Positions 1 through 64,000 of a stretch of DNA of 64,000 bases are shown piece by piece. Source of the stretch: a candidate division KSB1 bacterium. GTDB lineage: Bacteria; Electryoneota; RPQS01. Below the pieces are notes generated by a model. The model had not been told where the DNA came from. It searched no databases and saw only the letters and a program-made list of their open reading frames with translations. Location: contig JACRMR010000003.1 in the NCBI GenBank assembly GCA_016214895.1, positions 1 through 64,000 on the forward strand. Direction: 5' to 3'. The position numbers were made by a program, and so were the translations under genes. Position 1 is the stretch's first letter; each line of letters starts with the position of its first letter.

Positions 1-285
1 AGCCTGAACGCCGCCGTGATCACGGAGTACGCGCTCGCGCAGAACTTCCCGAATCCGTTCAATCCGTCCACGAGCATTGTGTTCGACATGGTGGACGCCG
101 GGTTCGTGAGTCTGAAGGTTTACAACACGCTGGGCCAGGAAGTGGCGGCGGTGGTGAATGGCAGCATGGACGCTGGCCGTCACGTCGTGACGTTCGACGC
201 GGCGAATCTGCCCAGCGGCATGTACCTCTACCGCCTCGAGACCAACGGCTTCAGCGCGCAGCACAAGATGTTGCTGATGAAGTAA
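1..285 (+). CDS. C-terminus of a sorting-domain (type IX secretion) protein, 5' end outside window
   Basis: The reading frame is open from base 1 to the TAA at 283-285, so only the last 94 residues are present. They form one complete C-terminal sorting domain: the NFPNPFNPST start, a VYNTLGQEV strand, GRHVVTFD, the LPSGMYLYRLE strand and a basic MLLMK end. In the FCB group such FlgD-Ig-like tails direct proteins through the type IX (Por) secretion system to the cell surface. The passenger domain is not in the window. A hairpin terminator follows 68 bases later. Confidence 0.9.
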   Translation, partial: SLNAAVITEYALAQNFPNPFNPSTSIVFDMVDAGFVSLKVYNTLGQEVAAVVNGSMDAGRHVVTFDAANLPSGMYLYRLETNGFSAQHKMLLMK

Positions 286-353
286 TTCAAGCGGGGTGGT
301 AGGGGCCGAGTGCGTCGCCCCGCCGTTTCCCCGCCGGAACCTGAATAAACAAC

Positions 354-381
354 AGCGGGCGGCCCAATCGGGTCGCCCGCT
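354..381 (+). terminator. Hairpin terminator after the first gene
   Basis: AGCGGGCG (354-361) pairs with CGCCCGCT (374-381), followed by TTTCTT. It lies between the 3' ends of two convergent genes and could serve both. Confidence 0.7.
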
Positions 382-457
382 TTCTTCGTGTCCCCTCCGT
401 TCACGCGGAGCAGGAGGGGGATTCTGATCTCGGCAACTCAGTTCTGCGAAGCGTTCA

Positions 458-3163
458 TCACGGCCATACGGTCTTGACAAGGTAGTGGTAGCGCAATGTC
501 GCGTGCGCCAGCGCATTGCTGTCCACACACAGGGTGTCGGTCACCTCGGCGATCAGATCCACAAACGAGCCGTTCTCGGCCACGTCGCGATAGACCCGAT
601 ACGCCGCCACGTTGCCCGCGGGACGCCGCCAACGCAGCGACATGTGGGGTCCGCTGGCCAAAGCAGTCAGTTGCAGCGGTGGCTGCACACTGATGCTGTC
701 CGGTCCGTACCAGATGAAGACCTCTTCGTCCGACCACGGCGACCAATTCAGATTGGAGTCGCGGAAGCGAATTCGCCAGCCGTAATCCTGCCCGGCGTCC
801 AGCAGACTGTCCACCGGGCCGAACCGATCCAGTTGAATCCCGGCATTGCGGTCGATCGGCGTGTAATTTGGCGCGCCGCTGTCGTAATAGTAGTTTTCGA
901 AATCCCGCGTGAGGTTCATCAGCGGCGCGGCATAGCTGCCGGGAGTGGCCGTGAGCTGAAGCTGCGAACTCTGGACGGTGTCGGGGCCGCCCGGCGCGGT
1001 CGCGATCAGGGTAATCGAACCGAACACTTCCCCCGTGGGATAGACTCCCAACGGGGCTGCCGGAGCCGCCGCTCCGACACTGTGTTCCCAGTGATCGAAC
1101 GGCACATCGGCCATCGGCATATTGCTGTTGCCCAGCGAATAGGCCGTCGCTGCATAGCGGTGATTGGCCAGATCGACTTCCACCAGCACATAGTGATTGT
1201 AGTCGAAGGCGCGATGAACCTCCGGGTAGTCCGTCTGGTTCGCGTACATCCGCCAGCGATCCAGCGATCCTCCCCCGCCCCCGCATACCAGCGTACGCAG
1301 ATTGCCGTTAGCTCGCGCGCCGCGCTCGTAGTTGTGTGAATGCCCGAAACTGATCATCGCCGCTTTGGAATAGCCTTCCAGCATCGGCAGGATTGTGTTC
1401 AGCGTCCACGACGTGTTGCCGTCGGGCCAGACCTCGCTGTGTCCGGGATGGTGTGTGGAGACGAAGATCATGTCAATCGTCGTATCGCTCTGCGCCTGCG
1501 CGAGCCTCGTATTCAGCCAATTGGCCTGCGTCGTGCCTTGCGTATTACTATTCAAAGCAATAAACAGCACGCGTCCCAGCGCGAAAGAATAGTAGCGCTC
1601 GCCTTCCGGTCCGGCGAAATCGTCGTACTTCATGTAGTCGTAGAAGTAGGACGACTCGCCTTCGTGATTGCCGATCGACACCATGAACGGAATGCTCTGA
1701 TTGAGCTGGCGGAAGGGCAGGAAATACTCAGTCTGGTACGTCGCCAGACTCAGGCCGTTGCCGAGGATGTCACCGCAGTGCATCACGAACTGAATGGAGT
1801 CGGCATAGGACGCGCCAAAGCGATTGAGCAGCGTCTGCTGCATCGCATTGGCGACCTCAGTACTCCGGGAAATGTTCGTCTGGGAGTCGCTGATGAGCAT
1901 GAACCGCAGCGTGCCGGATCGAGTCCCTTGGGCCGGAGGCGTGTGGAAGCGGGTCACCGGTGTACTGGCCGTGTCCGAGCGACAGCGGTAGAAGTAGGTG
2001 GTATTCGGTTGTAAATTCGTTAATGATACCGTGTGCCACACGGCCGTTCCGCCGATGGTTTGCGCACTTCCGGTGGCAGTCAACCCCAGGCCCTCGGTCA
2101 GGCCGTAATCGACAACCGTCTGCGTCGAGGGTTGGTAATGCCAACTGATCATGATGGATGTCGGAGCGGGCGACTGCAAATATGGCGTCATCACATCGGC
2201 CGGATTGCTGATCACGTGTCCGTATCCGCCCAGTGCGGCAGCTTGTGCGCCGGAGAGCGATACGTCGTAGATGGCCACCTGTGCGATGTCAATGGGGTTA
2301 TCTTCGCCGTTCTCATCGGCGAAGAACAGCACTTGATTGCCGTTGTTGGCCGGGTTGAGCGCGAACCGGCCATTCAAAACCTGCGCCCCGCCGTCTTGCA
2401 GCAACGCGCCGTCCAGATAGTAGCGGTAGCTGCTGCCCAAGTCGGCGGAGATGACGAGCCGGTACCATTCGTTGGGCACCGTCGCATACGCCGAATAGCC
2501 GGTCACGCCCACGCCGATATTGCCACCGCTGTTGATGAAAGCGTCACCGTCGTTGGCATTCGTGATGCTGGTCTGGTAGAACGTGTACCAGCGTCCTAAC
2601 TGCGCGACCCGGAAGTCGATCACGATCGAGAACTCGTTGACCCAACTCGCGCTGCCGCCATTGGCCGGCATATCGTGATAGCAGCGGTAGTAGCTGCCGA
2701 CGCCGATGTTAATCGCACCGCTGCCGTTGGGTCCGGCGATTACACTGTGGGTGCCCTGCAGGACAAGATCGTTGCCGACCTGCGCGTAGGTCGGATGCGC
2801 CGCATCTTCAAATGTCCACCAGCCCACCGGGTTGACCGACGCGGTCATCGCGACCAGCTGAAAATCCACCGTGTTATTGCCCGGAGCCAGCGTCACGGTC
2901 TGACGTCGATTCAGGTAGTTCGCGCGGCGAACGACCGTTTCATAAGTGCCGGCGCCGACGGTGGACAGCGAGTACGCTCCACCGCCGTTGGTCTGAATCG
3001 AGTCGATGGAACCGAATCGTACCCAGGCTTGAGCGACGGGAAGTCCACTCGTGGAATCCGTCACGATTCCTGATACCGCGGCGAACGCCGCGTTGTGCCC
3101 GATCGCCGAAACCAAGACCGCGAGCGCCAGAAATCGCGCTGCTCCCAACAGGTGCGTGTTCAT
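458..3163 (-). CDS. Secreted purple-acid-phosphatase-like metallophosphoesterase with accessory domains
   Basis: A 901-residue protein with a signal peptide (about residues 1-28). In order it has a carboxypeptidase-regulatory-like beta-sandwich (about 29-105), a LamG/concanavalin-like domain (about 112-310), a fibronectin-III-like domain (about 325-405) and a calcineurin-type phosphoesterase domain (about 420-650), then C-terminal Ig/FN3 modules. Metal-binding motifs are visible: D426 (in ISDSQ), GD with D465, GNHE at 498-501, a THHPGH segment and GHSH with H608 and H610. The order FN3 then phosphoesterase matches the purple acid phosphatase family. It probably acts outside the cytoplasm; the substrate cannot be told. 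It has no typical C-terminal sorting tail. The gene lies downstream of, and on the same strand as, the Omp28-like gene, with a hairpin between them. Confidence 0.82.
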   Translation of the reverse strand: MNTHLLGAARFLALAVLVSAIGHNAAFAAVSGIVTDSTSGLPVAQAWVRFGSIDSIQTNGGGAYSLSTVGAGTYETVVRRANYLNRRQTVTLAPGNNTVDFQLVAMTASVNPVGWWTFEDAAHPTYAQVGNDLVLQGTHSVIAGPNGSGAINIGVGSYYRCYHDMPANGGSASWVNEFSIVIDFRVAQLGRWYTFYQTSITNANDGDAFINSGGNIGVGVTGYSAYATVPNEWYRLVISADLGSSYRYYLDGALLQDGGAQVLNGRFALNPANNGNQVLFFADENGEDNPIDIAQVAIYDVSLSGAQAAALGGYGHVISNPADVMTPYLQSPAPTSIMISWHYQPSTQTVVDYGLTEGLGLTATGSAQTIGGTAVWHTVSLTNLQPNTTYFYRCRSDTASTPVTRFHTPPAQGTRSGTLRFMLISDSQTNISRSTEVANAMQQTLLNRFGASYADSIQFVMHCGDILGNGLSLATYQTEYFLPFRQLNQSIPFMVSIGNHEGESSYFYDYMKYDDFAGPEGERYYSFALGRVLFIALNSNTQGTTQANWLNTRLAQAQSDTTIDMIFVSTHHPGHSEVWPDGNTSWTLNTILPMLEGYSKAAMISFGHSHNYERGARANGNLRTLVCGGGGGSLDRWRMYANQTDYPEVHRAFDYNHYVLVEVDLANHRYAATAYSLGNSNMPMADVPFDHWEHSVGAAAPAAPLGVYPTGEVFGSITLIATAPGGPDTVQSSQLQLTATPGSYAAPLMNLTRDFENYYYDSGAPNYTPIDRNAGIQLDRFGPVDSLLDAGQDYGWRIRFRDSNLNWSPWSDEEVFIWYGPDSISVQPPLQLTALASGPHMSLRWRRPAGNVAAYRVYRDVAENGSFVDLIAEVTDTLCVDSNALAHATLRYHYLVKTVWP

Positions 3164-3182
3164 AGGTGTGTCTGTGAGTAGC

Positions 3183-3208
3183 AGAGGCGGCCCTGCGTGG
3201 CCGCCTCT
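3183..3208. terminator. GGCGGCC-type hairpin between two minus-strand genes
   Basis: AGAGGCGGCC (3183-3192) pairs with GGCCGCCTCT (3199-3208) around the loop CTGCGT. It follows the stop codon of the Omp28-like gene. There is no clear U-tract. The same stem core and loop recur near 14040 and 18340. Confidence 0.55.
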
Positions 3209-3243
3209 TGCAGAGTAGTAGATCGCTTAATCCGGCGCGTTTC

Positions 3244-5604
3244 TCACGGAGTGGTCGAGCTTTGCACCGTGTAGAACTTCAGCCCCTGGCTGATCGCTCC
3301 GAGATCCAGAAAGACGGTGTCCGTGGCGCTGCCCTCAAATGTGCTATACAGGCCGCCTTGCGTGCTCGCGCTCCAGACGTGATAGTACGGTGCTTGCGTG
3401 GAGTTCCAGCGCAGCCGGATATCGGCGCCGACGCGAATCGCCGTCACGGTCGGCGGCAGGAGGGCGAAGCCCGTGGCGCGGATCATGCGGTTACCGGGGC
3501 TGCACTGCTCGATTCCCTCGTTCTCGTTGTGCCATTGCGTGTCGCACGGCACATAGACAAAGGACCGGTGCTGTCGCGCACTCGACGTGTCATGCAGGAT
3601 GGACTCGTACGCCCCCGAGTTGGGGTTGGCCACGGCCACGCAGAACGCTCCATTCACTACCGGCGGCGCGCCGGTTTCATCGCGGAACAGTACTCGCGTG
3701 AAATTATCGGGATTGCCGGGAATCCCGCCAATCACATTGCCGATGCTGCCGACCGTTTCTTCGAGAATCAGGCTCCCCGGCATTCCGCCGCCATCGACAT
3801 TCAGCAGTTGAACACGCAGCAGCTGATGCCGCGGATCCGGACTCGCCGCGGAGATTCCAATCAACGCGCCTTCGACGACGTAGGGAGTCTGAGGCGCATC
3901 GAACTTCACCGCCCATTGCAACCCGGTATCAAATCCCCACTGACTGGCCTCGGCCGTCCCATCGTCGTAGGCGATCATGCCGGCTCCTGCCGCGCCGACT
4001 TCGAACGCATATAGATCGGTGAGCGAGACGGCATTATGCGAATCCACCACGCGCACGAAGTACTCCCAGCGTCCCGCGCTCAAGCTGAGTGTCGCCGCAA
4101 ATTCGTCCGGATTGCCCGTCGCGGCCATCGCGACGGAATCGAACACCGTCCCGGGCATGAGTCGGTAGAACAACCGTGTACTGAACCCCGGATAGTCATC
4201 GGCCACGATGGCCGTCAGGGTCACATTGCCGGGCAACTGATCGTGCAGCGCATCGTGCTCCAACAGCGGCGCGGAATTGGGTTGATCGAGAATGACAAAG
4301 ACGTTATCCGAGGAGTCCACGATCCCGGCGAAATCAAGGCTGGAGACGATCAGCCGGGCAAACGGTGTGACCGGTCCGACCGGGGTCCAGAAGTGCGAGC
4401 CGTCATTGGCCGTCGCGGCTTCGAGGATTTCGGTGGGGCCGGTGTTGGCGCGCCGAAGTTCGATCTTGACGTTACCCGTAATGCCGTTCGAGGACCAGCG
4501 GATTTCATAAGGGATCTGCGTGTACCACAGCTCGCCGCCGTTGGCCGCCAGCACCTGGATATGACGCAGGCCAACTTCGAAGTCCGTTTCAGACGAATCA
4601 CCGACGAGGGGGTGCGCGGTGCCGGTGACTCGGATGCGCGCTGTGGTGGTCGTCGGCCCGGTCACAGACCACGTGTACGCGCCGTCATTGGCCGTGTTGT
4701 CGGAGATGGACTCCCAACTGCCGGTGGGGAAAGCACGATTGATTTGAATCCGCACGTTTTCACTGAAACTGGCGCTGCTCCACAGGATGTCCTGCGTCTC
4801 GCCGTCGAAGTAGGCGCCGCCGCCGTTGGGCGTTCCCAGCGTGATCGAACCGCTCGTGGCAACGACATCCGCCCACTCGGTCTGTGCGATGTCCTGATTC
4901 GAGGCATTCTGCACAAACCCGATCACGGACAGGTTCTCCGGTCCCCAGGATGCGTCGCGGGCGATCACACCCTCGATTTCATAGGATTGTCCGGTCGTTA
5001 TCGAAAACGGCTGTCCCGGCACAGCATTCGGCGCGGCATCGCGGAACGGCTCCGGGAACGAGGTCTCGCCATTCGGCGCGGAATAGCTGATGAGGTCCGA
5101 GACCAGCACCGCATACATGCGATAGCTGCCGCTGTTCATATTCTGGTCGGCCGTCGCCCGGATCAGGTAGTGTACGCCGGTCGCGCCGGACGGGGCGGCC
5201 CACAGCTGCATGCTGCACGGGCTGGAGATGGCGGCGCGGCTCCGGATGTCGCTTCGGATGGCGGTCGGGTCGTTCATGGCGGGATTCAGCACGCCGTCCA
5301 TGTAAATATCCGGCACGCCTGTCACCCCGTAGTAGTTCACTCGCGCTGCGACTTCATTGGGGTTCAAGACATAAAAGGGATCGCCGGTGCCCGGCCACCA
5401 GACATGCCAGCTGATCTTGATGACCGTGTCGCGGGTCATGCTGTTCAGCACGGAATGCAGGCCGGGGTTGTAGGTGGCGCAAGGTCCGCAACTCGTGTTG
5501 GTGAAGTGCTCGGCGAGCACACACTGACGCGGGGCGGCCAGACCTGCGGCAGACAGAACCAACAGGAGGGCGACGGCATGCATCGCCTTGATTTGCGTAA
5601 ACAT
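3244..5604 (-). CDS. Omp28-related secreted protein with thioredoxin-like CGPC motif
   Basis: A 786-residue secreted protein. The start at 5604 is chosen because GAGGAG lies just upstream and a consensus promoter (5665-5693) lies inside the longer upstream reading frame; the first residues then form a signal peptide. Residues about 28-230 resemble Omp28-related proteins: AEHFTNTSCGPC with C39 and C42 as a thioredoxin-like CxxC, an aromatic VWWPGTGDP stretch and a GVPDIYMDG loop. Two Ser-Thr-rich Ig-like modules with a GGE(L/T) pattern follow, then beta-rich domains. There is no canonical sorting tail. The family is known from Porphyromonas and other Bacteroidota; its biochemical role is not established. 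A redox or disulfide role is inference from the CxxC. Confidence 0.8.
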   Translation of the reverse strand: MFTQIKAMHAVALLLVLSAAGLAAPRQCVLAEHFTNTSCGPCATYNPGLHSVLNSMTRDTVIKISWHVWWPGTGDPFYVLNPNEVAARVNYYGVTGVPDIYMDGVLNPAMNDPTAIRSDIRSRAAISSPCSMQLWAAPSGATGVHYLIRATADQNMNSGSYRMYAVLVSDLISYSAPNGETSFPEPFRDAAPNAVPGQPFSITTGQSYEIEGVIARDASWGPENLSVIGFVQNASNQDIAQTEWADVVATSGSITLGTPNGGGAYFDGETQDILWSSASFSENVRIQINRAFPTGSWESISDNTANDGAYTWSVTGPTTTTARIRVTGTAHPLVGDSSETDFEVGLRHIQVLAANGGELWYTQIPYEIRWSSNGITGNVKIELRRANTGPTEILEAATANDGSHFWTPVGPVTPFARLIVSSLDFAGIVDSSDNVFVILDQPNSAPLLEHDALHDQLPGNVTLTAIVADDYPGFSTRLFYRLMPGTVFDSVAMAATGNPDEFAATLSLSAGRWEYFVRVVDSHNAVSLTDLYAFEVGAAGAGMIAYDDGTAEASQWGFDTGLQWAVKFDAPQTPYVVEGALIGISAASPDPRHQLLRVQLLNVDGGGMPGSLILEETVGSIGNVIGGIPGNPDNFTRVLFRDETGAPPVVNGAFCVAVANPNSGAYESILHDTSSARQHRSFVYVPCDTQWHNENEGIEQCSPGNRMIRATGFALLPPTVTAIRVGADIRLRWNSTQAPYYHVWSASTQGGLYSTFEGSATDTVFLDLGAISQGLKFYTVQSSTTP

Positions 5605-5664
5605 ATGCTCCTCGGGACGGGCTTCGGTTCGCAGGCACCACCGGTACATATCCGGTTCACTTTC

Positions 5665-5693
5665 AATATAGCCTGCCATGCCTCCGATGTCAA
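5665..5693 (-). promoter_or_regulatory. Promoter of the Omp28-like gene
   Basis: Minus-strand TTGACA (5693-5688), 17-bp spacer, TATATT (5670-5665). The distance to the ATG at 5604 is about 60 bases. Both boxes are at or next to consensus. Confidence 0.75.
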
Positions 5694-5812
5694 GGCGAGT
5701 TAAGAAATAGTTCACAATCTTGTGGGTCAATCACGCTATTTCACGGTCTTCCCGTCCGCTTACCGTCCCGTTGCCCGGTTCAGGGTCGGTTCGGCCTGAC
5801 GCCCTCGCGCAC

Positions 5813-5842
5813 TTATCCACCTCGACACCCCGCTTATCCACA
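5813..5842 (+). promoter_or_regulatory. Two DnaA-box-like nonamers
   Basis: TTATCCACC (5813-5821) and the exact consensus TTATCCACA (5834-5842) lie in the same orientation with starts 21 bp apart, next to an AT-rich stretch (5880-5930). No dnaA, dnaN or further clear boxes are seen nearby, so an origin is not supported. A DnaA-responsive promoter region is possible. Confidence 0.4.
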
Positions 5843-5883
5843 GCAATTGGCTACAGCAACCCTAATCGAAGCTGTAGGGATTC

Positions 5884-5948
5884 TGCTCACTATACTTAAT
5901 AATCCTTAGAGTAAGTATTTTCATAGAGAAGTGAGCAAGAAAGTGAGC
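5884..5948. promoter_or_regulatory. Nested inverted repeats, operator-like
   Basis: The outer arms are TGCTCACT (5884-5891) and AGTGAGCA (5930-5937). The inner arms are ATACTTA (5892-5898) and TAAGTAT (5912-5918). A third AGTGAGC follows at 5942-5948. The block sits directly upstream of the promoter at 5958-5986 and may bind a regulator of the gene at 6064. No known family motif is recognised. Confidence 0.4.
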
Positions 5949-5957
5949 CCGATTTCA

Positions 5958-5986
5958 TTGCGCTCTCAAAGCAGCGAGCGTATATT
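5958..5986 (+). promoter_or_regulatory. Promoter of the P-domain sorting protein
   Basis: TTGCGC (5958-5963), 17-bp spacer, TATATT (5981-5986). It lies about 70 bases before the chosen ATG at 6064. Confidence 0.6.
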
Positions 5987-6063
5987 GCCCCGCACTGACG
6001 AATAGATGATCATGCTGGTGTCACCTCTATTGACCCACAATGTTGGGAGAGAACGAGGATCTG

Positions 6064-7947
6064 ATGAAATTTGTGTACTTCGCTTTGTGTCTCATGATCG
6101 GTGGCTTGACGGCGGCTTTTGCCAATGGCGGCGGCACGTGCGCGACGGCGACGGTGATCCCGGGCTGCCCGTTTACGGATGCCGGCACTTTTGACCTTGA
6201 TGACGATTGCAACTCGCCGGTTGCCATGCCGTACAACGAGGTCTTCTACTCGTTCACGCCGTCGGCTACGGGCAATTATCAGTTCCTTGTGCGGGGCTAC
6301 GGTCGGCAGGCCGCGATGCGAATCATGCAGGGCGGGTGCTGTGCGGACGGCGTCAGCAACGGTTCCGCCTCGACCCCGGTTTCGATCGATTGCGGCGAGC
6401 CTGCCAGCTCGACCACCTATTTCAGCGCGGACCTGACTGCTGGGGTTCTGTACTTCTTCCATATCGGCACTTCGACCTCGATGGTCAGTAATGCGGCTTT
6501 TGATTTTCAAATGACCTGTGTGCCCTGCCCGCGGAATGAGTCTGCCGTCAACCACGCGACTTGCCAGACCGCCGAGGTGATAGCGGAGAACGACTCGCTC
6601 TTGGCGGACAGCTCGAACGGCTCGACTCCGGACTGGTTCCGCTTCGCGCTCACGACTTCCCGCAGTGTGCGCATCTTCTGCGGTGGCCGCGAATTCGGTC
6701 ATTGCATCTCGGGAGTCTATCCGCTGAATCCGCCCGATTCCCCAGTGGATGGCCGCTTCTCCGTGTTCGTCGGCACGAACTGCAACAATCTTGTGCGCCT
6801 CGGCGATTACGATGAAGAGGGCTGCTCCGCGGATGCGATCGGCGATCTCGGTTGCCTTGCGGCGGGCACTTACTGGATTCGAGTCAACTGCAATGGCAGC
6901 CAGCCCTACATACTGAAGGTCGCGTCGGGCGATCCGCCGGCCTGTCCGGCGGTTTCCGTCCCGGCTCAGCACTGTGCGGGTCCCTGCGTCGGACCGCTCC
7001 CCGACCAGGCCACGGTCAGCTACCCGATCGAAGTCGGAATCCCCTATCACATCACCGACCTCAACGTACGCTTGACGCTCACGCATTCGCACGACAGCAA
7101 TCTGGATCTCTGGCTGGTCACCCCGTGGGCGGATACGATCATGCTGGCGAACAGCCGCGGCGGCGCGGGCGACAATTACACCGGCACGTTGTTCGATGAC
7201 GGCGCGGCGACGCCCATTGGCTCTGGACTCGCCCCGTTCGCGGGCAGCTACCGCCCGGAAGAGCTATTGAGCGCGGTCGTTGAGCATGCCGCCAACGGCA
7301 CCTGGCTGTTTGTAGCCCGCGATGACGCCACTCTGGAACAAGGATATTTGAACTGCGTCTGTCTGGAGTTCAGCTACGACCGCATTCTCGACGTGGAGTT
7401 GACGGGCTTTGACGCCGAGCGCGCCGACGGCCAGGTGACGCTGCGCTGGAGTACGGCTGCGGAAACGGAGAGTGAGGCGTTTGAAATCGAGCGCGACGGC
7501 AGTCTCGTCTCGCGCACGCCCGGTGCCGGTACGAGTACCTCGACCCGCAACTATCAGTGGACCGACAGCGATGTGTTCAACGGGACCACCTATCACTACA
7601 CGCTGATCGCGGTCAGTCTCGGCGGCACGCGCCGCGTGTTGGGCGCGCTCTCCACGGCTCCGAGTTTCTCGAACGCCCCGGTGAGCGACTACGCGCTGCA
7701 TCAGAACTACCCGAACCCGTTCAATCCGGAAACGAGTATTGCTTTCGACCTGCCGGTGGACGGTCTGGTCCGGCTGGCGGTATACAACCTGCTCGGACAG
7801 GAAGTCGCGCCGCTCGTGAATCGTACCTTGCAAGCAGGCCGGCACGTCGTCTCGTTTGACGGCAGCAATCTGCCGACCGGCATTTACGTCTGTCGCATGG
7901 AAGCCGCTGGCTTCAGCGATCAGAAAAAGATGATCTTGATGAAGTAA
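6064..7947 (+). CDS. Secreted protein with proprotein-convertase P domain and type IX sorting tail
   Basis: A 627-residue protein. The ATG at 6064 is preferred over 6040 because GAGG lies 5 bases upstream and the protein then begins with a signal peptide (MKFVYFALCLMIGG...). Residues about 20-150 and 160-290 look like two Cys-rich beta-sandwich (PPC-like) repeats. Residues about 300-440 resemble a proprotein convertase P domain (VSYPIEVGIPYHITDLNVRL..., SHDSNLDLWL, NGTWLFVARD). An FN3-like module (DVELTGFDAERADGQVTLRW) and a typical sorting domain (NYPNPFNPET... to MILMK) complete it. No protease domain is attached, so the P domain may act in binding. Surface exposure is inferred from the tail. 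Confidence 0.82.
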   Translation: MKFVYFALCLMIGGLTAAFANGGGTCATATVIPGCPFTDAGTFDLDDDCNSPVAMPYNEVFYSFTPSATGNYQFLVRGYGRQAAMRIMQGGCCADGVSNGSASTPVSIDCGEPASSTTYFSADLTAGVLYFFHIGTSTSMVSNAAFDFQMTCVPCPRNESAVNHATCQTAEVIAENDSLLADSSNGSTPDWFRFALTTSRSVRIFCGGREFGHCISGVYPLNPPDSPVDGRFSVFVGTNCNNLVRLGDYDEEGCSADAIGDLGCLAAGTYWIRVNCNGSQPYILKVASGDPPACPAVSVPAQHCAGPCVGPLPDQATVSYPIEVGIPYHITDLNVRLTLTHSHDSNLDLWLVTPWADTIMLANSRGGAGDNYTGTLFDDGAATPIGSGLAPFAGSYRPEELLSAVVEHAANGTWLFVARDDATLEQGYLNCVCLEFSYDRILDVELTGFDAERADGQVTLRWSTAAETESEAFEIERDGSLVSRTPGAGTSTSTRNYQWTDSDVFNGTTYHYTLIAVSLGGTRRVLGALSTAPSFSNAPVSDYALHQNYPNPFNPETSIAFDLPVDGLVRLAVYNLLGQEVAPLVNRTLQAGRHVVSFDGSNLPTGIYVCRMEAAGFSDQKKMILMK

Positions 7948-7988
7948 GTTCCGGAGCGTCGCATGGGTTTGTTGCCCAAACCAAAATC

Positions 7989-8021
7989 CGCCGAGCGGGG
8001 TGCCCTCACCCCGCCGGAATC
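7989..8021 (+). repeat. Variable-stem hairpin element (CGCCGAG...CCGGAATC family)
   Basis: Left flank CGCCGAG (7989-7995); stem GCGGGGT (7995-8001) with ACCCCGC (8008-8014); then the right flank (C)CGGAATC ending at 8021. Confidence 0.7.
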
Positions 8022-8069
8022 GGAGCGAGTAGGGCCCCAGTCTTCATCGAATTTGTCAGTTTCTTCTCA

Positions 8070-8103
8070 GATTCCGGGCACCCCGGGACGGGTGCCTCGG
8101 CGA
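8070..8103 (-). repeat. Variable-stem hairpin element, reverse copy
   Basis: GATTCCGG (8070-8077), stem GGCACCC (8077-8083) with GGGTGCC (8090-8096), then CTCGGCGAA (8096-8104). These are the same flanks as the 7989 copy in reverse, with a different stem. Confidence 0.65.
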
Positions 8104-8152
8104 AATCATCTCGGCAACAAGCCCGCACGGCAGTGCGACCCGAGGCTTGGAA

Positions 8153-8187
8153 TCGCCGCGGCAGGTCCCCTGGCCTGCCCCGAATTG
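8153..8187 (+). repeat. Variable-stem hairpin element, degenerate right flank
   Basis: TCGCCGCG (8153-8160), stem GGCAGG (8160-8165) with CCTGCC (8174-8179), then CCGAATTG in place of CCGGAATC. Confidence 0.5.
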
Positions 8188-8198
8188 TGCAACGACAG

Positions 8199-8223
8199 CG
8201 GGCGACCTGATTCAGGCCGCCCG
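8199..8223 (+). terminator. Repeated terminator-like hairpin
   Basis: CGGGCG (8199-8204) and CCTG pair with CAGG and CGCCCG (8218-8223). The 25-base hairpin, loop included, occurs again at 10203-10227. There is no long U-tract. Confidence 0.5.
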
Positions 8224-8364
8224 TTGCCATTTCACCCCGGGCAAAGTCTCCCGAGCCCGCCGGAATTGGGGTCCGGCTCTCTCTCCCCCCAAATTTTGAT
8301 ATGGTGAGACAAAAGCGGGCCTTCATTCTGAGTTTCAGCTTGCAGGTCCTTCCCCCCCTCCCGC

Positions 8365-8600
8365 CAACTTGACTCTGCTGCTCCGCCTTGCTATATTCCT
8401 TCAAGAGCACTTGGGGGGCCCAACGGAAGTAGGTTTGACATGCCGACCATGAGTATCTTCCGGCCGAACATTCTCGCCGTTCCTGACGGACGGCCCACAC
8501 CTCGACGAACCATCTTCGACACCTTGCTGCGCTCCGCGGCGAGGTGTGTTTTGTTGTGGGCGATTGCGACTTGTTCCGCCCAGCCTCCCGACACGCTGTG
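8365..8600 (+). repeat. Promoter plus 5'-gene cassette, copy 1 of 2
   Basis: This stretch matches the reverse complement of about 61290-61518. The promoter and leader (8365-8460) are almost identical; the coding part is about 80-85% identical by eye and fades after the signal peptide. The rest of the two genes is only distantly related. Confidence 0.8.
8369..8397 (+). promoter_or_regulatory. Promoter of sorting-domain gene 8440
   Basis: TTGACT (8369-8374), 17-bp spacer, TATATT (8392-8397). The same promoter is in the duplicated cassette at 61486-61514. Confidence 0.75.
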
Positions 8601-9951
8601 GACGCGGACATTTGGGGGAAGTCGCGACGATTTCGTAAACGCAGTCGGGGTAGACAGTTCGGGCGCGATTGTCATCGTGGGTTGGTCCCATAGTCCTGAA
8701 ACACCAGGAGGTTTCTGTGCACGTTTGAATTCGCAAGGAGAATTGCTTTGGGCTCGCGGTTACGAGCCGGAGATCCTGAGCTGGATAATGGCCGTTCAGG
8801 CACTGAACGACGGTTCATCACTGCTCGCGGGCTGGTTGAACGCTCCATTCGGTGTACCCGTTCTGGCCAAAGTGAATAGCGATGGCGACACGCTATGGAC
8901 TCGCCGGTATGAGGAAACAGAGAACGAGCGCATTCAGGCACTTTGCTTGGCGAGTCCTGACGGCTTCGCGCTCGCACTCGATGGGACCGGCGGTCCCGCC
9001 GGTCCTCAGATTACGGTCATCCGCACGGATGAGTTCGGGGCCGCTCTCTGGACGCACGACTACTGTCGCAGAGACGTGTATTATGTCAGCGGCATCTGCC
9101 AAACTCGTGATGGGGGATATGTCATCAGCGCGCGTGTACACGATCCCTTCGACTACTATGTGTTGAAGATCAGTAGCGACGGGGACTCCTTGTGGTCGGC
9201 TGTCATCGATGGTGGCGACTTCACAGCGTATTCAGAGGCGATCGTTGCCGACAGGGAGAATGGAGTGTTCGTGTGCGGATGGGTCGAAGTGGATAGTAGC
9301 TTCGACACGGAGATCTTCATCGCCCGTATAGCCGGCAATGGGGAAGCGCGCAGTTCCAGAACTTACGGAGGTATCGGCCAACAGGCGGCGTGGGGCGGCG
9401 CGCTCACCGAAGATGGCGGTCTGATGCTGGCGGGGTCGAACAACTCGGGGAACATCGCCAACCCGGATCTCTTTCTATTGCGACTCGATAGTCTTGGTGA
9501 CAGCCTGTGGTCGCGCAACTATGGTACGGATGCCGTCGAACACGGATGGGGAGGTCTCGCGATCAACGCAACCGGGGAGATTGCGATGGCTGGTGGTGTA
9601 CTTGGCACCGGTGGCAACTGGGATGTCTATGTCGTCAAGACTGCGAGTGAGGCCAGCGACAGTCCCCGCGAGCGCTCCCCCACACCCAGCTCGCTTCGAA
9701 TTCTCAGCATCTATCCGAATCCGCTGAACGGCGTCGCCACAATCGAGTTTGAAACGAGTTCTGGTGACCTCCTGACATTCAAGCTCTTCAATGTTCTTGG
9801 TGAGCAGGTGGCTAACGTATTACAAACACGCTTTCAACCAGGCAGGCATCGGATATTCATTGATACTGCCCGTTTTGCGAGTGGGGCATACATTTGCAGG
9901 GCTGAGAGCGGCGCTTTCAGTCTCGCTCTCCCGTTGTACGTCGTTAGATGA
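8440..9951 (+). CDS. Sorting-domain protein with repeated 'GDSLW(S/T)R' beta-propeller-like modules
   Basis: A 503-residue protein. Start ATG 8440 has AGG 6 bases upstream and is shared with the paralogue at 61443. An unusual polar leader of about 28 residues (MPTMSIFRPNIL...) precedes the hydrophobic part of the signal peptide (ARCVLLWAIATCSAQ). The body has repeats of about 50 residues carrying the patterns DGDTLWTRRY, DGDSLW and DGGYVIS, as in secreted propeller-like FCB proteins. The last 85 residues are a sorting domain (SIYPNPLNGVATIEF... to LYVVR). No enzymatic motif is visible. If a TTG or GTG nearer the hydrophobic stretch were the true start, the first residues would be leader RNA. 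Confidence 0.78.
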   Translation: MPTMSIFRPNILAVPDGRPTPRRTIFDTLLRSAARCVLLWAIATCSAQPPDTLWTRTFGGSRDDFVNAVGVDSSGAIVIVGWSHSPETPGGFCARLNSQGELLWARGYEPEILSWIMAVQALNDGSSLLAGWLNAPFGVPVLAKVNSDGDTLWTRRYEETENERIQALCLASPDGFALALDGTGGPAGPQITVIRTDEFGAALWTHDYCRRDVYYVSGICQTRDGGYVISARVHDPFDYYVLKISSDGDSLWSAVIDGGDFTAYSEAIVADRENGVFVCGWVEVDSSFDTEIFIARIAGNGEARSSRTYGGIGQQAAWGGALTEDGGLMLAGSNNSGNIANPDLFLLRLDSLGDSLWSRNYGTDAVEHGWGGLAINATGEIAMAGGVLGTGGNWDVYVVKTASEASDSPRERSPTPSSLRILSIYPNPLNGVATIEFETSSGDLLTFKLFNVLGEQVANVLQTRFQPGRHRIFIDTARFASGAYICRAESGAFSLALPLYVVR

Positions 9952-10201
9952 TACCGAGTGATTAGCTCACGGTCTCAGCATGACTCTGAAGCGGCGCCCA
10001 CTCCCTGAAGCTGACCCATGAGTAGATCAGAGTGGAGTGTACCCAAAAAACTGGACGGTCAGGAGTGTTGAGGTCTTGCACGCGGCGGCGGCATGTGCGG
10101 CACGTGCCCCGCTCGGGAGGACGTGCAGCATAGCTAATGAAGCGTCGCGGACGGCGGGACTTGTTGTCCATTCACAGGCATGTAGAATCGAACAAAGCAA
10201 C
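9952..10201. other. Intergenic stretch without a recognised gene
   Basis: Between the stop at 9951 and the hairpin at 10202 I see no coding pattern, promoter of good quality or repeat shared with the rest of the window. Confidence 0.5.
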
Positions 10202-10230
10202 GCGGGCGACCTGATTCAGGCCGCCCGCTT
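10202..10230. terminator. Repeated terminator-like hairpin, second copy
   Basis: GCGGGCG (10202-10208) and CCTG pair with CAGG and CGCCCGC (10222-10228), followed by TTGTCATT. It shares the entire 25-base hairpin with 8199-8223, including the ATT loop. Confidence 0.6.
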
Positions 10231-10359
10231 GTCATTCAGTCACCCTATCGGTTCACGAGGGGTCTCTACGCTGAGGCGGGTTAGCGCACCGTTCCCGCTG
10301 GCATCTTAGCGCCGGACACGCGCGTTACCCGCCCGGAATCAGTGGCGGTCTTCCGCCGC

Positions 10360-11991
10360 TTAGCCCTTTGGCACCTTATTCTCCACGACGCGCGGCTCCG
10401 TCCGCGGCGGCAGGAATTGCGGTCCCGCTCCGGTCACGGTGTAGCGCAGGACTTCCACGGTCTGGTTGGGATCGATCGAGCTCGTTTCCGTCCGCGTATT
10501 GCCCTGCACCACGGTTCGCACTTGGAACGCCTGCGCGCCCAGTCCGTTGCCGCAGTCGCTGTACCAATCGACTTCGACGATATATTCACCGACCGGTGGA
10601 TTCGTGGCCCAGAAGATATTTTCGGGACGGCCATTGATGTAGTTTCCGCACAGATTATCGCGATCCAGCGTGCCGCCCGTGGACGTCACATCGTGGCCGT
10701 AAAAGCAACGCTCGCCGCCCGGCTCCGTCACCCACAAATCCAGGTCGAGCGGGTGTTCATTGAACCACGTGAGCGTGACCTGCACGGCGCCGGTGCCCAC
10801 CGGAATCGTCGGTGTCGGAATACAGACGCACATGCCGGTATCGGGCAGCGTCGTGCTGCCGCTGGTGTAGCTGACGCTGCAATTGGGGTGATCGAAATAG
10901 TGCCACGGCTGATTGATCGTCACGTCTGTGAACGTATGCGAGTAGTTGTAGGGCCAGAAGGAATCCCGGTGCTGAATACACAGGTGGTACGACCCCTGCG
11001 GCATGAACAGCTTGCCCTCGCTGGCCCAACCGATGGTTCCCGGCGGCGCCCAGAGTCCGCCCAGTCCGTATTGCGGCATCAGGCCGTTGTCAAATTCCGG
11101 GTAGGTCAGAGCGTAGGTCTCGACGCAGATCCGCAGCCAGGAGTTCGACAGGTTCGTGACTTGCAGGCACCCCGCCGCGGTGTTGCGCGCGGGCGCCCAC
11201 GTGCCGAACCACGTCGATAGACTGGCCGTCTGCGCGATGATCGTATGCGTTTCGGCGTCATAGCGGCCGCCGTAGTATTCGAGACTGTCCGTCGTGGGGT
11301 TAATGCGGTAGATCGCTACGTTTCCCGGATCAGGATTGCCGTCCACCGGAATCGCGATTTCGACCGGCTCCGCGAACACGAAACCTTCCGGGCCGAAGCG
11401 ATAGACCTGCGTGGCCTGTGTTTCTCCGGCCGGCACCGCCGCGGTGATTCCATTCGGTCGTTCGATGGAGAAGACGACGGTCGCGGGATTGCCGTCTTCA
11501 AGATGCGGTACCGCACCCACCGGCACACTGATCCGCGCTCCTGCCGGAGTCGTGATCACGCCGGACGAGTCGGATTCCACCGGCCCGCTGCCGTTGTCGG
11601 GGACGACCGCGGCCAGAATCGTGAAGTCGCCGTCGCTGACGTCAAACACCTCGGGATGATTGGTATCGCTGACCTTGATCCGGCAGGTCGGAGCCACGGC
11701 GCTCACCACGCCCCACGCGTACGAGTTCGCGTTCTCCTGATGGATAACAATATCGTTCCAGGTGGTGCCGCCGTCACTCGAATACTGCAGCGTCACGTGC
11801 GTCACGTCCGTCGAGATCCAGGTAATCGTCGTCGTCGTGCCGGCACTCAGCGTTTCACCGCCATTGGGCGCCGTGAGTGTGATCGAAGGCGTCGGATCCG
11901 GCTCCTTCTCATCTTCGTTCTTGGGACAGCCGATGAAAATCAGTGCCGCGACTGCGAGCACCAGACCTAACCAAAAGTATCGCGTGAGCAT
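10360..11991 (-). CDS. Lipoprotein with Ig-like, ZU5-like and DUF2135-like domains
   Basis: A 543-residue protein. GGAGG lies upstream of the ATG at 11991. The N-terminus is a lipoprotein signal with lipobox LIFIGC (Cys22). Residues about 35-125 are a Ser-Thr-rich Ig-like module (TLTAPNGGETLSAG). Residues about 140-235 resemble a ZU5-type domain (GVITTPAGARISVPVGAV). The C-terminal part (about 400-490) has VQVTLTWFNEHPLDLDLWV and GEYIVEVDWY, the pattern of DUF2135/YfaP-like beta-sandwich domains. It is likely anchored to a membrane on the periplasmic or outer face. No catalytic residues are recognised. Confidence 0.72.
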   Translation of the reverse strand: MLTRYFWLGLVLAVAALIFIGCPKNEDEKEPDPTPSITLTAPNGGETLSAGTTTTITWISTDVTHVTLQYSSDGGTTWNDIVIHQENANSYAWGVVSAVAPTCRIKVSDTNHPEVFDVSDGDFTILAAVVPDNGSGPVESDSSGVITTPAGARISVPVGAVPHLEDGNPATVVFSIERPNGITAAVPAGETQATQVYRFGPEGFVFAEPVEIAIPVDGNPDPGNVAIYRINPTTDSLEYYGGRYDAETHTIIAQTASLSTWFGTWAPARNTAAGCLQVTNLSNSWLRICVETYALTYPEFDNGLMPQYGLGGLWAPPGTIGWASEGKLFMPQGSYHLCIQHRDSFWPYNYSHTFTDVTINQPWHYFDHPNCSVSYTSGSTTLPDTGMCVCIPTPTIPVGTGAVQVTLTWFNEHPLDLDLWVTEPGGERCFYGHDVTSTGGTLDRDNLCGNYINGRPENIFWATNPPVGEYIVEVDWYSDCGNGLGAQAFQVRTVVQGNTRTETSSIDPNQTVEVLRYTVTGAGPQFLPPRTEPRVVENKVPKG

Positions 11992-12434
11992 TGCCGCCTC
12001 CGGAAATTTTTCCCTGTCGAATCAGGTGGAATCCGTGCCTTGGAACACGGTGATAGTTGAAACTTCACGGATTGCAAAGCCCGTGCCCCGTGAATAGCTT
12101 CACAAGCCGCTCGGCAAAATCACGGCCCTGCAACGGGAAACGGCTTGGCTTGCGGCGGCGGGATGGCGACCCGGCAGTGTAGGGGGCAGTGGAGGGCCGT
12201 CGGAATCCGCAAATTACCCGCAAGGCTGCACATCATAGCCCTGAGGTCAATTATCACATACTATCACAAACATCACCGATATAGCTTCAGGGGAACCTCC
12301 TCCACGCTGCTCAGTTTATTGCATGTAGCACAAGGCAACCGGGACAATTCAGTGCTGCCGGTTTCGCGGTGGGTGGAACATTGGCCGCGATCTTGCACTC
12401 GAATTCAGTGTGATTCCAAGGAGTAAGTAACGAT
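11992..12434. other. Divergent intergenic region upstream of htrA with a direct-repeat pair
   Basis: This separates the lipoprotein gene (minus) from htrA (plus). Two copies of TATCACA (12252-12258 and 12262-12268) lie exactly 10 bp apart, on the same face of the helix, and could be an activator or repressor site. I find no convincing -35/-10 pair and no gene. Confidence 0.35.
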
Positions 12435-14003
12435 ATGTCCGCAACGAAATCCCATCGCAATCGTAATTTAGTGGTCACCGGCGGAGTGTTGCTGGTCGGC
12501 ATTCTGGCCGGAGTCTTACTGACCGCGAAGTTGAACTGGACGGAGTCCAGCACTGCGCAAGGCGTCGCCGGCCCTGTAAACGTCGGCTACAATGCGGTCT
12601 CTGCGCCGCTGGTGAACAACGACGGTGAAAGTCCGTTCGTCGCCGTGGCCGAACGCGTCTCGCCGACCGTCGTGAACATCACCTCGGACCGCAAGATCAC
12701 GTTCGGTGGCGGAGACATGCCGGATCTCTTCCGGGACTCCCCGTTCTGGGAGTGGTTCCATCCGCGCGGTCAGGGTGAAGGGGATCAGGAGAACACTCCC
12801 CGCCCGCATTCCAAGAAGAAGGAATATCATTCACCGGCGACCGGCTCCGGAATTATCATCAGCCGCGACGGCTACATTCTGACGAATAATCATGTGGTCG
12901 AAGATGCCGACAAGTTGTCGGTCAAGGTACTGGACGGCAAGGAATATGTGGCCACGGTGGTGGGCGCCGACCCGGAGACCGACGTGGCGGTGATCAAGGT
13001 CGATCATATGTTCGATGCCACCGCGGTCGCGTTGATCGGGGATTCCGAGAAGCTGCGCATCGGCGATTGGGCCATTGCCATGGGCAATCCGCTCGGTCTC
13101 GACTGGACATTGACGGTCGGCGTGATTTCCGCTGAAGGTCGTTCCAATCTCGCGATTCAGGGTGGCGGTCCGGCCTATCAGAACTTCATTCAGACGGATG
13201 CCTCGATCAACTTCGGTAATTCGGGCGGTCCGCTCTGCAATATTCACGGTGAAGTCATTGGTGTGAACACGGCGATCAATCCGTCGGGTCAGGGCATCGG
13301 CTTCGCGATTCCGATCAACATGGCCATGAAGGTCGTCAAGCAGCTGCGCGAAAATGGCGCGGTTGCCCGCGGCTATCTTGGCATCCGTCCGGCTCCGCTG
13401 ACCGATGACATTCGCTCGGCCATCGGTTTCCCCGAAAACGGCAAGGGCATTTGGGTGGACATGGTGGAGAAGGGCAAGCCCGCCGATGAAGGCGGCCTGC
13501 GGGACGGCGACGTGATTACCAAGTTCAACGGTAAAGACGTGGACGACGTGGACAAGTTCCGGATGCTCGTCGCGGATCACACCCCCGGTCAGAAAGTAAA
13601 TTGCGACATCTGGCGCAGCGGTGACAACCGCAGCTTGACCTTCACGCTCGGCGACCGTGCCAAGTTGGCGACGTTCCTCGGCAAAGGCGGTGAGAAGCCG
13701 GAATCACAGAAGACCGATGAGAAGTGGCTGGGGATCACGGTCGAACCGGTGACCGAGCAGTTGGCTGAAGCACTGGAACTCGACGGCACCTTTGGCGTCG
13801 TCGTGACGGATGTTGATGCCGATGGCAAGGCCGCCGAGAAGTTGCAGGAGCGCGATGTGATTATCGAGATCGACCGCAAGACTGTCGATTCCGTCAGTGA
13901 CTTCCGCGACATCGCATCGAGTTTGAAGGATGCCAACAAGGCCGTGCTCTTCCGCATCATTCGCGGCGGAGTCAAGACCTTCGTCGCCATCGACACGAAG
14001 TAA
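12435..14003 (+). CDS. htrA: HtrA/DegP-family serine protease with two PDZ domains
   Basis: A 522-residue protein with AAGGAG upstream of the ATG. The N-terminal hydrophobic segment (about 12-30) is a signal or anchor directing it to the periplasm. The trypsin-like domain (about 65-300) shows the full triad: H153 (TNNHVV), D183 (ETDVAVI) and S263 (NFGNSGGPL). PDZ1 (about 305-410, YLGIRPAPL, GLRDGDVI) and PDZ2 (about 425-520, WLGITVEPV) follow. Proteins of this class degrade or refold damaged envelope proteins. The length and two PDZ domains match DegP/DegQ. A strong hairpin terminator follows. Confidence 0.95.
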   Translation: MSATKSHRNRNLVVTGGVLLVGILAGVLLTAKLNWTESSTAQGVAGPVNVGYNAVSAPLVNNDGESPFVAVAERVSPTVVNITSDRKITFGGGDMPDLFRDSPFWEWFHPRGQGEGDQENTPRPHSKKKEYHSPATGSGIIISRDGYILTNNHVVEDADKLSVKVLDGKEYVATVVGADPETDVAVIKVDHMFDATAVALIGDSEKLRIGDWAIAMGNPLGLDWTLTVGVISAEGRSNLAIQGGGPAYQNFIQTDASINFGNSGGPLCNIHGEVIGVNTAINPSGQGIGFAIPINMAMKVVKQLRENGAVARGYLGIRPAPLTDDIRSAIGFPENGKGIWVDMVEKGKPADEGGLRDGDVITKFNGKDVDDVDKFRMLVADHTPGQKVNCDIWRSGDNRSLTFTLGDRAKLATFLGKGGEKPESQKTDEKWLGITVEPVTEQLAEALELDGTFGVVVTDVDADGKAAEKLQERDVIIEIDRKTVDSVSDFRDIASSLKDANKAVLFRIIRGGVKTFVAIDTK

Positions 14004-14027
14004 GAATCAGCACTCGAGTCCCGGGAT

Positions 14028-14061
14028 AAGTCGAGGCGGCCCTGCGTGGCCGCCTCGACTT
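14028..14061 (+). terminator. htrA terminator hairpin
   Basis: A 14-bp stem, AAGTCGAGGCGGCC (14028-14041) with GGCCGCCTCGACTT (14048-14061), around the loop CTGCGT, followed by GTTTG. It shares its core and loop with 3183-3208 and 18332-18353. Confidence 0.75.
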
Positions 14062-14245
14062 GTTTGCGGTGAAATGACGACGACATTATTCGATAACTGG
14101 AGTAAGCATATCGCAATATCTCAATCAAACGCTCGCGGACTGGAGCTTGCATCACGGATCATTTCTCCTTAACTTCGGTCAGATTGAGCAGAATCGGTTC
14201 GCGCCGCACGCAAGAGGCGATTCGTCACTGAAACGGAGGGTCATC

Positions 14246-15556
14246 ATGAGTAGAGTCAGTCTGTCTTTACTGTTGCTGGTTGTGGTCACCGCTTCGCCCG
14301 GTTTCGGGCAAGTGAAGTGAGCGTCACCGAATCTCCCGGTCGGGAGGTTTCAAGCGGCTCGCGGTTTCAGTGTTGGAGAAGCGGAATTCGGAATTGACTA
14401 CGAGTACGAGTATCTGAATCATGCCCGGCGCGGTGTCGAGATCACGGCCAATCCAAAGGAAGAGGCGACGGAGTTCTCGACCTTGACATTGTCGGGCAGT
14501 TACGCGCTGTCCTCGCGACTGCGGGTCGCCGCGCTCGTGCCCTATCGTCGAATCGTCTCGCCGAAGAAGGATCTGACGAGCGGAGATCGCTATTTCCGGC
14601 ACTTCAGCGGGGTCGGTGATTTGATTGTCGCCGGAACCTACCTGCCGTTCACGTCGATGGGACGCGGGATGAATTTGGCGCTTACGGCCGGCGCGCGATT
14701 ACCCACCGGCGATGCGAACCCGGATCACGACTGGGGGTACGGCATTTCCCGTGATCCCGTGCTGCAGACGGGGTACGGCACGGTCGATCCGGTCTGGGGC
14801 GTCTCCGGCGGAGCGTGGCATGGCCGGCTCTCGACCACGGCCACAGTGGCGGGGCGAGTCTCCGGCGGCGAAAACGTCTATGGTTATCGCTACTCCAACG
14901 AAGTGCAATCTCAACTCGGCTTGCGCTATCGATTCAGTGATCGCGTGTCGGCTGGCCTGTCCTCCGCATATCTGAAGTCCTGGCACGATGTGGACCAGCA
15001 GGTTATGGTCGGGAACACCGGCGGGGAGTGGCTCTACGGAATTCCGGAAGTGACGTTCTCCGCGGCGGGGGTTCAGTTGGATGTTTCCATGCAGTTCCCG
15101 CTGTACTATTTCATTAACGGCGGTCAGTTGATGTCGCAGAGCATTCTCACGACGGGTCTGCGCTTCGATGTGACGCAGCCGGCGATGAACTTCTTCTCGG
15201 TGAATCGCGCGGAACTGTCGCCGCTGGCGCAGTCTGGGACCGCCTTGACGAAGCTCCTGCCCGCCGATCTCAGCAATCTGGGCGGGAGCGGGGAGTGGCG
15301 CCTGATTGAGTTCATGTCGCGCCAGTGTCATGCCTGCCGGGAGTTTGAACCGAAACTGCGGAACTTCGCATCGCGGCACGGCAGCCTGTTTGTCGCGCAG
15401 ATCGATATCTTTGATTATTCCGCCGAATCGCTGAAGCCCTATGCCATCGAATCGACGCCCACTATGATTCTGTTCGGACCGGACGGTCAACCCGTGGCTC
15501 GCGTCGAGGGAACGGATCTGGCGAAGATCGAGGCGGCTCTGGCGACGAATCCGTAG
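14246..15556 (+). pseudogene. Outer-membrane-barrel/thioredoxin fusion gene interrupted by an in-frame TGA
   Basis: GGAGG lies 5 bases before ATG 14246, and a signal peptide (MSRVSLSLLLLVVVTASPGFGQ) is encoded. Codon 25 is TGA (14318-14320). The same frame then stays open to 15556 (436 codons in all) with clear barrel-like strands such as GEAEFGIDYEYEYL, starting well before the first later ATG-like start. Residues about 330-436 form a thioredoxin-like domain with a CHAC motif (RQCHACREFEPKL) and a TPTMILFGPDG stretch. The product would be an outer-membrane or periplasmic protein with a redox or disulfide domain. The TGA may be a nonsense mutation, a sequencing error or a recoded codon; a 9-bp hairpin with loop GGTC begins 8 bases after it. 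Confidence 0.7.
14329..14350 (+). other. Hairpin just downstream of the in-frame TGA
   Basis: GAATCTCCC (14329-14337) pairs with GGGAGGTTT (14342-14350), counting G-U pairs, around the loop GGTC. The loop starts 18 bases after the TGA, within the spacing known for bacterial SECIS hairpins, whose loop usually opens with G. Function is conjecture. Confidence 0.3.
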
Positions 15557-15581
15557 GTCCCAATCGGGCAGTCCGATGAGC

Positions 15582-15610
15582 AGCGGGCGACCCATGATGG
15601 GCCGCCCGCT
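15582..15610. terminator. Terminator hairpin between convergent genes
   Basis: AGCGGGCG (15582-15589) and CCC pair with GGG and CGCCCGCT (15603-15610). It sits between the plus-strand fusion gene and the minus-strand gene ending at 15676. Confidence 0.65.
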
Positions 15611-15675
15611 TAGTCGTTAATGAGAGACGTCTGAGTTCATCGCGCGGACTGGGTCGTGCGCACCGGCCACGCTCC

Positions 15676-16764
15676 TTACTCGATCACGGCAACCACCTGA
15701 TAGCACCGGGATTCCGCGGGCAGCAGTGCGGTCCACGAGGTTCCGGCGAAAATGCCGCTGAGATCCGGAGCGAACGGTCCGTCCGCCGACGGTGCGGAAT
15801 ATACAACATAGCTTGCCGCCCAAGGCGACGCCGTCCAATCCAACTGGATCGAGTCCAGTGACCTGGAGATGACGAGTTCGTTGACGCCATCCGGTGTCCA
15901 TCCCGCCAATCGCGCCAGCATCACCCAGAACGCGCGGGCTTTGCGGTTGCAGTTCAGGGACTGCGAGTGCGCGCAGGAACAGGTGGCACAAAGCGGATCG
16001 CCGGGGTGCGCCGCGCACCATTCGACGGCCCAGTTGCCACCATTGTAATCGCAGTTGTCGTTGGCGTAACGATCGAGGTAGTATTCGCCATCGGGATCGT
16101 AGCTCTCGAGATCCGCGAAGTCGAACAGCACTTTGTTCTGCGCGCGGCAGTAGGCGCGGATCTGTTCGTTCCGCTGATGGAGGGTGCCATTGACGCCGCT
16201 GCCGTCGAGATGGCCGGTCATGTAAACGAACGTCACGTCCGGGAAGTCAATCTCAAGCTGATTCATGAGCGACAAGTAGCTCTCGATATCAGCCACCGTC
16301 GCGGAGCTCACCTGTCCGCACCATGACCACATCACGAGATTGCGCAGGTGCGGATAGATCGCGAAGGCGCCGTCGCTGTTGGAGAGCATGGTGCGCGTTC
16401 GCTCGGCCCACGTCACGCGGTCGGGATTACCGAGGTCGCCGTCGGGCACGTAATCCCACAGCGACAATTCGTCAGCGGGAGCGATGGGGTTTCCGGCGCC
16501 GTAGCGGTAATGGTTGTAGTCGTTGAACCAGTCGTACAGGGTGTCGGACGCGAGCAGCACTCCCATTCCGCTGACAATCTGGCTGCCGTGTGAGGTGTGC
16601 CCGTAGGTCAATTTGAACTGGCTTCGCGCGCTTTCAATGGTCTCGCGGGGCACGAGGTCCAGGCGTGCGCAGGTGTGGTCAATAATCAAGCCTTGACCGC
16701 GAACGGCCGCCGCGGCGAGTAAGACCACACACCATGTGTGAACGGAGTTGCGTTTGAGGTTCAT
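15676..16764 (-). CDS. Secreted protein of unknown function with conserved His/Asp-rich core
   Basis: A 362-residue protein with a signal peptide (about 1-24). The conserved-looking core has KLTYGHTSHGSQIVSG (about 50-65), a long region with VMWSWCGQ, TFVYMTGHLDGSG and VLFDFADLESYDPDG, then a Cys-rich stretch (CATCSCAHSQSLNC), and ends in a short FN3-like module. The GHTSHG and TGHLDG motifs and the alpha/beta pattern suggest an SGNH-like or other hydrolase fold, but I cannot name the family with confidence. The gene has its own promoter at 16883-16911 and a leader of about 110 bases. No sorting tail is present. Confidence 0.6.
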   Translation of the reverse strand: MNLKRNSVHTWCVVLLAAAAVRGQGLIIDHTCARLDLVPRETIESARSQFKLTYGHTSHGSQIVSGMGVLLASDTLYDWFNDYNHYRYGAGNPIAPADELSLWDYVPDGDLGNPDRVTWAERTRTMLSNSDGAFAIYPHLRNLVMWSWCGQVSSATVADIESYLSLMNQLEIDFPDVTFVYMTGHLDGSGVNGTLHQRNEQIRAYCRAQNKVLFDFADLESYDPDGEYYLDRYANDNCDYNGGNWAVEWCAAHPGDPLCATCSCAHSQSLNCNRKARAFWVMLARLAGWTPDGVNELVISRSLDSIQLDWTASPWAASYVVYSAPSADGPFAPDLSGIFAGTSWTALLPAESRCYQVVAVIE

Positions 16765-16882
16765 TTTCTTTCATCATGTTGAGGTTCTGTCGAATCTGCC
16801 TTGCAGTCTGCTATTGTCGGTGTGTCATCGTTGCAGCGAAAGCGTTACAAATGTGACTGCTGCTGGCAGCGTAGATAGAGAC

Positions 16883-16911
16883 AACATACAGAACTCTCAG
16901 CGCACTGTCAA
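16883..16911 (-). promoter_or_regulatory. Promoter of the gene at 16764
   Basis: Minus-strand TTGACA (16911-16906), 17-bp spacer, TATGTT (16888-16883). Confidence 0.65.
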
Positions 16912-17231
16912 GCCCGGCGTCAGCGCTGAACAACTTGCGGCAAGAAAATGCAGGTACGCTCAAGTCGTCGCGTCACTCCTGATACGACGAATTCGCCGTG
17001 GCTCTCTGTAGGGTCTCACTCCGAGCAGTAGGGAGATGCGGAAGTGGGCTGACCCGCCCGCTTCGCTTTCTCCCGCCCCCGTTCACGGGGGGCAAGGGGG
17101 GTCTCGTCAAACCTGCCATTCGCGGAGTAGCCACCGCGTCCCTTGTCTCGCCGGCAGGGACTGTGTCCCTGCCGCAATCAGGGAACAGTAATCACAGTGG
17201 GCGGTCATCAGACCGCCTGCACTTCTTGTTT
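16912..17231. other. Gene-free stretch with three hairpins
   Basis: No coding pattern. It contains a CCCCCGTTCACGGGGGG hairpin near 17086, GGCAGGGAC/GTCCCTGCC near 17153-17173 and GGCGGTC/GACCGCC near 17200-17217. They may end the unseen transcript from the right or be intergenic hairpin repeats. A 7-bp repeat array follows at once. Confidence 0.45.
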
Positions 17232-17273
17232 GATCCTTGATCCTTGATCCTTGTTCCTTGTTCCTTGATCCCA
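17232..17273 (+). repeat. 7-bp tandem repeat array (GATCCTT/GTTCCTT), unpaired
   Basis: Six consecutive 7-mers: GATCCTT three times (17232-17252), GTTCCTT twice (17253-17266) and GATCCCA. The unit matches the right arm at 36748-36775. No complementary array or four-helix-bundle gene is seen nearby. The array overlaps the 5' end of the alkA reading frame. Confidence 0.8.
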
Positions 17274-18227
17274 ATTCCCGTGCTCTTCTCCTTCTCCGCT
17301 CCCCTCGATTTCCGCCAGACCTTGCGCTACATCGGTCGTTTCGAGAACGATACGCTGCACGCCGTCCGCGATGATGCGTACTATCATCTGCTCGGGGATG
17401 ACCGCGGCTATTTTCTGGTGAAAGTCCGTTCCGCTCCGCCCCAACTTGATTGGGGGGGGCAGGGGGGAGGTAAGCCGCCGAGCCGGGTTAAGTCTCCGCA
17501 ACCCGGCCGGAATCTGCTGCAAGCTCAGATTGTGCAGGGCGGTCATTGGAAACTCCGTGAGCAGCAGCTCTCCCATTTCTTGGCGCGCACCTTCGGGCCG
17601 GACGAGACGCTGAACGCGTTCTATCGCTGGCGCGGCAAAGACGAGGTGTTGCGGCGGCTCGTGCGGCGGTTTCGCGGCGTGCGCGTAGTGGGCGTCGCCA
17701 GCCTCTGGGAATGCCTGCTCTGGTCCGTGATCGGACAGCAGGTGTCGGTGCAGTCCGCCTTCGCCGTGCGTTCGCGTGTGACGCGGCTCTCGGGCGCGCA
17801 GGTGACGTGGCGCGGCCAACTCTACGAAGGCTTTCCCACTCCCGAAGCGCTGCTCAGTTTGACCCCGCAACAGCTGCGCGACTGCGGCTTTTCGCGGCAG
17901 AAAGCGGAGTACGCGCTCGGCATCGCGGAGCAGATCCTGAGCGGCGATCTCAACGAAGCCGCGCTCTGCTCCGGTCCGCCGAGTGCGATGCGCGGCGCGC
18001 TGCTCGCGCTGCGTGGCATCGGCCCGTGGTCGGTGGAGTACGCGATGATGCGCCTGCACGCCGATCCCGATGCCTGCCCGTACGAAGACATCGGCCTGCG
18101 CAACGCGATTACGCGAGAATACGGTCTGGCGCGTCAAGCCACCGTGCGCGAAGTCGAGGAGTTGAGCGAGCACTGGCGCCCCTTCCGCGCCTATGCCACG
18201 TTCTATCTCTGGCAGACGCTGTTGTGA
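17244..18227 (+). CDS. alkA: DNA-3-methyladenine glycosylase II (AlkA/HhH-GPD family) with repeat-derived insertion
   Basis: Up to 327 residues. The HhH-GPD core is clear: LLWSVIGQQVS, helix-hairpin-helix ending GIGPWSVEYAMMRL, and a following PYEDIGLRNAI whose Asp fits the catalytic position. The enzyme removes alkylated bases in base excision repair. The start is uncertain: TTG 17244 would translate a 7-bp repeat array into ILVPCSL..., and GTG 17280 is an alternative. Residues about 63-90 (from APPQLDW through SPQPGRN) are encoded by a G-rich stretch plus a complete variable-stem hairpin element (17476-17514), kept in frame, a feature not expected in this family. Confidence 0.88.
   Translation: MILVPCSLIPIPVLFSFSAPLDFRQTLRYIGRFENDTLHAVRDDAYYHLLGDDRGYFLVKVRSAPPQLDWGGQGGGKPPSRVKSPQPGRNLLQAQIVQGGHWKLREQQLSHFLARTFGPDETLNAFYRWRGKDEVLRRLVRRFRGVRVVGVASLWECLLWSVIGQQVSVQSAFAVRSRVTRLSGAQVTWRGQLYEGFPTPEALLSLTPQQLRDCGFSRQKAEYALGIAEQILSGDLNEAALCSGPPSAMRGALLALRGIGPWSVEYAMMRLHADPDACPYEDIGLRNAITREYGLARQATVREVEELSEHWRPFRAYATFYLWQTLL
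17476..17514 (+). repeat. Variable-stem hairpin element inside the alkA coding region
   Basis: CGCCGAG (17476-17482), stem CCGGGTT (17483-17489) with AACCCGG (17500-17506), then CCGGAATC (17507-17514). The flanks equal the intergenic copies. Read in frame it encodes roughly PPSRVKSPQPGRN. Confidence 0.8.
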
Positions 18228-18262
18228 TCCCGCATGGCAGCACGCGCGCTTGGCTTTGCGGC

Positions 18263-18302
18263 GGCACATCTCGTGAGCATTGATGTGCCCCGCTCGGAAT
18301 CG
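18263..18302 (+). repeat. Variable-stem hairpin element after alkA
   Basis: GGCACATC (18263-18270) pairs with GATGTGCC (18282-18289), followed by CCGCTCGGAATCGG. It probably belongs to the same family, with an altered left flank. Confidence 0.5.
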
Positions 18303-18331
18303 GTTCTAATCTCGCCCATTTCCCGAGGGTA

Positions 18332-18353
18332 GAGGCGGCCCTGCGTGGCCGCC
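18332..18353. terminator. GGCGGCC-type hairpin
   Basis: GAGGCGGCC and GGCCGCC pair around CTGCGT. The sequence is the same as the hairpin cores near 3190 and 14040. Confidence 0.45.
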
Positions 18354-18404
18354 TGCCCCTCGTGGCCGCCTGCCCCTCGTGGCCGCCTGCCCCTCGTGGC
18401 CGCC
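18345..18404 (+). repeat. 17-bp tandem repeat
   Basis: The unit GTGGCCGCCTGCCCCTC is present three times exactly (18345-18361, 18362-18378, 18379-18395) plus a partial fourth. It grows out of the right arm of the preceding hairpin, as if by slippage. Confidence 0.85.
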
Positions 18405-18470
18405 ACTGGTCTTCTCCCCCACATCCTGCGGGGGGATCAAAGGGGGAGATCTTCCCCTACCAAAATAGAA

Positions 18471-18503
18471 GCGGCTGCCCGGTTCGTCCGGACAGCCGCT
18501 TTG
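18471..18503 (-). terminator. Hairpin after the broken gene
   Basis: AGCGGCTG and CAGCCGCT pair around a loop of about 15 bases. It lies downstream of the minus-strand stop codon at 18535. Confidence 0.6.
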
Positions 18504-18534
18504 CAATAGATAGAATCTTTGAGTCGGAAGACAC

Positions 18535-18924
18535 TCAGGTGTTGCGGCCGCCCGTTGCGTCAATATAGAACTTAACCGATCCGCCGAACCAGAATTCAAT
18601 GCGATCGTTGGCGAACTTCACGAGGCTCTCCGTCGCGCCGCTGCCGCGAGAACAACGGAGTTGCCATTGACGTTCAGGTCGGCCTCAGCGTTCACCTATG
18701 TGAACTTCGCCATCCGGCCCCTGTCGAAAAAACCCGGCCAGACCGTTTACCTTCAGCGCCTGAAGGCCTCGGTTCGGCAGGTCCGTCTCTTTGATCTCCG
18801 CCCGCCACGTCCCGTCCGGTGCAGGAGCTTCATGATTGCGGACGCTCAAACGCGCGTCTTGGGCGCCGTCGGATGAGTCCATGTTCTGATGATTGTACGT
18901 GTTGGCCGGATTGCCCCATGACAT
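18535..18924 (-). pseudogene. Small gene of unknown function with compensating frameshifts
   Basis: AGGAGG lies 6-7 bases before the minus-strand ATG at 18924. The first 79 residues read in one frame (MSWGNPANTYNHQN... to GPDGEVHIGER) and meet TGA at 18687-18685. From about 18695 to 18648 the natural-looking protein (AEADLNVNGNSVVLA) is in another frame. From 18645 to the TGA at 18537-18535 the original frame resumes (GSGATESLVKFANDRIEFWF...). The intact product would be about 129 residues. No family is recognised. Two opposite single-base changes, real or sequencing errors, explain the pattern. Confidence 0.65.
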
Positions 18925-18948
18925 AGCACACCTCCTCAGTGTTCCCGT

Positions 18949-20049
18949 TTATTGTGTATATGCCCACGGCCCTCCAAACGGGCCAATGTCGGACCGCGAG
19001 CTGTCTCTGTCTAAAATCGTCGGATTCCCGCTACTAACCGCTGGCGATCCGGTCAACAAGCGGCCAGAAAGGAGATCGAGCATTGGATCGCCATGCAAAT
19101 CTCCCGGACCGGGATCGAAATTGAAGTAGTCATGTTCGTTCCGCCAGAACATGTTATATCCATACACCACAGGGTTCACTGCGTAGTTAGCGTTCCACAT
19201 GGCATATGCTGCCGACTCTTCGAAAATATTGTTGAACACGGTTCCTTGAAGTGACCAGATTTGCAGACCCACATATCGAGCGATCAGAAGGTTGTTGTGA
19301 ATCATGCCGCTCGTACGGAGAAGATAGATCAGTACATTCTCTGTGTCCGCTTGGACGATATTATTCAGAAATCTGAACCGCACACCATCGTCAAATTCAA
19401 CGGTGGTGTGGCCTGCGTGCCTAATGGTTAACCCTCGGATTACGAGTTCGGTTCCACAGGCCGGTGCGAAACAGGCGTTGTGTGCATGTTGTGCATCCAA
19501 TATGCACCTCGTCGGCCCATGTTCCGATTCGAGCCAGATCCCCTTGCCGAACAGATTCAATGTCTCATAATACGTGCCATCTCTTACTCTGATCGTATCG
19601 AAGTCGATCGCGGCATTGATCGCATCTTGAATGCGCGCGTAATCATCGGGCACCCAGATCAAGCGCGGTCCCTGTGCGAGAGAATTTGCCACATTGATGC
19701 GCAAAATTGGACTCACTCCGAGATTGCCGTACTCGTCGCGTGCCCGCGCTTCCACGAGATGTACCCCGTCAAGCAGCGAGTCGGTGATCAACGTCAGTCG
19801 ATACGGCGGCGCGGTGATACCACTCGTCTCGAGTCCATTTACAAAAAACTTGACCTCGGCAATCTGTGAGCTATCCGTCACCGCGACATCCAGCCCTACG
19901 GTTCCCCGAACCTCGGCTTCCGGCGGAGTCACCCACTGCACCTCCGGCGGCTGCCAATCCGTCGGCCCGTAGTTGTTCGTGACGTTCTTTTCCGTGCAGC
20001 CGACAATTATTGCCGCCAACGCCAGCACGCCGTAGCGCATCTGTCTCAT
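18949..20049 (-). CDS. Lipoprotein with Ig-like domain and right-handed parallel beta-helix
   Basis: A 366-residue protein. ATG 20049 is chosen over 20070 because AGAGGAG lies 7 bases upstream and the lipobox AIIVGC (Cys18) follows at the right distance. An Ig-like domain (about 40-125, VQWVTPPEAEVRGTVGL, DEYGNLG) is followed by a pectate-lyase-like beta-helix (about 135-366) with the usual DYARIQDAINAA entry, the GTYYETLNL turn and Asn ladders such as FLNNIV and IHNNLL. This layout is common in surface proteins that bind or cleave polysaccharides. No catalytic residues can be named. Confidence 0.75.
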   Translation of the reverse strand: MRQMRYGVLALAAIIVGCTEKNVTNNYGPTDWQPPEVQWVTPPEAEVRGTVGLDVAVTDSSQIAEVKFFVNGLETSGITAPPYRLTLITDSLLDGVHLVEARARDEYGNLGVSPILRINVANSLAQGPRLIWVPDDYARIQDAINAAIDFDTIRVRDGTYYETLNLFGKGIWLESEHGPTRCILDAQHAHNACFAPACGTELVIRGLTIRHAGHTTVEFDDGVRFRFLNNIVQADTENVLIYLLRTSGMIHNNLLIARYVGLQIWSLQGTVFNNIFEESAAYAMWNANYAVNPVVYGYNMFWRNEHDYFNFDPGPGDLHGDPMLDLLSGRLLTGSPAVSSGNPTILDRDSSRSDIGPFGGPWAYTQ

Positions 20050-20084
20050 GATAGAACTCCTCTGATCCAAGACCCGTTTGTCTT

Positions 20085-20113
20085 AATGTATGGCCAATGC
20101 GCTCTGAAGTCAA
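20085..20113 (-). promoter_or_regulatory. Promoter of the beta-helix lipoprotein
   Basis: Minus-strand TTGACT (20113-20108), 17-bp spacer, TACATT (20090-20085). Confidence 0.65.
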
Positions 20114-20267
20114 GCCGGGACCCCCAAACCCGGACCACGGGCTTCAGCACATTGTCCGCCTTCTGCACGGTAAGGCGCTGACGCCGCCCGGCCTGCCGTA
20201 GCTCAGATTTCTGGCTTTCCAGGGACAGCCGGAATTCCGAGGATGTTGTAAAAATACGAAATTTCTC

Positions 20268-20296
20268 TTGACATTTGCACAAGTATTTAGTATATT
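20268..20296 (+). promoter_or_regulatory. Strong promoter with no open reading frame behind it
   Basis: TTGACA (20268-20273), 17-bp spacer, TATATT (20291-20296). Transcription should start near 20303 and run into about 350 bases without a gene. Confidence 0.7.
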
Positions 20297-20302
20297 CGTC
20301 CC

Positions 20303-20640
20303 TGGAAGGCGATCTCCTCCGCGCACACATCATCCCACGGCCCTTGGTGGCCAAAGTCGGCTTCGTTCCTTCGCATCTTTCGCTTTCAAACAACTGTTGA
20401 AGTCTTAAATTTTCATCGAGTAAGGTAGTTCGTTCGGGCAAAAAGTAATTTGCGCGGCACCCGGAGCAAGGTCTCCAGCCCCATCGCCCCCCGCTCGCCA
20501 CTCAGATCGGTGCGGCAGCGCGAGGCCGGAGACCGGCCCTTGCAACTTGCAGCAAGACACGGAGCATATGCCCCGCCTCCGGGGGATATGAACGTGATTG
20601 CGGCAAATTAAGATCAAGTTAATTCTTAACTAAGGTTACC
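20303..20640 (+). ncRNA. Possible untranslated RNA, unassigned
   Basis: It is downstream of the promoter at 20268-20296, and no plausible plus-strand gene starts before 20740. Long-range complementarity is visible: CAAGGTCTCC (about 20467-20476) with GGAGACC and CCTTG (about 20528-20542), and CCCCG/CGGGG near 20571-20584. I could not match it to tmRNA, RNase P RNA or SRP RNA motifs. A long leader of the following gene is the alternative. Confidence 0.35.
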
Positions 20641-20648
20641 GCCCCAGC

Positions 20649-20677
20649 TTGACACCACGGCCTTTTTGTCGTATCTT
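20649..20677 (+). promoter_or_regulatory. Promoter of the gene at 20740
   Basis: TTGACA (20649-20654), 17-bp spacer, TATCTT (20672-20677). Confidence 0.65.
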
Positions 20678-20739
20678 TTCTACCTGAATGTGTGTCTGCA
20701 AATTGCTTCGATGAGACCGGGTAGCGCAGGGTGATGCGA

Positions 20740-21531
20740 ATGGAAAATGGTAGGGTTTTTCGCTTTCTGGTGATGTTCTTGACGCTGGTCGGTGTGCTGT
20801 GGGCGATTCGCGAAATCGCCGGACATCGCCCTTCGGCTCCCGCGGCCGTGCAGCCGACGGCCGTGAAGGCTGCCTACACTCCGGCGGCGGATGGCGCAGA
20901 CTACTCACTGCCGCTGGTAGCTTTCGAGAACTCCTGTGAAGACGGCCAGAAAGTGGATATCAGTGAGTGTACCGGCAAACTTTCTCGCAGTGAGGGCCGG
21001 ACCTACCGGCTCAAACTCGACCAAGACGCGCCGGTCATGATCGAAGTGCGGCCGCTCGATGGCCTCTTTGATCCGAGCTTCGCCCTCATCGACGAGTACG
21101 GGCACTGTCTGATCGGCATTGATGATGCCGGCGAGGCAGCCTCCGAGCGCGGGGAGATCCCCAAGCTCGCGGCCGGGCGCTATGAGTTGATCGTAAGCGG
21201 GTATGGCGATCAGTGCGGACCGTTTCAGCTCACCGTGCGCGAACCCCTGCCCCTGCTGACGATGGCCGGGAACCCGCAGCTGCGCAAGGGCGGCAACGGC
21301 GCTTCGTTGCACTGGGAGACGTTCGGTGAAAACGATATCACCCATTTCAAGATCTATCGCCTTTCAGCTGCCGGACGAAGCTGTGTGACCACGGTCCGCA
21401 GCCACGGTAGCCCGGCCGGGACCGCCCGCTATCGCTGGGTTGACCGCAAGCCGGCGGAGATCGATGCCTACGAGTTGGAAGCGATTGCCGGGGACGGCCG
21501 AACCCAGATCGTGGCCACGGTCGCCTCCTGA
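20740..21531 (+). CDS. Secreted or anchored protein with PPC-like and FN3-like domains
   Basis: A 263-residue protein. ATG 20740 is preferred (GGGTGAT upstream), although GTG 20731 is in frame. The N-terminus has one hydrophobic helix (FRFLVMFLTLVGVLWAI), which can act as signal peptide or anchor. Residues about 65-165 resemble a bacterial pre-peptidase C-terminal (PPC) beta-sandwich (YRLKLDQDAPVMIEVRPL, AAGRYELIVSG). Residues about 170-263 look like an FN3 module with ALHWETFGENDITHFKIYR-like strands. It has no enzyme motif and no sorting tail. A good hairpin terminator follows. Confidence 0.7.
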   Translation: MENGRVFRFLVMFLTLVGVLWAIREIAGHRPSAPAAVQPTAVKAAYTPAADGADYSLPLVAFENSCEDGQKVDISECTGKLSRSEGRTYRLKLDQDAPVMIEVRPLDGLFDPSFALIDEYGHCLIGIDDAGEAASERGEIPKLAAGRYELIVSGYGDQCGPFQLTVREPLPLLTMAGNPQLRKGGNGASLHWETFGENDITHFKIYRLSAAGRSCVTTVRSHGSPAGTARYRWVDRKPAEIDAYELEAIAGDGRTQIVATVAS

Positions 21532-21558
21532 CCTCCCGCTGAGGTTTCTAAAATCTTT

Positions 21559-21582
21559 GGGGACAACCATTTGGTTGTCCCC
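21559..21582 (+). terminator. Terminator hairpin
   Basis: GGGGACAACC (21559-21568) pairs with GGTTGTCCCC (21573-21582), followed by TTCTTGTT. Confidence 0.8.
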
Positions 21583-21677
21583 TTCTTGTTGCCTTTCGCA
21601 TTAGGGTTTCTTAAATTATCTCTATAAACTACGATTCTGTTCTGACCCGCATTTTCACGGCGACCGACCCGTCCACC

Positions 21678-22070
21678 ATGACCGATCAGGAACTCGTCAA
21701 ATCCGCCTGGGAATTCCGCGACCGCGCCGCCGCAACCTATTCCAACTACCCGGTCGGAGCGGCGCTGTTGTCCAAATCGGGGAAAATGTACGGTGGATGC
21801 AACGTGGAGTCGTCGAGCTACGGTTTGTCCTGCTGCGCAGAGCGCGTCGCCCTGTTCAAAGCGGTTAGCGAAGGCGAGCGCGAGTTTGTCAAAATCGCCG
21901 TGGTCGCCGAGGCGCCCGTGACGGCGACTCCGTGCGGCGCCTGCCGGCAGTTGCTTTCCGATTATTGTGGCGAGCTGGAGATTCTGTTGTCGCGCAAACC
22001 GGGCGAGCTGGAGCGAGTGCTGCTCTCTGAGATTTTTGCGCGGCCGTTTGTGCCGACGATGCTGAAATAG
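21678..22070 (+). CDS. cdd: Cytidine deaminase
   Basis: A 130-residue protein of the size of the homotetrameric class. Zinc ligands are C53, C86 and C89 (SCCAERVAL and PCGACRQLL), and the proton-shuttling Glu is E55. It deaminates cytidine and deoxycytidine to uridine and deoxyuridine in pyrimidine salvage. No clear ribosome binding site is seen before ATG 21678. The uridine kinase gene follows 49 bases later, so the pair may be co-transcribed and would convert cytidine to UMP. Confidence 0.93.
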   Translation: MTDQELVKSAWEFRDRAAATYSNYPVGAALLSKSGKMYGGCNVESSSYGLSCCAERVALFKAVSEGEREFVKIAVVAEAPVTATPCGACRQLLSDYCGELEILLSRKPGELERVLLSEIFARPFVPTMLK

Positions 22071-22076
22071 TATTCC

Positions 22077-22113
22077 GAATCCGGGCGCCCGGGGACGGAC
22101 GCCGCGGCGAACC
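22077..22113 (-). repeat. Variable-stem hairpin element between cdd and udk
   Basis: On the minus strand: TTCGCCGCG, stem GCGTCC with GGGCGC (one G-U pair), then CCGGATTC. The flanks are one base off the family pattern. Confidence 0.5.
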
Positions 22114-22119
22114 TGCAAG

Positions 22120-22797
22120 ATGCCGATCACGATCAAGATTCCCAAGCCACCCCAGGAACGTCCTCTGCGCGAACCGCCGGATGGTCCGCACCTGATCGGA
22201 ATTTGCGGCGGCTCCGGCTCGGGGAAGACGCTGGTCGCGCGCTCCGTGGCGCGCGCGCTGGGACCGGATCATGTACTGCTGATCGAGCAGGACAGTTACT
22301 ACAAGGATCTCTCGGAGATTCCACTGGATGACCGGAATCATGTAAACTTCGATCATCCGACGGCGTTTGATACGCAGCTCATGATCGCGAACATGCGCGA
22401 GTTGCTGGCGGGGCGCGCGATTCAGCTGCCGCTTTACGACTACACGCGGCACGCGCGGGCGGGCTATGCCGAGACGTTTCCGCGGGATGTGATCCTGATC
22501 GACGGGATTCTGATCTTCGAAGATCCGGCGCTGCGCGATCTGATGGATATTCGCGTGTACGTGGATACGGAACCTGATGTACGATTGGCGCGCCGCATCC
22601 GCCGCGACATCTCGGAGCGCGGACGAACGCTGGAGAGTGTGCTCGAACAATATGAACTACAGGTACGGCCCATGCATGATTTGTATGTCGAGCCGTACAA
22701 GAAGTTCGCCGATGTGATTATTCCGCAGGGCGGGCTCAACAAAGTTGCCGTGGACATGCTGGTGACCAAGGTGCGGGCGCTACTCCGGAAAAGCTGA
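22120..22797 (+). CDS. udk: Uridine kinase
   Basis: A 225-residue protein. The Walker A loop GGSGSGKT lies at 30-37. DSYYKD and the FDHPTAFD segment are typical of uridine kinases, as are the lid-region arginines (RLARRIRRDISERGR). It phosphorylates uridine and cytidine with ATP or GTP to feed the UMP/CMP pool. The N-terminus is about 20 residues longer than in many homologues (proline-rich KIPKPPQERP), so translation could start later, but no better start is visible. It probably forms a salvage pair with cdd. Confidence 0.9.
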   Translation: MPITIKIPKPPQERPLREPPDGPHLIGICGGSGSGKTLVARSVARALGPDHVLLIEQDSYYKDLSEIPLDDRNHVNFDHPTAFDTQLMIANMRELLAGRAIQLPLYDYTRHARAGYAETFPRDVILIDGILIFEDPALRDLMDIRVYVDTEPDVRLARRIRRDISERGRTLESVLEQYELQVRPMHDLYVEPYKKFADVIIPQGGLNKVAVDMLVTKVRALLRKS

Positions 22798-22870
22798 AAG
22801 CCGGACACCCCCCTTATGATCCCCCCTTGAAAGTGGGGATGGGGTGCGAACAGGAATAGCGATAAGTACC

Positions 22871-23359
22871 ATGAATCAGGCAGCGACTAAGGCGCGAGGA
22901 ACGAAATCACAGATTGACGAATTCCTGGCGATCAAGCGAATCGCGATCATCGGGTTGTCGCGGGAGCAGCGCAGCTACTCGCGAAGCGTTGCGCGTGAAT
23001 TGCGGCGGCGCGGCCGCGATCTGATCGGCGTCAATCGCAATAGCAAAGACATCGACGGTATTCCGTGTGTCGCGGAGATTGCGGCGCTGCCCGCGGGGTT
23101 GGATGCAGCGCTGGTGATCTTGCCGCCCGCGCAGAGTGATGCAAGTGTGCACGCGTGCCTCGACGCGGGCCTGCAGCGGATCTGGGTACGTGGTCAGGAG
23201 GGCCGGGCCTCTGTCCGTGCGGAACTGGCGGAGCAGTGCGTGAAGCTTGGCGTGACGCTGATCGACGGGCATTGTCCGCTGATGTTCCTCGCCGGGACGG
23301 GCTTTCCGCACTCGCTGCATCGGCGGTTTGCGCAGTGGTTCGGGATCTATCCGCGATGA
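22871..23359 (+). CDS. CoA-binding Rossmann-fold protein
   Basis: A 162-residue protein of the YccU-like CoA-binding family. The N-terminal IKRIAIIGLSREQRSYSRSVARELRRRG carries the nucleotide-binding glycine turn. GIPCVAEIAALPAGLDAALVILPP and IDGHCPLMFL follow in the family order. Such stand-alone domains resemble the CoA-binding part of succinyl-CoA synthetase; their substrate is unknown. ATG 22871 is preferred over the upstream 22844 because it fits the family start. It is preceded by a CCCC/GGGG hairpin near 22819-22841 that may end the udk transcript. Confidence 0.78.
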   Translation: MNQAATKARGTKSQIDEFLAIKRIAIIGLSREQRSYSRSVARELRRRGRDLIGVNRNSKDIDGIPCVAEIAALPAGLDAALVILPPAQSDASVHACLDAGLQRIWVRGQEGRASVRAELAEQCVKLGVTLIDGHCPLMFLAGTGFPHSLHRRFAQWFGIYPR

Positions 23360-23387
23360 AACGGGTCGAAACAGGAACAAATAAAAG

Positions 23388-23705
23388 ATGCTGAACGATC
23401 ATCCCAGCATTCCGTTGGAGATGGACCGGATCCGAGCCTTCTGCGAGCGCTGGAAAGTCGTGGAGTTCTCGCTGTTCGGCTCCGTGCTCACCGATCAGTT
23501 CCGGCCCGACAGCGACGTGGACGTAATGGTGGAGTTTGCCCGGGACGCAACATGGGGATTCGACATCGTTGAGATGGAGCATGAACTCGCGACGATCTTC
23601 GGCCGCCGTGTGGACCTGCTGACCAAGCGCAGCATCGTCCAGAGCGAGAACTACCTGATGCGTAACAGCATTCTCTCGAATATTCGGACGCTCTATGCCG
23701 CATGA
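23388..23705 (+). CDS. mntA: MntA-type minimal nucleotidyltransferase (antitoxin of MntA/HepT)
   Basis: A 105-residue protein with the pol-beta nucleotidyltransferase signature FGSVLTDQFRPDSDVDVMVEF (GSx10DxD) and the downstream RRVDLLTKRSI strand. In characterised MntA/HepT pairs this enzyme adds AMP units to the HepT toxin and so silences it. The gene overlaps the next by 11 bases, typical of a two-gene toxin-antitoxin unit. Confidence 0.85.
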   Translation: MLNDHPSIPLEMDRIRAFCERWKVVEFSLFGSVLTDQFRPDSDVDVMVEFARDATWGFDIVEMEHELATIFGRRVDLLTKRSIVQSENYLMRNSILSNIRTLYAA

Positions 23706-24030
23706 CGAAACCTATCTGCTCTACATGCTGCTGGCGGCGCGGCGCGTAGCGGTGTCGGTTGCCGGTGTGACACGCCAGGAATTCGACACCGACTTGGAAA
23801 AGCGGGACTCAGTCGCTCTGCAAATCGGCAATGTCGGGGAGGCCGCCAGTTCGGTATCACGGCCATTTCAGGATGCTCATCCCGAGCTTCCGTGGTCCAA
23901 AATCATTGGTACTCGAAACCGGATCTTTCACCGCTACATGGAGATTGACTGGGATATAGTGTGGAACATCGCGACCATCGAACTCCCGCAAGTCGCCGAA
24001 CAGCTTGCGCGCCTCGTGCCGCAGCAGTAG
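23695..24030 (+). CDS. hepT: HepT-like ribonuclease toxin (DUF86/HEPN)
   Basis: A 111-residue protein, mostly helical. It carries the HEPN RNase motif RNRIFHRY (R-x4-H-x-Y) near residue 75. The Tyr in this motif is the residue modified by MntA in known pairs. It is predicted to cleave RNA when unmodified. The start overlaps the end of mntA, indicating translational coupling. Confidence 0.85.
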   Translation: MPHDETYLLYMLLAARRVAVSVAGVTRQEFDTDLEKRDSVALQIGNVGEAASSVSRPFQDAHPELPWSKIIGTRNRIFHRYMEIDWDIVWNIATIELPQVAEQLARLVPQQ

Positions 24031-24048
24031 CCACCTCTCCGGTATCGC

Positions 24049-24723
24049 ATGGTGAATCCTGAGCAGTGGACCGCGGTTGATGCATACGTGATCGACCTGT
24101 TGCATCCCGCGGATGCGGTGCTCGCTGACGTGCTGCGCGCGTGCGACGACGCGGGGTTGCCGCGGATTCAGGTGGCGCCGAATCAGGGGAAGCTGTTACA
24201 GATTCTCGGGCAGGTGATCGGTGCGCGACAGATTCTCGAAATTGGCACGCTGGGCGGCTACAGCACGATCTGGCTCGCGCGGGGACTTCCGGCGGACGGC
24301 TATCTGCTCACACTGGAAGCGAATTCGCATCATGCCGATGTCGCGCGGGCGAACTTGCGGCGCGCTGGCTACGAGCGCACGGTCGAAGTGCGGCAAGGGA
24401 ACGCGCTGGAGATTCTGCCGGAACTCGTGGCGGCGCGACGCGGACCGTTTGATCTGATCTTCATTGACGCGGACAAGCCGAGCTACGCTGAGTATTTCGC
24501 GTGGTCGCTGAAGCTCGCGCGGCCCGGCACTCTGATCATCGCGGACAATGTGATTCGCCATGGCGAAGTGGCGAACGGCGCGAGTGCTGATCCGCTGGTG
24601 GTGGGTGTTCGGCAATTTCTTGCCGCCGTGGCCGCCGAACCGCGTGTGCAGGCCACCGCGATCCAGACCGTTGGCTGCAAGGGTTGGGACGGGTTGGCGG
24701 TGATGGCGGTCATGGGGAAATAG
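24049..24723 (+). CDS. SAM-dependent O-methyltransferase (class I, catechol/caffeoyl-CoA OMT-like)
   Basis: A 224-residue protein. Motif I is ILEIGTLGGYSTIWLA (about 60-75). An acidic LLTLEANSHHADVARANL segment and FDLIFIDADKPSYAEYF with the metal-ligand Asp pair follow, then LIIADNVIRHG. This order defines the O-methyltransferase 3 family, which uses a divalent metal to methylate catechol-like substrates. The true substrate is unknown. It lies 18 bases after hepT but has no obvious functional link. Confidence 0.87.
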   Translation: MVNPEQWTAVDAYVIDLLHPADAVLADVLRACDDAGLPRIQVAPNQGKLLQILGQVIGARQILEIGTLGGYSTIWLARGLPADGYLLTLEANSHHADVARANLRRAGYERTVEVRQGNALEILPELVAARRGPFDLIFIDADKPSYAEYFAWSLKLARPGTLIIADNVIRHGEVANGASADPLVVGVRQFLAAVAAEPRVQATAIQTVGCKGWDGLAVMAVMGK

Positions 24724-24873
24724 AAATCAAATCAAAACAGTGCGAGCCGGATTGCGGAAGAAGTTGGGGGAGGCATCGGAGATGGTTGTCGTGGCGCAAG
24801 CCGCCAAGATCTTACTTCAGTATTGCGCGCCACAAGCGGGAGTCGTTACGCTGGTCTTGCTTGGAGAATCTTC

Positions 24874-27072
24874 ATGACAAGTGCAAATCCGCAACCGAGT
24901 TTGGAGATTATCGCTAGCGCTGCTCGAGATGCGCAAAGACGTGTGATGGGAATGTCACTTGTCGGGCTAGCGGTCCAGCGACAGCACGACTTGCTTGAAT
25001 ACTTCGTCCCTCTGGTGAAGAAGGCCATCGCGGATTTGTGCCAGCAAGATGATCGTCGCGTGCAGATGTCAACCGAACAAATCAGAGACCATATTCGGGA
25101 ACAGTATTGTATTGTCATTCCTTTGGTGACGGTTCAGACCTTGTTGCGTCGACTCGAACAAACGGGGGTACTGAGGACTTTCGAAAACGGGAAGTTTGTT
25201 GAGGTGAGTGGTGACCTGCGCATAGAGGAACTAGATGCGCAAGATCGGCGTGCGCGCTCGATAAATGAGCTGATTCAAGCGTTTCAGAACTATTGCAAGG
25301 CAACGGACGTGTCCATTTCGGACGGAGAAGCACGGGTCCTTATTGTCCAGCAGTTCCGGAATCATGCGGTCGACGTCGCTGCTCTACTATTAAGTGCGGA
25401 TGAATCTCAGGCCCAGGCATCCACGACCGATGTCTCGCCCAAGCTCAACCGGGAATTTGCCGACTTCTTCCGAGAAATCAGAACGAACAATGAACGACTG
25501 TATGGAATAGCACGCGATCTCTATTTGTCGTCGTCACTTCTCGCAGTGGTAGAGTTACGCGATAATCTCGCGTCTTTGCCGGAGCTAAAGAGCAAGGTAA
25601 GAGTATTCTTGGACACGAATTTCTTGCTCCGCCTTCTCAACTGGCAAACCGTTTATGAATGTGCTGCAGCACAAGAATTGTTCGATGCGCTTACCGCCGG
25701 TCGAGCATCAGTTTGCGTGTATTCCTTTACAATTGCTGAACTCCGCAGAGTACTTGAGTGGTATGGGCGCGAGGCACTTGATCTATTAGATGGGCCGGTG
25801 AGGGAGTCGTTGCGAGAGAGCGACCTCAACGGCGTTGTGTCGGCTGTTCATAGACGCAGATTGAGTCGCATAGACTTCGAGCGATCTGTCGATAATCTTG
25901 AAGGTGCCATCGGCACCATGGGGCTTTCGGTTATTCAGACCGCCGAGCCCGGGCGTATGAATTTGGAATCAACCGAAATTGAGTCGCTCGTGAACGGCAA
26001 GCGAGTCTCCAAATTTAAGTCCGGGAAGACTGATGAAATCCTCAGACAGGAGGCAATGCATGATGTCGCTGCCGTTCATCAAGTGAGAAGAGCGCGCGGC
26101 GGCGAGATAGGGAGTTTCAAGGAGGCACAGGACTGGTTCTTGACGTGCGACAGGGTCTTGCACCGTTGGAACAGGGAGGCTCACAGGGCGAATGGTACCA
26201 TTCCGGAAGTGATTATGGACTATAGCATGACTAATCTGCTCTGGATAGCCAACCCTCAAGAACTCGCCAGCGCGGGAATTGACCATTTCCTCTCCAATGT
26301 CTCCGTTGGAACGACATATGACACCAGAACGCTTCATCTATTCCAGAAGCTGGTACGAAATCATGCCAAGGAGACTCCCGGCGACTTGCCTGTTATCGAA
26401 TTCGCTTATAGAACTCTTCGATCGCAAGAGGATAGGGAGGAGCTTCTTCAGGCGCAATCGAGGATCGGAACGGCTGATCTTGAAAGCGTGATTCGTGAGA
26501 AGATTGATAAGTCGCTCCGTGAGGCACAAGCAACAAGACTACGAGAGGAGGACGAGCGCGGAAAACTCGCTCGTGAAGTGGAACTGCTGAAGTCCCAGTC
26601 GGCGTCTACGATAAAAGACTATGTTACGCTTAAGAAAGCAAGCGAGGAACAGTCAGCCGAGGTTGCAGCCGAACTTCAATCATCCAAGAACGAATTAGTT
26701 AGTGCACGACAACAGCTTGACAGAGAGAGAGAAGCGCGTGAAAGAACTGAAGCCGACTACAAGAAGGCGCTAGCTGAACGAGATAAGAAGGAGCGGGAAC
26801 TGCGCGAGACCAGACTGACCTTGCGGTTCAGACAAGTTCTCATCGCCTCCATCTCTCTCACTCTGCTTCTGTCTCTGTTCACGTGGCTAAGTGACTACTC
26901 AGGATGGTTCAGGCTGGTTGCGCTAGCACCTGTCGCTGGATACTACGTGTGGTACAAATCCGCCGACACTGTACCAACGGATCGAACGCTGAGGATCTTC
27001 GCAAATGCTTTCAACATAACGGTCACATTGATTCACATTTGGGCAGTGTTTATCCACGCCACGGCGCCCTGA
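24874..27072 (+). CDS. Large wHTH-PIN-coiled-coil membrane protein, candidate defence or stress effector
   Basis: A 732-residue protein from ATG 24874 (GGAG 7 bases upstream). In order: helical N-terminus; a winged-helix-like segment (about 60-130, STEQIRDHIREQ, TVQTLLRRLEQTGVL); a PIN-like nuclease domain with candidate acidic residues D247 (FLDTN), E289 (IAELRR), D397 (MHDVAAVHQ) and D426 (TCDRV); a long charged coiled coil (about 520-650); and two C-terminal transmembrane helices. Such a layout would place an RNase domain at the inner membrane. The gene is visibly less GC-rich than its neighbours and stands alone between an O-methyltransferase and a repeat array, which suggests horizontal transfer. 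I do not recognise a named family for the full architecture. Confidence 0.65.
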   Translation: MTSANPQPSLEIIASAARDAQRRVMGMSLVGLAVQRQHDLLEYFVPLVKKAIADLCQQDDRRVQMSTEQIRDHIREQYCIVIPLVTVQTLLRRLEQTGVLRTFENGKFVEVSGDLRIEELDAQDRRARSINELIQAFQNYCKATDVSISDGEARVLIVQQFRNHAVDVAALLLSADESQAQASTTDVSPKLNREFADFFREIRTNNERLYGIARDLYLSSSLLAVVELRDNLASLPELKSKVRVFLDTNFLLRLLNWQTVYECAAAQELFDALTAGRASVCVYSFTIAELRRVLEWYGREALDLLDGPVRESLRESDLNGVVSAVHRRRLSRIDFERSVDNLEGAIGTMGLSVIQTAEPGRMNLESTEIESLVNGKRVSKFKSGKTDEILRQEAMHDVAAVHQVRRARGGEIGSFKEAQDWFLTCDRVLHRWNREAHRANGTIPEVIMDYSMTNLLWIANPQELASAGIDHFLSNVSVGTTYDTRTLHLFQKLVRNHAKETPGDLPVIEFAYRTLRSQEDREELLQAQSRIGTADLESVIREKIDKSLREAQATRLREEDERGKLAREVELLKSQSASTIKDYVTLKKASEEQSAEVAAELQSSKNELVSARQQLDREREARERTEADYKKALAERDKKERELRETRLTLRFRQVLIASISLTLLLSLFTWLSDYSGWFRLVALAPVAGYYVWYKSADTVPTDRTLRIFANAFNITVTLIHIWAVFIHATAP

Positions 27073-27206
27073 AAGTGAGTCTTCTTGTGCATCCCGCTGC
27101 ATGCAATGCTGAATGGCCATAGACGGTCTGCGTAACGCTGCTCTCGATGCGGGATGTACAGCCAGAGCGCATATCCATGCGGCGCTACAAAGGTCGGTGG
27201 CACTTT

Positions 27207-27240
27207 GATACGGGCGATGCAAGCGGCCCCTACAGCAAAT
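27207..27240 (+). repeat. Short dispersed repeat (ACGGGCGATGCAA type)
   Basis: The stretch GATACGGGCGATGCAAGCGG and the following CCCCTACAGCAA closely resemble about 38529-38565 (CACGGGCGATGCAATCGGCC) and about 39755-39785. All three are intergenic. Confidence 0.5.
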
Positions 27241-27251
27241 TCGCAATTCAG

Positions 27252-27279
27252 GTTTCAAGTTTCACGTTTCAAGTTTGCG
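27252..27279 (+). repeat. 7-bp tandem repeat array (GTTTCAA), unpaired
   Basis: GTTTCAA (27252-27258), GTTTCAC (27259-27265), GTTTCAA (27266-27272) and a degenerate GTTTGCG. It overlaps the possible TTG start of tdk at 27275. No complementary array is seen. Confidence 0.7.
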
Positions 27280-27883
27280 TGTGCATCCCTCTCCTCGTAA
27301 TACCGGCTGGATTGAAGTAATTTGCGGACCGATGTTCTCGGGGAAGACCGAAGAACTGATCCGCCGGCTCGTGCGCGCGCGGATTGCCAAGCAGGCGGTC
27401 GAAATCTTCAAGCCGAAGCTCGATGTGCGCTATGCCAAGACCGAGATCGTCTCGCACTCGCGGCTGGCGATTCCGTCGTCAGTCGTGGAGTCGCCGTGGG
27501 AGGTTCTGGAGCTGGCGAAGCATGCCGAGGTGGTGGGCGTGGATGAAGCACAGTTCCTCGGACTGGAACTCGTGCCGGTGGTGCAGCAGCTCGCCGATTC
27601 CGGCAAGCGCGTGATTATCGCGGGGCTGGACACCGACTATCGCGGACTGCCGTTCGAGCCGATTCCGCAGCTGCTGTGCATCGCCGAATATATTGACAAG
27701 ACCCTGGCCATCTGCGTGCGCTGCGGCAATCCGGCGAAGCACACGCAGCGGACGGTTGATTCCGACGAGCGCGTACTGGTCGGGGAATATGACTCCTATG
27801 AACCGCGCTGCAGGAAGTGCTTTGTGGCGCCGGCGGCGAAGATCGCTGTGGACCAGCTCACGCTGACGATCAACAAGGGATGA
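27275..27883 (+). CDS. tdk: Thymidine kinase
   Basis: About 202 residues, the type II (zinc-containing) class. P-loop GPMFSGKT lies near the N-terminus, the Walker B-like [10 protein letters not shown] in the middle and the zinc-lasso cysteines CVRCG and CRKC near the C-terminus. It phosphorylates thymidine and deoxyuridine with ATP. There is no ATG before the conserved [13 protein letters not shown] 27275 (inside the 7-bp array) or GTG 27281 must serve, with no good ribosome binding site. It belongs to the nucleoside-salvage genes of this region. Confidence 0.9.
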
Positions 27884-27903
27884 GGACGGCGGGATGGGAA
27901 GTC

Positions 27904-27935
27904 AACGATGAACGATGAACGATGAACGATGAAGC
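27904..27935 (+). repeat. Left arm of four-helix-bundle element A: (AACGATG)4
   Basis: Four exact AACGATG units (27904-27931) plus AAGC. They are complementary to the right arm at 28358-28389; with one G-U pair, 32 bp could form in RNA. Confidence 0.9.
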
Positions 27936-27962
27936 CGCCATGAGGACGATGCGGGGACGGCG

Positions 27963-28355
27963 ATGAGTGACCCCGCGCCGGACAGCCGCGGCAAGCCGGG
28001 GGCTGACTTGAAAGCCCGGCTACTCGACTTTTCGCTTCGGATCATTCGACTTCAAGGAGCATTGCCCAAGGCGCCCGCGGCACAGACCATCAGCAGACAG
28101 TTGCTGAGAAGCGGGCTCTCGGTTGGCGCTCAGCAGCGCGAGGCGCATCGCGCAAAATCCGATGCCGACTTTGTCAGCAAGATGGAAGGTGCGCTGGGTG
28201 AGCCGGGCGAGACGACGTATTGGTTGGAGCTGCTGATCGTCGCGAAGATCGTCGAGCCTCGCCGCTTAGCACCACTCATGCGAGAAACCGAGGAATTGAC
28301 ATCAATACTTGTAGCATCGGTGAAACGAGTCAAGTCCCGAAGGACCCGGTCCTGA
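27963..28355 (+). CDS. Four-helix-bundle protein of the 23S rRNA IVS family, element A
   Basis: A 130-residue protein. It has the family pattern F.LRIIRL...LP, QLLRSGLSVGAQQREAHRAKS, DF.SKM..AL and ETTYWLELL in the expected helical order. The family is known as the ORF of intervening sequences in 23S rRNA and, as Avd, as the accessory protein of diversity-generating retroelements; it is basic and thought to bind nucleic acid. Here the gene is free-standing between tdk and nupC, and complementary 7-bp arrays bracket it exactly (27904-27935 and 28358-28389). The paralogue at 36330 has the same arrangement. The ribosome binding site is weak. Confidence 0.88.
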   Translation: MSDPAPDSRGKPGADLKARLLDFSLRIIRLQGALPKAPAAQTISRQLLRSGLSVGAQQREAHRAKSDADFVSKMEGALGEPGETTYWLELLIVAKIVEPRRLAPLMRETEELTSILVASVKRVKSRRTRS

Positions 28356-28357
28356 CC

Positions 28358-28389
28358 GCTTCGTCGTTCATCGTTCATCGTTCATCGTT
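28358..28389 (+). repeat. Right arm of four-helix-bundle element A: (CATCGTT) array
   Basis: GCTT, CGTCGTT, then three exact CATCGTT units (28369-28389), the reverse complement of the left arm. The array ends 10 bases before the nupC ATG and may contribute to or disturb its translation start. Confidence 0.9.
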
Positions 28390-28398
28390 CCCGAATTG

Positions 28399-29649
28399 AT
28401 GGAGCGCCTCCTTTCCCTGCTCGGCATTCCGGTTCTGATCCTGCTGGCATGGTTGATTCTGTCAACCGACCGGCGGCACTTTCCGTGGCGGGTGGTGCTA
28501 TGGGGCGTGGGGCTGCAATTCACGTTTGCGTTTCTGATTCTGTGGACACCGTGGGGGCGGAGTGGCTTCGCGTGGCTGGGGGATGTCGTCACCAAATTCC
28601 TGAGCTATTCGAACGAAGGCGCGGCCTTCATGTTCGGGAATTTGGTCAAGCAAGAGTATCAGCAGACGTTCGGCTTTCAATTCGCGTTTGCGATTTTGCC
28701 GACGATTATCTTTGTCGGCGCGGTGACGTCAATCGGCTATCACCTCGGGGTCCTGCAGCGCATCGTCAAGGGCGTCGCCTGGCTGATGGCCAAGACGATG
28801 GGCACGTCGGGCGCGGAATCGCTTTCGACCGCCGTGAATATCTTCGTCGGTCAGACCGAAGCGCCGCTGGTGATCCGGCCGTTCCTGAACCGGCTCACGA
28901 TGAGCGAACTGAATGCGGTGATGGTCGGCGGGTTCGCGGGGATCGCGGGCGGCGTGATGGCGGGATATATCCTGCTTGGCGTTCCGGCGAAACATCTGCT
29001 GGCGGCGTGCGTGATGTGCGCGCCGGCGTCGTTTGTGTTCGCCAAGATCGCGATTCCGGAACGTGACAAGCCGCTGACGGCCGGCCAGGTGCAGATGCCG
29101 GAGATTCCCCCCGCGTCCAACGTGATCGACGCGGCGGGTGCGGGAGCGCGGGACGGATTGTTGCTGGCGGCGAACGTGGGCGCGATGCTGATCGCATTCA
29201 TCGGGCTGATTGCGCTGATTAACGCGCTGCTCTCGTGGACGTCGGGCCACTTGTTCGATTGGGGCTTTCTCTGGTTCCCGGATAGTCTGCGCACGATCTT
29301 CAGCGTCGTGTTCGTTCCCGTCGGGGTGATCGTCGGCGTGCCGTGGCACGAGTGCCGCGATTTCGCCTACCTGATCGGCACGCAGATCTCGATTAATGAA
29401 TTCGTCGCGTACATCGAGCTGTCCAAGCTGATCGAGTCGGGCGCGCTTAGCGAACGCACGATCACGCTGGCGTCGTACGCGCTGTGCGGCTTTTGTAATT
29501 CTTCGTCCGTCGCGATTCAGATCGGCGGGATCTCAGCGCTGGTGCCGGAGCGCCGGCACGATCTGGCGAAACTTGGCTTGCGCGCGATGTTCTGCGGCGC
29601 GTTCGCCTGCTGGCAGACCGCCACGATCGCGGGCGTGCTGACATCCTGA
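28399..29649 (+). CDS. nupC: Concentrative nucleoside transporter, NupC family
   Basis: A 416-residue inner-membrane protein with about nine hydrophobic segments. The hallmark substrate and ion motif is NIFVGQTEAPLVIRPF near the middle, and a second conserved stretch is EFVAYIELSKL with SNYALCGFxN-like SYALCGFCN. It imports nucleosides with H+ or Na+. It fits the surrounding cdd, udk, tdk and punA as the uptake step of nucleoside salvage. The ATG at 28399 is used; the element A right arm lies directly upstream. Confidence 0.92.
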   Translation: MERLLSLLGIPVLILLAWLILSTDRRHFPWRVVLWGVGLQFTFAFLILWTPWGRSGFAWLGDVVTKFLSYSNEGAAFMFGNLVKQEYQQTFGFQFAFAILPTIIFVGAVTSIGYHLGVLQRIVKGVAWLMAKTMGTSGAESLSTAVNIFVGQTEAPLVIRPFLNRLTMSELNAVMVGGFAGIAGGVMAGYILLGVPAKHLLAACVMCAPASFVFAKIAIPERDKPLTAGQVQMPEIPPASNVIDAAGAGARDGLLLAANVGAMLIAFIGLIALINALLSWTSGHLFDWGFLWFPDSLRTIFSVVFVPVGVIVGVPWHECRDFAYLIGTQISINEFVAYIELSKLIESGALSERTITLASYALCGFCNSSSVAIQIGGISALVPERRHDLAKLGLRAMFCGAFACWQTATIAGVLTS

Positions 29650-29750
29650 ATTCACGGCCAAATTTGTCTTTCACCGATAGGCTGCGCTCAACGTACATTT
29701 AGCCCGCGCACCGGATGCATCGGCGCGCGGAAAAACAGGAGAGGTCCGCC

Positions 29751-31109
29751 ATGAAGCCGTTTTTACGTCTGTTATTGTTGCTGACACCGCTGCTGGTGCT
29801 GCTGGGTTGCAAGGAAGAGCACAACACGACCATCATTCAGGCCCCGGCGACGGACCCGCTGCGCGAACAGTTCGCGCTGGTGCCGCTGGGACCGATCGAC
29901 TATCCGCCGGACAATCCGCCGATGCAGGAGCGAATCACGCTCGGGCGGCTGCTGTTCTTTGACCCGATTCTGGGCGGCGAGCTGGACGTGTCGTGCGCGA
30001 CCTGCCATCATCCGGACTTTGCGTTCGGCGACGGGCGCCAGTTGCCGATCGGTGTGGCGGGCGGCCGCAGCCTCGGACCGACGCGCACGAGCGGCAGTTC
30101 GCGGATCAGCGGCGCTCCTGTCGGGTTTACGCCGCGCAATGCGCCGACCTGTTTCAACACCGCCTATAACGCGGACGAGCACGGCGTGCACGGTCACAAC
30201 GGATTCCAGTTTTGGGACGGTCGCGTGAAGAGCCTCGAAGTGCAGGCGACCAAGCCGATCACGTCGCGCGTGGAGATGCGCGGCGATGCTTACCCCGGCG
30301 ATGACGACGTGGCCGGCGCCACGTCGCTGGACTCGGTGCTGAATCGCCTGCGCGCGATCGACGAGTACGTCGCGCTGTTCATGAACGCCTTTCCGCAAGA
30401 GCACCAGGAATGGCAGATGGGTCTGCGCGAGCACGTGGTGGACTCCTCGACTTACGGCCGGTCGATCGGCGCGTACGAACGCGAGTTGGTCACCCGCAAT
30501 TCGGCGTATGATCGCTATGCCGACGGCGACGATCATGCGCTGACCAATTCGCAGAAGCGCGGTTTGGAGCTGTTCTTCACGACCGCGAAATGCAGCCAGT
30601 GCCACCCGGCGCCCGTGTTCAGCAACTATGAATTCACCGTGCAGGGCGCGCCGCAGATCGGTCCGGGCAAGGCGATTATTCCGGGCGATGACCTGGGCCG
30701 GTGTGAATTCACGCTGAATCCCGGTGATAATTATGCCTTCCGCACACCGACCCTGCGCAACGTGGAACTGACCGCGCCGTACATGCATGACGGCGTGTTC
30801 GGATCGCTGGAGGAAGTCGTGCAGTTCTACAACCATGGCTGCCAGCCGCGCCATCCGCAGTGTCCCGATGAAGCGGTGGATTCCCTTGTTCGTGATCCGC
30901 TCAATCTGACGGACGGGCAAGTCGAAGACCTCGTGTCCTTCCTCAAGGCGTTGACGGATCCGGGCACGGCGTTGCCGCAATTGCTGCTGACGGTTCCGGA
31001 GCGTGTGCCAAGTGGGCTGACGCCGGTATTCGGGTTGAGCGCGGACGGCGGACCGTTCGCGGAACCGCCGGCGGTTGAGCCGCGCGACAAGTACGCGCAC
31101 GTGCACTAA
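29751..31109 (+). CDS. Di-haem cytochrome c peroxidase/MauG-like lipoprotein
   Basis: A 452-residue protein. ATG 29751 is preferred (GGAGAGG upstream, then lipobox LVLLGC with Cys20). Two haem-binding motifs are present: C82-A-T-C85-H86 and C281-S-Q-C284-H285. Between them are the W/PI.R.EM-like TSRVEM segment and PIGVAGG after the first haem. The family reduces H2O2 in the periplasm or modifies protein residues (MauG). As a lipoprotein it would be anchored on the periplasmic side. It is monocistronic, with a strong terminator at 31239. Confidence 0.87.
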   Translation: MKPFLRLLLLLTPLLVLLGCKEEHNTTIIQAPATDPLREQFALVPLGPIDYPPDNPPMQERITLGRLLFFDPILGGELDVSCATCHHPDFAFGDGRQLPIGVAGGRSLGPTRTSGSSRISGAPVGFTPRNAPTCFNTAYNADEHGVHGHNGFQFWDGRVKSLEVQATKPITSRVEMRGDAYPGDDDVAGATSLDSVLNRLRAIDEYVALFMNAFPQEHQEWQMGLREHVVDSSTYGRSIGAYERELVTRNSAYDRYADGDDHALTNSQKRGLELFFTTAKCSQCHPAPVFSNYEFTVQGAPQIGPGKAIIPGDDLGRCEFTLNPGDNYAFRTPTLRNVELTAPYMHDGVFGSLEEVVQFYNHGCQPRHPQCPDEAVDSLVRDPLNLTDGQVEDLVSFLKALTDPGTALPQLLLTVPERVPSGLTPVFGLSADGGPFAEPPAVEPRDKYAHVH

Positions 31110-31238
31110 TCGGGAATTGGCGGATCGGAATTCCATGATGGTCAGGAGACCCTGCGCGGGGTGCGACGGTCTGGTGACCCTGGCGGCGTGGACTCTCCGA
31201 TTCCGACAGCCGGCGTCGCACGCGGCAGGTAATTGAAA

Positions 31239-31263
31239 AAGGGCGGGTCCACGACCCGCCCTT
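31239..31263. terminator. Bidirectional terminator
   Basis: AAGGGCGGGTC (31239-31249) pairs with GACCCGCCCTT (31253-31263), with A-rich sequence before and T-rich after. It lies between convergent genes. Confidence 0.85.
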
Positions 31264-31288
31264 CTGTTCCTGAGTTCATCCGTGCTCG

Positions 31289-32944
31289 TCAGCTCCCGGT
31301 GCGCGCCGGTGGGACGGGTGTGGACTCCACGATGAGTTCGCGGGCGCGTGACAGTGCCTCATCAAACGTTGCCACGACGTTGCTTTCGCCGATCAGTACG
31401 TACACCGGCGATTTCATCAGCGCGACAAACGGCTGCGCGCGAATCTCGGAGATAATCAGGGCCGCCCGCTGCTTGCGGGAGAGCTTCCAGAGTTCTTCGA
31501 GTGCGTGCAATCCGGTGCTGTCGATGGCATTGACCTTGTCCATTCTGACAATCCGGACCCGCGGCAGTTTGCGCGCAATCTGCATCGCTTCGCGCAGCTT
31601 GTACACCGCGCCGAAGAACAGCGGCCCGTTGATTTCGTACACATCCACGCCGCGCGGAATCGCGGACGCGGCAGGACTCTTCTGGCTCGCCCGATCCAAT
31701 TCCTGCGTGAAGACTCGCACGCCGGTCACCGCCGACATGCGTTTGATGAAGAGCGCACCGGCCAGCGCAATGCCGATCTGGATCCCGGTGGCGAGGTCAA
31801 CAAGCACGGTGATCCCGAGCGTCGTGAAGAGGACGGCGATGTCAGCCTTCGGCCCCTTGAGTTGGGCTACGACCGCTCGCCAGTCAAACAGATGAAAGGC
31901 CACGACGACCAGCGTGGCGGCGAGGGCTGCGAGGGGGATGAGCGACGCCCAGCGGCCAAACGCGAGCAGCACCAGCAGCAGGAATAGCGCGTGCGCAGCG
32001 CCGGATGCGGCGGTGGTCGCGCCGTTGCGAACGTTGGTGGCGGTGCGGGCAATGGCCGACGTGACCGGCAGACAGCCGAAGAGCGCGCTGCCGACATTGG
32101 CCAATCCCTGGGCGGTCAGGACGCGATTGGGTTCGTGTGTGTTGCCGGTGATGCCATCGGCTACGACCGCCGCGAGCAACGATTCCATCGCGGCGAGCAG
32201 CGCGATGGCAATCGCCGGCGAGACCATCGTGCGCAGCAGATCAAAACTGAGCGCCGGGAACACGGGCGGCGGAATGGCGGACGGCAGATCGGGGAAGCGA
32301 CTGCCAATGGTCTCCACGGGGAGTTGAAGCAGCTGCACGGCGGCGGTCGTGACGACGAGTGCGATCAGCGACCCGGGGATCTTCCCGAGCGGCCGGAATC
32401 CGGTCAGTTGCAGCAGCACGGTGATGGCCGAAATCGCGATGGCGTAGTAATTGGCCGAACCGAGCGCGGAACCGGCGGTGATCCACTTGGCCAGCACATT
32501 GCCACCGGCGACCGACACCGGCAGGCCGAGCAGATCGGGCAACTCACCGGTAACCAACAGAATCGCGACCCCGGTCGTGAATCCGGTGGTGACCGGGTAG
32601 GGAATGAACTTAATCAGTGAGCCGAAGCCGAAGCGGCCCATGAGCACCAGGACGACTCCCGCCATGAAAGTCGCGACGGCCAGCGCATCCAATCCGTATT
32701 GCGTTACGATCCCGAGCGCGAGCACGACAAACGGGCCCGAAGGCCCGCCGATTTGTACTCTGCAACCGGAAGTCAGCGCGATCAACGCCCCGCCGATCAC
32801 CGCCGCGAAGATGCCTTTCTCGGGGGAGACACCGCTGGCGATGGCGAAGGCAATGCAAAGCGGCAACGCCACGACACCGACAATCAGGCCGGCGGTAACG
32901 TCCGCAAGAAGTGCCGCACGAGTGAAGTCTCGCAGTCGTAACAT
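31289..32944 (-). CDS. SulP-family anion transporter with STAS domain, paralogue 1
   Basis: A 551-residue protein. The SulP membrane domain (about 1-400) opens with DVTAGLIVGVVALPLCIAFAIASG and carries SGCRVQIGGPSGPF. The cytoplasmic STAS domain (about 435-545) has GVDVYEINGPLFFGAVYKL and KVNAIDSTGLHALEEL, with Ser in the switch position. Members move sulfate, bicarbonate or other anions. It lies in tandem with a second SulP gene, separated by a dispersed repeat. The substrate cannot be read from sequence; no carbonic anhydrase or sulfur-assimilation gene is adjacent. Confidence 0.88.
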   Translation of the reverse strand: MLRLRDFTRAALLADVTAGLIVGVVALPLCIAFAIASGVSPEKGIFAAVIGGALIALTSGCRVQIGGPSGPFVVLALGIVTQYGLDALAVATFMAGVVLVLMGRFGFGSLIKFIPYPVTTGFTTGVAILLVTGELPDLLGLPVSVAGGNVLAKWITAGSALGSANYYAIAISAITVLLQLTGFRPLGKIPGSLIALVVTTAAVQLLQLPVETIGSRFPDLPSAIPPPVFPALSFDLLRTMVSPAIAIALLAAMESLLAAVVADGITGNTHEPNRVLTAQGLANVGSALFGCLPVTSAIARTATNVRNGATTAASGAAHALFLLLVLLAFGRWASLIPLAALAATLVVVAFHLFDWRAVVAQLKGPKADIAVLFTTLGITVLVDLATGIQIGIALAGALFIKRMSAVTGVRVFTQELDRASQKSPAASAIPRGVDVYEINGPLFFGAVYKLREAMQIARKLPRVRIVRMDKVNAIDSTGLHALEELWKLSRKQRAALIISEIRAQPFVALMKSPVYVLIGESNVVATFDEALSRARELIVESTPVPPARTGS

Positions 32945-32952
32945 GGGGTCGA

Positions 32953-33104
32953 ATTCACGAACCGGGACGCAGGTGCCCGGGAGCTGCGAAGGAACTCACA
33001 AACTCAATGAAAAGTGGGGCGCGACTCGTTCCGATTCCGGCGGGGTGAGGGCACCCGGCTCGGCGGATGTTGGTTTGGGCAACGAGCCCGTGCGACGCTA
33101 CGGC
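32953..33104 (-). repeat. Dispersed repeat, copy 2
   Basis: Reverse-strand copy of the repeat at 7956-8105, filling most of the gap between the two SulP genes. It includes a variable-stem hairpin (about 33031-33066: GATTCCGG, CGGGGTGAGGGCACCCGG, CTCGGCGG). Confidence 0.65.
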
Positions 33105-33108
33105 TGAA

Positions 33109-34800
33109 TCAGTAGTCCACGCGTTTGGCCGGTGCGACGGCTCCATCCTCGGCGAGCAGGATGCGGGCACGGGCGAGCGCTTCTTCGAAACTCGCCAGCA
33201 CATTTTCCTCGCCGATTTTCTCGAACACCGGCGACTTCATGAGGGCGACAAACGGCTGTGCATGAATCTCGGAGATCAGGAACGTGCTGCCGTGTTTCAG
33301 GCAATCGTGCCAGACCTCTTCCAGAGCGCGCAACCCCGTGGCGTCGATCGCATTGGCCTGAGCCATGCGCAGAATGCGCACGCGCGGATGCTTGCCGACG
33401 ACATTGATCGCTTCCTTGAATTTGTACACCGCGCCGAAAAAGAACGGCCCGTTGATTTCATAGACATCCACGCCGGGCGGAATCTGGTATCCTTTCGCTC
33501 CGAGTTCGATATCCGGCTGATCGGTCAACTCGCGGCGAATCACGGCCACGTTCGTAACCTGCGACATCCGCTTCATGAACAGGAATGCGGCCATTACCAT
33601 GCCGACTTCGATGGCCACGGTCAGGTCCACGACCACGGTCAGCCCGAAGGTGATGAGCATAACGGCCACGTCGCCTTTTGGACTGCGCAGGGTGGCGACG
33701 AACGAATGCCATTCGAACATGTGGTAGGCGACGACCACGAGGATGCCGGCCAGGCAGGCCAGCGGAATCAGCGACGCCCACTTCGCTGCAAAGACCGTAA
33801 TGACGAGCAGCGTGAGCGCGTGAACGATTCCCGCGATCGGCGTACGGCCGCCATTCTTGATATTGGTCATCGTGCGGGCAATGGCGCCGGTCGCGGGCAT
33901 GCCGCCGAACAGGGCTGACGCGAAATTGGCGGTGCCCTGCGCGACGAGTTCCATATTCGACCGGTGGCGGCCGCCAATCGCGCCGTCGGCAACCACCGCC
34001 GAGAGCAACGACTCAATCGCGACCAGAATGGCGATGACCATGGCGGGCTGAATCAAGCCGCGCAGCACGTCCGGTGACAGATCCGGAAAGACCAGCGCGG
34101 GGAAGACCGACGGAATCTCGCCGAACCGCGTACCGATCGTCTCCACGTTTAGCCCAAGCAGTTGCGTCAGCACGGTCCCCGCGATCAGCGCGACGAAGGG
34201 GCCGGGGATGCGCTGCGAGATGCGCTTCCAATTCGACCAGTTCACCAGCAACAGGATGGTCCCGAGGGAGATGGCAAACGCCTCGGGACTCACGTCCGGA
34301 ATCGCGGGAATGATCGCCAACCATTTTCCCGCAAATTCCGCGGGCAGGTCCGGCAGTGTCAGACCGAGCGCGTCGGGAAACTGGCTCGAGAAGATCACGA
34401 CGGCAATTCCGCTGGTAAAGCCGGTGACCACGGGTTGCGGGATGAACTTGATGACGGACCCGAGGCCGACCAGGCCCATTACGACGAGCACAATGCCCGC
34501 CATCAAGGTCGCGGTGATCAGCCCTTCGATGCCATACTGTTGGACGATTCCGTAAACAATCACGATGAACGCGCCGGCGGGCCCGCCGATCTGCACGCGG
34601 CTTCCGCCCAACGCGCTGATCAGAAGTCCCGCGACGATTCCGGTGAGTAGCCCGCGTTCGGGAGATAATCCGCTGGCGATGGCAAACGCGATACACAGGG
34701 GCAGCGCCACCACGCCGACAATAATGCCCGCGGCCACATCCTGGCGGAACTGTTCGCGGCTGTAATCCTGAAGGGTCGTAAGTAATTTCGGTCTCAGCAT
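33109..34800 (-). CDS. SulP-family anion transporter with STAS domain, paralogue 2
   Basis: A 563-residue protein from ATG 34800; the longer frame to 34947 overlaps the divergent neighbour and encodes no conserved sequence. It opens with REQFRQDVAAGIIVGVVALPL and shares the GGSRVQIGGPAGAF motif. The STAS domain has DVYEINGPFFFGAVYKF and QANAIDATGLRALEEVW, with Thr where paralogue 1 has Ser. It probably arose with paralogue 1 by duplication. The upstream sequence has no obvious ribosome binding site. Confidence 0.87.
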   Translation of the reverse strand: MLRPKLLTTLQDYSREQFRQDVAAGIIVGVVALPLCIAFAIASGLSPERGLLTGIVAGLLISALGGSRVQIGGPAGAFIVIVYGIVQQYGIEGLITATLMAGIVLVVMGLVGLGSVIKFIPQPVVTGFTSGIAVVIFSSQFPDALGLTLPDLPAEFAGKWLAIIPAIPDVSPEAFAISLGTILLLVNWSNWKRISQRIPGPFVALIAGTVLTQLLGLNVETIGTRFGEIPSVFPALVFPDLSPDVLRGLIQPAMVIAILVAIESLLSAVVADGAIGGRHRSNMELVAQGTANFASALFGGMPATGAIARTMTNIKNGGRTPIAGIVHALTLLVITVFAAKWASLIPLACLAGILVVVAYHMFEWHSFVATLRSPKGDVAVMLITFGLTVVVDLTVAIEVGMVMAAFLFMKRMSQVTNVAVIRRELTDQPDIELGAKGYQIPPGVDVYEINGPFFFGAVYKFKEAINVVGKHPRVRILRMAQANAIDATGLRALEEVWHDCLKHGSTFLISEIHAQPFVALMKSPVFEKIGEENVLASFEEALARARILLAEDGAVAPAKRVDY

Positions 34801-34891
34801 GGTTTTCAATTTAGCAAATTCCCTGCAATTTCGCAACCCCGCGGAAACGTGATTTTTCGCCACCCGAGGGTCGCATAAGCCAAAGTCCTGA

Positions 34892-35518
34892 ATGTCAGCC
34901 AAACTCTGCCCCAAGATCATACTCGAAGGGACGCGACTCACGCACAAGACCGATCTCGCGTTCGCGTTGAACGAACATCCGCGGATCGTTGGGCCGCGCC
35001 GGTATCGCTATCATTCCCCGCTGATCTCCGCCGAGTGGTGCGCGTTCACGAACTTCCCGTGGGGGCGGGGGCCGATCAATTTCGCGCCGGACGAGGAGCA
35101 GCGCGCCCTGGAGACCTATGCGACGTGGGCGCGGCTGTTTGAGCTGATGCCGTACTACTCGTGGATCGTGGACCGGTTCCACATCTCGACGCAGGCCTAT
35201 CAGTCCGCCGAGCGGAACCGCGACTATGACTTCGGGTGGTTGGAAGCGAAGCTGTTGCCGCTGAAGTTTGTGATCATCTTTTGCACGCGTACGGCCGCCT
35301 CGTTTGCCGGGGCGCGCGACAAGCGGCTGGAAGTCTCCGGCAAGCCAAGCCAGTATGACGATCTTTCGGTGTTTGTCCGGGAGCAGGAACTCATGCGCGA
35401 GCTCATCTCGAAATCGCGGTTGCCGCACTATGAACTGGACGTGTCCGACGGCGACCTGCCGCGAGCCTGCGACCGGATTGCCGACTGGATGACCGGCACG
35501 GGGGCGCTATGGGCCTGA
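34892..35518 (+). CDS. P-loop NTPase-like protein with altered Walker A, possibly nucleoside kinase-related
   Basis: A 208-residue protein. The N-terminus KIILEGTRLTHKTDLAFAL looks like a kinase P-loop in which the usual G-K-T is H18-K19-T20. A later SWIVDRFHISTQAYQ segment matches the D-R-x-x-x-S pattern of thymidylate and deoxynucleoside kinases. The gene overlaps the purine nucleoside phosphorylase gene by 10 bases, implying coupled translation and a role near nucleoside metabolism. Whether the altered loop still binds ATP is unknown. A deoxynucleoside-kinase-like function is inference. Confidence 0.55.
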   Translation: MSAKLCPKIILEGTRLTHKTDLAFALNEHPRIVGPRRYRYHSPLISAEWCAFTNFPWGRGPINFAPDEEQRALETYATWARLFELMPYYSWIVDRFHISTQAYQSAERNRDYDFGWLEAKLLPLKFVIIFCTRTAASFAGARDKRLEVSGKPSQYDDLSVFVREQELMRELISKSRLPHYELDVSDGDLPRACDRIADWMTGTGALWA

Positions 35519-36345
35519 GCCACAGGTTGCTGCCCGACGTGCAGGCCATGGCGAGACGGGTCCCGGGGCCGGCCGATGTGGCGCTGATTCTCGGCTCGGG
35601 ACTCGGCAAGTTCGCGGACACACTGGAAGATGCGCGCGCGGTTTCCACGCGCGATCTCCCCGGCTATCCGCAATCCACCGTGGCGGGACATGCGGGGCGA
35701 ATTATCGTGGGAAACGTCGGCGCGACTCGGGTCATGGCGTTTCAGGGTCGCGTGCACGTCTATGAGGGTTATGCGCCGGAGGTGGTGGTGACGCCGGTGC
35801 GACTCGCGCACGTGCTGGGGATTCGCACGTTGATCGTCACGAATGCAGCGGGCTCGTTTACCCCCCGGTTCGCGCCGGGCGATCTGCTGCTGATCGAGGA
35901 TCACATCAACCTGCAATTCCGAAATCCGCTGCTGGGACTCTGGGATGAGGGAGTGCGCTGTCCCGACGTGTGTCAATTCTACGATCAGGAGTTGATCGAG
36001 CTGGCGGAGCGGGTGGCGTTACGGGAGCAGATTCCGTTGAAACGCGGCACCTTGGCGGCGCTGACGGGCCCCACGTATGAGACCAAAGCTGAGGCGCGCA
36101 TGCTGGCCCGCCTCGGCGCGGACGCGGGCTGCATGTCCACCGTGCCGGAAGTCATCATGGCGACGGCACTCGGGATGCGCGTGCTGGGGATTTCCTGCGT
36201 GACGAATTTCAGCGCAGCGATTCCGGGATCGGTGCTCGATCATGAGCATGTGCAGCGGGTGGCGGAGCGAGCCAGTGAGAAATTCCAACGACTGGTCGGA
36301 GGAGTGCTGCGAGGGGAGAAGGCGGAAGGATGGCGGACGAAATGA
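35509..36345 (+). CDS. punA: Purine nucleoside phosphorylase
   Basis: A 278-residue protein of the trimeric class. The phosphate-binding GSGLGKFADTL lies near residue 25. VAGHAGR, QGRVHVYEGY and IVTNAAGSF follow, then the purine-site region with TGPTYETKAEARML and MSTVPEVIMA. It cleaves (deoxy)inosine and guanosine with phosphate. The gene is coupled to the P-loop gene upstream. Its 3' end overlaps the start of four-helix-bundle element B by 16 bases. Confidence 0.93.
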   Translation: MGLSHRLLPDVQAMARRVPGPADVALILGSGLGKFADTLEDARAVSTRDLPGYPQSTVAGHAGRIIVGNVGATRVMAFQGRVHVYEGYAPEVVVTPVRLAHVLGIRTLIVTNAAGSFTPRFAPGDLLLIEDHINLQFRNPLLGLWDEGVRCPDVCQFYDQELIELAERVALREQIPLKRGTLAALTGPTYETKAEARMLARLGADAGCMSTVPEVIMATALGMRVLGISCVTNFSAAIPGSVLDHEHVQRVAERASEKFQRLVGGVLRGEKAEGWRTK

Positions 36346-36734
36346 AGGAACAAGGAACAGGGATCAAGGAACAAAGTTCCGAGAGACTTGAATTGAGAGC
36401 GCGGACCAAGCGGCTTGCCCTTCGAGTCATCCGGCTCTACCAATCGTTGCCTCGATCAGGAGCGACGGGTCCGATTGCCAGTCAAGTCCTTCGCTCGGGG
36501 ACTTCTGTTGGTGCGCAATATCGTGAAGCGTGCCGAGCGCGGTCCAACGCCGAGTTCTTGAGCAAGATACAGAGTGCAATGCAGGAACTTGACGAGACCG
36601 GATACTGGCTTGAGTTACTGATCGACTCCGGATTGGTACCGCGGACCAAAGTGGGTCCTCTGAGTGGTGAAGCCGATGAGCTGCTTGCAATCCTGTACTC
36701 CATTCAACGCAAAGTCAAGAGGTCGGCTCGATGA
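36330..36734 (+). CDS. Four-helix-bundle protein of the 23S rRNA IVS family, element B
   Basis: A 134-residue protein. It shares RVIRLYQSLPR, QVLRSGTSVGAQYREACRARS, EFLSKI and ETGYWLELL with the paralogue at 27963. The 7-bp repeats of the left arm (36345-36372) are translated into the N-terminal KEQGTGIKEQ-like stretch, so the true core begins near residue 20. The start codon overlaps the end of punA and the stop shares ATGA with the start of the next gene, so the element sits in a tightly packed run of three genes. Nucleic-acid binding is inferred from the family. Confidence 0.85.
   Translation: MADEMKEQGTGIKEQSSERLELRARTKRLALRVIRLYQSLPRSGATGPIASQVLRSGTSVGAQYREACRARSNAEFLSKIQSAMQELDETGYWLELLIDSGLVPRTKVGPLSGEADELLAILYSIQRKVKRSAR
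36345..36372 (+). repeat. Left arm of four-helix-bundle element B: (AAGGAAC) array
   Basis: AAGGAAC, AAGGAAC, AGGGATC, AAGGAAC. It is complementary to the right arm at 36748-36775 in 26 of 28 positions. Confidence 0.9.
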
Positions 36735-38464
36735 CGCGCTACGCATTGATCCTTGTTCCCTGTTCCTTGTTCCTTGTTCTGGCTGCTTCCGCTCAGCAGC
36801 TCTACGATCCCGGCGACTGGGTGTCCTATCAGGATTTTCGCTATGCGCGGGCGCTGGACGCGGGTCAGCATGAGCTGTTCGTGGCGACGTCGGGCGGGAT
36901 TCTCAACTACGATCTGCTCAAGCGACAGTGGTATGATCCGATGGTCGTCGGCTACAGTTTGTCGGGGCCGGTGCGAATCGACGATCCGATGCTGCTCTAT
37001 TTCGATGATCCGGCGCAGCGCTTGTGGGTGGCGACACGCACGCAGCTACTGCAGTACGACCTCGGGATGGAGAGCTGGAAGCTCACCGATCACGACCGTT
37101 GGACGGAGCAGGAGCTGGTCGTGAATCTGGGAGTGGGCGGTGAAGATTTGTACGTAGAGACGATTCCGGCCAGCCTCTATACGCGGCTGTTCCACCCGAA
37201 TAGTCCGATTCCCGATCCGATCTGGTATGATGCCGTCACGCGCTACAAGGGCTCGCGGCAGTTCGGCGGCCTGATGATCGATATCAGCGGGGCTGATCCG
37301 GGGAACGTCCGCTGGCGCGGGCTGCGTTCGAAGATTCCGCTGGAACGCAACGATTTGCTGAATCCGCAGCCGCTGCCACCCGTCGGCTTCCCGGTAGCGC
37401 TGATGCCCTCCGGCTATACCTGGCAGGCTGACGGCACGGTCATCGATCAGCAGCTGCGCCCGGCTCCGATCACAGACTGGATCATGGACCGCTGGGGTAC
37501 GCTCTGGACCGCGCAGTGGGGTGCCGGGATCATGCAGACCGATTTGAGACTCGGGAGCGCGACATTCTACCAGGCGGGACCGGCGGGAAACGATGTTCGC
37601 ACGATCCACATCGGACCCGAAAAGATCTGGATGGGCGGGCTGAACTCGGGCGAGCGCGAAGGATTTGCGCGGGTGAACGACTATTTCGACGAGTGGACGA
37701 CGGTTGAGCGGCGCGCTGACTCACGCATCCGATCCACCGACGTCTGGGACATCACGGACTGGGGCGGCAAAGTCTGGTTTGCAACCAATGAGGGGTTACT
37801 CTCGTATCATGAGAAGAGGGGGACGTGGGAGCGGCTGGATGTGACGGACAATCTCTATGCCAGTGAGATTCGTGCGCTGGCCCGCGGCGGGAATTCGCTC
37901 TGGGTGGGGACGGTGCGGGGCCTCTGCGAACTGGGCGCGGGGGGGGAGATCTGGCGGGTACAGAATCCGGGAATCGAACTGGCCGGAGTGACCGATCTGC
38001 TGCTGTTCAACGATGACCTGTTCGTGGCGACGCCGCAGGGGCTGTTCAAGGGGTCCGCGAGCAACCGTGAATTCAGCTATGTCGATCTCGAAGGCGGTCT
38101 GCTGAATGCGCCGGTCGTGGACCTGTGTCTCGATGGCGATAGTGTGTGGCTGGCGACCCCGGATGGGATTGAAGTCATGAACACAGACGGCGGTTATCTG
38201 AAAAGCTGGCTATCGAACACGTGGTTCAACAGCAGCCGCGTGAGCAGCATTCTGGCGACGGACCGGCATGTCTGGGTGGGAACCGACGGCAGCGGCATGT
38301 ACCGCTACCGCAAAGATACCGGCGAGTGGATCAGCTATACCACCGCTGACGGGCTCATCGACAACCACGTTCAGGTGCTCCGGTTGTTTGGCGATGACTT
38401 GCTGATCGGAACCCCGAACGGTTTGACTCGGTTCTATTGGAACAGGGCGGGCCGGCTGAGGTAG
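36731..38464 (+). CDS. Secreted beta-propeller protein (two-component-regulator-propeller type)
   Basis: A 577-residue protein. Residues about 1-22 are a signal peptide whose hydrophobic core (LILVPCSLFLVL) is encoded by the right-arm repeats of element B. The rest consists of repeated propeller blades with the patterns LFVATSGGILNYD, LWVATRTQLLQYD, VWFATNEGLLSYH, LWVGTVRGLCEL, VWLATPDGIEVMN and VWVGTDGSGMYRY. Such blades in other proteins sit in periplasmic sensor domains; here no kinase or membrane segment follows. There is no sorting tail. It is likely periplasmic or secreted and translationally coupled to the four-helix-bundle gene through ATGA. Confidence 0.8.
   Translation: MTRYALILVPCSLFLVLAASAQQLYDPGDWVSYQDFRYARALDAGQHELFVATSGGILNYDLLKRQWYDPMVVGYSLSGPVRIDDPMLLYFDDPAQRLWVATRTQLLQYDLGMESWKLTDHDRWTEQELVVNLGVGGEDLYVETIPASLYTRLFHPNSPIPDPIWYDAVTRYKGSRQFGGLMIDISGADPGNVRWRGLRSKIPLERNDLLNPQPLPPVGFPVALMPSGYTWQADGTVIDQQLRPAPITDWIMDRWGTLWTAQWGAGIMQTDLRLGSATFYQAGPAGNDVRTIHIGPEKIWMGGLNSGEREGFARVNDYFDEWTTVERRADSRIRSTDVWDITDWGGKVWFATNEGLLSYHEKRGTWERLDVTDNLYASEIRALARGGNSLWVGTVRGLCELGAGGEIWRVQNPGIELAGVTDLLLFNDDLFVATPQGLFKGSASNREFSYVDLEGGLLNAPVVDLCLDGDSVWLATPDGIEVMNTDGGYLKSWLSNTWFNSSRVSSILATDRHVWVGTDGSGMYRYRKDTGEWISYTTADGLIDNHVQVLRLFGDDLLIGTPNGLTRFYWNRAGRLR
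36748..36775 (+). repeat. Right arm of four-helix-bundle element B: (GTTCCTT) array
   Basis: GATCCTT, GTTCCCT, GTTCCTT, GTTCCTT. It lies within codons 6-15 of the next gene. Confidence 0.9.
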
Positions 38465-38575
38465 GAGGCGGCAGGCCCGAAGCGAAATCCACCGACTCCC
38501 GCCTGTGGACGGCAGTCGCGTCCATCGGCGATCCACACGGGCGATGCAATCGGCCCTTACTGCAATCCAGGAACC

Positions 38576-39643
38576 ATGAACGTTTGGCCTCGGCATATCA
38601 TCCTAGGGCTGCTGATTTCGTCGGCGAGTTTTGCGCTGACGACGGCGGATCGGGTGAAGTTGAATGAACTCTACTTCGCCGGTTCGCCGTTGGGCGTCAT
38701 GCAGGACGGATTTGTCGAGCTGTATAATGGCGGGGATCAGACCGCGTATCTCGACGGCGCGTTTATCGCCCAGGGGCTGGACACGTTCGCGCAGCTCTGT
38801 TTCAAGTTTCCCGGGGAGCCGGGGGACACGTTGCTTCCGTTGCGTCCGTCGCAATATTTTGTGATCGCGATTGACGCGCACGACTTCACGGGCGAGGACC
38901 CGCTGTCGCTCGATTTGCGCGGGGCGGATTTTGAGAGCACGGATTCGCTGGAGCTTGCGCCGGGAGACAATCCGGCGGTGCCGAATCTCGACGATGCGCT
39001 GTCGATTCCGTTCGACTGGTTCTTCGTTCCCGGGGCGGGGCAGGTGTTGTTGGCGACGGGTGAGGATTTTCAGATTCGGCCCTGCAATCCCGATCAGGCG
39101 TGCGGCAGTCTGGTGGCGGTGCTGGATTGGCATACGATCGTGGACGGCGTCGAGTATCTGCGCAATCTGCACGATTACTGGCCGCAATTGAACGACTCGA
39201 TCGACACGGGCGCCATCATCGGTGTGTTGCCACAGACGGGACACTCGGCCGAGCGCATTTCGCCGGGCTTCGACACCAATCACAGCACCTCGGATTTTGT
39301 CGAGCTGAGCGCCCCCACTCCGGGCTTTGGCACGACGGCGGCGCGCCCCCGTGAGCGCGAAATGCCGGAGTCGTTTTCGTTCGAGTCGGTCTATCCCAAT
39401 CCCTTCAACAGTTCGACGAGCATCCGCTTCACGCTGGCGCGCGACGAGCCTGTGCAGCTTGCCCTGTTCGATCTGCTCGGAAATCATGTGCGGACGCTGA
39501 TTGACGCGACCATGCCCGCCGGGGCGCACTCTGTGCAGTGGAACGGAGCCGGAGCGGCCCGCGAGCTGTCGAGCGGCGTCTATTTTGCGCGGCTGAGGGC
39601 GGGCGGCGAAGTCGCCGTGCGAAAAGTCGTGCTGCAGAAGTGA
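38576..39643 (+). CDS. Lamin-tail-domain-like secreted protein with type IX sorting tail
   Basis: A 355-residue protein with a signal peptide (about 1-20). Residues about 25-165 resemble a lamin-tail (LTD-like) beta-sandwich: RVKLNELYFAGSP, DGFVELYNGGDQTAYLDG, LRPSQYFVIAIDA and SLELA-type strands in the usual order. The C-terminal 85 residues are a sorting domain (SVYPNPFNSSTSIRF..., LFDLLGNHVRTL, SSGVYFARLRAG, VVLQK). LTD modules in bacteria are found in surface and nuclease-associated proteins. Here no catalytic domain is attached. Confidence 0.78.
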   Translation: MNVWPRHIILGLLISSASFALTTADRVKLNELYFAGSPLGVMQDGFVELYNGGDQTAYLDGAFIAQGLDTFAQLCFKFPGEPGDTLLPLRPSQYFVIAIDAHDFTGEDPLSLDLRGADFESTDSLELAPGDNPAVPNLDDALSIPFDWFFVPGAGQVLLATGEDFQIRPCNPDQACGSLVAVLDWHTIVDGVEYLRNLHDYWPQLNDSIDTGAIIGVLPQTGHSAERISPGFDTNHSTSDFVELSAPTPGFGTTAARPREREMPESFSFESVYPNPFNSSTSIRFTLARDEPVQLALFDLLGNHVRTLIDATMPAGAHSVQWNGAGAARELSSGVYFARLRAGGEVAVRKVVLQK

Positions 39644-39800
39644 GTGCGAATTGCTGAATCGCTGAAGTGCAGTTGCTTCTGACACCTCCCTGTAGTCCCC
39701 CTTGAGCGGGGGACGGGTTGCGTGAAGGCGTGGCCGCTGCCCCTGATCTTCGACGATCCGCACGGGTGATGCGATCTGCCCCGCGCGTTCGCGGAAGCGC

Positions 39801-39835
39801 GAATCCGGGCTCCCGCGGACGGATGCCCCGGCGAA
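39801..39835 (-). repeat. Degenerate variable-stem hairpin element upstream of mcsA
   Basis: On the minus strand: TTCGCCGG flank, imperfect stem GGGCATCC with GGGAGCCC, then CCGGATTC. It is a weaker family member. Confidence 0.4.
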
Positions 39836-39870
39836 GAAATTTCTATTTTCATCTATTCGATTAGATTTCC

Positions 39871-40218
39871 ATGGCTGCTCCCAAACCCGAGAAACTGAAG
39901 CGCGCGTGTCCGAAGTGCGGGACGACGTTCGACGAGTTCGCGCAAACCGCGGCCTTCGGCTGCGCGCATTGCTACGAAGTCTTCGCCGATCTGCTCGACC
40001 CGGTGCTGCGTCGCATGCACGGCGTCACGCGGCGCAATGCCCCCGATGCCACGGCGCCCGAGGCGCCGACCGTGCGGGTGGTGAATGAGGACAACGACAC
40101 GCAGACCAAACTCGACTTCATGGTGCGCGAGGATATCGAGATGGAGTTGCAACTCGCGTTGCTCGAAGAAAACTACGAAAAGGCCGCACGGCTGCGGGAT
40201 CGCTTGAAGGAGCTGTGA
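39871..40218 (+). CDS. mcsA: McsA-like zinc and UVR-motif protein
   Basis: A 115-residue protein. Two CxxC pairs, C13/C16 and C31/C34, form one zinc site. The C-terminus (about 88-115) is a UVR motif (QLALLEENYEKAARLRDRLKEL). McsA activates the arginine kinase McsB in Gram-positive bacteria. This copy is much shorter than the Bacillus protein and carries only one zinc module. The order mcsA-mcsB-clpC is conserved. No CtsR operator or ctsR gene is seen. Confidence 0.82.
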   Translation: MAAPKPEKLKRACPKCGTTFDEFAQTAAFGCAHCYEVFADLLDPVLRRMHGVTRRNAPDATAPEAPTVRVVNEDNDTQTKLDFMVREDIEMELQLALLEENYEKAARLRDRLKEL

Positions 40219-40267
40219 TCGTCTCACTCCCCTTTTCCTTTTCCCCGGAACCGCGGGGGACTTTCCG

Positions 40268-41350
40268 ATGAGCAGGATCGCCGATAACTCTCCGCTGAAC
40301 GTGCTCGATCCCCTGCCGCGCTGGGCGACCTCCGGCGACATGGATAGCGCGGTCATTCTCTCGACGCGGGTGCGCATCGCGCGCAATCTTGCCGAAGAGA
40401 AGTTCACGCACAAGCTCGACACGGAAGGCCGCATTCGCGTGCTGCGACTGGTGGGGCGCGCGATCAGCGACTCCCAGCCGGTCGAGGCGGGAATCTTCTT
40501 GTCGCTGGCGTCGCTGACGGCGCCGGAACTGGCGCTGCTGCACGAACGGCGGGCGATATCGCTGCGAATGAAAGCGGATGAGAGCCCGCGCGGCGTCTAT
40601 GCCTGGAAGCAGCGGGATCGCGCGGTACAGGTGTGTACGGACGACCACATTCGCGCCGTGGAGATCGTCGCCGGACTGCAACCGGAAGCCGCCTACGAGA
40701 GTCTGGCCCCGATCGTCAACGAACTGGCAACTTACCTGCGCTTCGCGTGGTCACCCACGCTGGGCTTCCTCACCACCCGGCCCTACGACCTCGGCGACGG
40801 CGTCCATGTTTCGGTGGTTGCCCATCTGCCGGCATTGGTGATGACTCGCGGGATCGAACCGCTGGTTCAGGAATTGGCAACCGCTGGTTTCTTTGTCACG
40901 ACACCGAACGGTAGCGGGTCAGAAGCATTCGCGAATCTCTTCGACTTCTCGAATGGCCCGGGACTGGCTCGAACCCTACCGGAGTCCCTCGGACGGATGA
41001 AATCACTCGGGGAGCAGGTGCAGGAACGGGAAGCTCTGGCCCGAATTGACCTCCAAACTCAGCGCCCTGAACAGATTCGGGATCGTGTCGCCCGCTCCGT
41101 CGCCATCCTGCAATCGGCCCGCGTGCTGACTACACGTGAGGCTCTGGCCCTGCTTTCCGGCGTACGGCTTGGCCTTGACCTGGGCTGGGTCGAGGGGTTG
41201 GACCGGGCGATCATATCGTTGTTATCTTTTGAGTTAACCCGTCCGTACTTGGACTATACGGCTCCACCGAAGACTGCCGTTGATGATCGGCAACGCCGCC
41301 GTGCCGCCCGTGCCCGCGAGGTCTTTGCCTCCGTCAAGTATATTGGTTAG
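40268..41350 (+). CDS. mcsB: McsB-like protein arginine kinase with degenerate active site
   Basis: A 360-residue protein, full McsB length. SAVILSTRVRIARNL (28-41) keeps the SxRxR motif. Compared with my memory of the Bacillus protein, NEEDH is replaced by TDDH (124-127), the CPTN of the phosphagen-kinase signature by RPYD (171-174), the Arg of GLRASV by H180, and RGIYGEG by TTPNGSG (211-217). These positions bind ATP phosphates and the substrate guanidinium, so catalysis is doubtful. The C-terminal half keeps LSGVRLGLDLGWVEGL, and the phospho-arginine pocket region is partly kept (RQRRR). It may act as a scaffold or pArg reader with McsA and ClpC. Confidence 0.8.
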   Translation: MSRIADNSPLNVLDPLPRWATSGDMDSAVILSTRVRIARNLAEEKFTHKLDTEGRIRVLRLVGRAISDSQPVEAGIFLSLASLTAPELALLHERRAISLRMKADESPRGVYAWKQRDRAVQVCTDDHIRAVEIVAGLQPEAAYESLAPIVNELATYLRFAWSPTLGFLTTRPYDLGDGVHVSVVAHLPALVMTRGIEPLVQELATAGFFVTTPNGSGSEAFANLFDFSNGPGLARTLPESLGRMKSLGEQVQEREALARIDLQTQRPEQIRDRVARSVAILQSARVLTTREALALLSGVRLGLDLGWVEGLDRAIISLLSFELTRPYLDYTAPPKTAVDDRQRRRAARAREVFASVKYIG

Positions 41351-41617
41351 CGTCCCCCAAACCGGTCAATCTTGCATAGGCAGAATTTTTGCAAATTCGA
41401 CACCCTGACTGAATCGTGGTTTGGTTTTGTCACAATCTCCGCAGAGCCACGCAGCCGTTCCACGTTCTCCATGAGGACGCCGGGTTTGGGGTACTTGGAG
41501 ACAAGTGCGGTCGGGCGTATGCCGCGAGGTTGCTTTTCCCATTCGACCGTCGTAAATTGAATTGAGTCTCATAGTTGAGGTAACGACGCGCGGCATTCGG
41601 CCCCGTCTGAGGTAACC

Positions 41618-44065
41618 ATGCAAAATAAGTTCTCCCTGCGGGTTCAGCAGGTGATTCAATATTCCCGTGAAGAGGCTCTGCGGTTAGGGCACGACTTCAT
41701 TGGTACCGAGCATCTTCTGCTCGGCATCATTCGTCTCGGCGACGGGCTGGCCGTTCAAATCCTGCATAATCTCGGTTGCGATCTCGACGAGATTCGCGAG
41801 TCCGTGGAGGAGATGGTGGATACGTCCAAGGGTACCATGAAGATCGGCAACATTCCGTTCACCAAGCGCGCGGAAAAGGTGCTGAAGGTATCCTATATCG
41901 AGGGCAAGAATTACTCGTCCGATATCATTGGCACCGAGCATTTGCTGCTCGCGCTGTTGAAAGAGGAAGATTCGATGGCGGCGCAGGTGCTGCACGGCTT
42001 CAGTGTGACCTACGAAGGCGTGAAAGCGGAGCTCGATAATCTGCTGCGCGGCAGCGGCCAGGCGCAGCCGTCGGCTCCGGCGGAGAAATCGAAGACGCCG
42101 AATCTCGATCACTTTTCGCGCGATCTGACCAAGCTTGCGCGCGACGGCCAACTCGATCCGATCATCGGCCGTGACCGCGAGATCGAGCGCGTGGCGCAGA
42201 TTCTCTCGCGGCGCAAGAAGAACAATCCGGTGCTGTTGGGTGAACCCGGCGTCGGCAAGACGGCCATCGCCGAAGGCCTGGCGCTGCGCATTGTGCAACA
42301 GAAGGTGTCGCCGATCTTGTTCGGCAAGCGCGTGGTTGCGCTCGATCTCGGTTCGATTGTCGCCGGCACCAAGTACCGCGGGCAGTTCGAAGAGCGCATC
42401 AAGGCGATCATGCAGGAAATCGAGAAGAACTCGAATATCATTCTATTCCTCGATGAGCTGCATACGATTGTCGGCGCGGGCAGTGCGTCCGGGTCGCTGG
42501 ACGCCTCGAACATGTTCAAGCCGGCGCTGGCGCGCGGCGAATTGCAGTGCATCGGCGCGACCACGCTGAAGGAATACCGCCAATCCATCGAGAAGGACGG
42601 CGCGCTCGAGCGCAGATTCCAGAAGGTGATCGTGGATCCGCCGTCGGTGGAAGACACCGTGCAGATTCTGTTGGGGCTGAAGGAGAAGTACGAGGAGCAT
42701 CACGGCGTCAAGTACCCCCAGGATGTGATCGAACTCTCGGTGCAGCTTTCGGACCGCTACATTACCGATCGCTTTTTGCCGGACAAGGCCATCGATGTGA
42801 TCGATGAGACCGGCTCCTGCGTGCGCATTTCGCATATTGTGATTCCCGAGCGGATCATTCAGATCGAGAAAGAGATCGACGGCATTCGCGGGCAGAAGGA
42901 GGACTTGGTCAAGCGGCAGGAATACGAAAAGGCCGCGATGCTGCGCGACAAGAAGATCAAGTTGGAGGCGATGCTGAAGGAGGAGAAGGAGAAGTGGGAG
43001 AAGAGCGAGGCGCGTCCCACGTTGTCCGTGACTCCCGACGACATCGCCGCGACGGTTTCGCGCATGACCGGCATTCCCGTGCAGCGCGTGACCAGCGGTG
43101 AGGGCGAACGGCTGATGAAGATCAAGGAGTCGCTGGGCGGCAAGATCATCGGGCAGGACGAAGCGCTGGAAACTATTGCGCGCTCGTTGCGCCGTGCGCG
43201 CTCGGGTCTGAAGAGCCCGCAGCGGCCGATCGGCAGCTTTTTGTTCCTCGGCACGACGGGCGTCGGCAAGACCGAACTCGCGCATGCGCTGGCGGAATAC
43301 CTGTTCAATGATCCGCATGCGCTGATCCGTGTCGATATGAGCGAGTACATGGAGAAGTTCAATGTCTCGCGGTTGATCGGCGCGCCGCCGGGCTATGTCG
43401 GTTATGATGAGGGCGGACAGCTCACGGAGAAGGTGCGCCGCAAGCCGTATTGCGTGGTACTGCTCGACGAGATCGAGAAGGCGCATCCGGACGTGTTCAA
43501 CATTCTCTTGCAGGTGCTCGATGCGGGCGAACTCACCGATGGCAGCGGTCAGCGCGTGGATTTCCGCAATGCGATCATGATCATGACCTCGAACCTCGGG
43601 ACGCGCGAAGCGGCGAAGTCGATGCAGTTCGGCTTCACCGAGGGGAATGTGGTCAATCATGAGAAGATGAGCGGGCGAATGCTGGAGGAGGTCAAGAACA
43701 TGTTCCGGCCCGAGTTCCTGAACCGCCTCGATGAGATCGTGGTGTTCAAGATGCTCGAGCGCGATTCCATTGACCGCATTCTGTTGCTCTATGTTGAGGA
43801 CATTAATAAGCGGATCGTTGACCGCAATCTCAAGCTCACGCTGAATCAGAAGGCCAAGGACCTGATTATCGACCGCGGCTACAAGCCGGAGGTCGGGGCG
43901 CGGCTCTTACGCCGAACGGTTGAACGAGTGCTGGAAGATCCGCTGGCCGAAGAACTACTGAAAGGCCGCTTTGCGGAAGGATCAACGATCCAGGTCAGCG
44001 CGAAAGACGACCAACTCACCTTCCGCGAACTTCGCGAAAAAGTCACCGAAGCCGCGGACGAGTAA
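41618..44065 (+). CDS. clpC: ClpC-type AAA+ unfoldase
   Basis: An 815-residue protein. The N domain (1-145) has two GTEHLLL repeats; E31 lies at the phospho-arginine-binding position of the Bacillus protein. The D1 ATPase has Walker [10 protein letters not shown] (about 207) and Walker B ILFLDEL. The middle domain holds a UVR-like helix pair ([20 protein letters not shown], about 430-460). D2 has [10 protein letters not shown] (about 545) and the [13 protein letters not shown] Walker B. It unfolds substrates for ClpP, which is not in the window. It follows mcsB after a 267-base gap that lacks a clear promoter. Confidence 0.96.
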
Positions 44066-44084
44066 AACCCCTTCCTGAAATGAG

Positions 44085-44110
44085 AGCGCCGATACAGTTG
44101 TATCGGCGCT
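44085..44110 (+). terminator. clpC terminator
   Basis: AGCGCCGATACA (44085-44096) pairs with TGTATCGGCGCT (44099-44110), followed by TTTTG. Confidence 0.88.
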
Positions 44111-44165
44111 TTTGCCTCGTTGTTTCTGCCTGACATCCAATCACCAACTTCCCGTGGGGGGAATC

Positions 44166-45527
44166 ATGAAGACATTGCTTGCGTTTTTGTTGTCGCTGAT
44201 GTTGTTGCCGGCGGCGTTCGCGCAGTTGGATACCGTGTGGACGCGCGGCATAAGTTATCCGGGCTTTGAGTCGGTCTTCACCGGCGCGATTGCTTTTCAG
44301 GACGGCGGCTATCTGGCGTGGGGTAGCCGCACAGCTCTATTCTCAGACGCAATTGTCGCGAGATTTGATGCCAGCGGGGACACGCTGTGGACGCGTGTGC
44401 TCGGGGATCTTGAAGACGACGTGGTCGGTACGGTTGTGCCCATTGCCGAGAATCGCTACCTCGTATGCGGGACTACCGATACGCCCGGCCGGCAAAACGC
44501 GTTGTTGTACGTTGTGCTGAATGCCGATGGGACTACGTACTCTCAGCTTGACTTTGGTGGTGATGATTTAAACGGCGCAGTCGCGGCTGAGCAATCTTCT
44601 GACTCAGGGGCTGTGATGATTGGGCACTGGCTGGATCCCGGGTCCCGCCTCTTCGTCATGGGGATCGCGCCGAATGGCAGCATCCTTGCGGTCCACCGGC
44701 TTCCGGATCCCTATACCTACTTCGACGACTTTGATATCTCGTACGAAGGGGACTGGGTCGGCGCGATTTCGGAGTGGGACAGCTTGCATTTCGTGCGTGT
44801 CAATCAGGCCGGGCAGGTCATGTTGTCGCGATATCTGCACGGATGGAACGAGATTCGGTACCCGCTAATTCGGACGCACCTGAACGGTGGCTTCTTGCTC
44901 GCCCTGAACGCGCGGCGATTTGGTGGCACGAACGATGTCTATTTGTCTCGCTTGACAGAAGATGGGGATACGATCTGGAGTCGCTCAGTGGGAGATCATG
45001 ACCCCAGCCAGAGGATCGAAGACATCTTGATTCTTCCTCTGGATGGACGAATTCTGCTGTGCGGCGCGATCTTCGGCCACAACCTGGCCCTGCTGGAGAC
45101 CAACGGGGACACGCTCTGGACCGCGTCCATCAATTACGCTCCTCGTGCGATTGTTTCCGCAACTCCCCAAAACGTGGTGTTTGCCGGACAGGGACCCACT
45201 CGCGCAGAGGCATGCCTGGTCAACCTGAGCCTTGAACTCGGTGCGGTGGGCCGAAACGTGGTCCAATCGTCTTGGCGCCTTTCTTCCTACCCCAACCCGT
45301 TCAACCCAGCAACAACGATCTCGCTCACCATCCCGCAAACGGCGCACACAGTGGTGACCGTCTTCGACATCATGGGCCGCGAAGTGCAGACGCTGCACGA
45401 TGGCGTGCTCGAACGCGGAGAGCATCAGTTCATGTTTGACGGCGGCACGCTGCGCAGCGGACTCTACTTCGCGCGGGTGACGAGTGGGAGTTTCGGCGGA
45501 ACACAAAAACTCTTGTTGCTGAAGTGA
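44166..45527 (+). CDS. Sorting-domain protein with propeller-like repeats, paralogue 1 of a three-gene run
   Basis: A 453-residue protein; ATG 44166 follows a G-rich Shine-Dalgarno-like stretch and gives a clean signal peptide (MKTLLAFLLSLMLLPAAFAQ). The body repeats the D(S/T)GDTLWTR pattern with GGYLAWGSR, GGFLLALNA and ILLCGA strands, the same propeller-like class as the genes at 8440 and 59902. The last 85 residues are a sorting domain (SYPNPFNPATTISLTIPQ, VFDIMGREVQTLHDGV, LRSGLYFARVTSG, KLLLLK) almost shared with the next two genes. Surface localisation is inferred. No enzymatic motif is visible. Confidence 0.82.
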   Translation: MKTLLAFLLSLMLLPAAFAQLDTVWTRGISYPGFESVFTGAIAFQDGGYLAWGSRTALFSDAIVARFDASGDTLWTRVLGDLEDDVVGTVVPIAENRYLVCGTTDTPGRQNALLYVVLNADGTTYSQLDFGGDDLNGAVAAEQSSDSGAVMIGHWLDPGSRLFVMGIAPNGSILAVHRLPDPYTYFDDFDISYEGDWVGAISEWDSLHFVRVNQAGQVMLSRYLHGWNEIRYPLIRTHLNGGFLLALNARRFGGTNDVYLSRLTEDGDTIWSRSVGDHDPSQRIEDILILPLDGRILLCGAIFGHNLALLETNGDTLWTASINYAPRAIVSATPQNVVFAGQGPTRAEACLVNLSLELGAVGRNVVQSSWRLSSYPNPFNPATTISLTIPQTAHTVVTVFDIMGREVQTLHDGVLERGEHQFMFDGGTLRSGLYFARVTSGSFGGTQKLLLLK

Positions 45528-45539
45528 TAAGGAGGCGTT

Positions 45540-46919
45540 ATGTCTCGCTATGGGGTACTGGTATGTACGTTATGCTCTGCGCTGGTCGGCTTCGCCCAGC
45601 CGCAGGAAATCTGGCGCTGGACTTACGGCGGCAGCGACATTGAGAAATGCGCGCAACTCAGCAAGACAACTCGCGGCTACCTGTTGGCCGGAAGTGTCTC
45701 CGCGACACAAAGTGGTCCGTCTGAGCTTTACGCCATCGAGATCGACAGCGCGGGCGATATGGTCTGGGCTGCGACTCATCAGTCCGGCACCTTTGATGCC
45801 GCGTTTGCCGCGCGCGAGCTTCCGACCCGTGAGTTCGTCATCGCCGGTATCACCCGCGCGCCGGATGCAAAATACCTGTTGCGTCTCGACAGCAGCGGCG
45901 TCGTTCGGGATACGATCCCGCTGACGATGCCCGCCGCGGAGTATCGTGACGGCAGCATCACCGGCAGCGGCGGACTCGTCATGAGCGGCGGCACTTTGAA
46001 TCACATTGCCGTCACTTGTACCGACAGCATCGGTCAACTGGAATGGTCACACCAGTATGGGAACGAAGCTTATTTGTGCGCGTGGCACGCCGTTGAAACC
46101 CGCGATGGCGGCTGGATCGTGCCCGGTTGATCGCATCGCTCCTCCGGTGGTTCACCGGGACCGGTAGTGCGGGTTAATGCCGAGGGGGATTCCGTCTGGA
46201 TGCGGTTCTACGATGAGACCAATCACCTGTTCATGCCGGACACCGCGGCGGACGGCGGATTTTTTGTTTCGGGCGATTATCACGGCACGGACGGACCCTA
46301 CTTTTCCATCCTGCGGACGGACAGCGCGGGCGAGGTGATGTGGGTACATCACCATCGCGCAAACGTTATGGAACTGGTCCCGACGATGATCCGCGCGACG
46401 CCGGATGGTGGCTGTGTCGCGGCAATGCTGGTCAATAATCAAGGCACCGCGCAGCAGCCCCTGATCATGCGCGTTGACAGCGCGGGCAACGAACTATGGG
46501 TAAAGAGTCCGGATTCGACCGGCTGGTCTTCGCTCGGCGGATTAATCGCGCTCGACGACGGTACGATCCTCTTTGCGGGAACCTATCTATCGGACTTTTG
46601 CCTGCTGGCGCTGGAACCCGAGACTCAAGCGAGTGATCAACGCACTCGGCCATTGGCCAATTCATTCGACGTTCTGGCCCGTCCCAACCCCTTCAACCCA
46701 TCAACAACAATCTCACTGACCATTCCGCAGACCGCACGGACGAGCGTGGTTGTCTATGACATCATGGGCCGCGAAGTGCGGACGTTGCATGCTGGAGTGC
46801 TCGAACGCGGAGCGCACGAGTTTGCGTTCGACGGGAGTGCCCTGCCGAGCGGCTTGTATTTCGCGCAGGTGACCAGCGGGACGTTTGTCGCGACGCGAAA
46901 ACTGCTGTTGCTGAAATAG
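45540..46919 (+). pseudogene. Sorting-domain protein paralogue 2, interrupted by an in-frame TGA
   Basis: AAGGAGG lies 4 bases before ATG 45540. The frame encodes a signal peptide and propeller-like repeats, then meets TGA at 46128-46130 (after GGWIVPG), and continues in the same frame through VRVNAEGDSVWMRFY to a complete sorting domain ending KLLLLK at 46919. Total 459 codons. The amino-acid pattern runs smoothly across the stop, so one base change explains it. A short hairpin (CCGGTG/CACCGG) starts about 13 bases after the stop but is probably coincidental. The sorting tail and terminator are nearly identical to those of the next gene. Confidence 0.78.
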
Positions 46920-46922
46920 AAA

Positions 46923-46944
46923 CGGCGGCCACACAGGGCCGCCG
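46923..46944 (+). terminator. Terminator hairpin, shared with 48293-48314
   Basis: CGGCGGCC (46923-46930) pairs with GGCCGCCG (46937-46944). Confidence 0.55.
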
Positions 46945-47047
46945 CTACTGGAAGATAAAAGACGTTTTCAGATCCCGATGAGGCACGCGAAGGTGCGTGC
47001 CGTCAAGTGCGTTCCTGCTATTCACACTTCAACCTCGTAGGGCGATC

Positions 47048-48289
47048 ATGCGAACGATTGCAGCTTGCTTGATTCTACTGCTGAGCGTGTCGGCCACGAT
47101 CACGCGGGCCGATCTCACGTTTGATTATCTGCACGTCTACGGCATTCCCGAGGGTACCAGTTCATACTGGCGCACGAGCTATGAGCAGGGTGTGGACTAC
47201 TTCGAGTTATGGCGCACGCGGGCCGATTCCGAAGAGTATGTACTTGTGGTCACGACACCGAGCCGCGGCGACGACCCCGACGGGACCATGTACCATTACT
47301 ACGACGAGCCGCTCGGTCGCGGCATCGAGTATCACTATTACATTTCCGCGTACGATCTCGACGGCAGTGGCGGGGTTGTCAGCGATACGGTTTCTGAACG
47401 TACAGCACCCGTGGAGTTCACGGTATTCGACTACAGTCCGGCCTGCCCGAGCGGATACTGGATACAGTTCGTCGTGGACTACGAAGTCGATGTGCAAGAG
47501 TATGTACTGACGGGCGGCTTCTGGGCGGGATGCCAGGATCTGATCGCCGTCGTTCCGGCCATCGGGCAATCCGATAGCGCCGTCACCTACGACTACTTCG
47601 ACTCGACACTTGACACCTATGCGCAAGGCTATTGCCTGGCTGCACGCTGCACGGATGGCTCGCTCTACGACCCGGGCTGGGCATTCATTCCCGAACCACC
47701 GGAGTCCCGGACCAGTCTCGATGATTTTGGGATTGAGCCGCAAGGTCCGCGCGCACTGGTGACATGGTCAGCACAGCACGAATGGTGGCTGCGCTGTTAT
47801 GAGTTGCGCCGCAAACCCGTGGATTCGAGCGAGTTTGAACAGATCGCACAGGTCAGTCCAGCGAATTCTTGGGAGCCTGTGACCTACTCAAGCATTGACT
47901 CAACGGTTGCGCCTGACCAGTGGTATGATTACCGGTTAGGCTATGTCGATGACGCGTACCAGTTCCACGCATTGCGCGATACGACTTTTCAATTCATCGA
48001 CGCGGTCAGCGGTGCTCCGCCGATGGCAGAGAAGTACAAATTGCTCGCTTACCCCAATCCCTTCAACCCCTCGACCAACATTTCGCTGACCATCCCGCGG
48101 ACGGCGCGGACGTGCGTGGTGGTCTATGATTTCATGGGCCGCGAAGTGCGGACGCTGCACGACGGCGTGCTCGAACGTGGAGAGTATGAGTTTGCGTTCG
48201 CCGGGACTGCCCTGCCGAGCGGCTTGTATTTCGCGCGCGTGACGAGCGGGGCATTTGTCGCGACGCGAAAACTGCTGTTGCTGAAATAG
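47048..48289 (+). CDS. Sorting-domain protein paralogue 3 with FN3-like modules
   Basis: A 413-residue protein; ATG 47048 gives a signal peptide (MRTIAACLILLLSVSATITRA). Unlike its two upstream neighbours the body has FN3-like modules (YFELWRTRADSEEYVLV, GIEYHYYISAYDLDGSG, RCYELRRKPVDSSEF), not the DTLW repeats. The C-terminal 85 residues are again a sorting domain (AYPNPFNPSTNISLTIPR... to LLLLK), with DNA nearly identical to the preceding gene from about 48100 onward. This points to exchange of the 3' cassette between otherwise different genes. Confidence 0.82.
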   Translation: MRTIAACLILLLSVSATITRADLTFDYLHVYGIPEGTSSYWRTSYEQGVDYFELWRTRADSEEYVLVVTTPSRGDDPDGTMYHYYDEPLGRGIEYHYYISAYDLDGSGGVVSDTVSERTAPVEFTVFDYSPACPSGYWIQFVVDYEVDVQEYVLTGGFWAGCQDLIAVVPAIGQSDSAVTYDYFDSTLDTYAQGYCLAARCTDGSLYDPGWAFIPEPPESRTSLDDFGIEPQGPRALVTWSAQHEWWLRCYELRRKPVDSSEFEQIAQVSPANSWEPVTYSSIDSTVAPDQWYDYRLGYVDDAYQFHALRDTTFQFIDAVSGAPPMAEKYKLLAYPNPFNPSTNISLTIPRTARTCVVVYDFMGREVRTLHDGVLERGEYEFAFAGTALPSGLYFARVTSGAFVATRKLLLLK

Positions 48290-48292
48290 AAA

Positions 48293-48314
48293 CGGCGGCC
48301 ACACAGGGCCGCCG
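48293..48314 (+). terminator. Terminator hairpin, shared with 46923-46944
   Basis: CGGCGGCC (48293-48300) pairs with GGCCGCCG (48307-48314). A second hairpin follows at 48338-48360. Confidence 0.55.
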
Positions 48315-48337
48315 CTACCCGACACCTATTAGAAACT

Positions 48338-48360
48338 CCCGGCCACACACCGGGGGTTTT
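48338..48360 (+). terminator. Second terminator hairpin with U-tract
   Basis: CCCGG (48338-48342) pairs with CCGGG (48351-48355), followed by GGTTTTC, right before the stop codon of the convergent aminopeptidase gene. Confidence 0.65.
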
Positions 48361-48361
48361 C

Positions 48362-50605
48362 TTATTCGTTGCTGACTGCCGTTACTTCGTAGAAGCGCGG
48401 AATCGGGATGCGCAGTGAATCCGGAACCTGCGGCATCGCCGCCGTCGAGTCGGTCCAGGTGAATTGCGCGGTGGTTCCGATCAATAGCCGGTCGCTCATG
48501 TCCGGCTGCGTCGCGCGCCAGACATGAAAACTATCGGCCGGCTGCGATTCCTTCCAGCGCAGTTGCACCAGTGCTCCGTTCAACGCATATAGTGTCAAAT
48601 AGTGCGGCGCCATCGGCGGGCCGTTCACGTGGAGCCGGCACCACAGCGTGTCAAAGCTGCCCGTGCCATCCGCCCGCACGAGAAAATCGAAGTCACTGCC
48701 GTATAGAGTGGTACCGGTCAGGTGACCATCGGGCAGGAGCACGATCCCCGGCGGGAGTTGACCCGCCACCTGCGCCCAGAGCAGTACGCCGCTCCCGCCG
48801 ATCGCCACGAATTGCTCCGTGTAAAGCGAACCGGCCGTGGCCGGCGGCAATTCGTCGTTCAAGATGGTGAGCGGCAGCGGAACGAAGCTCACCCCCTTCA
48901 GCACCCAATCGTCGGGGTCCACCGCGAGCGAACCCGGCGTGATCGCCGCGTCGAAGTAATAGCGCTCGCCGCGTGCGGCGTGTTCCACCGTGTGCTGTTC
49001 CGCTCCGCTGTTCCAAGTCAGATCAAGGCGTGTGCGAAACGTCGTATCCGGATCGGACTGCACCTGCTGGATGCGGATCACGCTGAGCGGATCGCCGCCC
49101 ACGGTGCCCGTGCCGGACGAAACTTCGTAGAGCGGCCGGTTCGTGCGATACAAATAGGCATGCAGATAACCATCGACGTCCAGACCCGTTACATCCGCGG
49201 CGGCGGCGAGGAAATCCGCCGTCGTGGCGCTGCCGTACGCATGACGCGCGCGGTATTCACGAAGCACCGCCCAGAACAGGGAATCGTCGCGAATGACGCC
49301 GCGCAGAATGTGCAGGATCCATGACCCCTTGTTGTAAACCGTGTTCGAGCTGAACAGCGGATCGGGATTGTACAACGGTCCCGACGGATCCACGACTCCG
49401 TTGAAACCCGGAGTCGTCATCCAGGTCCGCAGCGAGTCGAAGCCGCCGGCTTGTTCCATCCAGAGCGCTTCGCAATAGGACGCGAATCCCTCGTTCAACC
49501 AGATATCGGGCCAGTCCAGGAGCGTCACGCAATCGCCCCACCACTGATGCGCGACCTCATGCACCAGAATGTAGTCGTAGGTGCGCGTCCCCGTGGTGAT
49601 CACGCGGCCATAGGAGGTATTGCACTGGTGCTCCATCCCGCCGGGGAAATTGTTCATCGAGTGGCCGTACTTTTCGCTCGCGAACGGATACTCGCCGAAG
49701 CGTTGCGCGAGGTAGCCCATCATCGACGGCAGCGGCGACCAGCTCAGCACCGATTGATTGTAGCGCTCCGGATAGGTGTAGTGATCGATCGGGATGCTGT
49801 CCCCGTTGAGCGCGACGTACCAGTTGCGATAGAATCGGTAATTGGTCACGTTGATCGTGATCAGGTAGGTGGCGATCGGCTTGCGCTCCGTCCAGACCAC
49901 GCGCTTCGCGCCCGCCGGCAATGCGATCGTCGAATCCAGGGTGCCGTTGGAAGTCGCGGTCAGGGTATCGGCGCAAATCACGGCGATGGTCACGCTATCG
50001 GCCTTGTCCTCCGGGGTGTCCTTGCATGGCCACCAGTCGCGCGCACCGAGGGGTTCGGAAATCGTGTGGATGGCGGGAATCTGCGCGGGGCCAATCTGAC
50101 GCGTATAGTACCAGAAGGACCATTGCCCGTTTGTCACGCAGGGCGTGCCGTGATACCAGACCGAGATCGCGAGCGGTTCGCCGAGCGTGTACTGCCGTTC
50201 GAGGCTCACGGTGATCTCGTTCGCGAGGTGAGTGAACGCCACTGCCACTCCCGCTGACCTGATCGAATCGACGATCAGCGCATCGCAGAGATCGAAATGA
50301 AGTTCCGCGAGCTGCAATTCCGCGCAGGCCGCCGCCAGCTCGAGTTGGGCCGTGATCTGACGCCCGGCGTAGTTGCGCACGTCGATGGTCAGCCGATAGT
50401 ACAGCGCATCATACTCCGGGGCATGGTCCCACTTCAGCGTCGGCTCGGCGAGCACGCGCTCATAGCGCTGCGCCTCCGTGGCGTGAAACTCGGCCGGAGT
50501 CGCAGGGGGGGTCTCGTGGTCGGCGAGCGACGCGGCCGGGCCAGACAAGAGCAGCAGGCTCGCCAGCCCCAAGCGCCGGAATGCAGTGAGAGTTCGTCTG
50601 AACAT
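48362..50605 (-). CDS. Secreted M1-family metallo-aminopeptidase
   Basis: A 747-residue protein with a signal peptide (about 1-28). The zinc motif is complete: H349-E350-V-A-H353 and E372 in LNEGFASY (HEXXH-x18-E). The substrate-anchoring GxMEN loop appears as GGMEH. The N-terminal domain (about 35-230) is the usual M1 beta-sandwich. The C-terminal part has a putative-Ig-like module with PPATAGSLYTEQFVAIGGSG and LPPGIVLLPDGHLTGT, then an FN3-like end. It would trim peptides outside the cytoplasm. It has no sorting tail. It is divergent from the arsenic operon. Confidence 0.9.
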   Translation of the reverse strand: MFRRTLTAFRRLGLASLLLLSGPAASLADHETPPATPAEFHATEAQRYERVLAEPTLKWDHAPEYDALYYRLTIDVRNYAGRQITAQLELAAACAELQLAELHFDLCDALIVDSIRSAGVAVAFTHLANEITVSLERQYTLGEPLAISVWYHGTPCVTNGQWSFWYYTRQIGPAQIPAIHTISEPLGARDWWPCKDTPEDKADSVTIAVICADTLTATSNGTLDSTIALPAGAKRVVWTERKPIATYLITINVTNYRFYRNWYVALNGDSIPIDHYTYPERYNQSVLSWSPLPSMMGYLAQRFGEYPFASEKYGHSMNNFPGGMEHQCNTSYGRVITTGTRTYDYILVHEVAHQWWGDCVTLLDWPDIWLNEGFASYCEALWMEQAGGFDSLRTWMTTPGFNGVVDPSGPLYNPDPLFSSNTVYNKGSWILHILRGVIRDDSLFWAVLREYRARHAYGSATTADFLAAAADVTGLDVDGYLHAYLYRTNRPLYEVSSGTGTVGGDPLSVIRIQQVQSDPDTTFRTRLDLTWNSGAEQHTVEHAARGERYYFDAAITPGSLAVDPDDWVLKGVSFVPLPLTILNDELPPATAGSLYTEQFVAIGGSGVLLWAQVAGQLPPGIVLLPDGHLTGTTLYGSDFDFLVRADGTGSFDTLWCRLHVNGPPMAPHYLTLYALNGALVQLRWKESQPADSFHVWRATQPDMSDRLLIGTTAQFTWTDSTAAMPQVPDSLRIPIPRFYEVTAVSNE

Positions 50606-50930
50606 AGCTGACAGAGAATATACGACCGCCTGTGACCTGCATGCAAGGGATTTGTGTGCAATCGGTTACATTGTTCGGTTCAGCCGGTTGGCGACCGCAG
50701 CCCGGGCGTGGCTCAAGAGTCCTCAGTAACTATCTTAAATCTATAGACATAAGTATGTCTGCCGGGCGGTCTTTGGGCCGTTGGTCACGCCCCGGCTCAA
50801 ACCCGCCTCGCTGACAGCGGGCGATGAACTTAGGGGAGGCTTCCTGGGTCGGTACGGTGGGGGCATCAAGCAAATCCCAACGCTGCGGCTATATCGCAAA
50901 TTCACGATTTACGATTTTTAGGAATAGTGA
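50606..50930. other. Intergenic region with palindrome and degenerate 7-bp repeats
   Basis: It separates the aminopeptidase from the ars operon. AGACATA (50745-50751) and TATGTCT (50754-50760) form a perfect 16-bp palindrome of operator type. At 50900-50920 there are degenerate 7-mers ATTCACG, ATTTACG, ATTTTTA. No gene is seen. Confidence 0.5.
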
Positions 50931-50959
50931 TTGACACTTCGAAATCTAAATCGTATATT
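50931..50959 (+). promoter_or_regulatory. Promoter of the ars operon
   Basis: TTGACA (50931-50936), 17-bp spacer, TATATT (50954-50959). The 7-mers ATTGACG, ATTGACA, GTTGACG (50957-50977) begin inside the -10 box and cover the start site, where an ArsR repressor could bind. Confidence 0.78.
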
Positions 50960-50977
50960 GACGATTGACAGTTGACG
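50957..50977 (+). repeat. 7-bp tandem repeat array at the ars promoter
   Basis: ATTGACG (50957-50963), ATTGACA (50964-50970), GTTGACG (50971-50977). It is unpaired and overlaps the transcription start. Confidence 0.65.
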
Positions 50978-50995
50978 ATCATAGAAGGCAGGGAA

Positions 50996-51340
50996 ATGAT
51001 GGCAAACCAAGAATTAACAGAACTTAAACTCTACAGCTCAGCGACAGAACAGGCCGGCGATATCGAGTTGGCGAACCTCGCTCGCACGCTTGGTCACCCC
51101 CAACGAGTTGCCATCCTCCGCTTCCTGGCCGGATGCGGGGCCTGCTTCTGCGGGGACATCGTGGACAAGCTACCCATCAGCCAATCCACGGTCTCCCAAC
51201 ACCTCAAGAAGCTGAAAGAAGCCGGTTGGATCCAGGGCGAGATCGACGGCCCGCGCGTCTGCTACTGCATCAACCCCAAGACACTCGATCGCTTCAAGCT
51301 ACTTATCGACGCCCTGCCGACCGGTGCATGCAAGTGCTAA
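50996..51340 (+). CDS. arsR: ArsR-family arsenic-responsive repressor
   Basis: A 114-residue protein from ATG 50996 with AAGG upstream. The winged helix-turn-helix is clear: [19 protein letters not shown] and [21 protein letters not shown] (recognition helix). Candidate As(III)-binding cysteines are C47, C50 and C52 ([10 protein letters not shown]), near the start of the second helix, with an extra CKC at the C-terminus. It is expected to repress the operon until arsenite binds. It is the first gene of arsR-arsM-acr3-permease-trx-arsF-arsG. Confidence 0.92.
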
Positions 51341-51403
51341 CTGCGCGCGGCGGGGCCTTTCGGGCACGCGAATCGGCCCCCCCGGCGGCTGCAATTTGTC
51401 TGA

Positions 51404-51438
51404 AGTTTCGATTTTCGTTTTTCAATTTCCAATTTGGA
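51404..51438 (+). repeat. Degenerate 7-bp repeats before arsM
   Basis: AGTTTCG, ATTTTCG, TTTTTCA, ATTTCCA, ATTTGGA in register (51404-51438). The last unit supplies the GGAG used as ribosome binding site for arsM. Confidence 0.5.
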
Positions 51439-51446
51439 GACACTCC

Positions 51447-52253
51447 ATGACCACCCCGGATAACATCCATACCATCGTTCGTGAACGATACGCTGAAGCC
51501 GCGAACGGGCCGGGCTGCGGCTGCGGTTCCGGCGGCTGCTGCGGCGCGGATCTTGAGAGCGTGGACGACATCGCGCTCATGATCGGCTATGACAAATCCG
51601 ATCTCGCGGCGATTCCCGCCGGCGCGAATCTCGGACTCGGCTGCGGCAATCCGCTCGCGCATGCCGAACTGCAAGCCGGCGACGTCGTGCTTGACCTCGG
51701 CAGCGGCGCCGGCTTCGATTGCTTTCTCGCCGCGCCCAAAGTCGGACCGAGTGGCCGGGTGATTGGCGTCGATATGACGCCCGCCATGCTCGACCGTGCC
51801 CGCGAGAATGCGCGCAAAGGCAACTACACCAACGTGGAATTCCGCCTCGGGCAGATCGAACACCTGCCCGTGCGCAATAGCGAGGTGACTGTGATCATCT
51901 CGAACTGCGTGGTGAATCTCTCACCGGATAAGCCGCAGGTCTTCCGCGAAGCGTTCCGTGCGTTGAAACCGGGCGGCAAGCTGCTCCTCTCCGACCTCGT
52001 GCTCACGCGGCCGCTGTCGCCCGCGCTGCAAAGCTCGGTCGAAGCCTATGTCGGCTGCGTGGCCGGGGCCTCCCTGAAAGCGGACTATCTGAGCGACATC
52101 CGCCTTGCAGGGTTCGCCAGTGTGGAAATCGTTCAGGAGCAGCGCTACGATGTCGGCCTGAATCACGTGGCTGACGCGCTCCGCAAGGAAGCCCTGGAAG
52201 CGGTCGTCTCCGTGAAGGTGCGCGCGATCAAGCCACTGTCGAGCTGCTGCTAA
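51447..52253 (+). CDS. arsM: Arsenite methyltransferase
   Basis: A 268-residue protein from ATG 51447 (GGAG 8 bases upstream). An N-terminal Cys-rich stretch ([13 protein letters not shown]) precedes the SAM-binding motif [15 protein letters not shown]. Two conserved cysteines expected to hold As(III) lie in [11 protein letters not shown] and VGCVAGASL. The protein ends with SSCC. It methylates arsenite to mono- and dimethyl forms using SAM and thiols. Its placement next to acr3 and the ArsEFG-like genes suggests that inorganic and methylated arsenic are both handled. Confidence 0.93.
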
Positions 52254-52270
52254 GCGCGCGAACTTATCTG

Positions 52271-53338
52271 ATGAGTTCAGCAATCTCCGGCGTCACGCGC
52301 AAACTGTCGTTTCTTGACCGCTATCTGACGCTCTGGATCTTTCTGGCGATGAGCGCCGGGATCGGCGCAGGTTCGCGGTTCCCCGGACTCCCCGCGCTGA
52401 TCGATCGCTTCAATGTGGGCACCACGTCGTTGCCGCTGGCGATCGGTCTGATCCTGATGATGTACCCGCCGCTGGCCAAGGTCCGCTATGAGGAGTTGGG
52501 CGAGGTGTTCCGCCATTGGCGGGTGCTGGCGCTCTCCCTCGTCCAGAACTGGATTGTCGGGCCGCTGCTGATGTTCGCGCTCGCGATCCTCTTTCTGCCG
52601 GACAAACCCGACTACATGGCCGGACTGATTCTGATCGGCCTGGCGCGCTGCATCGCGATGGTGATCGTGTGGAACGATCTTGCGCGCGGCGATCCCGAGT
52701 ATGCGGCCGGACTCGTCGCGCTCAATTCGATTTTTCAGGTGCTGTTCTTCGCGTTCTATGCCTATGTCTTCGTCACGCTGCTGCCGCCGCTGTTCGGCCT
52801 GCCGGGCACGGCGGTAGAAGTGACGATCGGGCAGATCGCCCAGAGCGTCTTCATCTATCTCGGCATTCCGTTCATCGCCGGATTTCTGACCCGTTTCACT
52901 TTGATCCGGCTCACGAGCAAGGAGTGGTATCAGCGCGTGTTCATCCCGCGCCTCAGCCCGCTCACGCTGATCGCACTCTTGTTCACGATTGTCGTCATGT
53001 TCTCGCTGAAAGGCGACATGATCCTGACGCTGCCGTTTGACGCCGTGCGCGTCGCGCTGCCGCTGTTGGTCTATTTCGTGATCATGTTCTTCCTCTCCTT
53101 CTGGATGAGCAAACGCGCCGGGGCTGACTACCCGAAAGCCGTTACGTTGTCATTCACCGCGGCCTCCAATAACTTCGAACTGGCGATCGCCGTGGCGATT
53201 GCGGTATTCGGCGTGCATTCCGGCGCGGCCTTTGCCGCCGTGATGGGTCCGCTGGTGGAAGTGCCCGTCCTGATCGGACTCGTCAACGTCGCATTCTGGA
53301 TCGAACGCAAGTATTTCAAGGTCGCCCGGAGCATCTGA
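52271..53338 (+). CDS. acr3: ACR3-type arsenite efflux permease
   Basis: A 355-residue inner-membrane protein with about ten hydrophobic helices. It carries the family start [20 protein letters not shown], the Cys-containing [18 protein letters not shown] and the late [17 protein letters not shown] motif. It exports As(OH)3 using the proton gradient. It is 17 bases after arsM, so it is part of the operon. Confidence 0.95.
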
Positions 53339-53384
53339 CCCACCGTGCCGACACAGTTCCGGCGGTCGAGGTTTGCATCTTATT

Positions 53385-54404
53385 GTGAAAATCTTCACAT
53401 TACGAAACACCCTGTTGCTGGCCGCGCTGCCCGTCTGGATAATCCTGTATGCCAATCTGGAACGCGCGGCGCAGGCCGTCACCCGCCTCGCCTTCCCGCG
53501 GGATCCCGCCAGTCGGCTCGCCGCCGCCCTGGAGTTCTTCGTTTACGAAGCGCCAAAGGTGCTGCTATTACTCGCGCTGGTCGTGTTCGGCGTCGGCATC
53601 GTGCGCTCGTTCTTCACACCCGACCGCACGCGGCGCATGCTGGCCGGAAGACGCGAATTCGCGGGCAATGTGCTGGCCGCGCTGCTCGGAGTGGTCACGC
53701 CGTTCTGTTCCTGCTCCGCTGTGCCGCTCTTCATCGGCTTCGTGACCGCCGGTGTCCCGCTGGGGGTGACGTTCTCGTTTCTGATTTCCGCTCCCATGGT
53801 CAACGAGATCGCGCTCGTGCTGCTGTTCGGCTTATTCGGCTGGGAGATTGCGTTGCTCTATCTCAGTACCGGACTCGCGATTGCGATTGCGGCAGGCTGG
53901 ACCATCGGCAAACTACGGCTCGAGCGCGGCGTCGAGGGCTGGGTGTATCAACTGCCCGCTGATGCCGCGGCTGATGATGCCACACCCTCGTGGAGCGTGC
54001 GCATTGACGCCGGACTCACCGCCGTGAAAGAGATCGTCGGCAACGTGTGGCCATATGTGCTCGCCGGAATCGCCGTCGGCGCGTGGATTCACGGGTTTGT
54101 GCCCGAGGGCTTTCTCGCATCGATCATGGGCCGCGACGTGTGGTGGTCCGTCCCCGCGGCCGTGCTGATCGGGATTCCGCTGTACTCGAATGCCGCGGGC
54201 ATCATTCCGATTGTCAGCGCTTTGCTCGAGAAAGGCGCCGCGCTGGGCACGGTGCTGGCATTCATGATGGCCGTGATCGCGCTCTCCCTGCCGGAGACGA
54301 TCATCTTGCGCAAGGTGCTTAAGCCGCAGTTGATCGCCGTGTTTCTCGCGGTCGTCGGCAGCGGCATCATTGCCGTCGGTTATCTATTCAATCTCCTGAT
54401 GTAG
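53385..54404 (+). CDS. ArsP-like permease (PF03773 family)
   Basis: About 339 residues with about eight transmembrane helices. The signature VTPFCSCSAVPLFIGF is present, and a second half repeats a similar fold (IGIPLYSNAAGIIPIV). Members include ArsP, which exports trivalent organoarsenicals, and others of unknown substrate. Here the position after arsM and acr3 favours export of methylated arsenic. The start is uncertain: GTG 53385 and TTG 53373 are both in frame. Confidence 0.82.
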   Translation: MKIFTLRNTLLLAALPVWIILYANLERAAQAVTRLAFPRDPASRLAAALEFFVYEAPKVLLLLALVVFGVGIVRSFFTPDRTRRMLAGRREFAGNVLAALLGVVTPFCSCSAVPLFIGFVTAGVPLGVTFSFLISAPMVNEIALVLLFGLFGWEIALLYLSTGLAIAIAAGWTIGKLRLERGVEGWVYQLPADAAADDATPSWSVRIDAGLTAVKEIVGNVWPYVLAGIAVGAWIHGFVPEGFLASIMGRDVWWSVPAAVLIGIPLYSNAAGIIPIVSALLEKGAALGTVLAFMMAVIALSLPETIILRKVLKPQLIAVFLAVVGSGIIAVGYLFNLLM

Positions 54405-54417
54405 GTTGAGGCCCCCT

Positions 54418-54678
54418 ATGCATCGCGTCGAAGTCTTTGGCACGGGCTGCGCCAAATGCAAGCAGCTCTTCAGTGAAACGCAAGCCGCCGCGCAGGAAGC
54501 CGGCGTCGAAGTGGAACTGGTCAAGATTGAGCAGATCGAGGAAATCGTAAAGCGCGGTGTGCTGAGCACGCCCGCGCTCGCCATCGACGGCACGATCAAA
54601 TCCACGGGCCGCGTCCCCGCGCGGGCCGATCTCGTGTCCTGGATTCGCGCGGCCTGCTCCGCTCCGTCGAATTCCTGA
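54418..54678 (+). CDS. Small thioredoxin-family protein of the ars operon
   Basis: An 86-residue glutaredoxin-sized thioredoxin fold. VEVFGTGCAKCKQL carries the CxxC, then VELVKIEQIEEIVKRGV and the cis-Pro loop STPALAIDG. This class (redox-active disulfide protein 2 type) often accompanies ArsP-like permeases. It probably keeps arsenic-binding thiols reduced or passes arsenic to a transporter, and may fill the ArsE position of an ArsEFG set. Confidence 0.82.
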   Translation: MHRVEVFGTGCAKCKQLFSETQAAAQEAGVEVELVKIEQIEEIVKRGVLSTPALAIDGTIKSTGRVPARADLVSWIRAACSAPSNS

Positions 54679-54692
54679 ATTTTGATTTCACC

Positions 54693-55238
54693 ATGAACAC
54701 CAACACCCTGACGCGCACCATCATCGTACTCGCCGCCGTGACCGTGATCATCGCCGGCGTGCTGTATGTCCGTCGTCCGTCGGAGCAGCTCGCTGTGCCG
54801 GAGGATTGCTCAAATTGCCCCGGCCTCGCGCTGGCCGCCGCGGATACGGAGCCGGCGCTGGCGCCCGACAGCCTGCCGGTTGCCCGGTCCGACAGCACCG
54901 CCATGACCACCATCGCCTATTACTTCTATACCACGCAGCGTTGCGCGTCCTGCTTCAAGATCGAAACCTATTCGCACGAGGCCATCGCGCAGAATTTCGC
55001 CGCCGACTTGAAGAGCGGCAGACTTGTCTGGAAGATGGTCAATATCGACGAGCCGGCGAACGAGCATTTTGTCGAAGACTACAAGCTCTACACTAAAGCG
55101 CTGATCCTGGTTGACTACGCCGCCGGGACGCAACTGCGCTGGAAGAACTGCCAGAAGGTCTGGGAGCTGCTGAATGACAAAGTTGAATTTCAGTCGTACG
55201 TGAAGCGCGAAGTCGCCGCGTTTCTTGCCGCGAAGTGA
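54693..55238 (+). CDS. arsF: ArsF-like thiol protein (nitrophenyl-compound nitroreductase subunit family)
   Basis: A 181-residue protein with an N-terminal membrane anchor (TIIVLAAVTVIIAGVLY). CxxC pairs are seen in EDCSNCPG and in the conserved YFYTTQRCASCFKIETYSHEAI. The C-terminal domain has a thioredoxin-like pattern (VWKMVNIDEPANEHFVEDY, KALILVDY). Members of this annotation class occur in arsEFG clusters. The start follows the thioredoxin gene by 14 bases, and the stop overlaps arsG (GTGA). Confidence 0.8.
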   Translation: MNTNTLTRTIIVLAAVTVIIAGVLYVRRPSEQLAVPEDCSNCPGLALAAADTEPALAPDSLPVARSDSTAMTTIAYYFYTTQRCASCFKIETYSHEAIAQNFAADLKSGRLVWKMVNIDEPANEHFVEDYKLYTKALILVDYAAGTQLRWKNCQKVWELLNDKVEFQSYVKREVAAFLAAK

Positions 55239-55936
55239 GCGAGAGCATCTGGCTCGGTATTGGCTCGGCAATTTGGCTGGGCATCCTGACCTCGATCAGT
55301 CCCTGTCCGCTGGCCACGAACATCGCGGCCGTCTCGTATATCGGACGTCGTGTCGCGCACCCGCTGCACGCGCTGGGCGGCGGCCTGCTTTATTCGCTGG
55401 GTCGCATCATCGCCTATGTCGGCAGCGGCGCGCTCGTGTCCTGGAGCGTGCTCTCGATTCCGCGCCTGTCGATGTCGCTGCAGAGCTACATGAGCATGGC
55501 GCTTGGCCCGTTGCTCGTACTGATCGGCCTCGTCGTCACCGGCTGGATTCCATTACGCCTTCCCGGTTCGGGCCGCTGGCGGGAACAGATCAGCACGAAG
55601 GCCACGACGTACGGCTGGTGGGGACCGCTCTTGCTCGGGATCATCTTCGCGTTGAGCTTTTGCCCGGTGTCCGCGGCGCTGTTCTTCGGCAGCCTGATTC
55701 CGCTGTCGGCGCAATACGAGTCTCTCGTCCTGTTGCCACTCGTCTATGGCTTGGGCACCGCGTTACCGGTGATTGCCGTTTCGTTTACGCTGGCGTATAG
55801 TGTCCATGCGCTTGGTCGCGTTTTCAATGCGCTCACGAAGATTGAGCGCTGGTCCCGCCTGGCGACCGGCCTCGCCTTCATGGGGATTGGCCTGTACCTC
55901 GCGGTGCGCGCCTACTTCCCCGAATGGACGGATTAA
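55235..55936 (+). CDS. arsG: ArsG-like efflux permease (DsbD/CcdA-related membrane protein)
   Basis: A 233-residue inner-membrane protein with six hydrophobic segments. Two Cys-Pro motifs, ISPCPLATN and LSFCPVSAALFFG, lie in equivalent helices of the two halves, as in CcdA/DsbD transporters. GTG 55235 overlaps the arsF stop. In described arsEFG systems the ArsG protein exports trivalent aromatic arsenicals or antimonite together with the thiol partners; that role here is inferred from neighbours. It is the last gene of the operon. Confidence 0.82.
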   Translation: MSESIWLGIGSAIWLGILTSISPCPLATNIAAVSYIGRRVAHPLHALGGGLLYSLGRIIAYVGSGALVSWSVLSIPRLSMSLQSYMSMALGPLLVLIGLVVTGWIPLRLPGSGRWREQISTKATTYGWWGPLLLGIIFALSFCPVSAALFFGSLIPLSAQYESLVLLPLVYGLGTALPVIAVSFTLAYSVHALGRVFNALTKIERWSRLATGLAFMGIGLYLAVRAYFPEWTD

Positions 55937-55938
55937 GC

Positions 55939-56245
55939 GCCGAGCGGGGTCTTGTTCGCCGAGCGGGGTGCCCTCACCCCGCCGGAATCTTCGCTTCGCC
56001 GAGCCGTGCGTCCTCGCGCAGCCGGAATCGGAGTCTTCTTCGCCGCGGCATGTGTCTCCACATGCCCGGAATCGGGATCTTCTGTTCGCCGAGCGGGGTG
56101 CCCTCACCCCGCCGGAATCTTCGCTTCGCCGAGCCGTGCGTCCTCACCCCGCCGGAATCGGAGTCTTCTTCGCCGCGGCATGTGTCTTCACATGCCCGGA
56201 ATCTTCGCTCCGCCGAGCGGGGATTCCTTCCCCGCCGGAATTTCG
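55939..56245 (+). repeat. Cluster of variable-stem hairpin elements with a 130-bp tandem period
   Basis: A block starting TTCGCCGAGCGGGGTGCCCT at 55955 recurs at 56085, period 130 bp. Within it, hairpins alternate: GGGGT/ACCCC (55964 and 56094 regions), a GTGCG-containing unit, and GCATGTG/CACATGC (56047-56064 and 56177-56194), each between a CGCCG(A/C)G flank and a CCGGAAT(C) flank. A final unit has GGGGA/TCCCC (56219-56233). The open frames crossing it are repeat-derived. Confidence 0.85.
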
Positions 56246-56319
56246 CCTTGCTTCCCGGTATGGGCGGATTAAACTCTACCCCGGTGATTCTGTCTAACGA
56301 TCGGACGGCCAGAATCGAA

Positions 56320-56346
56320 ACAGACCGGAAACCATCTCCGGTCTGT
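56320..56346 (+). terminator. Terminator after the ars operon and repeat cluster
   Basis: ACAGACCGGA (56320-56329) pairs with TCCGGTCTGT (56337-56346), followed by GCCGTTT. Confidence 0.7.
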
Positions 56347-56387
56347 GCCGTTTAACACACAGCAACTCCATCCAATTCCGCCATTTC

Positions 56388-57644
56388 ATGAAACGCTTCG
56401 TCATCGCTGCACTTGTGATCGTCGCCGCCGTCGCCGCCTACTTTGTCTGGGGTCGGAGTGATTCCGCCGGATCGCAGCGCGGGAAATATCGCCTCGGCAC
56501 CGTGGACCGCGGCAAAGTCCAAATGGTCGTTACCGCCAGCGGGACCGTCAGCGCCGTCACCACCGTCACCGTGGGATCGCAGGTGTCGGGAACGCTCGAT
56601 GAGATCCTCGTCGATTTTAATTCGCCCGTCAAGAAGGGCCAGGTCATCGCGCGCATCGATCCCACGTTCCTGCAAGCACAAGTGACCGAAAACGAGGCTA
56701 ATCTCGAACGCGCCAACGCGACGCTGCGTCAGGCACAGCGTGATCTACGTCGGGTCGCCGATTTGGCCGAAAAGCAGCTCGCCGCGCAGGTGGACCTCGA
56801 CAACGCGCAGACCGCGCTCGAAACCGCGCAGGCCGGCGTGAAACAGGTCGAAGCTCAGGTGCAGCGCACCCGTGTCAATCTCGCCTATTCCGTGATTCGC
56901 TCGCCGATCGACGGCGTCGTGATTTCGCGCAGCGTCGATGTCGGCCAGACTGTCGCCGCGTCGCTGCAAGCGCCGACGCTGTTCACGATTGCGCAGGACC
57001 TGAAGCAGATGCAGATCGAAACGAGCATCGACGAAGCCGACATCGGCAAGCTCGAAGAAGGGATGGACGCCACGTTCACCGTCGATAGCTATCCCGAACT
57101 GACGTTCCGCGCCAAGATCTCCCAGATTCGCTATGCCGCCGTCGAGGAGCAGAATGTCGTGACCTATCCGGTCATTCTCAAGGTGGATAACCCCGAGCTG
57201 AAATTGCGCCCGGGGATGACGGCAAATGTGACGGTCGTGGTCTCGCAACGCGACGATGCCTTGCGCGCACCCGCGGCGGCCGTCCGCTTCAAGCCTGCCG
57301 ACTACAAACCGAACGCGGGCGGCGGAACAGCCGACTCCGCGCGCGGCGGCCATCGCGGTGACGGCGACTTCAAAGGCCGGCGCGAACGCGCGAAACCCGA
57401 TGCAACGGTTGCGCCGGGCGCGCCCGCGGAATCACCGGCGAAGCAGGCGACGCTGTTTGTGAAAAACGCAAAGGGCGAGCCGGAACCGCGCCGCGTACAG
57501 ATCGGCCTCAACGATGGCAGCTATGTTGAACTGCTGGATCAAAATCTGAGTGCGGGGGATTCCGTAATTGTCGGTCTGACCGGAACGACGACGCAAGCCG
57601 TGACGATGATGCCGGGCATGGGCCCGAGTGGACCGCGCCGATGA
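56388..57644 (+). CDS. macA: Periplasmic adaptor protein of a MacAB-type exporter
   Basis: A 418-residue protein with an N-terminal membrane anchor (RFVIAALVIVAAVAAYFVWG). The lipoyl-like half-motifs TVGSQVSGTLDEILVDFNSPVKKGQ and YSVIRSPIDGVVISRSVDVGQTV bracket an alpha-helical hairpin (about 90-165). A beta-barrel and membrane-proximal domain follow, with a charged Gly-rich linker (about 310-365) that is longer than usual. It would link the MacB complex to an outer-membrane channel such as TolC, which is not in the window. The gene overlaps the ATPase gene by ATGA. Confidence 0.9.
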   Translation: MKRFVIAALVIVAAVAAYFVWGRSDSAGSQRGKYRLGTVDRGKVQMVVTASGTVSAVTTVTVGSQVSGTLDEILVDFNSPVKKGQVIARIDPTFLQAQVTENEANLERANATLRQAQRDLRRVADLAEKQLAAQVDLDNAQTALETAQAGVKQVEAQVQRTRVNLAYSVIRSPIDGVVISRSVDVGQTVAASLQAPTLFTIAQDLKQMQIETSIDEADIGKLEEGMDATFTVDSYPELTFRAKISQIRYAAVEEQNVVTYPVILKVDNPELKLRPGMTANVTVVVSQRDDALRAPAAAVRFKPADYKPNAGGGTADSARGGHRGDGDFKGRRERAKPDATVAPGAPAESPAKQATLFVKNAKGEPEPRRVQIGLNDGSYVELLDQNLSAGDSVIVGLTGTTTQAVTMMPGMGPSGPRR

Positions 57645-58342
57645 ACGGCAACGGCCAGCCCGCCGTCATTTCCGCGCGCGAACTCACGAAGGTCTATCGC
57701 ATGGGCGATGTGCAGGTGGACGCGCTGCGCGGGATCAATCTTACGGTGCCACCGGGCGAGTTCCTGGCGATTCTGGGCGCCTCCGGATCGGGCAAGTCCA
57801 CGCTCATGAATATTCTCGGCTGCCTCGACCGGCCTACCTCTGGCCAATATTTTTTGAACGGCAGCGATGTGGCCGGGTTGCCGCGCGACACCCTCGCCCG
57901 CGTGCGCAATCGCACGATCGGTTTCGTATTTCAGGGCTTCAATCTGCTGGCCCGCACCTCCGCGATTGAAAATGCGGAATTGCCGCTGATCTACACGGAC
58001 ATGAGCGCCCGTGACCGCCATCTGGCCGCCCGCGAAGCGCTCGAGCGCGTCGGCCTCGCCGACCGCCTGGATCATCATCCGTCGCAACTTTCCGGCGGCC
58101 AGCAACAACGCGTCGCCATTGCGCGCGCCCTCGTGAACAAACCGGCCCTGCTGCTCGCCGACGAACCGACCGGGAATCTCGATACGCGAACCAGTGAAGA
58201 GATCATGACTCTGCTCCACGATCTGAACGGCGCGGGCATGACCATCATCCTGATCACGCATGAACACGATATCGGCGCGCATGCCCGTCGCCGCATTACC
58301 CTGCGCGACGGCCAGATCGTGCACGAGGAGGTCAACGCTTGA
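57641..58342 (+). CDS. macB: ABC transporter ATPase of the MacB/LolD class
   Basis: A 233-residue protein. Walker [12 protein letters not shown]-loop VFQGFNLL, signature [15 protein letters not shown], Walker [13 protein letters not shown] and the switch His in LITHEHD are all present. In canonical MacB the ATPase is fused to the permease; here it is a separate gene. It overlaps macA by four bases. The permease gene begins 61 bases downstream after a hairpin element. Confidence 0.93.
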
Positions 58343-58352
58343 ACCAGCAAGG

Positions 58353-58392
58353 TCGCCGCGCCGGGTTGCGTCCTTGCAACCCGGCCGGAATC
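58353..58392 (+). repeat. Variable-stem hairpin element between the ATPase and permease genes
   Basis: TCGCCGCG (58353-58360), stem CCGGGTTGC (58361-58369) with GCAACCCGG (58376-58384), then CCGGAATC (58385-58392). It lies within the operon, 12 bases before the permease start. Confidence 0.8.
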
Positions 58393-58403
58393 GGAGTCTG
58401 CCT

Positions 58404-59624
58404 GTGAATCTCTCCTCCCTGCTTCGCGTTTGCCTGCGCGCGCTCTTGCGCAACAAAATGCGCTCGGCGCTGACCATGCTGGGCATTATTATCGGTGTGG
58501 CCGCGGTGGTGTCGATGGTCGCCATCACCACCGGCGCACGCACCAGCGTGCAAACGCAGATCTCCTCGCTCGGCGATAACGTGTTCATGATCTTCTCCGG
58601 CAACTTCCATCGCTCCGGCGCGCGCATGGCCGCCGGAACGCGCAACTCGCTGACCGCCGAGGATGTTGACGCGATCCGGCAGCAGTCGAAAGACGTGCAT
58701 CAGATTACGCCGACGATCCGCACCAACGCGCAGTTGGTCTCGGCGGACCAGAACTGGTCCACCTCGGTGCTCGGCGTGAATCCCGAGTACATTGATATCC
58801 GCCGCTATGAAATTCAGAGTGGCCGGATGTTCTCCGATGTCGATATGCGCGGCGCGTCGAAAGTGTGTGTCGTCGGCCAAACCGTTATCACCAACCTGTT
58901 CAACGGCAATGATCCCGTCGGCCAGACCATTCGGATTAGGCGGCTGCCCTTCGAAGTGGTCGGGGTGCTGGCCGCGAAGGGACAGGCCGCGATGGGACAG
59001 GATCAGGATGATGTCGTGCTGATCCCGTTCACGACCGGCGCCAAAAAATTCCAGAGTGGCGATACGCGCGTTGGCATGGTCTTCGGCTCGGCCCGCGACG
59101 GCCTCTCGTTGACCTCCGCGCAGGCGGAGATTCGCGATATCCTGCGCGCCCGCCATCAGCTCGGCGACAAGGACGACGATGATTTCACGATTCGCACGCA
59201 GTCCGACATCTCCAAGACCGTGGAAGCATCGGCGAACGTCATGACCTATCTGCTCGGTTCGGTCGCGATGGTCTCGCTGCTGGTGGGCGGCATCGGCATC
59301 ATGAACATCATGCTCGTCAGCGTGACCGAGCGCACGCGCGAAATCGGGATTCGGATGTCCGTCGGCGCGCGCGAGGCGGATATTCTGCGACAATTCCTGC
59401 TCGAAGCGCTGTTACTCTCCGCGATCGGCGGTTTGATCGGCGTGCTGCTCGGCGGCGGCGTTTCGCTGCTCATCAGCAAGCTGGCCGGCTGGCCCACGCA
59501 AGTCTCGATGCCGTTCGCCGCGCTCGCCTTGGGTTTCGCGGCGATGGTCGGCATCTTCTTCGGCTTCTATCCGGCGCGCAAGGCGTCGCGCCTCGACCCG
59601 ATCGAAGCGCTCCGGTACGAATAG
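58404..59624 (+). CDS. MacB-type permease (FtsX-like)
   Basis: A 406-residue protein from GTG 58404. The first transmembrane helix is in [28 protein letters not shown], typical of MacB. A large periplasmic domain (about 50-275) follows, and the last three helices carry [28 protein letters not shown] and end with [17 protein letters not shown]. With the ATPase and MacA it forms a tripartite mechanotransmission exporter for peptides, toxins, drugs or lipids. The start is the only reasonable one after the hairpin element. Confidence 0.9.
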
Positions 59625-59689
59625 GGCGGAGGGGTGGGTGATTTGTCACCCCGCTTAGCTCCCCTGTGAACGGGGAGAGATCAATATGA

Positions 59690-59718
59690 AAACGGGACGG
59701 CAAGCTGCTGTCCCGTTT
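59690..59718 (+). terminator. macB operon terminator
   Basis: AAACGGGAC (59690-59698) pairs with GTCCCGTTT (59710-59718), followed by CGTCTTGTTTT. Confidence 0.82.
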
Positions 59719-59901
59719 CGTCTTGTTTTGTGGCGGCGTGCCCTCGTCCGGTCACGACGTGACTTGGCGGTCGCGTCACGTGAACCGCAAGCTCAATGAG
59801 TCCTCCCGAGCGGGGCCCGTGCCGCACATGCCGCCGCGTGCAGGACCAGCATCACAGCCACCGCGATCATAGAAACCTGTGACGACTTCATTTGCTGACT
59901 C

Positions 59902-61443
59902 CTACTTGACGATGTGAAGTTGCTTCACCGTCTCTGTGTTTCCAACTCGTATTGACACGAAGTAGACACCACACGGCATTCCGGCGGTGTAGAGCGTGTA
60001 GCGGCGCTCTCCGTTGGACCCGGCCATCTCCATCGGGATCATCAGGCGGCGACCCAAGACATCCGTAATTAGTACCGTCAGATTCCCGTGTTGGGCAGGC
60101 TGAACAACCAGTTGGGCTGCACCACTCGACGGATTCGGAATGATCTCTGCTGTGAGCCAGTCAACATGCTCTTGCCGAGCCGGCGACACCGACATATCTG
60201 GGTACACTCGTGCCAATCGGATATCGTTGGAACCGGGAGAGAAATCGAATTGGGAGCCCGCGAATATGTAGCCGTTGTCATCGGTGCGAACAACGGTCTG
60301 GGCTGCGGCAAACATAGAGCTTCCGATCTGCTTGGTCCATACCGTGTCGCCTTGAGCATCAACACGCATAGCGAAGAAGGTCTGGTCATCGGTTGGGAAA
60401 TCGGTACGTTCGAACCCCGCAACGATGACGTCCTGCGCATCCCCATACGTTGCCGCCAAGGCGCGTTGCCACCGTCCGTGGAATGCGTAAGTCCGTTCCC
60501 ACACCAGTTCCCCGTTCTCTAAGATCTTGATCAGGTAGATTTCGTGTAGAGGTGCCGTCGCCGCGTCCGAATTTGCAACAATCACAATGGCGCCCTGCAC
60601 CGAAAGTACCGCAACCGCCTCATCATCGCGATCTGTCCCGTACCGCCGAGTCCAAAGTGTATCCCCATCGTCATCCAAGCGCACAACGTAAACGTCGATC
60701 TCTGTTCTCACTGGCGGCGGGGTCTCGTACATGATGTACCCGGCACACACAATCCCGCCATCCGCACAGTTGGCCACCGCACTTCCGTGTGTCACCGTGG
60801 GGTACGGCATTGATACGGCCCGTGCCCAGATCACCTGCCCGGACGAGTCCCACTTCATCGACACTAATTGACTCGTTCCCGTCGACACAGACTGCTGGTA
60901 ACCGCAGGTGAAGAAGATGTCACCTCCCGCCGAAACTACGTCCTCGATTGCGGCGAAATCGGTGTTACCGGCGCTTCTCGTCCATACGCTGTCGCCGTCG
61001 ATTCGCATCCGCACCAAGTACGATCTGGCGCCTTGGGCTGAAGTCACGCTGCCCGCTGCAACAAATGACAACTGGTCTATCATGTCGATGCTGTGGAATC
61101 GTGAACTGCTGCCTGCGGCGAACAGTCGTGACCACTCAGTCTGGCCTGTTTCAGCGCACATGTATACCGTGCCCCATGCGTGGCCCGAGTCATCGTCCGC
61201 TACCCCCGCGAGGACAAATCGACCATCAGGCAATGCCGTGGCATCATATGCGACTTGATCGCCCGCAATCACCCATGTTCGCGTCCACAGCGTATCCGGC
61301 GGCTGAGCGAAACAGCTCGCGATCCCCACAAATAAAACACACCTCGCCGCAAGCAGCAAGGTATCGGCAAGGTGTTGGTGCAGTGTGGGCCGTCCGTCAG
61401 GAACGGCCAGAATGTTCGGCAGGAAGATACTCATGGTCGGCAT
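59902..61443 (-). CDS. Sorting-domain protein with propeller-like repeats, paralogue of 8440
   Basis: A 513-residue protein. The leader and signal peptide (MPTMSIFLPNIL..., ARCVLFVGIASCFAQ) match the gene at 8440 almost residue by residue. The body repeats DGDTLWTRRYGTDRDDEAVA-like units (about eight). The sorting tail is divergent: EIIPNPSSGAAQLVV, ITDVLGRRLMIPM, CGVYFVSIRVG, KQLHIVK. The promoter is the duplicated one at 61486-61514. Surface display is inferred; no enzymatic motif is visible. Confidence 0.8.
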   Translation of the reverse strand: MPTMSIFLPNILAVPDGRPTLHQHLADTLLLAARCVLFVGIASCFAQPPDTLWTRTWVIAGDQVAYDATALPDGRFVLAGVADDDSGHAWGTVYMCAETGQTEWSRLFAAGSSSRFHSIDMIDQLSFVAAGSVTSAQGARSYLVRMRIDGDSVWTRSAGNTDFAAIEDVVSAGGDIFFTCGYQQSVSTGTSQLVSMKWDSSGQVIWARAVSMPYPTVTHGSAVANCADGGIVCAGYIMYETPPPVRTEIDVYVVRLDDDGDTLWTRRYGTDRDDEAVAVLSVQGAIVIVANSDAATAPLHEIYLIKILENGELVWERTYAFHGRWQRALAATYGDAQDVIVAGFERTDFPTDDQTFFAMRVDAQGDTVWTKQIGSSMFAAAQTVVRTDDNGYIFAGSQFDFSPGSNDIRLARVYPDMSVSPARQEHVDWLTAEIIPNPSSGAAQLVVQPAQHGNLTVLITDVLGRRLMIPMEMAGSNGERRYTLYTAGMPCGVYFVSIRVGNTETVKQLHIVK

Positions 61444-61518
61444 GTCAAACCTACTTCCGTTGGGCCCCTCAAGTGCTCTTGAGGGAATATAGCAAGGCGA
61501 AGCAGCAGAGTCAAGTTA
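61290..61518 (-). repeat. Promoter plus 5'-gene cassette, copy 2 of 2
   Basis: Reverse-strand counterpart of 8365-8600; see that entry. The sequence from the -35 box to the ATG differs at only a few positions. Confidence 0.8.
61486..61514 (-). promoter_or_regulatory. Promoter of sorting-domain gene 61443
   Basis: Minus-strand TTGACT (61514-61509), 17-bp spacer, TATATT (61491-61486). Confidence 0.75.
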
Positions 61519-61758
61519 GCATTGTTACAAACTCATGACGCTGAGGCAGTTCTCATCCCACTGCCGCAGGCGAAGAGCAGCGGATCTGCCCCGTCGAAGT
61601 TCGCCCGGAGCCGCGTCTCCATCACCGACGGCGAGCTGGGGAACCGTTGCGGGCGCGCCCACCTACCGGGAACTTGTATCGGACTGAGGAGTTTTGAAGA
61701 TTAACGACGGCTGATTCGACCGTTGTGTGAATCTCTAACCTCTTCACGGGAGGCCGCC

Positions 61759-62319
61759 ATGAATTTTCTGTCACTCACCCTCACTATCTTACTCGCAGTT
61801 TTCAGCGTGCTCAGCGCGCCGGCCGCGTTCGCGGCCCAGCCGGATATCGGCTTCAAAGGCATCGGCCCGCGGCTCGGCTATGTGGACCCCGAATCCGGAC
61901 TCGACGGCGCGCTCGAGTTCGGCGTGGATTTCCAGCTCGGCGAATGGGCGCCCCAACTGAAGTGGGATGCTTCGCTTAGCTATTGGAGCAGCACGCAGGA
62001 ATGGGGCTGGGCCGGACGCGCCTACGACTGGTCGTTGAACGATCTCGCCATTCGCACCGGAGTCAACTACCACTTCCTGCAAGGCGATTGGGAACCCTAT
62101 GCCGGCGGCGGACTGGGCTTGCACCTGTATTCCTGGGACTATGCCGGTTCCCCGACCTATACCGACAAAGATGACAGCGAGCTGGGCTTCTACATCGATG
62201 GCGGCATCCACCACCAGTTCAACAAACAGTGGTCCGGGCAGGCGCAGCTCCAATTCGACTTCGCCGATGTTGACCAGACCGCTATCTTGCTGCAGGCCAT
62301 CTATCATCTCGGCAAGTAG
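61759..62319 (+). CDS. Small outer-membrane beta-barrel protein
   Basis: A 186-residue protein; ATG 61759 has GGGAGG upstream and gives a signal peptide ending SAPAAFAAQ. The rest alternates polar and hydrophobic residues with aromatic girdles (GPRLGYVDPESGLDGALEFGV, WAPQLKWDASLSYWS, WEPYAGGGLGLHLYS, GQAQLQFDFADVDQ), as in eight-stranded OmpW/OmpA-like barrels. It ends ILLQAIYHLGK. Its role is unknown. A strong hairpin follows. Confidence 0.78.
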   Translation: MNFLSLTLTILLAVFSVLSAPAAFAAQPDIGFKGIGPRLGYVDPESGLDGALEFGVDFQLGEWAPQLKWDASLSYWSSTQEWGWAGRAYDWSLNDLAIRTGVNYHFLQGDWEPYAGGGLGLHLYSWDYAGSPTYTDKDDSELGFYIDGGIHHQFNKQWSGQAQLQFDFADVDQTAILLQAIYHLGK

Positions 62320-62388
62320 CGAGGACTGACCTCCCTACAACAAGCCAGCGGCTTCAGCCGCTTACGACCCCTTCCTGTCCACTCTATC

Positions 62389-62413
62389 GAACCGCCCGTC
62401 ATTCGGGCGGTTC
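62389..62413 (+). terminator. Terminator of the barrel gene
   Basis: GAACCGCCCG (62389-62398) pairs with CGGGCGGTTC (62404-62413), followed by TTGTTCT. Confidence 0.85.
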
Positions 62414-62507
62414 TTGTTCTATCCATCCCGGCCTGCCTGTGCCTTCCCAGGCCTCACCTCTGTAAAAACACGTAGTTGCTCTATTTTGACGATTTGTTGT
62501 GAACGTC

Positions 62508-62536
62508 TTGACAAATCCGTGAGACGGACTTATCAT
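62508..62536 (+). promoter_or_regulatory. Promoter of the last gene
   Basis: TTGACA (62508-62513), 17-bp spacer, TATCAT (62531-62536). Confidence 0.65.
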
Positions 62537-62592
62537 AGTATTACGAAAATGTTACGGTCTTATCGGACAGTTCCGCACCCGGAGGCCAGTCC

Positions 62593-64000
62593 ATGAAAGC
62601 ACCTACTTCTCTTTTTCGGTTTGCATGGCTTGCGGCGATCGCTGCTGGGCTGCAAACCGCGCACGCGCAGCCGCCCGGCGAAAACTGCTTCAGCGCACCC
62701 GTCATCCCGGCCCCATTCTCATTCAACGGGCAGACCGGCGCCACCGATGATTGCCCGCTGGGTCCGCGTAATGACGTTTTCTACATGCTGCACGTGCCGT
62801 CCACCGGGAACTACACCGCGAGCCTCTGTGGAAGCCCGGGAGATCTCTCACTCCGGATCTGGACCAATTTTACGTGCTGCAGCGGTCCCAGTGTCACGAC
62901 CGACAATACGTGTGGTGACGATCCGAGCATCACGGTTCCGCTCACCATCGGCGCATTAGCCTACTTCGAGATCGGAAACACAGTCGCCGGGGGACCGGCA
63001 CCGTTTGTCTTTCAACTCACCGGCCCGCCACCCGCTCCGTGCACCGGGACGCTCTCGATTCCCGTGGACCAGACCGTGTTCCCGCCCACTGTCCTCGGCA
63101 TCACGTCGCATCAGGTCTTGATGATCGAGAACACCGGAGCTTCGGATCTTTGCATTACCGAGATTCGCACCAACGGTTCCGTCTGGACCGTTACGCCGGA
63201 CAGCATCACCCTGCCGGCGAGCAGTCAACTGGGACTTGACATCGCGTTCACTCCGGCTTTCGCTCACGATTACCTCGGCACGATCGAGCTCGTCACTTCC
63301 GATCCCGCGAACCCGCTCGATTCGATCCTTGTCGAAGGAACGGGCTGCCGCGGAGTGGTGCAACCGGGTCCGCCGCTTCTGCTCGATGCCTACTCCCCCA
63401 ACGCGGTCTATTTCCGCCCGCCGTGGGTGCAGGCCAATCCCGATCAGGAATACGCGATTGAAGTCTGGTCACCCGCCGACCCGCTCGAATATGCAAACCA
63501 TCCGCGGGGGCTGGCGGACAATCCCGTTTGGGCCACGTCCGCGCAGTGGGGCATCGGCAGCGCCGGTGTGATCGAGGGCTTGGCTCCCGAGACCGACTAC
63601 CAGTTCCGCCTCATCGCCCGCGACTGTACGGGCCAGCAGTTGACCAGCGCACCGGCGTATTACACCACCGGTCCGGAGATTGTGATCGCCAATCCCGACC
63701 TCGTGATCAAAGCGGTGGACGACACCACGGCTACCTTGTACTGGAATCCCTGCCGCGATACGAGCGGAGTCGTCGTCACCAACTATGGCTACCTGCTCTA
63801 TAGCAGCGACCACCCCGACAGCACCGAAATTCCGATCGAATTCGTGCCCCTGCATCTCACCTCGGTCAATGTCCAAGTGGGGACCCCTTGGAAGTTCTAC
63901 ACGATCGAGCCGCACTCGCAGAACTCCTGGTACGGTCCCCGGCCGTTCATCTCCTGGCCGCCCGACGGCTGCACGCTTGCCGGAGAGCAGGACATCATCC
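62593..64000 (+). CDS. Large secreted multi-domain protein, 3' end outside window
   Basis: ATG 62593 has GGAGG 7 bases upstream, and the frame stays open to the end of the window (469 residues). A signal peptide (about 1-27) is followed by a Cys-rich PPC-like beta-sandwich similar to the start of the 6064 protein (NDVFYMLHVPSTGNYTASLCG), then an Ig-like/choice-of-anchor-type domain (LSIPVDQTVFPPTVLGITS, LVEGTGC), then FN3-like modules. It is probably another surface protein whose sorting tail lies beyond the window. Confidence 0.78.
   Translation, partial: MKAPTSLFRFAWLAAIAAGLQTAHAQPPGENCFSAPVIPAPFSFNGQTGATDDCPLGPRNDVFYMLHVPSTGNYTASLCGSPGDLSLRIWTNFTCCSGPSVTTDNTCGDDPSITVPLTIGALAYFEIGNTVAGGPAPFVFQLTGPPPAPCTGTLSIPVDQTVFPPTVLGITSHQVLMIENTGASDLCITEIRTNGSVWTVTPDSITLPASSQLGLDIAFTPAFAHDYLGTIELVTSDPANPLDSILVEGTGCRGVVQPGPPLLLDAYSPNAVYFRPPWVQANPDQEYAIEVWSPADPLEYANHPRGLADNPVWATSAQWGIGSAGVIEGLAPETDYQFRLIARDCTGQQLTSAPAYYTTGPEIVIANPDLVIKAVDDTTATLYWNPCRDTSGVVVTNYGYLLYSSDHPDSTEIPIEFVPLHLTSVNVQVGTPWKFYTIEPHSQNSWYGPRPFISWPPDGCTLAGEQDII

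Follow-up and report, generated by a model that had tools for sequence, protein, structure and literature searches.

S23p genes between inverted heptamer arrays: a candidate family of small mobile elements

An S23p gene between tdk and nupC

What is a gene of the kind found in 23S rRNA intervening sequences doing between tdk and nupC, outside any 23S rRNA gene and enclosed by complementary 7-bp repeats? The question is raised by element A, a locus in the 64-kb window (the whole stretch of DNA analysed here) that the original prediction took to be a distinct mobile or RNA-processing element. The ORF at 27963–28355 (+), which encodes a 130-residue four-helix-bundle protein, was correctly placed in the intervening-sequence family: profile searches match it to PF05635 (E 3e-16, 59.8 bits against a curated cut-off of 33.8) and to TIGR02436 (E 2e-21, 76.4 bits against a cut-off of 24), and the protein also matches PDB entry 2RLD (five chains; E 8e-19). 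PF05635 is the only Pfam-type family found in this gene, and a Y1 transposase, the hallmark of REPtrons and RAYTs, is absent from it. This S23p gene is the sole ORF between the two arms.

The left terminal array (27904–27935, +) comprises 4.3 units of AACGATG, or five cores as defined below; four exact units at 27904–27931 are followed by a continuation to 27933. The right terminal array, of CGTTCAT units that are the reverse complement of the left, begins at 28358 or 28360 and ends at 28390 (−). The predicted enclosing arrays are indeed there, and they form the best inverted repeat in the whole window. Folding of the arms as RNA gives a terminal stem of ~31 bp (MFE −226 kcal/mol, z −5.5), in agreement with the anticipated stem of about 32 bp. 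On the 5′ side lies the thymidine kinase gene tdk (27275–27883, +), at whose stop codon the arrays of related elements begin, and on the 3′ side a nupC-type transporter gene (28399–29649, +). By eye, possible degenerate outer units (AGGGATG AGGACGG CGGGATG GGAAGTC) can be discerned at 27877–27903 (+) in the same 7-nt phase; were these included, the left array of element A might begin at the tdk stop as it does in relatives.

The second-best inverted repeat in the window, with the unit AAGGAAC, surrounds a second S23p gene (36345–36779). In this element B, the left array (36345–36374, +) precedes the gene (36384–36734, +; PF05635 match at 36384–36698), and the right array (36746–36779, −) falls within the beginning of the ORF that follows downstream. 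There it encodes part of an apparent signal peptide, the signal-peptide-like MTRYALILVPCSLFLVLAASAQQ, at the start of a secreted protein (window 36731–36800). In relatives, the array at the start of this downstream gene outlasts an S23p gene that has been lost (..FILHPSSFIL.. type). The conversion of an array into part of a signal peptide at one site would mean that these elements also feed new coding sequence.

The genome carries six S23p genes in all (PF05635/TIGR02436), one of which (L001) has a stop codon inside the gene. All six are flanked by inverted arrays, and six different units are used: AAATGCAG (period 8), AAGGAAC, AAACTTG, AAATCCC, GAACTAT and AACGATG. A survey of 800 kb of this genome yielded 29 period-7 arrays, compared with 0–5 for any other period and 0–1 in shuffled sequence. 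Every inverted pair of arrays with matching units (6–7 of 7 positions) in these 800 kb encloses an S23p gene; inverted pairs of equal quality around unrelated genes, which the original prediction had named as evidence against itself, do not occur there.

About 20 arrays in the same 800 kb are solo, having neither an inverted partner nor an S23p gene, and most are of the same 4.3–4.7-unit length. The best-matching unit is that of element L003 for 13 of 21 solo arrays and that of element B for one, and the match between solo arrays and the genome's own elements reaches p = 0.055 against random element sets from other genomes; for about a third, none of the genome's S23 elements is a good match. 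Within the window, partnerless arrays lie at 17230–17271 (−; TTGATCC/TTGTTCC, the unit vocabulary of element B, without S23p), at 27247–27276 (−; TTCAAGT, just 5′ of tdk, with the unit of L003 elsewhere in the genome) and at 51406–51435 (−; TTTCGAT, with no clear cognate S23p element). At G000 C3, a 30-bp GATAGAT array is present as two direct copies 1.15 kb apart (255435–255464 and 256616–256645), which have similar flanks and neither an inverted partner nor S23p.

Distribution, placement and arm design

The S23p family is present in 40 of 61 related genomes. Compared with cross-paired flanks, 35 of 36 loci have an inverted repeat at p < 0.05. A separate set comprised 80 named loci drawn from about a dozen phyla; of the 79 that could be scored, 84% surpass the 95th percentile of their control windows, which lay 1.2–2.3 kb away. 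Homologues that usually lack flanking arrays, the other observation named as damaging to the prediction, are not what these surveys returned. Among 119 loci with period-7 arrays on both sides (a few are mutual duplicates, which leaves the picture unchanged), the two arms agree in unit at 6–7 of 7 positions in 82% of cases, compared with 5% for arms of different elements. The expectation that arrays would flank most copies, with units differing between elements, is borne out: the element family is general and widespread, occurring in about a dozen phyla, and its word varies from element to element while the two ends of each agree.

The placement of the arrays is precise. At 93 loci with an upstream gene in the same direction, the left array starts where that gene stops (relative to the stop codon the median is −1 nt, and 85% of starts fall between −30 and +10), and the next start codon follows the right array at a median of 5 nt. 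Within operons, 66 elements are in sense orientation and 13 in antisense; both the placement and the orientation counts rest on mechanical ORF calls.

The arms have a defined length, with a sharp peak at 30–33 nt. When arms are aligned by their ends, A or G occupies positions 0–1, 7–8, 14–15, 21–22 and 28–29, giving five cores and four spacers, with both arm ends falling on a core. The second core position is almost never C, and a G often stands just before each core. Among internal units, successive copies differ at 10.7% of core positions versus 22.0% of spacer positions (p = 4e-9), and simulated arrays with even mutation have no such core effect (14.1% core and 15.0% spacer mismatch). Some arms depart from the usual length: those of L031 have 17–23 cores, many more than five, and in L031, L041 and L113 the arms have grown to 17–30 units.

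These features bear on an explanation at the RNA level, in which the arrays form a double-stranded stem for RNase III that frees the S23p message and separates the messages of its neighbours, with mobility a rare by-product. The predicted terminal stem of element A is consistent with this explanation, as are the sense bias and the precedent of the Coxiella 23S intervening sequence, which combines a 28-bp RNase III-cut stem, an S23p ORF and GACAGAT heptamers (PMC4990558). In the 49 elements with variant units, in-register pairing of the arms amounts to 24.7 of 28 positions, slightly above the 24.2 reached when the units of each arm are shuffled (p 0.004–0.014). This gain over a common vocabulary is, however, worth only ~0.5 of 28 positions: the two arms have a vocabulary of 7-mers in common more than they have a unit order, and a perfect RNA stem is weakly supported as the main constraint. 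The 7-nt period, the five cores, the core conservation and the solo arrays would also be left unexplained, and we regard an RNA-level function as the primary one as unlikely. Because cores are conserved beyond spacers and the order of variants is barely matched, the arms point instead to recognition of a repeated core, beyond base pairing alone.

Filled sites, empty sites and co-inheritance

The comparison of empty sites proposed with the original prediction proved informative both at tdk|nupC and on Nostocales plasmids. The two genes abut directly in five relatives, and an element is present between them in the window's genome and in two others. In a further genome (L124, G007), the tdk–nupC gap holds a different small gene followed by a solo right array, CGTTCAT. 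A purine nucleoside phosphorylase site is empty in three genomes and retains the right array alone, inside a downstream signal peptide, in two; in one more, a pair of inverted arrays encloses no gene. Trichormus plasmid C carries an element that is missing from the ~97% identical plasmids of Aulosira, N. carneum and Tolypothrix; the insert of ~423 bp is accompanied by a 5-bp duplication, GTAAT, that holds the upstream stop codon, such that empty AAAAAGTAATTAACAAATAA becomes filled AAAAAGTAAT-element-GTAATTAACAAATAA. Nostocales plasmids also differ at two more sites that lie one gene apart, each occupied in some plasmids and empty in others, with a 3-bp duplication (ATG) at one and an ambiguous duplication of 0–5 bp at the other. 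A candidate transposed pair in N. desertorum (L068/L084) was rejected as a segmental duplication that includes the flanks.

The existence of filled and empty sites indicates that S23 elements are mobile and that the arrays are their termini. Of the two possibilities in the original prediction, the one supported is a distinct mobile element, laid out like a 23S intervening sequence but standing alone between protein genes. DDE transposons duplicate a target of fixed length; here one site has a clean duplication of 5 bp, the others 3 bp or an ambiguous 0–5 bp, and the miniature form described next 0–1 bp. This variation implies no single integration chemistry and speaks against a single transposase with a fixed stagger.

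The miniature form is 185 bp long and gene-less, with the same arms around an unrelated conserved interior; 42 Nostocales plasmids carry it, at 83 places in all when some partial matches are counted. It has inserted once into an S23p gene, on a Nostoc N6 plasmid. A search of Rfam with this form gave no match up to E = 1. Members of the family (L258:590–800, L261 and L268) have a conserved, hairpin-rich interior. The miniatures suggest mobilisation in trans.

The more similar two proteins are, the more similar are their units: 3.6 of 7 positions agree below 20% protein identity, 5.4 at 60–70% and 7.0 above 85%, a correlation reached by none of 1000 permutations. S23p proteins of ~70% identity from Desulfobacterota, Chloroflexota, cyanobacteria and Acidobacteriota have 6 of 7 unit positions in common, and a single Nostoc genome holds several S23p lineages that differ in their units. 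Since unit similarity follows protein identity, array and gene are co-inherited. The protein itself is under purifying selection in most scorable pairs: dN/dS is 0.04–0.17 in eight pairs; of the rest, six have saturated synonymous sites and two are too nearly identical to be informative. The S23 protein tree, read for vertical descent versus repeated insertion in the window's family, is mostly unresolved.

Co-inheritance weighs against a second explanation, in which insertion takes the unit from the target by amplifying and inverting the last stretch of the upstream gene. Its appeal lies in tdk, whose last codons equal the unit in two genomes (AAACGATGA in G002 and AAAGGATGA in G009), and in one empty tdk|nupC site that bears one such unit. 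Yet three related elements keep AATTCGT at unrelated Nostocales loci, resemblance between units goes with protein identity even between phyla, and the empty plasmid sites lack a unit of this kind. Target copying is rejected as a general rule, since the unit stays the same in related elements that occupy unrelated loci, and we consider it highly improbable as an account of the family. Least credible of all, to the point that we give it almost no weight, is the explanation that these are ordinary slippage-prone heptamer repeats with S23p genes merely nearby: Mrazek 2007, as cited in PMC4679880, ranks heptamers first in abundance among the long simple repeats of many bacterial genomes, and solo arrays outnumber S23 elements in the genome, but it is already contradicted by the matched inverted pairs, which in the 800 kb enclose S23p genes alone, the unit follows the protein lineage, and the arms have conserved cores and a peaked length where slippage would give even mutations and open-ended length.

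A proposed mechanism and known systems

S23p, a protein family with no known function, forms a homopentameric ring built from four-helix bundles, according to Lin 2006 as cited in PMC4990558. The simplest reading of the arm design is that five cores would serve five S23p subunits. We propose, with reasonable though not high confidence, that S23 elements are a family of small mobile elements in which pentameric S23p acts on five-core inverted arms and an outside enzyme carries out cutting and joining. Element A, of ~490 bp, has S23p as its sole gene, and its ends are inverted arrays in which five cores, each beginning with purines, follow one another at 7-nt intervals. Like most of the family, which is mostly in sense, it sits where two cistrons meet; this leaves both neighbours whole and would allow S23p to be expressed by read-through. 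Homopentameric S23p would most likely sit on an arm, one subunit per core, and bring the two ends together; such binding is what we infer as the best mechanistic account of the sequences. We know of no catalytic or nuclease motif in S23p, and strand cutting and joining would fall to an enzyme from elsewhere. Gene-less copies with the same arms would be moved in trans, and worn copies would leave solo arrays behind.

More tentatively, and at somewhat less than even confidence, we suggest that these elements could constitute a new transposase-less mobile class, in which a pentameric ring reads five 7-nt cores per end and an outside enzyme inserts the element at cistron junctions, and that much of the unexplained heptamer-repeat load of bacterial genomes, together with the 23S intervening sequences, would be its products. 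Three puzzles, namely the role of S23p, the abundance of 7-nt tandem repeats and the movement of intervening sequences, would then be joined in one testable system. The proposal makes a structural prediction of one ring on five cores, and pairs of protein and word could yield a recognition code.

REPtrons, in which a RAYT transposase gene lies between inverted REPs and solo REPs are dispersed, resemble S23 elements in that a gene is bounded by inverted short sequences; the scattered solo arrays may be the counterpart of solo REPs. S23 elements differ from them in that S23p has no known nuclease motif and that they end in tandem arrays, with a word that changes from one element to the next. The miniature forms (L258, L261) are like MITEs, being gene-less and having only their ends in common with a coding element, whereas the S23 coding element, unlike the source of a MITE, has no recognisable transposase, and duplication length varies among the sites compared. 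Avd of diversity-generating retroelements is a pentameric four-helix-bundle protein, related to S23p in fold; neither a reverse transcriptase nor a template repeat was seen between S23 arms in a non-systematic look.

The closest likeness is to the 23S intervening sequences of Coxiella and Leptospira, which have an S23p-family ORF and complementary ends, as element A does. Those sequences lie within helices of the rRNA, from which RNase III excises them, whereas S23 elements lie at junctions of protein genes. In Coxiella, the intervening sequence is ~430 nt long and contains an S23p ORF and a 28-bp terminal stem, and tandem GACAGAT heptamers upstream of the ORF vary in number between strains (PMC4990558). 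Given its similar size, S23p ORF, stem and strain-variable heptamers, the Coxiella sequence probably represents an S23 element that became established in rRNA, and 23S intervening sequences would be the ribosomal form of the family.

Heptamers have also been reported by Rehm et al. (PMC4692102) as GGGAATC in Xanthomonas and GGGGA(C/T)T in Nostoc and read as G-quadruplexes; they are mostly of four units, intergenic, a mean of 28 nt from the upstream ORF and, in Xanthomonas, often in inverted pairs, and were described as generally not associated with mobile elements. They have the 7-nt period of S23 arrays, but no link to S23p is made there, and S23 units are often not G-rich. In the open-access literature we found a link between S23p and heptamers for Coxiella alone and none in general, and within that literature the S23p link, the five-core design and the filled and empty pairs appear to be new.

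Three smaller observations remain. Two repeats in the window have other periods: a long imperfect tandem repeat at 55953–56246, with periods of 130 bp and 40–44 bp, is unrelated to the heptamers, and a near-perfect 17-bp tandem repeat of 3.8 copies, CCCTCGTGGCCGCCTGC, lies at 18339–18404. On Planktothrix agardhii plasmid p1 (L249), an S23p gene stands amid long heptamer arrays between DISARM drmD and a methyltransferase gene that is annotated as BREX PglX.

Follow-up and report, generated by a model that had tools for sequence, protein, structure and literature searches.

At one operon junction of a candidate division KSB1 bacterium, a small gene for a four-helix-bundle (fhb) protein lies between two mirrored arrays of 7-bp repeats. 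The locus, here called element B, occupies positions 36345-36775 of the window, by which we mean the whole 64,000-nucleotide stretch of contig JACRMR010000003.1 that was analyzed. We know of no function for the fhb/S23 family, although structures were solved in 2006-2007, and to our knowledge there is no agreed origin for the heptamer repeats of cyanobacteria, Xanthomonas, and other bacteria. If fhb genes and heptamers belong together, the repeats gain a candidate protein and the protein a candidate substrate, and both questions become open to experiment.

An fhb gene between mirrored heptamer arrays

The left array of element B (36345-36374, forward strand) consists of the units AAGGAAC, AAGGAAC, AGGGATC, and AAGGAAC, followed by AA. 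It directly abuts the stop codon of the upstream gene of the host operon, which encodes a purine nucleoside phosphorylase-like protein (35509-36345, forward strand; the name was read off its translation). At the same time, it lies inside the 5′ end of the fhb open reading frame (ORF; 36330-36734, forward strand) and encodes the N-terminal end of that protein, for which the start codon candidates are 36330 or a later ATG, such as that at 36342. The right array (36746-36775, reverse strand; the array extends to 36779) is an inverted copy of the left one. It contributes part of the signal peptide of a downstream, co-directional gene for a propeller-like protein (36731-38464, forward strand), where it forms the codons for the hydrophobic part, MTRYALILVPCSLFLVLAA. 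In another genus, the orthologous site (L031) has TTCATCC repeats instead, which likewise encode part of the signal peptide (MKRLSFILHPSSFILFF...).

The left arm and the reverse complement of the right arm agree at 28 of 30 positions. They align with a score of 25.0, whereas 2000 dinucleotide shuffles averaged 9.1 and did not exceed 17.5, and when the geometry of element B was placed at random across the window 2000 times, the score was equalled only at a second locus, element A (27904-28389). Both arrays of element B were recovered by Tandem Repeats Finder, and period 7 was dominant among the short tandem repeats of the window. The gene with mirrored arrays that had been claimed in the initial annotation is thus confirmed, with the match now extending over the 30-bp arms given above.

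The encoded protein matched PF05635 (5e-19, 68.8 bits, cut-off 33.8) and TIGR02436 (2e-24, 86.1 bits, cut-off 24), models of the Avd-like S23/IVP proteins, with the conserved domain at 36384-36698; the only other family matches were two uncharacterized models, below cut-off. Its predicted structure is an Avd-like four-helix bundle (pLDDT 95). The best Foldseek matches were 2rld (BT_0352) and 2gsc (Xcc0516), with five chains per entry each; Avd (4dwl) and the DGR complex 8ub7 ranked next (TM about 0.77-0.80, identity about 20%). Judging from the chain counts of 2rld and 2gsc and from relatives, the fhb protein is probably pentameric; the unit counts of the arms vary, so that their fit to five subunits is loose.

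Other fhb loci and solo arrays in the same genome

Element A is built in the same way, with a left array of four AACGATG units plus an inner extension (27904-27943, forward strand), an fhb gene with a PF05635 domain (28023-28313, forward strand), and an inverted right array of TTCATCG units (28350-28389, reverse strand). The genome contains six PF05635 genes, all of which have inverted heptamer arms, each with its own unit. The proposal that the same plan recurs with differing units therefore holds across the six fhb loci, and left and right units co-vary within every one of them (6/6), as well as at 126 of 140 loci overall.

Several intergenic places of the genome hold tandem 7-bp units, as in STRR-type heptamer repeats. 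Two of these solo arrays lie in the window, both in the right-arm (pyrimidine) orientation and upstream of an ORF. The first (17230-17278, reverse strand) has the unit of element B, TTGATCC/TTGTTCC, with no fhb gene or partner seen adjoining; the second (27247-27276, reverse strand) has the unit of fhb locus L011, TTCAAGT/TTCACGT, and no fhb gene. At L004 (1456-1562; region of G000:C20:96230-96303), approximately 12 TTGTTCC-type units and then TCATCCC units run right up to a start codon that has no fhb gene beside it, and at L009 (1501-1797; G000:C25), a decayed copy of an fhb gene contains an in-frame TAG, while its arms remain recognizable. A longer tandem repeat in the window (55953-56246), with a period of approximately 130 bp that can also be read as 40-44 bp, is unrelated to the heptamers.

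Recurrence of the plan across bacteria

Among the 13 genomes of the order to which the window genome belongs, eight contain fhb genes, and most of those loci follow the plan of element B. When 20 fhb proteins from this order were aligned and used as the query against bacterial genomes, 80 loci were obtained, which fall in Chloroflexota, Acidobacteria, Planctomycetes, Cyanobacteria, Nitrospirae, KSB1, Ignavibacteria, Chlorobi, Verrucomicrobia/Kiritimatiellae, Sumerlaeota, and Proteobacteria. The arm score at these loci averaged 21.5 for matched left-right pairs versus 11.9 for mismatched pairs, and 10,000 permutations reached at most 13.6. The fhb loci compared in all, which come from more than 10 phyla, were chosen by protein only; of these 140, 126 had arms with a score of at least 14, a level reached by 0.2% of shuffled flanks, and 10 lacked clear arms. 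Distant PF05635 subfamilies also had arms, with other cores. The recurrence of this plan in at least 10 bacterial phyla suggests a very small, widespread mobile element.

Almost no such elements were found in the viral contigs and phages searched, and few on plasmids, which makes a phage or plasmid origin unlikely. The fhb genes on plasmids (L117-L119, L122) lie in sense orientation within defense or metabolic operons (DISARM drmD/MmeI, csx2/cas1, and FabH/M20 peptidase).

Arms follow the fhb lineage and consist of cores and spacers

The arms travel with the fhb gene lineage: arm similarity tracks fhb protein distance (rho -0.63 over 7379 locus pairs without shared flanks; the most extreme of 500 permutations was -0.18). 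Inside the B-like subfamily, the correlation was -0.38, with a permuted extreme of -0.20. The earlier view that inheritance along with the gene does not simply account for the arms was not borne out by this correlation, nor by the joint change of gene and unit at one junction (see below).

It had also been suggested that each pair of arms is homogenized on its own. In support of this, in three of five classes (p 0.007, 0.004, and 0.002) the left and right arms of a locus matched each other slightly better than they matched same-class arms from elsewhere; the advantage was without support in the AGGGATG (p 0.10) and AATGCAG (p 0.95) classes. In addition, odd units occur in matching order in both arms at some loci, such as L124 and L091. 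The units nevertheless follow the fhb lineage, and local homogenization as the reason for the differences between units is weakened by the arm-protein correlation and by the joint switches of gene and unit. We read the arms as identical at the birth of a copy and drifting apart later. Some pairwise copying between the arms of one locus is likely, and continuous homogenization may take place as well.

When folded at period 7, the arms showed unequal positions: a lineage-specific core of 3-5 nt and variable spacer bases. The core is (G)A(A/G) in the B-like subfamily, and CAGT, (T/C)AGC, AAT(C/T), or GTT in the other unit classes, which comprise four to six loci each and were grouped by eye. Mismatch between adjacent units was about 0-0.2 in the core, with several classes at about 0-0.16, and 0.3-0.76 in the spacer, as exemplified by the AGC class (0-0.15 versus 0.72-0.76) and the CAGT class (0.04-0.16 versus 0.33-0.50). 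Pure tandem duplication would not yield this pattern, since it would homogenize every position alike, whereas a constant core with free spacers is expected if a protein recognizes the core. This weakens the suggestion of an active process that builds or copies 7-bp units.

An alternative is that the arrays grow by replication slippage and are repaired mutually through hairpins, with fhb as a passenger or stabilizer. Some arrays are near-perfect, such as the AACGATG units of element A, long solo arrays occur, and the closer match of own arms in three of five classes would also fit this scenario. However, cores are far more constant than spacers inside arrays, the unit type tracks the fhb lineage, and gene and arms appear and vanish together at one junction. 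We consider this scenario highly improbable, and slippage as the sole cause is rejected by the core and spacer variability.

Turnover at an operon junction

A search of the genus returned only the window's own genome, and empty sites were hence studied in Anaerolineales. Comparison of flanks among loci revealed elements at shared sites. Within one such group, gene and flank distances were mostly alike for pairs with the same unit, whereas for pairs with different units the gene distance mostly exceeded the flank distance (e.g., 0.32 for the gene and 0.17-0.18 for the flanks of L099/L112).

A junction between two ABC half-transporter genes was read in approximately 97 genomes. The junction was empty, contained an fhb element of the AAGGATG type, or contained one of the AATTATG type; at L155, L180, L208, L214, L215, L222, and L169, the arms were kept and the gene was partly or wholly deleted. 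These states were interleaved on the tree of the upstream protein, with 48 changes. Each state was called by a simple scheme based on repeat words, distance, and a protein match, and single assignments may be wrong. The upstream proteins of a full (L153) and an empty (L154) junction were 97% identical. The AAGGATG and AATTATG types enter the junction approximately 18 bp apart, indicating separate insertions, and gene type and unit type switch jointly. Part of the states could result from homologous exchange rather than transposition. Moreover, some element sites are common to distant relatives, and many copies may therefore be old. From the turnover of sites, together with the copy number (3-19 per genome in nine Chloroflexota genomes), we infer that the element is mobile.

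These observations also bear on a static regulatory module, in which fhb would bind heptamers in its own or other mRNAs, or in operator DNA, in a TRAP-like manner, and the arrays would be dispersed binding sites. Such a module would agree with the core-plus-spacer layout, the fixed 7-nt pitch, and the lineage-specific cores, and with the placement around translation stops and starts within operons. It agrees poorly, however, with the rapid turnover of presence and absence at one junction, and the several copies per genome and decayed, gene-less remnants resemble a mobile element instead. We think it very unlikely that a static module accounts for these loci.

Other inserts also occupy the ABC junction in some genomes. 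At L206, inverted repeats (TCATCGCCCTGAGCGGAG...CGCTCAGGGCGATG) enclose a GIY-YIG endonuclease-like ORF, which makes this a further element of one gene with inverted ends, and L157, L159, L168, L182, L187, L193, L227, and L230 contain REP-like palindromic inserts of approximately 170-200 bp (GGTGGTTGAGTAG...CTACTCAACCACC).

Orientation within operons and pairing of the arms

The elements sit close behind stop codons, between co-directional genes. Where both neighbors could be called, 51 elements were co-directional with both, 5 were antisense between co-directional genes, and 5 lay between opposed genes, with the orientation of neighbors called from ORF length only. This distribution suggests that either insertion or survival depends on sense orientation.

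Sense orientation inside operons would also be expected of an element that acts at the RNA level, like the intervening sequences (IVS) of 23S rRNA. The arms would then form a stem for RNase III, making insertion into an operon tolerable, and selection for base-pairing would keep them matched. IVS with an S23 ORF (e.g., in Coxiella) share the PF05635 family with element B, are close to it in size at about 0.43 kb, and have terminal inverted repeats, as B does; a mobile origin has been proposed for them, and the 28-bp stem of known IVS is cut by RNase III (PMC4990558). The stem-forming terminal inverted repeats typical of IVS are found in element B as well, the complementary arms of which are paired in the predicted fold of its transcript (z -4.0). 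Element B differs from IVS in lying between the protein genes of an operon, not within 23S rRNA, and in having arms of tandem heptamers with core and spacer. The mismatches between arms, however, showed no preference for G-U pairs: of the transitions, 99 were wobble-compatible and 93 incompatible (p 0.72), and transversions were common (317). Pairing alone also fails to explain constant cores and free spacers within one arm. As the reason for the arms, selection for RNA pairing is unsupported by the test for G-U bias, and we find an RNA-level element an unlikely explanation.

A candidate minimal mobile element

In our judgment, element B is probably, though by no means certainly, one copy of a minimal mobile element of approximately 0.45 kb, whose arms are the end sites for an Avd-like protein. 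Such an element would comprise one fhb gene and, on either side of it, a terminal inverted repeat of about four or more heptamers. The fhb protein would assemble into an Avd-like ring and bind both ends, with each subunit contacting one heptamer core, and the element would disperse by copying. The intermediate would be a hairpin of single-stranded DNA or else RNA, and the enzyme would come from the host or be borrowed. Insertion would occur in sense orientation behind stop codons inside operons. Fresh copies would begin with matching arms, which drift apart later, and gene-less pairs would be non-autonomous copies spread in trans, like REPINs with RAYT. Dispersal of the element itself is, we believe, a better reading of the role of the heptamers than the building or copying of units. 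If true, this would be a very small mobile element that reshapes gene ends across many phyla; in the operon studied here, host genes even take signal-peptide codons and stop codons from the repeats.

We know of no catalytic domain in the fhb protein. Avd partners a reverse transcriptase in diversity-generating retroelements, which makes an RNA intermediate possible; the alternative would be a single-stranded DNA hairpin, as in RAYT/REPIN systems. The Avd proteins (4dwl, 8ub7) have the same fold as the B protein, but the immediate neighbors of element B, the phosphorylase-like and propeller-like genes, include no reverse transcriptase gene. In REPIN/RAYT systems, REP palindromes are the substrate of RAYT, a Y1 HUH transposase. 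These systems resemble the elements described here in that one gene is flanked by repeats of its own type, while inverted pairs without the gene are numerous elsewhere; the B protein, however, is an Avd-like helical bundle, and no Y1 HUH transposase is encoded between the repeats of B. Similarly, MITEs and insertion sequences have terminal inverted repeats, with gene-bearing and gene-less copies, while element B differs in that it encodes no DDE or HUH transposase and that its arms are heptamer arrays.

Relation to published heptamer repeats

Neighboring arrays at most 200 bp apart in five genomes formed 12 convergent pairs and 0 divergent ones, and gene-less inverted pairs were present in four of the five (G003, G004, G537, and G544). 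The GGGAATC heptamers of Xanthomonas are intergenic, mostly with four units, and located shortly behind the 5′ gene; X. campestris has 70 convergent pairs, the sites are not common between species, and the counterpart in Nostoc is GGGGA(C/T)T (PMC4692102). Like the arms of element B, these heptamers and the cyanobacterial STRR are 7-bp intergenic tandem arrays, often in convergent pairs. The Xanthomonas and Nostoc heptamers were published without a gene, whereas here such arrays flank fhb genes, including GGGAATC arrays in G537 and G544.

In the search for GGGAATC, the 21-mer was found in one of 369 sampled Gammaproteobacteria genomes, G537. In this genome and its genus-mate G544, an fhb gene lies between putative accB and accC, with inverted GGGAATC arrays on both sides, as had been predicted beforehand; the fhb gene of G537 is truncated. 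A further genome of this genus, G541, contained 23 GGGAATC repeats, and fhb was not detected in it, which speaks against a strict coupling of the two.

The S23 family, intervening sequences with inverted repeats (PMC4990558), and heptamer repeats are already known. In the papers that we could search, with partial coverage, we found no description of inverted heptamer arrays as a general companion of fhb, of the core and spacer layout, or of the link to the repeats of Xanthomonas and cyanobacteria, and no link at all between fhb genes and heptamer repeats; an earlier description is possible. A 2015 paper on the TAACTGA heptamer (PMC4679880) does not mention the gene, nor does a 2015 paper on quadruplexes.

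An element of the kind proposed above would explain the 7-base repeats of cyanobacteria and Xanthomonas. Somewhat speculatively, and with less than even confidence, we suggest a separate class of mobile elements, in which an Avd-like pentamer would read one core per subunit in inverted arrays, and copies of the element would enter the ends of operon genes by way of single-stranded DNA or RNA. The cyanobacterial STRR and the Xanthomonas GGGAATC pairs would then be non-autonomous copies of this class, and the 23S intervening sequences one of its branches. Within the order of the window genome (n = 13), arrays with a GAA core were more common in genomes with fhb than in others (p 0.003), and two genomes without fhb still carry 25 and 55 arrays.
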